Positions 1 through 38,623 of a stretch of DNA of 38,623 bases are shown here, in pieces. The notes beneath the pieces were generated by a model. That model ran no database searches, was not told the DNA's origin, and saw only the letters and a program-made list of their open reading frames with translations. Positions within the stretch are counted from its first letter, which is position 1, and each line of letters begins with the position of its first letter. The position numbers were made by a program, and so were the translations under genes. This DNA is from an uncultured Bacilli bacterium (GTDB taxonomy: Bacteria > Bacillota_I > Bacilli_A > RF39 > UBA660): assembly GCA_947589495.1 (NCBI GenBank), contig CANQAK010000006.1:1-38623 (forward strand). The letters are read 5' to 3'.

Positions 1-34
1 TTATATTTTTTAACTCCGTATTTGATAATTTCAT
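1..34 (-). CDS. 5' end of a short ORF running off the left edge (MKLSNTELKNI...)
   Basis: ATG at 34-32 on the minus strand preceded by GGAAAGGAGACAAT (strong SD); only 11 codons visible. Confidence 0.4.
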   Translation of the reverse strand, partial: MKLSNTELKNI

Positions 35-57
35 ATTGTCTCCTTTCCTAATTACAC

Positions 58-1749
58 TTAAATGGGCGTGCTATGCCTTTCATCAATCTCTAATGACAAA
101 AATCTTATCTTTTCTTCACTACTAATATTTTTTAAATTTAATACAAATTTTACAACATTAGGAATATAATTATTGTTTTCATCATAATCCCCAATTATTA
201 CTTTGCTGATTAATTTTTTAAATATTGTATCATCAAATTTTTTTATTGTTGATGACTTTTCCAATTCTTTTTCTATCTCTTTCAATCTTTTTTCTTCTTT
301 TTGAATATATTTTTTTTCATTACTTATTTCATCCCTTTCTTTTTGAAGTTCTATTAACTCTTCATTTAATTGCCGATTTTTCTCAATAAACACATCATTA
401 TTTATATTCAAATTAATATTTAAATCTATTAATTTCGACATTCGATCTTTAACTGAATTGATTTTTTTATTTAGAATTAATATTTTTTCTTCACTATTTG
501 ATTTTGATATTACATTTTTAATTTTTTTTATTAAATCATCATTACGTGACTGATTTAAAAACTTATTAAACAACATAACAAATAACGATTTTAATTCTTC
601 ATCTCTGATTGTTACCGAACCCTCACATATTTTATGATGATTTGAAGCATTAGAAGAGCATGTCCAGTAAACATGTTCGTGTGTTACTCCATCTTTATTT
701 GTATATTTAGTTGTTCTCCTTACATATGAACTTCCACATTGTTCACAATGTATCATACTACTAAACGTATACCTTAAACTATATTTTTCACAATATTTTT
801 TACCATCTTTAATTTTAATACTTCTTGCTTGATAAATTGCTTGCACTTTATCAAATATACATCTTTCTATTATAGGTTCATGGTGATCTTTCGCGTAATA
901 CATTGGTTTCTGACCACGATTCCTGACTAATTTGTGCGATATTGGGCTTTCTACATAAAATTTTTGCCCACATAAATCACCAACATATTTCACATTTCTT
1001 AACATATCTTTTATTACAGCAGGATGCCATTTTTTACCTCCTTTAGGAGCAGCAATACCATTATTAGTTAATTTTTTTGCTATAACAGTCGATCCATATC
1101 CATCAATATAATATTTGAATATTTTCCTTACAACTATGGCTTCTTTTTCATTTATTGTTAGCTCCTTAGTATTTTTGTTATAATCGTACCCATAGCAGAT
1201 AATTGAACCACACGGTTCACCACGTTTCATTTTTGCCTTATATCCTAATTTAACATTCATAGACGTAGATTCACTTTCAGCCTGTGCAAAAGCACTATAT
1301 AATGTCAAAAACATTTCACTATCCATATTTAGTGTATGTATATTCTCTTTTTCAAAAAATACATCTATGTCTAGTTCTCTCAATAATCTAACAGTATTTA
1401 AAGTATCTACTGTATTTCTTGCAAACCTAGATATGGATTTCGCTATTATTATATCTATTTTTCCTTCTTTACAATCATCAATCATTCTTATAAATTCATC
1501 TCTGTTTTTTATTTGAGTTCCTGTAATACCATCATCCGCATAAACTCCAACAAATTCCCAATCTTTATTTTTCTTTATAAAATTTGAATAATGCTCTATT
1601 TGTGAATAATAGCTAGTTCTTTGATCTTCCATATCTGTACTCACTCTACAATACGCACAAACTTTCTTTTTTTTAGCCATTTTTGAAAGATTTTTAATAT
1701 GGTTCTGATTTATACTTGCTTTAATAACTTCTACCTCAACCATAAACAT
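58..1749 (-). CDS. Large serine recombinase (resolvase N-terminal domain, recombinase domain, zinc ribbon, coiled coil)
   Basis: AYCRVSTDMEDQRTSYYSQ, ADDGITGTQIKNRDEF, AKSISRFARNTVD; zinc ribbon IHCEQCGSSYVRR...YWTCSS...CEGS. Confidence 0.96.
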   Translation of the reverse strand: MFMVEVEVIKASINQNHIKNLSKMAKKKKVCAYCRVSTDMEDQRTSYYSQIEHYSNFIKKNKDWEFVGVYADDGITGTQIKNRDEFIRMIDDCKEGKIDIIIAKSISRFARNTVDTLNTVRLLRELDIDVFFEKENIHTLNMDSEMFLTLYSAFAQAESESTSMNVKLGYKAKMKRGEPCGSIICYGYDYNKNTKELTINEKEAIVVRKIFKYYIDGYGSTVIAKKLTNNGIAAPKGGKKWHPAVIKDMLRNVKYVGDLCGQKFYVESPISHKLVRNRGQKPMYYAKDHHEPIIERCIFDKVQAIYQARSIKIKDGKKYCEKYSLRYTFSSMIHCEQCGSSYVRRTTKYTNKDGVTHEHVYWTCSSNASNHHKICEGSVTIRDEELKSLFVMLFNKFLNQSRNDDLIKKIKNVISKSNSEEKILILNKKINSVKDRMSKLIDLNINLNINNDVFIEKNRQLNEELIELQKERDEISNEKKYIQKEEKRLKEIEKELEKSSTIKKFDDTIFKKLISKVIIGDYDENNNYIPNVVKFVLNLKNISSEEKIRFLSLEIDERHSTPI

Positions 1750-1797
1750 ACCTCCAATTCTTTTTTACAAATAAAGCATACTATTAATAATTTATAA

Positions 1798-1983
1798 TTA
1801 AAATTCTGCGGAAAGTCCAATCGCACATTTGACTTTTTCATATTCCGCTTTTGTTAATAGTTTTTTTTCTAATAAAATATTTAATTTAGATAAATCGGAT
1901 AGCTTCTTTAATAGTTCATCTATTTCTTTTTCTTTAAAAAACTCGCTATAATACACTTTAAATTCGTTTGATTTTTTTCTCAT
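1798..1983 (-). CDS. Small SHOCT-like protein
   Basis: LLEKKLLTKAEYEKVK resembles the SHOCT motif; lies upstream of the recombinase. Confidence 0.55.
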   Translation of the reverse strand: MRKKSNEFKVYYSEFFKEKEIDELLKKLSDLSKLNILLEKKLLTKAEYEKVKCAIGLSAEF

Positions 1984-2148
1984 AATTTATTACCTACTTT
2001 TTTAAGCGAAATCATATTAAAAACATAATAAAAATAACAGAATATGTACAATATCCTGTCTATAATTAACAATAATATTTTAAGTATTTTTATAACGATT
2101 TTATCTTTTCTAAAACCTTTTGAGTTAATAAATATTCTATACATTTTT

Positions 2149-2349
2149 CTATTGTTTTTGAGCATATTTTTCCACTCTATATATAATTTGTGGTGGTGTG
2201 GTAAACAAATTTAATATATTTACTTTTCTATCTTTTAAATAATCTGTAAGAACTTTATTAACATCTTCTTTTGCTTTTTTCATACTTGTTTGTGAATGAT
2301 CTATTGTAGTTTCATATATCAATTTTATTTTAACTTTATATCTTTTCAT
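2149..2349 (-). CDS. Small hypothetical protein (66 aa)
   Basis: ORF with RBS-like AGGAGGAAATT upstream; no recognised family. Confidence 0.5.
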   Translation of the reverse strand: MKRYKVKIKLIYETTIDHSQTSMKKAKEDVNKVLTDYLKDRKVNILNLFTTPPQIIYRVEKYAQKQ

Positions 2350-2394
2350 TTAAAAAATTTCCTCCTAATTTTAATACATAGCTATTAATGTTTT

Positions 2395-2526
2395 TTAATA
2401 TTCATCAAATGATTGATAGCTAATCAATTCCATGAGAATTCCACTCCCTCGAGGATCACTCCAGGCTGCTCCCATTGCTTTAGTCTATGGCTGAACAGAA
2501 GTATCATTAACCTTATTATTTATCAT
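2395..2526 (-). pseudogene. Short reading frame with in-frame TAG: MINNKVNDTSVQP*TKAMGAAWSDPRGSGILMELISYQSFDEY
   Basis: Minus frame opens with ATG 2526-2524, TAG 2487-2485, then stays open to TAA 2397-2395; locally GC-rich against an AT-rich background. Confidence 0.4.
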
Positions 2527-2674
2527 CGCAATATTAGTTGCTAACTAATTTTATAACCAAGCATTTATCGTCAAGCGTGCTTGTTAACGTGCTCCTTAAT
2601 AATAAGAACGTATTTGATGAATAAATATAAAATTTTCAAAGATCTTTTCTGCGTTCTGTAAAAAAACAAAAAAC

Positions 2675-2705
2675 AGGTGGAAAGTATAAATTTACCTTTC
2701 CACCT
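2675..2705 (-). terminator. Intrinsic terminator downstream of the sigma-like gene
   Basis: AGGTGGAAAG...CTTTCCACCT hairpin followed by a T-rich run on the minus strand. Confidence 0.75.
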
Positions 2706-2735
2706 ATTTCCTCACTAAAATACGAAAAGTTTAGT

Positions 2736-3215
2736 CTAATTTTTAAATTTTTTTGAAATTTTTTCTATTGCTATATCAATTGAAAACTTAACAGCGCTTT
2801 TTGTGCAACCTTCTTCTTTAGCTATTTCATCTAAAGTTTTATCCTCAAAATAATATTTTTTTAGCCTTCTTCTTTGTATTTCAGGCAAGCTTTTTATAGC
2901 TTGTTTTAAATTGTTATTCCGGATTTTATTTTCTACTATTTCATCCGTTGTTTTACTTTGATAAAGCATTCTTTTATATAGTAATTCATCACTTTCCATA
3001 ATATTTAAATGTTCTATATGTCTATCATACTTATTTAATTGTGATATATCATCTAATTCAAAATCATTGAATGTTTTATATAAATCATAATTAATTTTAA
3101 TGCAAATTAATCTTTTTTTACTATCCATAAAAGATATTGCATATGTATTGTTGGCAGAGTCATATATTAAGGTATATGGGTTATCTTTACTTTTTCTCCT
3201 CTTGGGATAATTCAT
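2736..3215 (-). CDS. Sigma-70 region 4-like protein
   Basis: C-terminal LPEIQRRRLKKYYFEDKTLDEIAKEEGCTKSAVKFSIDIAIEKI (sigma r4 HTH). Confidence 0.8.
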   Translation of the reverse strand: MNYPKRRKSKDNPYTLIYDSANNTYAISFMDSKKRLICIKINYDLYKTFNDFELDDISQLNKYDRHIEHLNIMESDELLYKRMLYQSKTTDEIVENKIRNNNLKQAIKSLPEIQRRRLKKYYFEDKTLDEIAKEEGCTKSAVKFSIDIAIEKISKKFKN

Positions 3216-3390
3216 ACTCCTTCCTTTCTATCGATTTATTTAGATAGAAACGGAGGAGCACGTATTAAATAAAAACATACAAAAAAAATCCCAGATGGGA
3301 TTTCTAATTTGCATCTAGGATTTAAAATTATATAAAAATAAGAATATAAATATAAAACCCAAAACCCACTTATCATAGTAGCACACCCAT

Positions 3391-3498
3391 CAATGCCACA
3401 ACTATTTACTGCAATAGTAAAAAGCGTTTAGATGTACTACTTAATATCTAACCCTTTATACTTTAAATTATTTTTAATTTACTACTATAAAGGCATTG
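3391..3498. other. Predicted four-way-junction (cloverleaf) nucleic-acid structure
   Basis: Perfect closing stem CAATGCC/GGCATTG enclosing three stems: TTTACT/AGTAAA, TTAGAT/ATCTAA, CCTTTATA/TATAAAGG (with inner AAATTA/TAATTT). Confidence 0.5.
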
Positions 3499-3621
3499 TC
3501 CCTTTTTTTAGCAGCTATTATATATTTTTTTATTATAAAAGTAAATTGATATTATGACAAAAAACGACAAATTATTTTGGATAAATATGATATTATCTAA
3601 AACTTGTAAGGGGGATTAATA

Positions 3622-3777
3622 ATGAGACAATTAAAAGGAAGAAAATTAAAAAAGTTTATTGCAAAATATTTTAAAGAGTATAATAAAGACATTAAAAAGG
3701 TTACTTATTTTAGTTATAGAAACGTAACTGAATATTTAATAAATGATCATTATTTATATATTAGAAAAATTAGGTAG
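3622..3777 (+). CDS. Small basic hypothetical protein (51 aa)
   Basis: ATG with upstream AAGGGGGAT RBS; MRQLKGRKLKKFIAKYFKEYNKDIKKVTYFSYRNVTEYLINDHYLYIRKIR. Confidence 0.5.
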   Translation: MRQLKGRKLKKFIAKYFKEYNKDIKKVTYFSYRNVTEYLINDHYLYIRKIR

Positions 3778-3796
3778 ATTATAATACCTAATTTTT

Positions 3797-3964
3797 TCAT
3801 TTTTGTTTTAAACACTCTTCTATCATTGAAATTATTACATTATTAAATGAAGTATTATATTTTTTTGCTATTTCCTCTATTTGATGAATTAAATCATATT
3901 TCATATATAGTGATTTATAACCTGCCGGTTCTTTATTTTGGGTATGTTTTATTTTAAACTTCAT
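3797..3964 (-). CDS. Small ribbon-helix-helix-like protein (55 aa)
   Basis: MKFKIKHTQNKEPAGYKSLYMKYDLIHQIEEIAKKYNTSFNNVIISMIEECLKQK; GGAGGAAAT RBS. Confidence 0.6.
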   Translation of the reverse strand: MKFKIKHTQNKEPAGYKSLYMKYDLIHQIEEIAKKYNTSFNNVIISMIEECLKQK

Positions 3965-3988
3965 ATTTCCTCCTATAAATTAATTATT

Positions 3989-4477
3989 TCACCTAATACC
4001 TAAAGCATAAGAAAATCTTATTAAAGTTTCCTTTTTCTTTGAATAGTAGTATCCTAAAGAGAAACCTAAATTATTAGCAATATATCTATCATCATAATTA
4101 TTTTCTTTATCTATATATGTCCAATATATTATCTTTCTTTCATCCGTTGTAAGTTTATTAAAAGAATTTCTAACATAATTTATAAATTCAATTCTTCTTG
4201 CTATTTTTTCATCATCAATAAAAATATATTTTAAAAAATTACTACTCATATCCAAATTAAGTGTTTCAAATTTAAAATTATCACCTATCATGAAAAATGA
4301 TTTACAATCAACTGCTAAACAATAATATACATATTTTTGTATAATTTCTTCTATTTGCTTTTTGATTTTTTTAAAATTTATATCATACATAATAGTATAA
4401 ACTCTCCTTTCAAAGTATTTTGTTAAAGTAAATGTCGGATACACTTGGTAGCAAACAATAAAATAAAAAGTTATCAT
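3989..4477 (-). CDS. ArpU/sigma-like small regulator
   Basis: C-terminal FNKLTTDERKIIYWTYIDKENNYDDRYIANNLGFSLGYYYSKKKETLIRFSYALGI resembles ArpU-type/sigma r4 HTH; real start probably the internal MYDINF. Confidence 0.55.
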   Translation of the reverse strand: MITFYFIVCYQVYPTFTLTKYFERRVYTIMYDINFKKIKKQIEEIIQKYVYYCLAVDCKSFFMIGDNFKFETLNLDMSSNFLKYIFIDDEKIARRIEFINYVRNSFNKLTTDERKIIYWTYIDKENNYDDRYIANNLGFSLGYYYSKKKETLIRFSYALGIR

Positions 4478-4484
4478 AGTATTA

Positions 4485-4703
4485 ATGGGTGGTAATAAAA
4501 TGATACTTAAATTATTAGCTAAAAATGTTAGATATTATAGAATGAAAAAAAATTGGCCGCAAGAAAAGCTTGCAGAAAAAGCAAATTGTAGTAGAAATAA
4601 CATATCAGATATTGAAAATGCAAAATACCCTGCAACTTTAATTAAAGTTGAAAATATTGCTAATGCATTAGGGGTTGATGTATATAAATTATTTTTACCA
4701 TAA
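4485..4703 (+). CDS. XRE-family HTH repressor
   Basis: NVRYYRMKKNWPQEKLAEKANCSRNNISDIENAKYPATLIKVENIANALGVDVYKLF; start probably MILKLL at 4500. Confidence 0.9.
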   Translation: MGGNKMILKLLAKNVRYYRMKKNWPQEKLAEKANCSRNNISDIENAKYPATLIKVENIANALGVDVYKLFLP

Positions 4704-4785
4704 GTTGCTAAAACACATAATCAAAATAATGATTATATACTTTATATTATATCATTAAGTTTCTGCTTTTCAAATATAAACTTAA

Positions 4786-4821
4786 ATTATAATTTCATAA
4801 AACATTATAATTTCATAAAAT
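4786..4821. repeat. Two-copy 18-bp tandem repeat (ATTATAATTTCATAAAAC/T)
   Basis: Direct reading of the sequence. Confidence 0.7.
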
Positions 4822-4918
4822 TATTTTAATTTTAAAAAAATAAGAATGTATTAGCATATATTTAAATAGTTTTTCTGTTTATGACTTTTGTTATAAAATT
4901 ATAGATTAAAAAATAATC

Positions 4919-4952
4919 AAAAAAGAAACAAAAATTGTTTTGTTTCTTTTTT
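4919..4952. terminator. Bidirectional A/T-flanked hairpin terminator
   Basis: AAAAAAGAAACAAAA / TTTTGTTTCTTTTTT palindrome between the convergent XRE gene and the cargo operon. Confidence 0.7.
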
Positions 4953-5082
4953 ATATTAGTTAGAATTTCTAAAATAAATAATTATTTTTTCACAAAAAAT
5001 TCATAATTGTAAAGATTTATAGATAGTATTAATTTTTATAAAACTGAAATCCCAGTATTACATACTATAAGGTACCATTAAA

Positions 5083-6111
5083 CTATTTCATAAAAAAATC
5101 ACTTAATTTATAACTAACATTATTTTTTAATACATTATTATACTTCGAATTAAAAATATTTCCAACATTTTCTTTTGGGCAAACAATACTTACTTTTCTC
5201 TTGCGTATAATATATTCAAATTCTTTTCTTGAAAGAGAAATAAAACAATTATTCTTGTGATTCCAAAGCCATATTTCATCTATTTTTTCCTTTGTATAAT
5301 ATATACCAAAACAATATTTATTAACTGCTATGCATTTAGATCTTCCACCAAATAAATAAATTTTTTCTTTTGAATTATTATTTTCATGAAATTCATTAAT
5401 GATTTTTTTATAAAATCTATATATATCAACACTACTATTTAATTTTGCTGCTCTATCAGCTATTTTATTATCATAAATAATTTTTTTTAAGTTTTCGTTT
5501 AAATTATTTCTAAATTTGTCTATTACTTTACTAATATATACATCAAAATATTCATTCCTATTTTTCTTTATATACCTTATTTTCTTCATAATTTCTGTAA
5601 GTTGTTTATTGGTTAAATTAATCAAACATTTCTTGTCATCTTTTCTTCCAAAATTAAACCACTTCTTATGAGTTTGAATATTATCAAGGTTTCTTTCCAA
5701 ATCTACACTTATGTAGTGTTTATCACTTATTTTATATACTGGTATAATATGTTCTCCATTAGTAAAATCAGAAAAGTTATCATATGATAAAATGCCACTA
5801 ATTGCACCCAAATAATATATATCAATATTAAATTTTTTAGCAATGTTTTTTAATAATCTTGCTGCCGAAATACATATTATTTGATTTCTATTTAATTCGC
5901 CAAAACGTTTTTTTCTATATTTTTCATAAAATCTTATTTTATATTTTTCGGTATTCCAGTGAAATTTTGAACTAAAACTTCTATTCATTCCGATAACAAA
6001 AATCATACATGCAATTTTCTCTAAATCTGTATAATTATTATCATTTATTTTTTGTTTAATTATTTTATATAATTTTTTTTCACTTTTAGCCATTTTTATT
6101 ATTTCATTCAC
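5083..6111 (-). CDS. Cargo operon protein; possible transglutaminase/papain-fold domain
   Basis: Spaced Cys (QIICISAARLLKNIA), His (GEHIIPVYKI), Asp (YISVDLERNLDNIQTHKKWFNFG) resemble a C-H-D triad. Confidence 0.45.
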   Translation of the reverse strand: MNEIIKMAKSEKKLYKIIKQKINDNNYTDLEKIACMIFVIGMNRSFSSKFHWNTEKYKIRFYEKYRKKRFGELNRNQIICISAARLLKNIAKKFNIDIYYLGAISGILSYDNFSDFTNGEHIIPVYKISDKHYISVDLERNLDNIQTHKKWFNFGRKDDKKCLINLTNKQLTEIMKKIRYIKKNRNEYFDVYISKVIDKFRNNLNENLKKIIYDNKIADRAAKLNSSVDIYRFYKKIINEFHENNNSKEKIYLFGGRSKCIAVNKYCFGIYYTKEKIDEIWLWNHKNNCFISLSRKEFEYIIRKRKVSIVCPKENVGNIFNSKYNNVLKNNVSYKLSDFFMK

Positions 6112-6118
6112 TTATAGA

Positions 6119-6748
6119 TTATTTATATTTATTAAAGATTCTTTTTGATAATCTTAGGTTTACTTCCTCAATCGAACCAGTAGCATCAAATTCAATATAT
6201 TCACCATTATTCAATTGTTCTTGAATAATTAAGTTTTGAAAATCCTGATATTTACTATAAATTGCAGTTTTTTCTAAATCCAAATCTGAAAACTTTCTTT
6301 GTTTAGTAATAGCTTTTCTACACTCAATAGTTTGTGCAATATTGAAAAATAAATCCTCATCTTCTATATTTTCTATTCTATACTTATATTTAATTTCAGA
6401 GATTAATTCTAATGCATCATCTTTCGATAATCCCTTATACATTAAAGTAGCAATCGTTCTTGCATCAAAATTTTTTATTCCTTTATCAACTATTATTATT
6501 GGTTTTTGAATATTACATATATATAAATTTCTTGCATCCAATATTTTGTAGATTTCATTAGCAAACTCTGATGGTGTACTATCTATAAACCACCATTTAA
6601 AGTCACCTACTAATGTTTTTGCTTCACCAAGAAATTCTTTAAAACCACTAACAGTACCTATTAATTTCGGATTATTTTTAGCCAATAAATTTAATTGCGT
6701 TGTTTTACCTGATCCATCTACACCATTAAAACTAACTATACGACTCAT
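6119..6748 (-). CDS. Thymidylate kinase-like P-loop kinase
   Basis: IVSFNGVDGSGKTTQLNLL Walker A; TMPK-like layout. Confidence 0.8.
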   Translation of the reverse strand: MSRIVSFNGVDGSGKTTQLNLLAKNNPKLIGTVSGFKEFLGEAKTLVGDFKWWFIDSTPSEFANEIYKILDARNLYICNIQKPIIIVDKGIKNFDARTIATLMYKGLSKDDALELISEIKYKYRIENIEDEDLFFNIAQTIECRKAITKQRKFSDLDLEKTAIYSKYQDFQNLIIQEQLNNGEYIEFDATGSIEEVNLRLSKRIFNKYK

Positions 6749-6769
6749 TTTTATTACCCCCTTAATAAT

Positions 6770-8431
6770 TTACAGCATCATTTTAGTTACATTATGCCCA
6801 AAATCAGACGAATTAACACTATTTATGTCTTTATTTAAATCATTTACACATTTTATGAATTCTCTTCTAATTATCTCTGGAACCATATTAATTTTACCAT
6901 TAATAATATCTTCTATTGGTATCATTTCAGCAGAATAAATACCTCTATCGGAATAACTAGAATCCGTAAATTCTGGGCCTGTACCGGTTCCTATTACGCC
7001 CGCACTTTTTTTAACTACATTAAAGTATTGCGTGCCATTCTCACATTCCAATGTCAATAAAGGTTCGGTAGAAACTAAATCAATATCAATACCAATTTCT
7101 TCTTTTAATTCTCTTTTGGTAGCTTCTACTAAAGTTTCGCCATCTTCAATCCCACCTCCTGGGACAACATAATATTCTTTTACTTCACCATCAATTTTTT
7201 TAATTCTATGCATTAAAAGAACACGACCATTTTCTATTAATAATCCACCAGCTCTATTTCTCATTACTCTTCTCCTATTCTCTATACTTTTTAAAGTATT
7301 ATATATTAAATTTTCTAAATTGTCCAAATTTTTATTATTCTCAATGATATAATCTGCAATTTTTTCAATTTCTGCTGCGCCTCGACTAATTTTAACTTTA
7401 TCTTTCTTTTCTACTTCCTCTTTAGATTGTTTTAGACTTCCAACATCTTTTATATTTCTATTTATTCTATTTTCTTTTGATGTTTTTAAAAATAAAATAT
7501 TAAAATTTTCAGGAATAATACTTTTCATTTTTTCTGTTAATTTAAAATCATGTAAGCTCTCAAAAGAAACCATATCCCAATAATACATTGTTTTTAAAAG
7601 ACTTAGTATTTCATTAATTACTAATATTGCAATAATTCTAACATTGTTTTTAAATAAATTTTGATCTTCAGAAATACCATAAGTTTTCTTTACAACATTA
7701 TTTATATAATTAAACTTAAAATTTGGAATATTATATTTTTCTAACAAAAATCTACCAGTACTACTTTTTCCAGACTCGCTTAATCCACCAATAGCAATAA
7801 TTTGTTTTAATCTATCTGGTTTTGAAATTTGCTTTTCTAAACCGTCTTCAATAAGTTTATCTATTTTGCAATTAATTTCATTGTCAGAAATTGTCAAATT
7901 AACATTTTGTAAATCTCCATTCAAAGCATCTGAATATAAATACTTTTTTAATAACAAACTATATTTTTCAAATAATTTTTCTTGAGATTTCTCGTTTTTA
8001 TCCTTATCAACTTTATCATAATTTATTAAATTTATATTAATCTCTAGTCTATTTGCACTTTCTGCAAAATATTTATCTTTAGCTTGTTTTATGTACCAGA
8101 TTGCTTCCTTTTCGGTTAACCCCTTTATGATTAAAAGAGATAAAATCATTGCATCAAAAAATTTAATACCTTTATTAATAACTTTTATAGGTTTCATTGA
8201 CCGCTTTAAGTCTTCCTCTCTTTGTTTTATACTTTCATATATAACATCACAAATTTCATTAGGTAAACTATCAATTATCCATTTTTCTTTATTATTTATT
8301 TTTTTTAATGGATAATAATTAAATATACTATCTATTTTTTCTGATAATGAAGGATTAGAAATACATATCATATTCATTTGTGTTTCTATGTCATCCTCAT
8401 TAAAACCATTAAAAGCTAATATTACTTCCAT
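6770..8431 (-). CDS. Three-part fusion: TMPK-like domain lacking Walker A + P-loop kinase + NUDIX hydrolase
   Basis: N-terminus aligns to the 209-aa TMPK; internal IIAIGGLSESGKSSTGRFLL Walker A; GGIEDGETLVEATKRELKEEIGI NUDIX box. Confidence 0.85.
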   Translation of the reverse strand: MEVILAFNGFNEDDIETQMNMICISNPSLSEKIDSIFNYYPLKKINNKEKWIIDSLPNEICDVIYESIKQREEDLKRSMKPIKVINKGIKFFDAMILSLLIIKGLTEKEAIWYIKQAKDKYFAESANRLEININLINYDKVDKDKNEKSQEKLFEKYSLLLKKYLYSDALNGDLQNVNLTISDNEINCKIDKLIEDGLEKQISKPDRLKQIIAIGGLSESGKSSTGRFLLEKYNIPNFKFNYINNVVKKTYGISEDQNLFKNNVRIIAILVINEILSLLKTMYYWDMVSFESLHDFKLTEKMKSIIPENFNILFLKTSKENRINRNIKDVGSLKQSKEEVEKKDKVKISRGAAEIEKIADYIIENNKNLDNLENLIYNTLKSIENRRRVMRNRAGGLLIENGRVLLMHRIKKIDGEVKEYYVVPGGGIEDGETLVEATKRELKEEIGIDIDLVSTEPLLTLECENGTQYFNVVKKSAGVIGTGTGPEFTDSSYSDRGIYSAEMIPIEDIINGKINMVPEIIRREFIKCVNDLNKDINSVNSSDFGHNVTKMML

Positions 8432-8465
8432 TATTACCTCCTTAATAATTTAAAATATTCATTTT

Positions 8466-8948
8466 TTAATCATTACCCTTAACTACTATATGAAATAATT
8501 TACTATCCTTTATAATTTTTTCCTTTATCACACTAGGTAATAAATTACTCTTTTGAAGATCGCTCATATTAATCCATTTAAAATGGTGTTGAACAATTAC
8601 CCCTTTATCATTTTCAATTCTATTATAATCAATCTTATTGTAATCACTATTATTTATTAAATTTACTTTATAGTAAAAGTCAATGCTATGAGTTTTTTGT
8701 TTCCTTAAATTTGTAAAAAAATTTTCAGTTATTCCCATAAATGAAGCAATTTCAAAATCAAGATTTATTTCTTCTTTTAATTCTCTAAGTATAGCCTCTT
8801 CAGAAGTTTCTCCAATTTCCACAGTACCTCCAGGTAAACAATAGGAATCTTCATCATATTTGTTAACTAAAATTCTATTATCAAATATAAATATACCTGA
8901 AACCCTAACTTTAAATTTTTCTTTTTCATTTATTATTTTTATATCCAT
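8466..8948 (-). CDS. NUDIX hydrolase
   Basis: GGTVEIGETSEEAILRELKEEINLD NUDIX box, with Asn at the usual late Gly. Confidence 0.88.
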   Translation of the reverse strand: MDIKIINEKEKFKVRVSGIFIFDNRILVNKYDEDSYCLPGGTVEIGETSEEAILRELKEEINLDFEIASFMGITENFFTNLRKQKTHSIDFYYKVNLINNSDYNKIDYNRIENDKGVIVQHHFKWINMSDLQKSNLLPSVIKEKIIKDSKLFHIVVKGND

Positions 8949-8997
8949 AATTTATCTCCTTGTTAAATGTAACGATATGTTCTAATACAAAACTATT

Positions 8998-9678
8998 TTA
9001 GTTTTCGACAATACTCATAAGAAATTTTTTTGCATATTCAATAATACTTTTATATTCAATATTATCATTTATATAATTACTAATAAATTTTTCATAATCA
9101 TAGTATTCTAATCCAAATACTTTAGAATATGTTTTAAAAACCTCATCATAATTTTTAGGAGTATATCCATTTAATATTAAAATAGCTTTCATTATTAAAT
9201 AAGTCATTTTATATATTGCTTTAACTTGTTCCTTATTTAAATTATCATACAAAAAATATCTTTTATATATATGCATTCTCCAATTTAAATACGGAATATG
9301 TGTATTTTTTATTTCTTCAAAACTTACATCCGGAATTAGTAGTTCACTTTTAGAATATTGTAACTCTATCTTTTTGTTCTTTAATAAATACAGATGATAA
9401 TAAGTTTTGGGATCTATTTTTTTATTAACAAATTCTTTTTCACTATAAATTGTTGTACCGATTTTTACTGGAAAACCCTTTGATATTTTTCTAATCTTAT
9501 TAACTATATCAAAATTATAATTTTTAACCACTAAAATTACATCTATATCACTCCAATTGACAATTACCTTTGAACTCGAACTACTTCCTATAACTAGAAT
9601 AAGTGATAAGTCCACACCTAACTCATTCTTCATTTTTTTTACATAATCATCAATAACATAAGAATATTCATTTTTCAT
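8998..9678 (-). CDS. Pol-beta-fold nucleotidyltransferase
   Basis: LILVIGSSSSSKVIVNWSDIDVILVV (GS...DxD). Confidence 0.8.
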   Translation of the reverse strand: MKNEYSYVIDDYVKKMKNELGVDLSLILVIGSSSSSKVIVNWSDIDVILVVKNYNFDIVNKIRKISKGFPVKIGTTIYSEKEFVNKKIDPKTYYHLYLLKNKKIELQYSKSELLIPDVSFEEIKNTHIPYLNWRMHIYKRYFLYDNLNKEQVKAIYKMTYLIMKAILILNGYTPKNYDEVFKTYSKVFGLEYYDYEKFISNYINDNIEYKSIIEYAKKFLMSIVEN

Positions 9679-9681
9679 CCT

Positions 9682-11337
9682 CTAAAATCTCCTATCATCA
9701 TTTTTTTTTATTATATAATCACCAATAATTAAATAATCTAAATCTGATTTACAAAACATAACCATTGCGTCTTTTGGTGTTTCAACAATAGGTTCACCAT
9801 TATCATTAAATGAAGTATTTAATAATACTGGTACATTCGTTAGCTTATAAAACTCCGATAATAATTTATAAAATTTACTATTTTGTTTTTCATTTACGGT
9901 CTGAACTCTACCTGTAAAATCTTTGTGTAAAGTTGCAGGTATTTTGTCTTTAGCAAATTCTGTACAAATAGGTACTTTTAACATATATGGAGAAATATCA
10001 TCTATATCAAAATATTCCTTTACCTTTTCCTCTAATATAGATGGTGCAAATGGTCTAAACGACTCTCTATGCTTTATTCTAGAGTTTAGTACATCTTTCA
10101 TCTCTTGTGGAAATGGTGCACATAATATACTTCTATTTCCTAAGGCTCTAGGGCCAATTTCACTAGCCCCTTGAAACCAACCAATTATCTTTCCATTACT
10201 TAATAATTTAGCAGTGTCCAACTCAATATTAGAACTTTTTCTAAATGTGATATCTTTACCTTTAACTTCATATGGTAAAATAAATTTTTCCTGTCTCTTT
10301 TCTAATACATCTAAAATTTCTTCCTCTTTATATTCTCTTGCTAAGTATGGGGATTTTAATTCTATTCTTTTTTCGTAATTAAAATAACTATGATATCCAT
10401 ATAGCGCATTACCTAGAGATTGACCGGTATCATCACAACATGGTGCGACAAAAAGATTTTCAATAGGTGTTTCTTTTAATATTCTTTGATTAACTATTCC
10501 ATTCAAAAATACTCCACCTGCAACACATAAGTTTTTTATTTTATACTTATCATATAATTCATTAACTAATTTAAGAATTATTTTTTCCACCTGTGATTGG
10601 ACATAATAAGCAGCGTCCTTGTTTTCATAACCAGATTCAGGTTTACCAAAATCCAGCTTATTCTCTTTAATGAAATTAAGTGCTCCATTAATATATTTAC
10701 CTTCACATTTACTTGAAATTTCTAAATTTTTATTTATATCAAATAAATCAACTTTTGGATATTTATCCTTTCCGTATGCTGATAATCCCATAGTTTTTCC
10801 AGCTTCTTGTGCACTCCAACCACAAAAATTTGTAAAAGTCTCGTAAGTTCTTCCAATACCCTTGTATTTAGATCTTTTTACATTATTACCACCGACTTTT
10901 TTTATAATATTCCCTTCACCAATATAATAACTTTCAGTATCATTTAAATTACCTAATCCATCAATTACTAATATTATGGATTTATCAAATGGCGATAGAA
11001 AATATGAACTATACGCATGTGACAAATGATGGTCAACAGTTATAAATTTTGAATTATTATTTACTATACTACTTAATTGTCCTTTAAAACTATTTTCTAA
11101 CCTATTTCCATAGCAACTAGAAACAAATAAATCAACATCATTTATATTAATTCCTAATTCATCTAAACAATAAATAAGCGAATATAGATAACCTTCTGAA
11201 TACTTTTTTCTATTTAATCTCTCTTCGGCTATTGAAATCAATTTATTGTCGTGAATTACTGTACAACCACCGTTATGTCCCGTATTAAATCCTACTATCG
11301 TTTTATTAATACTACTATCTAAGTTTATCATTAACAT
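9682..11337 (-). CDS. NodU/CmcH/TobZ-family O-carbamoyltransferase
   Basis: GFNTGHNGGCTVIHDNKLISIAEERLNRKKYSEG; DHHLSHAYSSYFLSPFD; VAGGVFLNGIVNQRI; FQGASEIGPRALGNRSILCAP; HRESFRPFAPSIL. Confidence 0.95.
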   Translation of the reverse strand: MLMINLDSSINKTIVGFNTGHNGGCTVIHDNKLISIAEERLNRKKYSEGYLYSLIYCLDELGININDVDLFVSSCYGNRLENSFKGQLSSIVNNNSKFITVDHHLSHAYSSYFLSPFDKSIILVIDGLGNLNDTESYYIGEGNIIKKVGGNNVKRSKYKGIGRTYETFTNFCGWSAQEAGKTMGLSAYGKDKYPKVDLFDINKNLEISSKCEGKYINGALNFIKENKLDFGKPESGYENKDAAYYVQSQVEKIILKLVNELYDKYKIKNLCVAGGVFLNGIVNQRILKETPIENLFVAPCCDDTGQSLGNALYGYHSYFNYEKRIELKSPYLAREYKEEEILDVLEKRQEKFILPYEVKGKDITFRKSSNIELDTAKLLSNGKIIGWFQGASEIGPRALGNRSILCAPFPQEMKDVLNSRIKHRESFRPFAPSILEEKVKEYFDIDDISPYMLKVPICTEFAKDKIPATLHKDFTGRVQTVNEKQNSKFYKLLSEFYKLTNVPVLLNTSFNDNGEPIVETPKDAMVMFCKSDLDYLIIGDYIIKKNDDRRF

Positions 11338-12352
11338 TTCTCCAATCTTTTATAAAAATAATAAAGTCCTTAAAATTTTTAAAATCTAAAGAATAAAATA
11401 ACGATAAATATTTTAAAGTTAATATAATATCAAACTTTTTCATATCTTTAAAATTGAATACTGCAAGGGCCTTCATCGCTAAATAATTCTTAAAATCTAA
11501 ATACCAATCTTCATATTCTATTTTTGATATAACTGGTGATATAACTTTTTCCATATAATATATAATTGCATCTAATCTAATTGGTCTAATATGAATTTTA
11601 AGTGTCTTTTTTTCAACAAAATTATATTTCTTCATTTTTTTATATATTATTTTATGTTCCCTAAAAGCTTTGAAATTATATTTAGGGGATAAATATTCAC
11701 ATTGCATTAAATTATACCAAAAAAATGTAGCAAATTCAGCCATAATTGGAACATATCCACCAGCAGTAAAATCAAATATTGTTCCATCGATGCATATATT
11801 TAAATCGTTCGGATCACATTGAGAAATTACACACCATTTACTTCTATCACTATTTTTATAATATTTTTTTACAGATTTATAAATATCGTCTATATTTGTA
11901 TCGTTTTTTAGCCTATCTGATAGTTTAATTAATATATTACTGTAATTATCTTTTAATCTTGTATTAATTCTATCTTCAAAAAATATCTTACTACTATTTT
12001 TCTTTGTATTTTTAATAGATATAATAAAAATATCCCTATATTTATTCATTATATTATAATAAAGTGAATCTAACTTATCTCTAGTAATAAAATAGTCTAA
12101 AAGTAAGCCTTTATTTTTGCCAACATTATTGTTATACTCGTATCCAATTATGTTTCTAACACGATTTGAAATTTCAAAAAATTTTATTGGTGTTCTGTAA
12201 TACTTACTTATTTTTTTATAACCTGTAATTTCACTTTCAAATAAACTATTATTCAATATTTTATAAAAAATCTTTTTATTATCTATCATAAATACTCCAT
12301 TAGTATTATTTTGATTATGATTACTATATATTTCCTTAACTATTTCTTTCAT
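11315..12352 (-). CDS. APH/choline-kinase-fold-like phosphotransferase (divergent)
   Basis: ISQCDPNDLNICIDGTIFDFTAGGYVPIMAEFATFFW resembles the APH catalytic loop and DFG-like segment. Confidence 0.55.
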   Translation of the reverse strand: MKEIVKEIYSNHNQNNTNGVFMIDNKKIFYKILNNSLFESEITGYKKISKYYRTPIKFFEISNRVRNIIGYEYNNNVGKNKGLLLDYFITRDKLDSLYYNIMNKYRDIFIISIKNTKKNSSKIFFEDRINTRLKDNYSNILIKLSDRLKNDTNIDDIYKSVKKYYKNSDRSKWCVISQCDPNDLNICIDGTIFDFTAGGYVPIMAEFATFFWYNLMQCEYLSPKYNFKAFREHKIIYKKMKKYNFVEKKTLKIHIRPIRLDAIIYYMEKVISPVISKIEYEDWYLDFKNYLAMKALAVFNFKDMKKFDIILTLKYLSLFYSLDFKNFKDFIIFIKDWRNVNDKLR

Positions 12353-12356
12353 AACA

Positions 12357-12956
12357 TTATACCTCTAATATTTTTTCATCACTTATTAATATTTTCATAG
12401 CATTTTTTACTACTTTTAAATCTTCTATTTTATCACCTATCAAAAGAATCGAAGTATTAGCATCATAATTAAGTTTTTCCTTTTTAGGAGTTATTATTTT
12501 AATAAAATCAGTATTATTTATTTTATTTGAAATTATTTTAATATTTTTAGAATCTATATTATTTATATTTAGAAACTTTTTTATTATTTCTTCTATACCA
12601 GAAGAATATATTACAACATCCATATTGCTTTTTACAGCATACTTTAATAATGAAATTATAACTTTATTAGGCTTAAACTCCTTTTTGAAATCAATAATAT
12701 TTAATATTTCTTGATTATAATATTTATGTAATAATTTAAGTTTTTTTCTCCAGACAAATTTATAAAAAGTGGAAGTCATAGCAATATTAGTTAAAAAATC
12801 TAAAAATTTTTTTCTATTATAATATGAACTAGGTAAATAATTACTAAATACTCCTATACTAGAATTTGAATCATGTGTTGTAAGAGTATAATCAAAATCA
12901 AATATAATTGTTGAAATTTTATTTAGATCTATTTTTTTAATGATTTTATTATACAT
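12357..12956 (-). CDS. HAD-superfamily phosphatase-like hydrolase
   Basis: TIIFDFDYTLTTHD, VIYSSGIEEIIKKFL, SILLIGDKIEDLKVVKNA. Confidence 0.85.
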   Translation of the reverse strand: MYNKIIKKIDLNKISTIIFDFDYTLTTHDSNSSIGVFSNYLPSSYYNRKKFLDFLTNIAMTSTFYKFVWRKKLKLLHKYYNQEILNIIDFKKEFKPNKVIISLLKYAVKSNMDVVIYSSGIEEIIKKFLNINNIDSKNIKIISNKINNTDFIKIITPKKEKLNYDANTSILLIGDKIEDLKVVKNAMKILISDEKILEV

Positions 12957-12958
12957 AA

Positions 12959-13723
12959 TTACTCACACACCTTATAAAATTTACTACTTATTATCCTAGC
13001 CAAACCATCAATTGATATTATCTGACAATCTTTATTTATAAAAAATAATCTTTTTTCTTTATCTAATATGTATATTTTATCTTTGTATTTTATCTTAACG
13101 TTTCCTTCTATTATAAAAATAAACTTATTATAATTTTTTTCAGTTATATTATTTAGTTCTAAATTATTATCAAGTTTTTTTATCTTTCCACGATATAATG
13201 GTAACAAATATTTATAATAATCTATCTCATCATTAACTTTTCTCCCGAGTTTATCATAGATTCTAATTGTTTCATTATTATCAAACAAATTATTATCCTG
13301 CTCCTCAAAAACCAATGAATCTTTTTTTAAAGAATGAATTGTGTTATTAGGTATATTTATGTAATCTAAGTAACATAGTTTTTGTACACATTTATCAGTT
13401 TCAACATAAGTGCTATCGGAGAGTGATAACCATCGTTCACTTTTTAATGGATGTATCTGTAATGATGTATCATTTAAATTATTATGTAACACTTTAAATA
13501 ACTTATCAGAAAATGGAGCAAAAACAATTTCTTCCCCCCAAGCCAATGTATTTTTAACATATGGAACTTCAAACCAACCATTATTATATAATTTTTGAAG
13601 TTTATCAAGAAAATCCAAAGTAACTTTATTGTTATCATTCAGCATTTTTTTTACATAAGAATTTTTATAAACAGATAAATCAAATTTTTCTATAAATTTA
13701 ATATTTAAAATATTATTAATCAT
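12959..13723 (-). CDS. Cupin / class I mannose-6-phosphate isomerase-like protein
   Basis: WGEEIVFAPFSDKLFKVLHNN, SLQIHPLKSERWLSLSDSTYVE, NIPNNTIHSLKKDSLVFEEQDNN...TIRIYDKLGR. Confidence 0.65.
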   Translation of the reverse strand: MINNILNIKFIEKFDLSVYKNSYVKKMLNDNNKVTLDFLDKLQKLYNNGWFEVPYVKNTLAWGEEIVFAPFSDKLFKVLHNNLNDTSLQIHPLKSERWLSLSDSTYVETDKCVQKLCYLDYINIPNNTIHSLKKDSLVFEEQDNNLFDNNETIRIYDKLGRKVNDEIDYYKYLLPLYRGKIKKLDNNLELNNITEKNYNKFIFIIEGNVKIKYKDKIYILDKEKRLFFINKDCQIISIDGLARIISSKFYKVCE

Positions 13724-14469
13724 ACTAAATTACGACCTCCATCAATAGTAAAAATACTTCCTGTTGTAGCCTTTGAAAAATTATTGATAATGTTATATAT
13801 GTACTCTGCAATTTCATCTGATTTATAAATTTTCTTTAAAGGAACTTTAGACTTTGCCAAAAATTCAGCTACTTTATTAATTTTAAATATTTCATTCATA
13901 CTTGTATATGTAGCTCCAATAGCAAGCGCATTAACCGTAATATTTCTTTTAGATAATTCTAAAGCAAATCCTTTTGTCATCATTGCAACTCCTGCTTTTG
14001 ATATATCATAATGTAATTTATCTCTGCGTGGCTTATTGTAATGAGTAGAAATAATATTTAAAATAGTTGAATTTGATTTCATTTTTTTTGCAACTATTTT
14101 ACTTATAATGAAAGTACCATTAATATTAACTTCTATTACATTTTTCCAATCTTCCAAATCTATTTTCAAAATATTTTTTGTTGTTTGAATTGCGGCATTA
14201 TTTATCAATACATCAATATTTCCATATTTCTTAAATATCTCATTAATGATAAGTTCCATTTGTTCATAACATGTGATATCACAATTATATATAACTAAAT
14301 TTTCTCTTTCTTGAAATTTTTTACAGGCAGCCATATCCTTGTCTATTATAATCACAGTATTTTCAGAGCTTTCATTCAAAAATTTATTTACTGTGGCTCT
14401 TCCTATTCCTCTTGCACCACCGGTTATTAAAACAACTTTCTTTTTTAATAACGATTTTTTATTAACCAT
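13720..14469 (-). CDS. Short-chain dehydrogenase/reductase (SDR); first gene of the cargo operon
   Basis: VVLITGGARGIGRATVNKF, NNAA, ISTHYNKPRRDKLHYDISKAGVAMMTKG, GSIFTIDGGRNL. Confidence 0.95.
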   Translation of the reverse strand: MVNKKSLLKKKVVLITGGARGIGRATVNKFLNESSENTVIIIDKDMAACKKFQERENLVIYNCDITCYEQMELIINEIFKKYGNIDVLINNAAIQTTKNILKIDLEDWKNVIEVNINGTFIISKIVAKKMKSNSTILNIISTHYNKPRRDKLHYDISKAGVAMMTKGFALELSKRNITVNALAIGATYTSMNEIFKINKVAEFLAKSKVPLKKIYKSDEIAEYIYNIINNFSKATTGSIFTIDGGRNLV

Positions 14470-14511
14470 ACTATCCCCCTCATATAATTAAATCTTTTAT
14501 ATTTCCCAACT

Positions 14512-14547
14512 AAAAAGGTGGCAAAGACACTAAAAGTGCTTGCCACC
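14512..14547 (-). terminator. Intrinsic terminator in the 5' leader of the cargo operon (attenuator)
   Basis: Minus strand GGTGGCAAGCACTTTTAGTGTCTTTGCCACC followed by TTTTT. Confidence 0.8.
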
Positions 14548-14564
14548 ATAAAAATACTACCACC

Positions 14565-14590
14565 ATTTGGGCAAACACTAGCACCCAAAT
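14565..14590 (-). promoter_or_regulatory. Leader hairpin 1:2, competing with a 2:3 antiterminator
   Basis: ATTTGGG...CCCAAAT; the 14579-14570 segment (AGTGTTTGCC) can instead pair with GGCAAGCACT (14544-14535). Confidence 0.6.
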
Positions 14591-14607
14591 TGATTTAATT
14601 TGCGAAT

Positions 14608-14636
14608 ACTTTACTATAATTAATAATTTTTGTCAA
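14608..14636 (-). promoter_or_regulatory. Sigma-A-type promoter for the cargo operon
   Basis: Minus strand TTGACA, 17 bp, TAAAGT. Confidence 0.7.
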
Positions 14637-14699
14637 TACTTTTATACCAAAATTTCAAATTCATAATAATTACATTATTTTTTTATGATTTATATATGA

Positions 14700-16523
14700 T
14701 TATAAATGTTTATTTATTTTTTCTTTTATTTCTTCTTCTATGTTTTCTTTTTGAATCGTATCCTTAAAACCATCATCAATATAATATCTTTTAAAATGTT
14801 CTTTATCTTTTTTTAGCATAACAATTACAGGAGTTTTAAATTTTTTATTTTTATTCAATTCGTTTAATGTCTGTAAAGCAGAAATTCCATTTAATTCATC
14901 ATCTATTATTATTAAGTTATAAAACTCACCATTATTAACTCTATCAATACAATCTTTACCTGTCATTGTTATATTTAAATCAATGTTATATTCTCCTAAG
15001 ATATTTGATATCTTAAAATTTTCGTCTTTATCATTATTAACTAATAAAACTCTTTTTCTACCAAATATATCAGAAGAGTATTTTTCTACGTTTTTCATAA
15101 AATCTGATGATTGTTCAATGTCACATTTTTGATCTAATACTATCATAAATGTTGTGCCTTCATCTTTTTTACTCTTAATATTAATACTTCCACCAAGTAA
15201 CTTTATTACTTTAATGGTTGCTTTTAAGTCCATATCTAGTTTATTAAGTTTACTTATCTCATCTAAAGTTAATTCCATATTATCATCTAATATACTATTT
15301 ATTTTATAAAGACTCATTCCAACTCCCGAATCTTCTATTTTTATAACTAATCTTGCAACATCATATTTTACTATACTACCTATGTTTACGTTTATAAAAC
15401 CATTCTCGGTATTTTCAACACTATTTAATAATACTGACATTAAAATTTGTTTGAATTTTACATCATCACCATTAAGTCTTTGTGGAACATTACTATTTAT
15501 TTCAAATTTTAATTTTATATTCTTATTTCCAATTGCATTTTGCGTCATACTTTCAATGGTTTTAAAAAACATAGTCGTATCATAATATTCTTCTTTTATT
15601 TTGATTTTATTTGCATCCATAGATGATATATCTAGTACGTTATTTAATTTAAATAGTAAATCATTAGCATTACTTGAAATTAATCTTACCGCATCTTTTT
15701 TATCAATATCGTTATCTAATTTATCAAAGTTTTTAGTAATCCCTAATATATTTTTTGTCGGTGTTTTAATATCTTGTGATATTTCAAATAAAAATCTTGA
15801 CTTATCTTCCATTTGTCTTTCTACTAGCTCTTTGTTTCTCAATAATTCATTTACTACCTTTAAATCTGGATTTTCTATTGTAAAATACATTAAAAATACA
15901 ATAAAAGTCTCGATCGCAGTAGTTAAAAGCAATCCGGGATAAACACTTTGCACATAGCCACCAACACCTGCTAATAATATAAATAATATAATTGGAGTGT
16001 ATTTTTTTGTTTTTATATGTTTATAATTTTTTACTAAAGCTACTATCCATACAACCATTGATATGATAAACACAAATCTTAAAAAATCAACAGATTTGCC
16101 ATAGGAATACATAGAAACACCATCATCAAAAAATTTTATTGGCAATTTACATATAATAACTGAAGTAATTATAAATAATACTAAACAAATTTTTTTAACT
16201 TTTTTTAAATAAGAATCTATTTTTTTTATTGTAAGATTATTTTTAGATATTAAAAACACATAGTAAGAATACATAAATATAAATCCAAGATAGTAAATAA
16301 GTAACCCTTTCGTAAGAATATAATGACGTAAAGGAATCTTAGCATCAATCATGGTAGCAGAAAACATACAAGAAATTTCAATAATTAAACCTATAAAGTT
16401 TGCAAAAAGTAATTTCTCATATATCTGATTTTCTTTTGTTTTTAAACGTTTTTTAGAAAAATATACTATTATTAATAATATAATATAAATTAAACTGGTA
16501 GCCTGTAACCATATTATATTCAT
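14700..16523 (-). CDS. Multi-TM hybrid sensor histidine kinase-like protein with degenerate H-box and receiver
   Basis: Multiple N-terminal TM segments; FLFEISQDIKTPTKNILG (H replaced by Q); HATPase motifs (LNSVENT, IEDSGVGMS, EGTTFMIVL); C-terminal receiver-like domain. Confidence 0.88.
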   Translation of the reverse strand: MNIIWLQATSLIYIILLIIVYFSKKRLKTKENQIYEKLLFANFIGLIIEISCMFSATMIDAKIPLRHYILTKGLLIYYLGFIFMYSYYVFLISKNNLTIKKIDSYLKKVKKICLVLFIITSVIICKLPIKFFDDGVSMYSYGKSVDFLRFVFIISMVVWIVALVKNYKHIKTKKYTPIILFILLAGVGGYVQSVYPGLLLTTAIETFIVFLMYFTIENPDLKVVNELLRNKELVERQMEDKSRFLFEISQDIKTPTKNILGITKNFDKLDNDIDKKDAVRLISSNANDLLFKLNNVLDISSMDANKIKIKEEYYDTTMFFKTIESMTQNAIGNKNIKLKFEINSNVPQRLNGDDVKFKQILMSVLLNSVENTENGFINVNIGSIVKYDVARLVIKIEDSGVGMSLYKINSILDDNMELTLDEISKLNKLDMDLKATIKVIKLLGGSINIKSKKDEGTTFMIVLDQKCDIEQSSDFMKNVEKYSSDIFGRKRVLLVNNDKDENFKISNILGEYNIDLNITMTGKDCIDRVNNGEFYNLIIIDDELNGISALQTLNELNKNKKFKTPVIVMLKKDKEHFKRYYIDDGFKDTIQKENIEEEIKEKINKHL

Positions 16524-16596
16524 ACTAACTCTCCTTTACAACACATTATATTTATACAATTATTCTTAAAATAGATGATCATGTATTAGTCTTTTT

Positions 16597-18402
16597 TTAT
16601 TTTTTAAATATATGTTTTGAATTTGATTTATCTGTTTTTTTGATAGTTTCAAATTCATCATCAATATACATTTGTTCTAACTTTTTAATATCAGGTTTTT
16701 TTGTTGAAGTAAGCGGTAAGCTATCAACAAATTTTATTTCTTTAGGAACCATGTATTCAGGAACTACTGTATTTAAATATTTCTTAATTTCATCTTGAGT
16801 TTTTGTTGTATTAGCAACTCCAGATTTTAATTTAATAATACCTATTGGTTTATTAATTATCTGATTATCTGGAATAGTAATAAGTTCTCCTTCTTCAATA
16901 ATATCCATGTTTTCCATTGCAATTTTAACTCTTGCAGGACTAATTTTAGTAGGATTATTCTGAGAGTCTTTTGTAAGTACTAATCTTTTTACTCTATCAT
17001 CGAAAAACATTTCACCCTTATCGTTAAGCCAAATATAATCACCAGTATTATACCATGTTGCACCATTTTCATCTTTTACTAAAGCTTCTTTAGTTGATTT
17101 TTCATCATTATAATACTCTTTCATTAAAGTAGGACTATAAATATATGCTATGCCCGATTGATTAGGTCCAACTTCTTTTTTTGTTTCTGGATCAACTATT
17201 TTAATAAAATTACCTATACAAGGCTTACCAACTGATCCTAAGCTCGGGTTTTCATAATAGCAATAAGCTAATGAACCTAACCCTTCGTTTGCACCATAAC
17301 CTTGAACTAACTGCGTATTACCACCATTTTTTCTAATGAATTCATCAGCGGCAAATTTAACTTCATTTTTTAAAGGTTCAGCACCAGTTAATACTATTTT
17401 CCATTTAGAACAATCAGTTTTTCTTTTTGCTTTTTCAATTGAATCCTTTATATAAGGAGGTGATGTCAACCAATGATTAAATTTATATTGTTCATTTCTT
17501 TTAACCATATCTTTAGGATCAAACAATGGATCTAAACCTAAAGCAACACCAAGACATAAAGGTTCATGAACCATATTAAGAAGTGAGTAAAAAATCCATA
17601 AAGGCGTCATATTAAACATTACATCGCCCTTTTCAAATCGATCTTGTTCAGTCATACCCATAATTTGAACCATTGAATCCATAGCATCCCATGTTGCAAC
17701 ACATGCCTTTGCATGACCTGTCGTGCCTGATGTATATGCAACAGCAGCAATATGGTTCTTTTCATAACTACAAGCTGGTAATTCAAAATTACTCTTTCTT
17801 CCTAATTCTAATAATTGTTCATAATTTAAGATATTAACATTATCATATTTTTTCTTATCTAATCCTTTTAATTTCTCTATAAATTTATATTTCGCCTTAT
17901 CAACGTTCATTCCCTTAGGAAGTCCATCTGTAAGCGATGTTGTAACTATCTTCGTTATATTTTGCTCTTTTAAAGCTTGCATAGTATCTTCACTACAAAA
18001 GATATCATTGCCAACAAATATATTTGATTTAAAATTAGAAAGTTCTCTTACAAGTTCATCTTTATTAGCAGCACAGTTTACCATATGCATTGTAGCTCCA
18101 ATTTTATCTAAAGCATACAATGATACAATTCCATATGGAACTGATAACATACTCATTACAACAACATCATTTTTTTTAACACCTAAACAACTAAATCCTT
18201 TGGCAGCATTATCTATTAAGGTCATTAACTGTCTATAAGTAATTTTATTTCCTAAATAATTAATTGCAATTAAATCTGGATTTTCTAATGCAGTTTCTTC
18301 AATTCTTTTGTAAAGTGTATCATGTTTTAAAATTTTTTCTATTTCTCCTGCCTTTGTTATTTTTGATACTTCTTCTTTTAATTTTTTAAAATCTACGTTC
18401 AT
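16597..18402 (-). CDS. Class I adenylate-forming enzyme (acyl/aryl-CoA synthetase-like)
   Basis: AVAYTSGTTGHAKACVATW, VQGYGANEGLG, TWYNTGDYIWLNDKGEMFFDDRVKR, LPLTSTKKPDIKKLE. Confidence 0.92.
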   Translation of the reverse strand: MNVDFKKLKEEVSKITKAGEIEKILKHDTLYKRIEETALENPDLIAINYLGNKITYRQLMTLIDNAAKGFSCLGVKKNDVVVMSMLSVPYGIVSLYALDKIGATMHMVNCAANKDELVRELSNFKSNIFVGNDIFCSEDTMQALKEQNITKIVTTSLTDGLPKGMNVDKAKYKFIEKLKGLDKKKYDNVNILNYEQLLELGRKSNFELPACSYEKNHIAAVAYTSGTTGHAKACVATWDAMDSMVQIMGMTEQDRFEKGDVMFNMTPLWIFYSLLNMVHEPLCLGVALGLDPLFDPKDMVKRNEQYKFNHWLTSPPYIKDSIEKAKRKTDCSKWKIVLTGAEPLKNEVKFAADEFIRKNGGNTQLVQGYGANEGLGSLAYCYYENPSLGSVGKPCIGNFIKIVDPETKKEVGPNQSGIAYIYSPTLMKEYYNDEKSTKEALVKDENGATWYNTGDYIWLNDKGEMFFDDRVKRLVLTKDSQNNPTKISPARVKIAMENMDIIEEGELITIPDNQIINKPIGIIKLKSGVANTTKTQDEIKKYLNTVVPEYMVPKEIKFVDSLPLTSTKKPDIKKLEQMYIDDEFETIKKTDKSNSKHIFKK

Positions 18403-18445
18403 AACGTATCCCCCTAAACTAATTTTTTTATTTTACTGCAAGCAT

Positions 18446-18474
18446 AATATAACACAATAATAAATAAAAATCAA
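18446..18474 (-). promoter_or_regulatory. Putative promoter for the adenylate-forming enzyme/sensor kinase pair
   Basis: Minus strand TTGATT, 17 bp, TATATT. Confidence 0.5.
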
Positions 18475-18477
18475 ATT

Positions 18478-18684
18478 TTACTTATTATTGTGCTCACTCT
18501 CATATTTTCTTATTATTCTTCTAATAGTTGATGGATATGTATAAAAATATCTTGCGGTAGGTTTTATGCCTCTTTCTTTAGCCATTTTTACAATTTTTGG
18601 TTCTAATTGAGCCTTTTTTTCTTTCGTTTGATTTTTATATAAATCCTTTTCATCAATATAATATAATGCATATTCTGTTGACAT
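18478..18684 (-). CDS. Small helix-turn-helix protein
   Basis: MAKERGIKPTARYFYTYPSTIRRIIRKYE HTH-like. Confidence 0.55.
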   Translation of the reverse strand: MSTEYALYYIDEKDLYKNQTKEKKAQLEPKIVKMAKERGIKPTARYFYTYPSTIRRIIRKYESEHNNK

Positions 18685-18780
18685 ATAATCAAATTTCCTT
18701 TACTACTTACATTAATATTTTAATACTTATCAAAAAAAATTAGTTAATTAAAAAATCTCATTAAAATCATATTAAAATCA

Positions 18781-20241
18781 TTAATATCTTGGTAAGCCAT
18801 ATCCATAAATGTATTTACTATCAATAGAATATTTCTTTTTTTTAACCTCATTTCTTGAATTACCTTCAATAGTATAAATATTTTTACCATCACTTCTTTC
18901 TACAATTCCGACGTGATCTGAATGTCCATCCTGTTCCCAATCAAAAAATATAACATCGCCAGGTTTAGGATTATATCCTCTTTCTTTCCATAACCCGATT
19001 GCTTTAAACCAGGGAATCCCCTGTGTATGACAAGTTGAAAATTTAGGAACAGCTATATTAAGATATCCAGCCTCATTATAAACCCAGGATACAAATATTG
19101 CACACCATTCTACCCTTGAATTAAAGCCATACCATTTCCAATATGGTTCACCTCCGACATTTCCTACTTGCGATAAGGCAATATCAACTACATTTTTATT
19201 TCCAATACCGCCACCATATACTACATTAGACCATAATGCATCATATTTACTACTCAATAGTTCGTTCATTTGCTTTTGTTGAATAAAATTAAGATTATAT
19301 TCTGATATCATATCATTAACACTCTTGCCTGTAATATTAATATATAATATCCGTTTTATTTCTCCATTTTCATTTGAAGTTTCTTGCACGTTGTATGTAA
19401 TTTCATTCATTTTCCAGAAGACATCTTTAAGCACATTTTCTTTATTATCGTTTATTGTAATTACATCTGTTGCATTTTCTCCATTAGAAATTATAACAGC
19501 ATACACAGATAAAATATATTTCCATTCAGTCTTATTTACATTCAATGCATAGTCATCATGTGGAACTTCGTTTTGTATATTTATTAGTTTTTCAGACAGT
19601 TCATTATTAAGATCACTTATAACACTACTCATTGTTTTATTACCAGTATTTTCACTACTTAAAAATATTCCAAAAACAGAATTAAGTAAAAAGCCTATTA
19701 AACATAAAATTATAATTATAACTACTACTATCCAGCCCCCTGCTACTAAAGCAGCAATGATAGCTTTAGTAACAGTTACAACAGTTTTTAAGATTTTTAT
19801 AGTAGTTTTAATTGCCATTTTAATCGTTTTAATTGTTTGTTTTATTCCTTTCACGACCATTTTTGGTGCTTTCAGCGTCTTTTTTGTAATTTTTGCGCCC
19901 GTTTTTATACCACGTTTGGTATTTTTAATTATAGTTTTACCAACTTTTTTAGATGTTTTTATATTTTTCTTTGCTTTATACAACTTTATCTTGTTTCTCA
20001 AATTACTTATGTTTTTCATAGTATTTGCAACTGAATTACGCCCTTTTCTTCTTGAAAAATTAATAATCTTTTTTGTGGCATTATTTAAAGTAGTCTCTAT
20101 TTTATCATTCCCATAATCAAATATTGAAGATTCGTTATCCTTTTCTTTTATATTAATTAGATTATCTTTAGAATTAAAAACCCTTTTATCTAATTTTCTG
20201 ATAAACTTATTACCAGTATTCCTTAACTTTATTTTAGACAT
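18781..20241 (-). CDS. Membrane-anchored CHAP-domain peptidoglycan hydrolase of the transfer apparatus
   Basis: Basic N-terminus, one TM, C-terminal VEWCAIFVSWVYNEAGY...PGDVIFFDWEQDGHSDHVGIVE. Confidence 0.88.
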   Translation of the reverse strand: MSKIKLRNTGNKFIRKLDKRVFNSKDNLINIKEKDNESSIFDYGNDKIETTLNNATKKIINFSRRKGRNSVANTMKNISNLRNKIKLYKAKKNIKTSKKVGKTIIKNTKRGIKTGAKITKKTLKAPKMVVKGIKQTIKTIKMAIKTTIKILKTVVTVTKAIIAALVAGGWIVVVIIIILCLIGFLLNSVFGIFLSSENTGNKTMSSVISDLNNELSEKLINIQNEVPHDDYALNVNKTEWKYILSVYAVIISNGENATDVITINDNKENVLKDVFWKMNEITYNVQETSNENGEIKRILYINITGKSVNDMISEYNLNFIQQKQMNELLSSKYDALWSNVVYGGGIGNKNVVDIALSQVGNVGGEPYWKWYGFNSRVEWCAIFVSWVYNEAGYLNIAVPKFSTCHTQGIPWFKAIGLWKERGYNPKPGDVIFFDWEQDGHSDHVGIVERSDGKNIYTIEGNSRNEVKKKKYSIDSKYIYGYGLPRY

Positions 20242-20248
20242 AATTTAA

Positions 20249-22567
20249 TTATCTCTCACTTGGTTTAGTTGTCATAAGTTTATATAATTTAGTATCTTTA
20301 GGAAAACTATTAACAAATGGGACAAGCGAACTACCATATTTTATCAAGCCACATCCAGCATCAGAATTTGTTATATAAGACATTTGCTCATCAGATATAT
20401 TTAATAACCTAGCTAATTCTTGTCTATCAGAAGATGCTTGATTAAGCATTACAATAAATTCACTATTGGAAAGCATTGTGGAAGCATCAACTGAAGATAA
20501 CAAATATTCAACATTTTGAGTAATAGCAGTTGGATATGCATTTCTTTTTCTAAATTGTCGCCAAGCACTATTAAAGAAAGCTGATGAATATTCATTTGCA
20601 AACATTACATGAATTTCATCTATAAATATATGCGTTCTTTTTCCTTTTTTATAGTTTTCAGATACACGATTAATCATTGCATCAGTTATAACTAAAAGTC
20701 CCATAGATTTTAATTGTTTCCCCAATTTATAAATATCATATGATATTATTCTGCTATTTGTATTAACATTAGTTTGATGGGCAAAAACATTTAATGAACC
20801 ATTAGTAAATAATTCTAATGATAACGCTAAATCTTTAGCTTCTTTTTCAGGTTGTTCTAATAAACAACTCCTTAAGTCCATTAACGTAGGCATATTTTTT
20901 TTATTCTCTTGCTTTTCATACACTAATGCGGTACATCTATCAATTATTGATTTTTGTTTAGAACCTAAACCTTTTTTATCAAGTTGCTCAAATAGTGATA
21001 GAATAAACTCCGATTTATCACTTATTGGATTTACTGCATCTCCGTATCCATCAAGCATATCCATAGCGTTAATATGATCTCTACTATTTGCAGATATTTC
21101 AATTACTTCACCACCCATAGCATTTACCAAAGCAGAATACTCCCCTTCTGGATCGCATATTAAAATATCATCATTTGTTGATAAGGATAGAAATGTAATT
21201 AGTTCTTTAGCACTAAAAGACTTACCTGATCCTGGAACACCTAATAAAAAAGAAGATTGATTTAGAAGATTTTCTTTATTAACCATAATCAAATTATGGC
21301 TGATAGCATTTTCACCATAATATATTCCACCTTTATCCATTATTTCTTGCACTCTAAAAGGATTTAATACTGCCAAACTTTCAGTAGTTAGAGTTCTTAA
21401 TGTTTCAATATTTCTTACACCAATTGGTAAAACTGTATTTAATCCATCCATTTGCTGATATTTTAAAGGAACGATTTGACAAAGGTGCTTTCTTGCAGTA
21501 ATCAATACTGTTTCAGTATCAGCATCAAGTTGTTCTTTGGTATCAGCAGTTATAACTAAAGTTACATTAGCAAACATCATACGTTGATCCCTTGTTGTTA
21601 AGTCGTCTAAAAACTCTTTACTTTCCTTTCTTTGTTGTTCCATATCATATGGTACAACAGCACTAAAATTATTGTTGGCATTTTGCTTACGTTGCCAATT
21701 AGTTATATTTGTTTCAACACCAAGTAATCTACTTTCAACTTCCTTAACCGCCTCATCCGTTGGTATTGGAATAATATCAATACTAAGCATCATATTTTGA
21801 TTCATATCAGTTAATTCTGCTATCATACTATCTTTAATATATGACGCATAATCTTTTAAAAACATTACCCTACCAACCTTATTTTCCATAGTAAAATAAT
21901 CATTTTCAAAAGAAAATCCGTTAGGGCATATATAATCTTTAAAACTATGTCCTTTACGCATTAATGTTTTTATATCCAGATTATAATTAGATTCTTCACC
22001 TATTCTATAAAAATCATGTAATATTCTTAATCTTTCCGTAGCATTTAAAGAAGTACACTTTGAACCTAATTTAGCAAAATGTGAAATAATATCACTTGAT
22101 ATTCTTCTAAAATAGTTTTTAGCTTCCTCATGATCCTTTTTAAATACAGAAATCGTTAAATAAATTTCTCTAACCATACCATTACTTCCTATTGCTTTAT
22201 CAAGTAACATTTGATTATATTCCTGACGATATATATCTAAACCATCTTGTTTAAAATCAAGTAGTATATCTTTTTCAAAAGTTTTCTTATTTACTCTCCT
22301 TAAAGCTATTGTAATTTTTGTTGTTGCACCACTATCAAGGGAATTTAACAATTCTGAATAATCCAAAAACATAGTTTCCTTGTCTTCTTTTGATGCAACC
22401 GCATAATTAATATCAGTAAATTTATAAGTAAAAGAAAATTTATTTTTACCAACTAAAAATATACCATCTTCCCAAATACGTTTTATTGGTATTGACTTTT
22501 GTACACTTTTAGGAATATTTAAATCTTCCTTTTCCATTTTCTTTAAATTTCGTATTGTCCTTATCAT
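20249..22567 (-). CDS. VirB4-family conjugation ATPase
   Basis: FLLGVPGSGKSFSAKE Walker A; THIFIDEIHVMF Walker B. Confidence 0.95.
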   Translation of the reverse strand: MIRTIRNLKKMEKEDLNIPKSVQKSIPIKRIWEDGIFLVGKNKFSFTYKFTDINYAVASKEDKETMFLDYSELLNSLDSGATTKITIALRRVNKKTFEKDILLDFKQDGLDIYRQEYNQMLLDKAIGSNGMVREIYLTISVFKKDHEEAKNYFRRISSDIISHFAKLGSKCTSLNATERLRILHDFYRIGEESNYNLDIKTLMRKGHSFKDYICPNGFSFENDYFTMENKVGRVMFLKDYASYIKDSMIAELTDMNQNMMLSIDIIPIPTDEAVKEVESRLLGVETNITNWQRKQNANNNFSAVVPYDMEQQRKESKEFLDDLTTRDQRMMFANVTLVITADTKEQLDADTETVLITARKHLCQIVPLKYQQMDGLNTVLPIGVRNIETLRTLTTESLAVLNPFRVQEIMDKGGIYYGENAISHNLIMVNKENLLNQSSFLLGVPGSGKSFSAKELITFLSLSTNDDILICDPEGEYSALVNAMGGEVIEISANSRDHINAMDMLDGYGDAVNPISDKSEFILSLFEQLDKKGLGSKQKSIIDRCTALVYEKQENKKNMPTLMDLRSCLLEQPEKEAKDLALSLELFTNGSLNVFAHQTNVNTNSRIISYDIYKLGKQLKSMGLLVITDAMINRVSENYKKGKRTHIFIDEIHVMFANEYSSAFFNSAWRQFRKRNAYPTAITQNVEYLLSSVDASTMLSNSEFIVMLNQASSDRQELARLLNISDEQMSYITNSDAGCGLIKYGSSLVPFVNSFPKDTKLYKLMTTKPSER

Positions 22568-22923
22568 TTTAAACTTTCCTTTCTTTCTGCACTCTTTAGA
22601 TAGTTTTTCATCGCATTATAGTAAATATTTTCTGATACAAATTTTAAATGCCTAGGGGTTAATATTTCTGATTTAAACCATGCAAAGATAAATTTTTCAA
22701 TAGTCATGCCATTATAAGTAACAAATCCTATAAAAGCAAATGGAGCTGCACCTAATATGCAAATCCAGGATAAAGTTTCAACACCAAATTTATCTTTTAA
22801 CAAAAAATATAATAGTACAGCTACTAGGCAAGCCATAACAGAAAAAAAGAACTGTCTTAAAGACAGTCCAAAAAATATGCTTTCTGTATAATTTCTAATT
22901 TCTCTGTTTATTTTAACTTCCAC
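22564..22923 (-). CDS. PrgI-family membrane protein
   Basis: Short protein with two TM segments directly upstream of VirB4; MEVKINREIRNYTESIFFGLSLRQFF. Confidence 0.85.
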   Translation of the reverse strand: MEVKINREIRNYTESIFFGLSLRQFFFSVMACLVAVLLYFLLKDKFGVETLSWICILGAAPFAFIGFVTYNGMTIEKFIFAWFKSEILTPRHLKFVSENIYYNAMKNYLKSAERKESLK

Positions 22924-23445
22924 TTATCTCTCATCCCTTTCATAATTTTTATTACTAAACATATTATTTTCATTTTCTTCAAATCTGTTAGATTCTCTTA
23001 CTACGTGAGCTTGTAACGCAGGGTTATTTTTAGCTTCCTCATATGCTGATAAAATATCTTCATTTAAAAAATGAAAGTCTTTTTTTTCTATTTCTTTTTT
23101 ATCATTAATAAAATCATTTGAATACTCAATCGCAATTTGCTCATCAATTCTTAAGTCTTTTGGATTAAGTCCTAAATCCATACACAATAACGCCTGATTA
23201 AAATATTTTTCATCTTCTTTTTTTAAATTACTTAATTGTGTAAACATTATAGTTAAAAATTGCCTACTTGTTATATCACTCATATATTTTTCAGTTACCT
23301 GATCTAAAATTTTTTCGTAATGTATTGGTGGTACTTTAGTGGGTTCCTGTGTATCTGGATTTATATATTTATAAGTCATATCACTAATACTTTTACTCAT
23401 ATCTTTTATTTTTAATTGTGTAAAATCATCATATTGCTTTCTCAT
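22924..23445 (-). CDS. Hypothetical protein within the transfer operon
   Basis: 173-aa ORF between PrgI and a 342-aa ORF; no recognised motif. Confidence 0.6.
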   Translation of the reverse strand: MRKQYDDFTQLKIKDMSKSISDMTYKYINPDTQEPTKVPPIHYEKILDQVTEKYMSDITSRQFLTIMFTQLSNLKKEDEKYFNQALLCMDLGLNPKDLRIDEQIAIEYSNDFINDKKEIEKKDFHFLNEDILSAYEEAKNNPALQAHVVRESNRFEENENNMFSNKNYERDER

Positions 23446-23458
23446 TTTTAACTTCTCC

Positions 23459-24487
23459 TTATCTTTCCATAATTTTTCTATTTTTATTTACCGCTTTTAT
23501 TTTTTCTTTAAAATCATCTTTATTATAAACTTCGTTTTTCCCATATGTTATAAAATTAATATGTGAAAATTCAAAACCACTACTATAATTATCTCTGTTA
23601 GGATCATTATTTTTTATGAAATCTGAAACCCTATTATAAACTAATCCATAACCCGAAGCCGACCTTTCTCCATTAGAAAGAGACCTTTTTAAATTATCTA
23701 AATCGAACTTAAAATTCAAATTGTTCTCACCATATCCTATATTAATAGTAATAGTTTTTGCATATAAATCTCTTAATGATTGATATATATTTCTATTTAT
23801 GTTCAATTGCTTATAATCAGGATTATTACTTCGTGATATTTCTCCTAAATATTTGATTTTATAATCATAAGTCAATGCCTCAAATCCCAATTCTTCTTTG
23901 TATTTGACTATTAATTCCGAAAAAATTTCATTAACTAATTTCTCGGAATTATCTAAATAAGCCATATAAATATTTTTATCTTCAAGTATTTTTAATTTAT
24001 TTAAAGAATATAAAGAACAATCAAATTTTAATTTCACAGTTGGATTAGACTGTGTTATATATATTTTATCTATTTCGCTCTTAATTCTTCTAATATCATA
24101 TTCATTTAAATAATCAAATTTCTTTTTTCCATCTTTTTTAATAATATTTTTATTATTATTTAAATATGATTCTACCATTTTATCTAATTCATTAGATATG
24201 TTTCTTTCAATATTTGAAAAATTTGCCATTTTAATCTTTTTATCTACTGAAAACATATCTTGAAGTTGATAACTAGCATCATATAAACATTTATCAATAT
24301 TATCAAAATACCCTCCGACATTATAATTTGCTTGACTAAACCCAGTGTATTCCCGTTTATAGTAAATAGTATCAAACCTATCATTTATTTTTTCCTTATA
24401 TATTTTAAACTTTATAGCAACAGAATTTTCAAAAATTTCATTATTTCTATTTTTATCTATTAAAAAATTTTCTAAATTATTTCTCAT
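23459..24487 (-). CDS. Hypothetical protein within the transfer operon
   Basis: 342-aa ORF; no recognised motif. Confidence 0.6.
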   Translation of the reverse strand: MRNNLENFLIDKNRNNEIFENSVAIKFKIYKEKINDRFDTIYYKREYTGFSQANYNVGGYFDNIDKCLYDASYQLQDMFSVDKKIKMANFSNIERNISNELDKMVESYLNNNKNIIKKDGKKKFDYLNEYDIRRIKSEIDKIYITQSNPTVKLKFDCSLYSLNKLKILEDKNIYMAYLDNSEKLVNEIFSELIVKYKEELGFEALTYDYKIKYLGEISRSNNPDYKQLNINRNIYQSLRDLYAKTITINIGYGENNLNFKFDLDNLKRSLSNGERSASGYGLVYNRVSDFIKNNDPNRDNYSSGFEFSHINFITYGKNEVYNKDDFKEKIKAVNKNRKIMER

Positions 24488-24498
24488 ATTTCACTCTC

Positions 24499-25410
24499 CT
24501 ATCTTTCTAAATCTTTTTTTCTTACTTTACTATTTTGTTCAATATAATCGCAGACTTTATTTGCTTTTGCAACTGCTGAAAATAATTCTTGTGGGTTATT
24601 TTCTAAAATTTTTATCCACGACTTAATATAGCTTTTATGATTATCATAATGTTCTGTTGAAGTTGGAATATTTAACTTTTGCATAATAAAAGAAGAACCA
24701 ATTTCTGCAACTAGCTCTTCTCTTGCATATTCTTCTTTGTTATTATTATCAAAATTTCGATTTAATCTATTCTTGCTTCCAGTTGAATGACATAATTCAT
24801 GAAGTTGAGTAGCATAATAGGAATATTTATCTAAGAATTTTTCAGAAGGTGGAAGCACAATTTTATCTTTTAAAACATCATAATATGCTTGATTTCCAAA
24901 TTCTTCATATTTAACACCAAGATTTTTTATTACATTAGTGATATATTTGGGAATATGAATTTTTTGATTTGCATTGTTAATATATTCTGGAACACCTTCA
25001 ACATATTTAGCATTATAAACATAACTACAATTTACAAATATTTTAAAATCTTCAATTTCGTTTGGATGCTTTTCAACATAATTATTATATTCTAAAAAAT
25101 CCATTCGCTTTTTCAACTTAAAATTGTAATAACTCCAAAATTCTATTGGAACTCCTTTTCCTTTTGCTTTATTACTTAATTTCCAACCTTTATTTTTAAT
25201 TTGAAGAAATGTGTACCATCTTGGATCTGTATATTTTTCTAAATAAGAAACATAATTCAATATCAAACTATTTATTCCTTTGTATTGACTTTTAGTAATT
25301 CCATTATGATTAATAGTCGTTTGCCATCCTTTATTCCACGGGATTTCATTTTCCTTTAAACAATGAAGGTACATATCAATTAATTGTTCTTTTGTTTTAG
25401 TTGTTTTCAT
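24499..25410 (-). CDS. ArdC-like antirestriction/ssDNA-binding protein with zincin domain
   Basis: IPWNKGWQTT...YKGINSLIL N-terminal domain; QLHELCHSTGSKNRLNR HExxH. Confidence 0.85.
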   Translation of the reverse strand: MKTTKTKEQLIDMYLHCLKENEIPWNKGWQTTINHNGITKSQYKGINSLILNYVSYLEKYTDPRWYTFLQIKNKGWKLSNKAKGKGVPIEFWSYYNFKLKKRMDFLEYNNYVEKHPNEIEDFKIFVNCSYVYNAKYVEGVPEYINNANQKIHIPKYITNVIKNLGVKYEEFGNQAYYDVLKDKIVLPPSEKFLDKYSYYATQLHELCHSTGSKNRLNRNFDNNNKEEYAREELVAEIGSSFIMQKLNIPTSTEHYDNHKSYIKSWIKILENNPQELFSAVAKANKVCDYIEQNSKVRKKDLER

Positions 25411-25412
25411 AA

Positions 25413-26258
25413 TTATAATCCCATCATTTCTTTTACTACTCTATCAGATAGTTTTATTGTACCAACTAAAACTAACATATTAAATATCAATTCACTTATA
25501 TACTTCCATGACTGGGTTACAACAGACGCAGAAGCATCAACGACTGGTGGAGAACTTGCAAATAGTGAAAAAATAATGCAAGCTAAAACTATAATTGCAC
25601 CTTCCATACAAACCCCACAATAAGATTTTACAAAATTTTGACCTACGTTTTGAGTTGTTTCACCTGCAAATGTTGATAATGGCACAGGAGCAATAGCAGT
25701 ATATAAATATAACTTAAAAAACCTACCATAAACAGTCATTATCATAATAAAAGAAAGAACGGTTATTACTAATCCTCCTATTAAAGTTACCGCCCACAAA
25801 GGTATTGAATCCATAAAACTACAACTTTCGATAGTATTAATTAAACTATCTGGAAGAATAGTGCTTGAACTCATCTTTATTCCAGCAGTTTTAATTATGG
25901 TGGAAATAACGCCTTGTACTATTTTAAATATTGCCAGCATTAATTCTAATCCATAAGTTACAATACCTTTAGCGATTGCAAAACGTATAAATAATTTTAA
26001 AGCTCGATCTGGTTTTTTTATATCATTAAATGACGTGCATGTTTTAACTATACTTATTACAAAAAATAACACTAAAAGAGCCATACCAATTGCTTGTAAT
26101 GCACCGTGAATGTCCTTAATAACATTCCATATAGCCCCACCTTTAAAGGTTTCTGGAGATTGTGTAATTAATTGCCATATTTCATTTAATTTAGAATCCC
26201 AAGTTTCTAATGCATTTTGTAAATTTTGAACAACCCAATTATCACTCAATTTCTTCAC
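25413..26258 (-). CDS. VirB6/TrbL-like polytopic mating channel protein
   Basis: Multiple TM segments and position in the operon. Confidence 0.8.
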   Translation of the reverse strand: MKKLSDNWVVQNLQNALETWDSKLNEIWQLITQSPETFKGGAIWNVIKDIHGALQAIGMALLVLFFVISIVKTCTSFNDIKKPDRALKLFIRFAIAKGIVTYGLELMLAIFKIVQGVISTIIKTAGIKMSSSTILPDSLINTIESCSFMDSIPLWAVTLIGGLVITVLSFIMIMTVYGRFFKLYLYTAIAPVPLSTFAGETTQNVGQNFVKSYCGVCMEGAIIVLACIIFSLFASSPPVVDASASVVTQSWKYISELIFNMLVLVGTIKLSDRVVKEMMGL

Positions 26259-26272
26259 CTCCTACAACAAAA

Positions 26273-26596
26273 TTATCCAGTTATCATATTTATTATTTCT
26301 TTTGAAAATGTGATGATAATTCCTCCTGCTACTGTTAATATGCTATTTGCTCTTTGAGATGGATCATGACTTTTTAATGATAAGCCAAACTGAACAACGC
26401 CAAAACCTAACATTATCATTCCAATTGCACGTATCAAACCAAAAATAAAGTTAGATAGATTATTTACAACAGATATTGGATCATCAGCAGCAAAAACTGT
26501 TACACTTCCTCCAAGCAAAAATAAGCACAACAAAACACACATAACATAAATTTTATAAAACTTATATAATCTTTTTTCATAATTTTCATTTTTCAT
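26273..26596 (-). CDS. VirB2/TrbC-like small pilin-type membrane protein
   Basis: Signal-like N-terminus plus two TM segments; position between VirB6- and VirD4-like genes. Confidence 0.65.
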   Translation of the reverse strand: MKNENYEKRLYKFYKIYVMCVLLCLFLLGGSVTVFAADDPISVVNNLSNFIFGLIRAIGMIMLGFGVVQFGLSLKSHDPSQRANSILTVAGGIIITFSKEIINMITG

Positions 26597-28391
26597 CTTT
26601 ACGCCTCCTAATTAAATATTCATCTATATTTTCTGAAGATATAACTTCATACCTATCATCTTTTTCATCAGTCTGTTGTATTTGAACATCTTTTGTTAAA
26701 TAACAATCAAACTTAATTGATGCAACCGCATTTTGTGTATTACCATAAATATATGGTTTAGCCCCTCCAATCAATGACTTCTTAACATTAGGGTGTTTTA
26801 AAATATCATATTTTAAATCTTTAATTGGCCGTTCTCCTCGTATAAAAAGCAAAGCATAATTATTATCAAGCCGAGCTAATTCGTCAGGTGTCATTAACTC
26901 TCTACCGCCAATCTGATAATTAGTTGAATAGTTACCAGAACGTCCACTACTTTTTCCATACGTATTCATATCAATAGTTGCTTTACCCAATAATTCACTA
27001 GCATATTTATGAACTGACTGTTCATTACTTCCTAAATATAAAAATTCATCACAGTTTCCAATTATGCTTTCCCATTGCTTTTCAAATAAAGCTTTCAATT
27101 GAGCTAAATTTTGTAATATTATTGATACAAAAATTTGCCTAGATCTCATTACACTTAAAATCTTCTCAAAATCATTTGGAAGACTGACGTTTGCAAATTC
27201 GTCCATAAGAAAATGAACTGGGATTGGTAAACTTCCTCCAAACTTATAATCAGCTAAAAAAAACAACCTTTGAAAAAGTTGTGTATATAATATGCTAACC
27301 AAAAAATTAAACGACGAATCGTTATCGGGAATAATAGCAAATAAGGCAATTTTTTTATACGCAAAAGAATCTAAATCTAATTCATCAGTTGCTGTTAATG
27401 ATGCAACACTATCCAAATTAAATTTTTCAAGTTTAGATACTAAAGTTATCTGAATAGATTTAAGGGTTTTTGCAGATCCACTACGGTAATTCTTATAATA
27501 CTTTACCGCTATGTGATTAGGATTTCTTTCTTCTAACCGTTCAAATAATATATCAAGTGGACTTTCATACATATCATCGTCTTCCTTTACTTCACCATAT
27601 CTAATCATTTCCATTACCATTGAAAAATTTTGTTCATCTTCAGGGGCTTCATATTTTAAATAAAAAATCAACGCCGATAATAACATACTTGCCGCAGTAT
27701 CCCAAAACGGATCAGAAGCAGTACCTACTTTTGGCGTTGTTGATTTAAAAATATTAGTAACTAATTTTTGAACATCATTATCATCATTAACATATAAAAT
27801 TGGATTATAACAATGACTTTTTTCCATATTTACTAAATCTAACACTTTTACCTCATACCCTTCACTTTCAAGGAAATTACCAGTAGCTTTAATTATTTCA
27901 CCTTTTGGATCAAGAATAACATAAGAGGTATTTCCTTGTAATATATTAGGTATTCCATAAAATCTTGTTTTTCCTGCACCTGATCCACCTATTATTATGG
28001 TATTTAGATTTCTTCTATGAATTCTACCATCTAATCCGATAAATACATTATTAGTTAGTATTTTATTATTTCTAACAGGTTTTTGATAATACTTCTTTTT
28101 TATATGAAATAAATTACCCCATTTAGCAGAACCGTATTCTTCGGTTTTTCGGTAATTTCTTTTTGTTGATATTAAAACTCCAATTCCAATTAAATAAGAG
28201 AAAAGAAATAAAAGTATTATTTTCAAACTGTTTTCGCACCATTTAATATAAAAAGGATGTTCTAACAAATTAGGAAATACTTTTATTATTTTAAATAATC
28301 CATCTTGCATATATGGTGCAATTAAAAGTGCTAACCATACACATATTAAAGCCCCAAAAACATATAATAACTTATTATTTTTATCATTCAT
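26586..28391 (-). CDS. VirD4/TraG type IV coupling protein
   Basis: TIIIGGSGAGKTRFYGIPN, SYVILDPKGEI, HFLMDEFANVSLPNDF. Confidence 0.95.
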   Translation of the reverse strand: MNDKNNKLLYVFGALICVWLALLIAPYMQDGLFKIIKVFPNLLEHPFYIKWCENSLKIILLFLFSYLIGIGVLISTKRNYRKTEEYGSAKWGNLFHIKKKYYQKPVRNNKILTNNVFIGLDGRIHRRNLNTIIIGGSGAGKTRFYGIPNILQGNTSYVILDPKGEIIKATGNFLESEGYEVKVLDLVNMEKSHCYNPILYVNDDNDVQKLVTNIFKSTTPKVGTASDPFWDTAASMLLSALIFYLKYEAPEDEQNFSMVMEMIRYGEVKEDDDMYESPLDILFERLEERNPNHIAVKYYKNYRSGSAKTLKSIQITLVSKLEKFNLDSVASLTATDELDLDSFAYKKIALFAIIPDNDSSFNFLVSILYTQLFQRLFFLADYKFGGSLPIPVHFLMDEFANVSLPNDFEKILSVMRSRQIFVSIILQNLAQLKALFEKQWESIIGNCDEFLYLGSNEQSVHKYASELLGKATIDMNTYGKSSGRSGNYSTNYQIGGRELMTPDELARLDNNYALLFIRGERPIKDLKYDILKHPNVKKSLIGGAKPYIYGNTQNAVASIKFDCYLTKDVQIQQTDEKDDRYEVISSENIDEYLIRRRKDEK

Positions 28392-28411
28392 ATTTAACCT
28401 ATTTTTATATA

Positions 28412-29062
28412 CTATTTAACTTTAGTCTTTTGCTTTCTATTTTTATTATTATTTTTTGATATTTGCCTTATTTTTTGATTATTTTTACCTTTGCTATTTA
28501 TTTGATTTTTTATATCTTTTAATTCTTTTTTAACAGATGGTTTTTTTATCTTTTTATCTCCCTCCTTTAAATGCGTTGAGGAAATATCGGACGGAGGGTT
28601 TTTCTCCGATTGTTCCTTGACGGGGTTTATTTCATCTTTTACCTCACTCTTATTTTTTTCATTTTCTTTTTGTACAGTAGCTTTGAATGAAGAAAATTTA
28701 AATCTTTCAAATATACGATTTATTTTTGCTGCATCTTCAGCTCTTACAATAATATCAACAAGACCATCTTTAATTGATTGTTTTTTATCAACTAAAACGC
28801 TATATAAAACTCCATATTTTTTAGCTTCTTTTACAAACTTATTTAAATCTTCTTGTTTAAGAGAAAAAACCTTTAATTCCTTTCCTGATTTAAGCATATT
28901 ATTTAAAGTTGTTTTACCTCTAGTTTTAGTTTTATCTTTTGATATGGCTAATAATATAGCCCCTATGTTTTTAGCAGCCGAACCAGTAACTTTAAGTGCA
29001 ACTTGTGTTCCTTCTAAAGTCATTCTTACCATAGATTCAGCAGCATCACTTGATGAATTCAT
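28412..29062 (-). CDS. PcfB family (DUF3801-like) protein
   Basis: SMVRMTLEGTQVALKVTGSAAKNIGAILLAI...VLYSVLVDKKQSIKDGLVDIIVRAEDAAKINRIFERF. Confidence 0.85.
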   Translation of the reverse strand: MNSSSDAAESMVRMTLEGTQVALKVTGSAAKNIGAILLAISKDKTKTRGKTTLNNMLKSGKELKVFSLKQEDLNKFVKEAKKYGVLYSVLVDKKQSIKDGLVDIIVRAEDAAKINRIFERFKFSSFKATVQKENEKNKSEVKDEINPVKEQSEKNPPSDISSTHLKEGDKKIKKPSVKKELKDIKNQINSKGKNNQKIRQISKNNNKNRKQKTKVK

Positions 29063-30407
29063 TTGAATACTCCTCCTTTTCTAATTGTTTTTCAAATTCG
29101 CAGACATTTTTTTCTATTGTTTTTGATCTTTCTTCAATTTCATCACATAATTTCACTTCCTTTCTCAAATTAGTAATTTCATTAAATAAGGAGGAAATTT
29201 CATTTCTTATTTCCTCCTTTTGCTTTATGTTATTAGATTTTTTATGTTTATACCATAACTTACTTCTTTTATCTAATAATAAATCTAGTTCATTTTTTAA
29301 CTTATTACTATAAGAAAAAAATTGCTCATAAGTTGTGATTTTATTACTTACAAGCAATTTTGTTTGTTCTGATATATTTTGCATTTTATCAATGTCTATT
29401 CTTATTGATGGAGATAACTTATATCTTGAATTCTGTTGTGGAAAAATTTTAAGCAAATAACAATAATATAAATACAAACCATATAATCCCTTATGTTTTT
29501 GCCTTGTTTTTATGTGATTATTTCTTTTCTTTACCTTTAATCCATATTCTTCTATAAAAGGCAATCTTTCTTCATAGGTTTCTTCTATACGCTCTTTTAT
29601 TCTTTCAATACTATATTCACTTCCAAAATTTCTTTCGACTCTAATGTTCTTTTTATAAGGTTGTCTTCGTATGCTCATTATGTTTTTTCCTCTATATATA
29701 ATTTCATAATCCATAGCCTTCATAAGTTTTTCAAAATCTTTATATGAGTAGGCCTGTGAAATGGCTCTATCTATATCCTCTTTAGCTGTAACATAATAAT
29801 TATTATTATAAATATAGCTATTATAATAATTAGCATAATTTATTTTGCTTCGACGACAAGGTTTTTCTTCTAAAACACTTAAATTATATTCTTCACATAA
29901 TGAGTCCGATAACTGTCTTAATCTTGCATAATTAACCCTATTATCATAATATTTTTTACCATCTTTAAAAGATACAGAATTAATAACAAAATGATTATGA
30001 ATATGATTAGTATTAACATGCGTAGATACAACAACCTCAAATCTATCTCCCCACATTTCTTCAGCTAGTTTTAAACCAATTTCATGTGCCTGTTCAGGAG
30101 TAACTTCATTTTCTTTAAATGATTGAAATGAATGAAATCCTAATATTCCCTTTGTTTTATTATATTGTTTTTTGGTTATTAACATTTCTTCATATGCACT
30201 TTCCACATTACAATTTATTCCAGATACATAATACTGCTTTTCAGTATTAAAATTTAAGTCATCATATTCATCTAAATTATGTAATATTTTATATGTTTCT
30301 TTACCATAATTTTCATTTATTGTTTTTTCTATATTAGTAATATAATTAATAACATGATCTAATCTTTTATCAATCTTCCATATTCCTGTCGTTGCAATTA
30401 TTATCAC
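29046..30407 (-). CDS. MOBP-type relaxase (MobA/VirD2-like)
   Basis: EAHEIGLKLAEEMWGDRFEVVVSTHVNTNHIHNHFVINSVSFKDGKKYYDN. Confidence 0.93.
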   Translation of the reverse strand: MIIIATTGIWKIDKRLDHVINYITNIEKTINENYGKETYKILHNLDEYDDLNFNTEKQYYVSGINCNVESAYEEMLITKKQYNKTKGILGFHSFQSFKENEVTPEQAHEIGLKLAEEMWGDRFEVVVSTHVNTNHIHNHFVINSVSFKDGKKYYDNRVNYARLRQLSDSLCEEYNLSVLEEKPCRRSKINYANYYNSYIYNNNYYVTAKEDIDRAISQAYSYKDFEKLMKAMDYEIIYRGKNIMSIRRQPYKKNIRVERNFGSEYSIERIKERIEETYEERLPFIEEYGLKVKKRNNHIKTRQKHKGLYGLYLYYCYLLKIFPQQNSRYKLSPSIRIDIDKMQNISEQTKLLVSNKITTYEQFFSYSNKLKNELDLLLDKRSKLWYKHKKSNNIKQKEEIRNEISSLFNEITNLRKEVKLCDEIEERSKTIEKNVCEFEKQLEKEEYSNEFIK

Positions 30408-30445
30408 CTCTTTATATTTTTTCTCAATTTAAATAAAATACATTA

Positions 30446-30778
30446 TTATTGTAATTTTTCGTCTGGTAATAGGTACTTTCTTTTTATTAAAGTCATAAAC
30501 TGATTTAATTTATCTGCTTCACATTTATAAAATTGGTAATCTATAAAATTAAGTGAGTTAGCTTTTCTAGCAATTTGATTAAGATTATTACCTATTGCCC
30601 TCATTTCTTTCATAACGTCATAAAACCTATCATCAGGTTTTTCTCTTGGCTCAAATCCTACTATTAGACTTCTTACTAATTCAGATTCTTTTAAACCAAC
30701 TTTTTTTGCTTTCTTTTTTAAAAGCATAGCTTCTTCTCTATTTAACCATACTTGTTTTTTTATCTGTCTTGTTCTCAC
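30446..30778 (-). CDS. MobC-like relaxosome accessory protein (GTG start)
   Basis: KKQVWLNREEAMLLKKKAKKVGLKESELVRSLIVGF...MKEMRAIGNNLNQIARKAN. Confidence 0.88.
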   Translation of the reverse strand: MRTRQIKKQVWLNREEAMLLKKKAKKVGLKESELVRSLIVGFEPREKPDDRFYDVMKEMRAIGNNLNQIARKANSLNFIDYQFYKCEADKLNQFMTLIKRKYLLPDEKLQ

Positions 30779-30899
30779 TATCGTTCTCCTTAAGTTTATA
30801 TTCTTTATTTATTTCATTTATTTGTAAACAGCACATAAAAGTAATAGCTAATAGACCACCTATTAGCATACCTAAAATAAAAAATAATAATTCTTTCAA
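30738..30899 (-). CDS. Small DUF3789-like membrane protein (TTG start)
   Basis: MKELLFFILGMLIGGLLAITFMCCLQIN...; GGAGGAATTAC RBS; overlaps the mobC start. Confidence 0.65.
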   Translation of the reverse strand: MKELLFFILGMLIGGLLAITFMCCLQINEINKEYKLKENDSENKTDKKTSMVK

Positions 30900-30964
30900 A
30901 GTAATTCCTCCTTATAATAGAAAAGAAGTTAGTACGTTATTTATACTAACTTCTTAATATAAAA

Positions 30965-31120
30965 TTAATTTTCTATTAAGTATATTTTTTTATGATAAAT
31001 TAAAACTTCTTTTACTAATATATTACTACTATCATATACTCGATAATAATTGCCCCAAAATCTTTTCCAATACCAAAAAAATGATTTTCTATTCTCTTTA
31101 ATTTTTCTTCTTACTTTCAT
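30965..31120 (-). CDS. Small hypothetical protein (MKVRRKIKENRKSFFWYWKRFWGNYYRV...)
   Basis: Start trimmed from the track's 31168 to ATG at 31120, which has AAAGGATAT upstream. Confidence 0.45.
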   Translation of the reverse strand: MKVRRKIKENRKSFFWYWKRFWGNYYRVYDSSNILVKEVLIYHKKIYLIEN

Positions 31121-31135
31121 AATTAAATATCCTTT

Positions 31136-31230
31136 CAATATGAGTTTGGGGATTGGGGTTCCCACCATATTTGAATGTTTGCGGGAGTAAACATTCAGTG
31201 CTGGCTAGGACATAAAGTCCTAGATATTCA
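31136..31230. other. GC-richer intergenic island with tandem hairpins; candidate oriT or structured leader
   Basis: GAATGTTT...AAACATTC and CTAGGACATAAAGTCCTAG perfect stems, next to TGGGGATTGGGGTTCCCACC. Confidence 0.35.
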
Positions 31231-31239
31231 TAATAATAT

Positions 31240-31599
31240 TTATCTTTCTATTGTATCATTTTCTTTTTGGTGATCTTGACTTCTTGAACTTAAGAATGTA
31301 ACTTTTTCTGCAACTACTTCCATTTTTTGTTTTTTTTCACCTTCATTAGTTTCATATGTATTTGTTTGAATTTTACCTTTTACTCCAATTAAATCTCCTT
31401 TTTTACAATATTCAGTAGTAGTTTCTGCAATCCCATTCCATAAAGTACAATCAATAAAATCTGTATCATATTCACCATTTTCGTTTTTGTAACTTCTAGG
31501 CACAGCTAAAGTAATATTAGTTAATTTTCTGCCGCTTTCCGTTTCTTTGATTTCTGGTTCTTTTACTAATCGCCCAACTACAATAAATTGATTTAACAT
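31240..31599 (-). CDS. ssb: Single-stranded DNA-binding protein
   Basis: MLNQFIVVGRLVKEPEIKETESGRKLTNITLAVPRSYKNENGEYDTDFIDCTLWNGIAETT. Confidence 0.93.
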   Translation of the reverse strand: MLNQFIVVGRLVKEPEIKETESGRKLTNITLAVPRSYKNENGEYDTDFIDCTLWNGIAETTTEYCKKGDLIGVKGKIQTNTYETNEGEKKQKMEVVAEKVTFLSSRSQDHQKENDTIER

Positions 31600-31600
31600 T

Positions 31601-31915
31601 TTATTCTTCCTCCTTATTTTTTCTTCTATTTTCAAGTAATATTTCATAATAATTTATTTCTTGAATTTCATAATCTAATTTGTCACTTAACAAACTAATT
31701 AACTTAACAGCTTCATTCGAGAAAAATCTTATTACTATAAAAGTTTCACTTTCTGTTATATTAGGAATACTATATCGTAATAATTTCTCCTTAAGCTTAT
31801 CAGCTACCACTTTCTTATCTTCATCAACTATGTTTGATAAATATTCTATCAATGAGTTAAATTTTGTAATTGTTAACTCCACCGATATGGGTGGAATTCT
31901 TTTTTTATATGCCAT
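31601..31915 (-). CDS. Hypothetical protein (104 aa)
   Basis: ORF between ssb and sortase in the operon. Confidence 0.55.
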   Translation of the reverse strand: MAYKKRIPPISVELTITKFNSLIEYLSNIVDEDKKVVADKLKEKLLRYSIPNITESETFIVIRFFSNEAVKLISLLSDKLDYEIQEINYYEILLENRRKNKEEE

Positions 31916-31928
31916 TTTATCTCTCCTT

Positions 31929-32543
31929 TCAATATATTTTTTCTAATGCACATATAATAATTAACTGTTTATTTGTTTTATGAACGCAAGTAATTAAAAT
32001 AAGATTATGACTAGAGTATTGTTCATTTAATGAAAAATACCCAGTTTTTTCTATTTCATATTTTTTAATAACTTTATAAGAGTAAATCTTATCAAGATAA
32101 TATACCAATGCTTCATCATTATTTTCTAACTTATCTAAATTCTTGAAATAAGAAATTTTACTATTACCTGCATGAGCATATAATATGAAATTGCCTTGTT
32201 CATTTGGAAATTTACTATTTTTATCAATACTAATAGAATAATTAATAGATTTAAAATTTTTAGTTGCCATAACCAGCCCTTTTTTTAAGCTAATTTTAGG
32301 TATATTTAAGATCGCAACATATTTAGTTTTGAAATTACTATTACTTTTTTCCAATTTCGTATTATTAACTTGATTCCCCTTATTGTTATAATTCTTAATA
32401 TAACTTTCAATATTATGATCATCTAACGTTTTTTGTATATAACTATTTAAAATACAATAAAGAATAAAAATTATTCCAATTAAAAGCAAAGAAAAGCCAA
32501 TCATTTTAGTTAGATTGACTTTTATTTTTTCTTTTCTTTGCAT
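31929..32543 (-). CDS. Sortase
   Basis: FILYAHAGNSKISYFKNLDKL ... LILITCVH (catalytic His and Cys contexts). Confidence 0.85.
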   Translation of the reverse strand: MQRKEKIKVNLTKMIGFSLLLIGIIFILYCILNSYIQKTLDDHNIESYIKNYNNKGNQVNNTKLEKSNSNFKTKYVAILNIPKISLKKGLVMATKNFKSINYSISIDKNSKFPNEQGNFILYAHAGNSKISYFKNLDKLENNDEALVYYLDKIYSYKVIKKYEIEKTGYFSLNEQYSSHNLILITCVHKTNKQLIIICALEKIY

Positions 32544-35025
32544 AAAGTATCATTCCTATACCTGTTGTCAATAGCAAAACAGGTATAACTATTATAAGAT
32601 GGTTAAACTCTGCATCAGTATTTGGAACTTCAATTATTAATTCATCGGCTAATGTTGCTTTAACTATCTCATTATTTTCTTTAATACTGAAATATTGACG
32701 TTCCGGATTAATTTTATAGCCCTCTGGTGCATTTTTTTCTAATATATAATAATCACCAACTGGTAAATCATTTATTATAATTTTACCGTTTTCATCAGTA
32801 ACACCAGTAAAAATCAATTCATCTTTATTTGTATATATTTCAATTGTTGTATTTGGTAATGGTTTTCCTGTTGAAACGTCGGTTTTAGTAAATTCTAACG
32901 TTCCTTTTTTATATTTATTTAAAATATCAAAAGACTTTAAAATTACTTCTGTATATTGATCCTTATATGATAATTGGAATTTATATTTTGTATTATCTAA
33001 AACTAATTTATCATTTGGCACTTTTGTTTCAACCACGTAATACTTTCCTAAATACATATCATCTAATTCAGCTAATCCTTCTTCATCAGATTTAATTGTT
33101 GCTACTAAATCATTCTTTTTATAATGAATAACACCATCTTTAGTAACAATATCCTCATCAGCATATATACCAAATTCAGCATCTTTCAAAGGTATTTCTT
33201 CATAATGATACGATCCATCTTCTATAACTAACTTTTCAGCAGTTTTCTTTATAGTTAATCTTCCTTTTACTTGTTTATTTGCATACTTAACTAATATCAT
33301 TGCTCCATAATCATTATCATAAATAACTTCAGAATTTTCACCAATTTCAAATTCATATGGTTTTGTATTCCATAAATAGCCATCTATTTTTTGGTCTATT
33401 TCTTCCAAAATATATTTACCAGAGCTTAAAGCATATGGTGTTATAAATTCACCATCATTTGTGGTTTCAAATTCGCATATTTTTTCAGCGTTAGGATAAG
33501 TTATTGTTTGACATACATACTCTTTTTTACTAACATCAAAAATCTTAAATTTAATACCACTCATATTAATTTTCTTGCCTGATTCACTATCTATTTTAAT
33601 TAATTTTAGTTTTGCCTTTATCTCTGAATTTGAAAGCAATTTATAATATGGATCATCAGTATATTCATTAATAACAATTTCAAAATCATCTACTTTATAA
33701 TGGTCTTTTGAAGATGTTACTTGTTTTATAACATAAATTCCATATGGTAATTTAATAGAGGCAAAACCCTTTTCATCTGTTGTAATACTTGCTACCTTTT
33801 TGCCAGATGATTTCAAATAAATATCAAACTTAACGTTTGGTTCACCAGTAAGAAAACCTGTCTTATCGGTTGCAAACACTTTAAAGATATTGACATCTCT
33901 TTCTATTACTTTTTCATAAACAGTTACTTCAGGATACAAATCATCACTCGTTATACTAAAGTAATATTTTGTTTTATCATCTAACTCATAACCAGTTGAT
34001 GCTTTTTCTTCAAGCAAATAGTATTCTCCTTGATGAGGCAACATTCCGCTAGTTATTACACCATCATTTCCGGTAGTAATAGTACCAACCTTTGTTCCAT
34101 CAGTTTTATAAATACCATAAGTTGCACCTTTAAGTGTTGCATCACCTTGAGCTATTGCTAACCCAGTATCCTTATCTACTTTATGGATTGTAACTTTACC
34201 ACCGATAGAATTTATTTTAATACTTGCAGTTACTGGATCTAAATTACCAGCAAATAACAAATTTTGAGCGGTATCAGAAACATAAGCCAATGATGTTCTT
34301 CCTAATCTATTTGACTTTTTACTAAAATTAATTGTTATATTACCAATCTCATTTGGTGTTATATATAATATATTTCCTTCTTTTCTATAACTTGCATCTC
34401 CATCTATGGACACGTCGTAATATTGTAATACGTTATTTGTATCAGTTAAAGTTATTGTATTATCAACAACATCAGTAATTGATTGATTATTAAATGATGG
34501 TCTTTTATAATGATTATTAACCAAATTTAATAGTTCTTGTGATTCAGTTTCAAATTGGCTAATTTTGCTTCCGTGAAATGAATCAACCCAATATACATCC
34601 CATCCTAGATTGTAAGCTTTCCAAATTTCATATTGGGTAATTGCATACCATTTTGAGTCAGTATGGTTTCCATAACCATATCCATAATAAGCAAGCAAGT
34701 TAATCCTATTCCATGTTTCTTGCGACATTGAAGCAAGTGAAGCTTGGTTGCTATCATAACCATTAATTAAAACTCCACTAGCAAAATCGACCCCAGGTTG
34801 AATACAGTAAACTACTTCTCCATCAGATGTTCTATGGTAAATTCTAATTCTTTCAGAACGTTCCACTCCATCTTTAGTTTTTGAAACATATACTTTTGGC
34901 GTAATCCATTCATAATAAAAAGAATCGCTAGTTAATGCTTTAGTTTTAATTGATGGAATACTAAAAATTATTCCAAACAAAAAAATGGGTATAGCCCATT
35001 TGAGTTTTTTTAAAATTTTATTCAT
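32506..35025 (-). CDS. Surface adhesin: signal peptide, thioester-type domain, multiple SpaA/Cna-B repeats, sortase signal
   Basis: VVYCIQPGVD and WYAITQYEIWKAYN (thioester Cys/Gln contexts); repeated GxYYLLEEKAxxGY-type Cna-B ends; VPNTD followed by TM and KKRKNKSQ tail. Confidence 0.9.
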   Translation of the reverse strand: MNKILKKLKWAIPIFLFGIIFSIPSIKTKALTSDSFYYEWITPKVYVSKTKDGVERSERIRIYHRTSDGEVVYCIQPGVDFASGVLINGYDSNQASLASMSQETWNRINLLAYYGYGYGNHTDSKWYAITQYEIWKAYNLGWDVYWVDSFHGSKISQFETESQELLNLVNNHYKRPSFNNQSITDVVDNTITLTDTNNVLQYYDVSIDGDASYRKEGNILYITPNEIGNITINFSKKSNRLGRTSLAYVSDTAQNLLFAGNLDPVTASIKINSIGGKVTIHKVDKDTGLAIAQGDATLKGATYGIYKTDGTKVGTITTGNDGVITSGMLPHQGEYYLLEEKASTGYELDDKTKYYFSITSDDLYPEVTVYEKVIERDVNIFKVFATDKTGFLTGEPNVKFDIYLKSSGKKVASITTDEKGFASIKLPYGIYVIKQVTSSKDHYKVDDFEIVINEYTDDPYYKLLSNSEIKAKLKLIKIDSESGKKINMSGIKFKIFDVSKKEYVCQTITYPNAEKICEFETTNDGEFITPYALSSGKYILEEIDQKIDGYLWNTKPYEFEIGENSEVIYDNDYGAMILVKYANKQVKGRLTIKKTAEKLVIEDGSYHYEEIPLKDAEFGIYADEDIVTKDGVIHYKKNDLVATIKSDEEGLAELDDMYLGKYYVVETKVPNDKLVLDNTKYKFQLSYKDQYTEVILKSFDILNKYKKGTLEFTKTDVSTGKPLPNTTIEIYTNKDELIFTGVTDENGKIIINDLPVGDYYILEKNAPEGYKINPERQYFSIKENNEIVKATLADELIIEVPNTDAEFNHLIIVIPVLLLTTGIGMILYAKKRKNKSQSN

Positions 35026-35045
35026 TTTTTTCTTTTCCTCCTTAA

Positions 35046-35071
35046 TAAAAAAATACTCATAATGAGTATTT
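35046..35071 (-). terminator. Intrinsic terminator after the Thr-rich surface protein gene
   Basis: AAATACTCAT/ATGAGTATTT followed by T-run on the minus strand. Confidence 0.7.
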
Positions 35072-35074
35072 AAA

Positions 35075-35668
35075 TCAGTTTATATTGTGCCAATCATAAT
35101 TATTACCATTATCATCTTGTAAAGATAACATATAATAAGTTACTCCGCAATCATCTGTCATATGAGAACATGTATAACCATATCTCCCCAAATATGAATC
35201 ACCTTTATTAGTACACTCTTTTTCTGTTTTGAAATCAGCTCTAAACCAAGAAAAAGAGAATTTTTTTGAGGTGCAACTTTTAGTCGTTGTTGTCGTAGTT
35301 GTTGTTTTCGTTGTGACTATTGGTTTCGTTGTGGTTGTTGTTTGTTTGCTTTGTTGAGTGGTCTGTTTTTTAGACGTTTTAGCAACACTTGTGGTTGTAG
35401 AAACTTCCTCTTTTGAGTTATTTGAAGTTGAATTAACTTTTGTTGTATCAGCATTATTTTCAGATTTTTGTGAAGTTTCATCTTTCTTGTCTATTGCTTC
35501 TTCGGTTTTATTGTTATTTTTGGTAGTAGTTGTAATTTCTTTATTACTCTTATTGTTTGTTTCTTTTGTACTAACTTTCTTTGAGTTAATACCAATTAAA
35601 CCTAGAACAACAAACGTAATAATTACCACAAAAAATACTAATACTGCAATCATTTTTTTCTTCTTCAT
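35075..35668 (-). CDS. Membrane-anchored protein with Thr/Lys-rich linker and four-Cys C-terminal domain
   Basis: One N-terminal TM; KPIVTTKTTTTTTTTKSC; distal CTSKK, ECTNK, TCSHM, DCGVT. Confidence 0.7.
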   Translation of the reverse strand: MKKKKMIAVLVFFVVIITFVVLGLIGINSKKVSTKETNNKSNKEITTTTKNNNKTEEAIDKKDETSQKSENNADTTKVNSTSNNSKEEVSTTTSVAKTSKKQTTQQSKQTTTTTKPIVTTKTTTTTTTTKSCTSKKFSFSWFRADFKTEKECTNKGDSYLGRYGYTCSHMTDDCGVTYYMLSLQDDNGNNYDWHNIN

Positions 35669-35822
35669 AACTTTTCACTCCTCTTTAGGTAAAATCATAG
35701 CACTAATTTTAATTTTTTGTCAATTTTTTCCACCTTTATTATTCTTTTCAGTTAGTAATATATAGCTAGTAAAAATATAGGGGTAGATTGTAAGAAGGGG
35801 AATTATGTAAAATGTACTCCCA

Positions 35823-36755
35823 CTATCTTTGCCTATCTTTAGACTTTTCTAAATATTTATTATAGTAATCCAAGGCTTTAAATATGTATTCTTTATATTG
35901 AGTCAATGGTATAGTTCTAGGTAATTTATTACGTAAACTATTAATATCTATTTTCAACTTTTCCACTTGATTAGGTTTTTCTTGTGCTAATAAATCATCT
36001 ATTTTCTTTTTACTTAAATCACCTAACTTACTTAACATTTTTAATTCTTGTGCTTGTGACAATGAAGGTGTAGATTGATTGATCTCTATACTATTAAGTA
36101 ACCATTGTTGTTCTTCTTTAGAAATAAAAGATATTTCTACGGCTGGAGAAAAAGCAATTTGTCCATTATCAACCATTTGTAATATTGGACTAATTAAGTT
36201 TGTTAAACGTATATATCTTTGAATTTGTGATTTGCTATCTTCACTATCGTTTGATAATTTATCAACTGACGTTAACTTCTCCCCAACTTGGTCAGAAGTT
36301 AAATCATTTCTAAAACCTTGTCTTTTCATGGCTTCTAGTTTCATTTTATATGCAAATGCTTTTTCGCTTGGTAATATATTCTCCCTTTGCATATTACTAT
36401 CAACCATTATAATGGTAGCTTCCTCATCTGTTAAATCTCTAATAATACATGGAATTGTAGTTTTATTAGCTAATTCACTTGCCCTTTTTCTCCTATGACC
36501 TGATATCATCTCATATCTTCCATTATCTTTTTTTCTTACTAAAGCTGGAACTAATACACCATTGTCCTTAATACTCTCTGTTATTTTTTTCATTTCTTCA
36601 TTATCAAGAACTTTAAAAGGATGGTTAGGAAAATCATCTATTATAGTTAAATCAATATCAACTACTTTTTCTAACTTATCATTTTTTCTATCTTCTTCAG
36701 TAGTAAATAAATCATCTAACTTGGGAAGTGGCATCTTTGAATAATCTTTTTTCAT
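35823..36755 (-). CDS. parB: ParB-family partition protein
   Basis: NEEMKKITESIKDNGVLVPALVRKKDNGRYEMISGHRRKRASELANKTTIPCIIRDL. Confidence 0.95.
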   Translation of the reverse strand: MKKDYSKMPLPKLDDLFTTEEDRKNDKLEKVVDIDLTIIDDFPNHPFKVLDNEEMKKITESIKDNGVLVPALVRKKDNGRYEMISGHRRKRASELANKTTIPCIIRDLTDEEATIIMVDSNMQRENILPSEKAFAYKMKLEAMKRQGFRNDLTSDQVGEKLTSVDKLSNDSEDSKSQIQRYIRLTNLISPILQMVDNGQIAFSPAVEISFISKEEQQWLLNSIEINQSTPSLSQAQELKMLSKLGDLSKKKIDDLLAQEKPNQVEKLKIDINSLRNKLPRTIPLTQYKEYIFKALDYYNKYLEKSKDRQR

Positions 36756-37545
36756 TATCTAATACCTCCTTTGCAAAAGATGAATATGCCAAAGCTACCT
36801 TACTATTTTTATGATAAGTAAAAATACTTTGTCCATGTGAGGTGGATTCTGCTGTTTTAACTGCTAGCGGAATATGTGTTTTATAGAATTTCAATTGTTT
36901 ACCATATTCATTTTGTAATTGATATTTCACTTCTTTTGATAAATTAGTTCGTTCATCAACTAAAGTAAATAATATCCCATCTATCTCTAAATTGGGATTT
37001 ATTCGCCTTCTAACACGTGTAATTGTGTTAATAAGATGTGTCATACCTTTTGCAGCTAAAAATTGACTCTGAACGGGTATTATTACGCTATTAGCACATG
37101 CAAGGGCATTTATAGTTAACATTCCTAAACTTGGCATACAATCTATAATTATATAATCATATTTTTCCTTTAATGGTTCTAAACAATTTTTTAATGTGTA
37201 TTCTCTACTCATTGCATTTACTAAAGACATTTCTAACGCTGATAAATCCAAGTTAGATGGTATTAAATCTATTTTTTCATCATGATGTAATATAGCATCA
37301 TTTATTTTAATATCATTGTCATTCATTGACTGTTCCATTAAATCCGCTAAAGTTATTGGTATTTCATCTTGTTTATACCATCCCATACAAGTAGTTAAAT
37401 CTCCTTGTGGATCTGCATCAACTAATAAAACTTTTTTACCTAACTTTGATAAAGCTACCCCTAAATTAAAAGTCGTCGTCGTTTTACCTACTCCGCCTTT
37501 TTGGTTTGCAATAGCAATAATCTGACTTTTTGACACAATTTTCAT
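36712..37545 (-). CDS. parA: ParA-family ATPase
   Basis: IIAIANQKGGVGKTTTTFNLGVAL; YDYIIIDCMPSLGMLTINAL. Confidence 0.96.
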   Translation of the reverse strand: MKIVSKSQIIAIANQKGGVGKTTTTFNLGVALSKLGKKVLLVDADPQGDLTTCMGWYKQDEIPITLADLMEQSMNDNDIKINDAILHHDEKIDLIPSNLDLSALEMSLVNAMSREYTLKNCLEPLKEKYDYIIIDCMPSLGMLTINALACANSVIIPVQSQFLAAKGMTHLINTITRVRRRINPNLEIDGILFTLVDERTNLSKEVKYQLQNEYGKQLKFYKTHIPLAVKTAESTSHGQSIFTYHKNSKVALAYSSFAKEVLDNEKRLFKDATSQVR

Positions 37546-38327
37546 CTCCCCTCATCATCTTTTACTTCATGATTATCAAAAAAATAACTATTGTCATCTT
37601 CTACATATAGTTCCTCATTATAATTATTGAGTCTTCTAAAATTTGATTCGATTGATGTTTTAAAATATCCAAATTTATTTGTAATGATATTTCCTTCTTC
37701 ATCAGTAAATTCTCTAGACATTACCCTTTTAACAATATAATGTATCGCAGAATACAATTCCGTATATGAATATCCATCAACTACTAATTTATTAAATAAA
37801 CTATCATATAAAGGAATTTGTTCTTCATCATAAGTAATATATTTTTCCCTTATTAATTCATTTATTAATGATTTATGTTGCAAAATATAAGATTTATCTA
37901 CTTTCTCTATTTTATCTTTAGTTAAATTAGTTTGATTATATTTAGTATTTTGATATATGTCACCTTTTACGATATTTCCTGCCTCCATATATCCCGTAAG
38001 GCTATATGGTAAATTTTCTTTTCTAAGTTCTAAATCATAAGGTTCTTCATAAACAAAGTAATTCCATTCATAATGCCCGTTTTCATCTCTTATTCGCTCT
38101 CTTTTTAGATATTTAAGTTCTTCGAGTTTCTTTAAAATTGTTCTAATAGCTTTTTCACCGATGCCTAATGATTTTTTAAAATTCGTATAGTTAAATTTCC
38201 AATCATCGGGCTTACTCAACATAAATAATAGAAAACCTTTTCCATCAGGTTTTAAATTTATGTCATTAATAAAATAATTATTAACGGTTGTAAAATTACA
38301 AGTTTTTTGCTTTCTTAAAATTGCCAT
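37542..38327 (-). CDS. Replication-initiator-like wHTH protein (DnaD/RepA_N-like)
   Basis: LKPDGKGFLLFMLSKPDDWKFNYTNFKKSLGIGEKAIRTILKKLEELKYLKRERIRDENGHYEWNYFVYE; overlaps parA by ATGA. Confidence 0.75.
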   Translation of the reverse strand: MAILRKQKTCNFTTVNNYFINDINLKPDGKGFLLFMLSKPDDWKFNYTNFKKSLGIGEKAIRTILKKLEELKYLKRERIRDENGHYEWNYFVYEEPYDLELRKENLPYSLTGYMEAGNIVKGDIYQNTKYNQTNLTKDKIEKVDKSYILQHKSLINELIREKYITYDEEQIPLYDSLFNKLVVDGYSYTELYSAIHYIVKRVMSREFTDEEGNIITNKFGYFKTSIESNFRRLNNYNEELYVEDDNSYFFDNHEVKDDEGR

Positions 38328-38353
38328 TCGTTTTTTCTCCTCCCTAAAAAATA

Positions 38354-38378
38354 AAAAAAGATGAAATTAATCATCTTA
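38354..38378 (-). terminator. Weak intrinsic terminator
   Basis: Minus strand AAGATGATTAATTTCATCTTTTTTT. Confidence 0.55.
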
Positions 38379-38504
38379 TTCAATAATTAGGAAAGCATCA
38401 AATCTAACTATTTGATGAACATAATTAAATCTTTTTGTTGGATTTGTATCAAATGTTTTTCTTTTGAATTCTTTATAAATACGGTATCTTTGAGACTTTG
38501 TCAT
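38376..38504 (-). CDS. Small hypothetical protein (42 aa)
   Basis: MTKSQRYRIYKEFKRKTFDTNPTKRFNYVHQIVRFDAFLIIE; start overlaps the upstream stop (TAATG). Confidence 0.5.
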   Translation of the reverse strand: MTKSQRYRIYKEFKRKTFDTNPTKRFNYVHQIVRFDAFLIIE

Positions 38505-38623
38505 TAAAGCTTGATTTGTCCATCAAATATTCCTACTACGAAGGTTACTCCGGCTATTATTCCAGCTATTAGCCAACCGCTTATAGCTCCTGCTTTTATG
38601 TGTTTTAATTCTTTTGTATTTAA
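38504..38623 (-). CDS. C-terminal part of a small hydrophobic peptide gene (truncated at window edge)
   Basis: ...LNTKELKHIKAGAISGWLIAGIIAGVTFVVGIFDGQIKL*; Gly-rich helix after an ELKxIxxG-like segment. Confidence 0.5.
   Translation of the reverse strand, partial: LNTKELKHIKAGAISGWLIAGIIAGVTFVVGIFDGQIKL

Follow-up and report, generated by a model that had tools for sequence, protein, structure and literature searches.

Competing terminator and antiterminator helices mark a probable transcription attenuator before unrelated operons in one Bacilli family

In a 38,623-nucleotide stretch of DNA from an uncultured Bacilli bacterium (hereafter the window; one contig of a 1.1-Mb draft genome), we find on the minus strand an 89-nt leader that probably acts in cis as a transcription attenuator with proposed stop and readthrough folds, and belongs to an undescribed RNA family heading unrelated cargo operons. 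In total, we found 18 leaders, 17 of them beyond the window, in 17 genomes and 11 genera of a single Bacilli family. We found no description of this leader RNA in the literature, and the best reading of the leader family is that it comprises previously undescribed transcription attenuators. How uncultured gut Bacilli regulate their natural-product and peptide operons has been little explored, and finding one short RNA before many unrelated ones points to an on/off logic common to them. The features of the locus, all on the minus strand, are as follows.

14700-16523, minus strand: hybrid histidine kinase (PF02518, PF00072), immediately upstream of the leader.
14608-14636, minus strand: putative promoter TTGACA-17-TAAAGT, supported by sequence and by conservation in most homologues; read from the sequence, -35 box TTGACA at 14636-14631, 17-nt spacer, -10 box TAAAGT at 14613-14608.
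14512-14600, minus strand: candidate attenuator leader RNA, the conserved block from its 5' end to the T-run, supported by 17 further leaders and covariance models R1-R3.
14584-14590, minus strand: segment 1, ATTTGGG, the 5' strand of hairpin 1:2 (S1), pairing with 14565-14571.
14565-14579, minus strand: segment 2, AGTGTTTGCCCAAAT, supported by 2:3 covariation; it consists of a loop part, AGTGTTTG (S2 5' strand), and CCCAAAT (S1 3' strand).
14543-14564, minus strand: linker GGTGGYAGTATTTTYATGGTGG between segments 2 and 3, its last five bases also in segment 3; loop 3 of a possible pseudoknot.
14535-14547, minus strand: segment 3, GGTGGCAAGCACT, terminator 5' arm and antiterminator partner of segment 2.
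14531-14517 and 14516-14512, minus strand: segment 4, AGTGTCTTTGCCACC, and TTTTT, the 3' arm of the G+C-rich hairpin and the T-run of the predicted intrinsic terminator.
13720-14469, minus strand: first cargo gene, an SDR oxidoreductase (PF13561/PF00106).
5083-13723, minus strand: rest of the cargo operon (Pfam and NCBIfam).

When the sequence was re-read, promoter, four segments and T-run lay exactly where a first-pass annotation of this DNA had placed them, and its 2:3 helix of 10 pairs with one G-U was exact (A22-U66 to C31-G57, numbered from 14600). As folding and alignment indicate, segment 3 can pair with either segment 2 or segment 4, and helices 2:3 and 3:4 are mutually exclusive. The annotation had held that 2:3 excludes both other helices; this is correct for 3:4, whereas 1:2 shares just two of the ten 2:3 pairs, the last ones (C30, C31), and could coexist with 2:3, the other eight pairs of which use the 1:2 loop.

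Promoter use, termination and readthrough, as we infer them, would run as follows. RNA polymerase would start near 14601 and make the short leader. If segment 3 paired with segment 4, an intrinsic terminator would form and transcription would stop at 14516-14512; if segment 2 held segment 3 in the antiterminator 2:3, the cargo operon (14469-5083), whose SDR start codon at 14469 lies downstream of the T-run, would be transcribed.

An explicit scan of both strands for 1:2, 2:3 and 3:4 followed by T5, with thresholds set so that the known site passes, found a single site in 38.6 kb; none was found in 400 dinucleotide shuffles, even without requiring 1:2, and a version of the scan with a tighter G-U limit misses the site. 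The first-pass annotation had proposed RNA folding and covariation over homologous leaders as checks on its attenuator. On folding, the leader RNA is more stable than its shuffles (-29.4 kcal/mol, against an average of -18.7 for the shuffles; z = -3.5, matched by 1 of 200 shuffles). With pseudoknots excluded from the calculation, the optimum fold of the window leader combines 1:2 and 3:4 (-29.4 kcal/mol), and the best fold with 2:3 forced reaches -19.6 kcal/mol; at equilibrium, termination is thus favoured by ~10 kcal/mol, and the default of this leader is therefore probably low expression. During simulated chain growth, 1:2 formed first, 2:3 was the optimum between roughly nt 66 and nt 78, and the terminator took over from about nt 81. 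The optimum of the whole leader is the 2:3 fold in four homologues (G216, G082, G258 and G288). The promoter hexamers alone do not match above chance (117 sites found versus 128 expected); however, a TTGACA-17-TAnnnT-like promoter lies at equal distance upstream in most homologous leaders, and this conservation supports the promoter.

The further leaders were found by DNA, covariance-model and cargo-protein searches of draft assemblies, those whose records we viewed being metagenome bins. BLAST with the leader detected two leaders, 82% identical, before different operons in a second genus of the family; among the many A+T-rich chance matches of the leader DNA search, the real ones were two full leaders and a remnant in genome G196. 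A covariance model added six leaders in that neighbouring genus, which has a member named Candidatus Aphodocola, and 7 of 18 genomes carry the leader there. The window's genus has it in 1 of 38 genomes, the window's own; a spurious match in G479 (L045) has neither T-run nor promoter and was ruled out as a leader. Over a 388-genome family sample, model R1 found the window's own leader only, suggesting that the leader is rare or fast-diverging. A search of 385 genomes with model R2, built solely from the nine close leaders, turned up the leader of G216. Starting from the radical-SAM protein encoded behind the leader of G471, we reached another seven leaders, these in other genera (G082, G258, G390, G288, G198, G363 and G278). 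These were first recognised by eye and later picked out by the models: R2 picks out those of G288, G278, G258, G198 and G082 in the loci fetched by the radical-SAM gene, and R3 picks out those of G390 and G363, absent from its build, at E 0.05-0.06. Over 182 class-wide genomes, the sole match of R3 besides the window was in G021, at a borderline E = 0.0099, directly before an SDR-cupin operon like that of the window. A pattern scan of the genome collection returned seven loci already known and three chance matches. Pattern scans and a protein scan of viral contigs gave chance matches or nothing, and plasmids and phages held no match to the promoter and leader or to the first cargo genes. Likewise, the radical-SAM protein had no match in plasmids, and the phage relatives of the carbamoyltransferase are only distant (<36% identity).

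Two sequences related to these searches were observed in addition. In the G196 remnant (contig C10, ~39,380-39,480; L083), located behind the histidine kinase, segments 2 and 4 have become fused and there is no longer a -35 box; the intact leader lies 34 kb from it on the same contig. In the window, a strong stand-alone hairpin, GGTGGAAAG/CTTTCCACC, at 2671-2758 (minus strand) is a weak match of R3 and probably a terminator.

Covariation was counted in 12 sequences aligned by R2, which held 1:2 and 3:4 and not 2:3. The 3:4 helix is paired in 93.8% of cells and has 7 pairs with two-sided change, and S1 and S2 (1:2 with the loop helix) together have 6 such pairs, numbers reached in 0 of 500 shuffles in either case; these counts are inflated by relatedness, several of the 12 sequences being close relatives, and those of S1 and 3:4 are not independent of the alignment, of whose model both were part. 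S1 is paired in 92% of cells (alignment A7). The full 2:3 helix alone is paired in 96% of cells with two two-sided changes (8 of 500 shuffles), a weaker result than for 3:4. We also used a swap test, which does not draw on the 12-sequence alignment and compares duplex energies of own and swapped partners. For 2:3, 177 of 50,000 permutations were as good as the own partners with rule-based segments and 0 of 50,000 with the core; for 3:4, 0 of 50,000 were as good. The control, in which segments 1 and 2 were tested with segment 4, gave no signal. For 1:2 alone the test gave no significant signal, mainly because UGGG/CCCA hardly varies; the clearest compensated case is G258 (UAAG/CUUA). Helix 1:2 is usually present with weaker covariation; G468, G363 and G021 have only a weak one or none. 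Taken together, these comparisons show covariation in homologous leaders for both the 2:3 antiterminator and the 3:4 terminator; this is what the first-pass annotation had called for, and it agrees with the anatomy proposed there, a terminator with a competing antiterminator. Sequence comparison shows the two alternative helices, that they are conserved and covary, and that the cargo changes, as described below.

Within the attenuator mechanism, the part played by 1:2 can be read in two ways. Given that 1:2 and 2:3 overlap by two pairs only, they could coexist as an H-type pseudoknot, in which the 1:2 loop would pair with segment 3 and delay or block the terminator; 1:2 could then help antitermination. 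Most leaders leave one base or more for loop 1, and S2 directly adjoins the S1 3' strand. S1 and the loop-to-segment-3 pairs are kept in 94.9% of cells (A7), and the geometry fits most leaders, but not G363 and G021. Alternatively, 1:2 could be a classical anti-antiterminator: a regulator would bind and stabilise 1:2, thereby block 2:3 and let the terminator form, as in the Bacillus subtilis rplJL leader, a proven example of this arrangement (PMC4538822). Helix 2:3 usually extends at least two pairs into the 1:2 3' strand, G082 has a segment 3 GGC that is paired in 2:3 and unneeded by the terminator, and G363 loses the pseudoknot register and keeps the 2:3 duplex, all of which favour the anti-antiterminator; by contrast, most leaders have an overlap of just two pairs, the part of segment 2 that pairs is the 1:2 loop and abuts the 1:2 3' strand without a gap, as in a pseudoknot, and 1:2 alone gives no swap signal. 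We therefore regard the anti-antiterminator as plausible but somewhat doubtful, and favour the H-type pseudoknot with about even confidence. The two predict opposite effects of breaking segment 1, so that the mechanism is directly testable. More tentatively, the leaders may form a new small pseudoknotted RNA family that serves as a regulatory module common to exchangeable operons for specialised metabolites and peptides in uncultured Bacilli, some of which lie on mobile elements; if so, any cargo placed behind the leader would come under the same host signal.

Other explanations dispense with a regulated RNA switch or with RNA altogether. An unregulated attenuator would set a constant readthrough fraction and keep costly cargo low. 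It would account for one leader serving unrelated cargo, for the lack of a ligand-binding core conserved family-wide outside the helices (the linker is replaced in G471 and the divergent leaders) and for our finding no candidate factor; however, a plain weak terminator would suffice for this, and a matched antiterminator is kept over 11 genera, making this explanation unlikely. A DNA operator or recombination site, in which a repressor would bind the GGTGGCA copies or cargo would be exchanged through them, seems to us very unlikely. The motif (GGTGGTA in the window) does occur twice in direct and once in inverted orientation in the close group, cargo changes behind a block that is constant from the -35 box to the T-run, and the G196 remnant resembles a deletion between segments 2 and 4. 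Against this, compensating changes in G082, G288, G468 and G258 keep the pairing rather than the sequence, the divergent leaders have no direct repeat, and the block ends at the T-run. Least credible of all is ribosome-mediated attenuation through a leader peptide starting at GTG or ATG (VFAQMVAVFSWWQ...) and carrying, in the close group, two Trp codons in tandem. There, the frame with its two adjacent UGG codons crosses segment 3; however, the close group has no Shine-Dalgarno-like site, G468, G390 and G198 have lost the start codon, the G468 frame stops ahead of the UGG pair, and divergent leaders do not conserve the peptide. With no leader ORF or ribosome-binding site conserved across leaders, we rejected leader-peptide attenuation.

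The cargo varies among the leaders, which argues that the leader is not specific for one product. Besides the SDR oxidoreductase, the window operon encodes cupin-like, HAD phosphatase, kinase-like, NodU-type carbamoyltransferase, nucleotidyltransferase-like, Nudix, Nudix/kinase, thymidylate-kinase-like and unknown proteins, of which the kinase-like (345 aa) and nucleotidyltransferase-like (226 aa) ones were assigned by eye with no family matched. G470 has the SDR/cupin/HAD/carbamoyltransferase operon in common with the window. Behind other leaders are HAD-HMGL, cytidylyltransferase and Nudix proteins (G189); a radical SAM-SPASM protein with a glycosyltransferase and a QueC-like protein (G196) or with a PEP-utilising enzyme (G468); FolE2 and a GTP cyclohydrolase II-like protein (G464); and, in G473, a guanylate-kinase-like first gene (copy a) and Rel-like, C39-like, YcaO and radical-SAM proteins (copy b). 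G471 and eight others have an HxsB-like radical-SAM maturase with a small peptide that contains GYDGCGTHTH. The same cargo has no leader at the radical-SAM loci of G342 and G522, so the leader is dispensable for it.

The HxsB-like radical-SAM/SPASM operon with its short GYDGCGTHTH precursor (L051, L109-L120) is itself conserved in several genera of the family, and the precursor peptide had no NCBIfam match. The precursor gene is preceded by ACACAACATAGG, with a small hairpin, and followed by CCTATGTTGTGT (L110, L111, L113-L116 and L119); this inverted repeat enclosing the peptide ORF is perhaps an mRNA-processing or stability element.

Because many cargo operons of unrelated kinds lie behind the leader, what it senses is probably a general state of the cell or a factor encoded by the host, not the product of one pathway. 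Of the ligand, protein or translation signal envisaged in the first-pass annotation, a translation signal is unlikely because no leader ORF or ribosome-binding site is conserved. Rfam covariance models (L10, PyrR, preQ1, SAM and others) gave no match, only unrelated sub-threshold ones in the leader region. That the leader is not a T-box, as previously noted, agrees with its 89 nt and with the absence of a T-box match in the window at gathering score and in the leader up to E = 5. LoaP, sought as a second NusG, was not found: exactly one PF02357 match is present in 16 of 16 genomes (drafts, 87-95% complete), on which basis we rejected LoaP-dependent antitermination. An ANTAR-domain protein was matched in 0 of 8 genomes, and in none of the control genomes either. 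In the eight close leaders sharing it, the linker GGTGGYAGTATTTTYATGGTGG hardly varies and could bind something; being replaced in G471 and the divergent leaders, it is lineage-specific, and its absence elsewhere argues against a family-wide aptamer.

The window holds a conjugative element with a relaxase, a coupling protein and a TraG/VirB4-like ATPase, and a large serine recombinase at the other end; between the conjugation genes and the recombinase lie an AMP-ligase, the hybrid histidine kinase, the leader and the cargo operon. Orthologues of the kinase in the neighbouring genus have 46-94% identity. Moreover, at window 14700-18402 and L078-L086, the leader-adjacent kinase is 93% identical to genes of a genus (G054, G255) other than the one in which the window genome is filed; either the element was transferred horizontally or the contig is misplaced. 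In G255 (L079) and G465 (L084), the same kinase has no leader behind it and is followed directly by genes like the tail genes of other cargo operons, which makes the site look like one where cargo is frequently gained and lost. Near the serine recombinase, at 2430-2510 (minus strand), the window also has an Rfam pemK RNA (RF02913, 58.9 bits).

The leader provides a sequence handle for finding such operons and, if its signal is found, silent clusters behind it could be switched on in a laboratory host. Among known systems, H-type pseudoknot riboswitches of the preQ1-I type pair the loop of a 5' hairpin with the terminator 5' arm. Here too, the 1:2 loop can pair with the terminator 5' arm as a candidate pseudoknot; by contrast, our leader has no Rfam match and no unpaired core conserved family-wide. 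The tet(M) leader of Tn916-type elements uses a leader peptide; it attenuates cargo on a conjugative element, as our leader probably does, whereas its RNA and cargo are unrelated. LoaP targets the leaders of specialised-metabolite operons, a likeness to the termination control predicted here for such leaders in Bacillota. The antitermination that it exerts in Bacillus velezensis (PMC12691694) is the work of a NusG paralogue; by contrast, a matching RNA strand would oppose the terminator here, and 16 of 16 genomes have exactly one NusG match. In the B. subtilis vmlR leader, which is driven by ribosome stalling on a leader ORF, an anti-antiterminator, an antiterminator and a terminator compete (PMC9226507), as they may in ours; no leader ORF is conserved in the leader described here. 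The B. subtilis rplJL (L10) leader combines an anti-antiterminator, an antiterminator and an intrinsic terminator in one leader (PMC4538822). Our leader differs in having no L10-leader Rfam match, a different and changing cargo, and a segment 2 whose pairing part lies in the 1:2 loop; it resembles rplJL in having three candidate structures of this kind, of which the one that forms would set termination.
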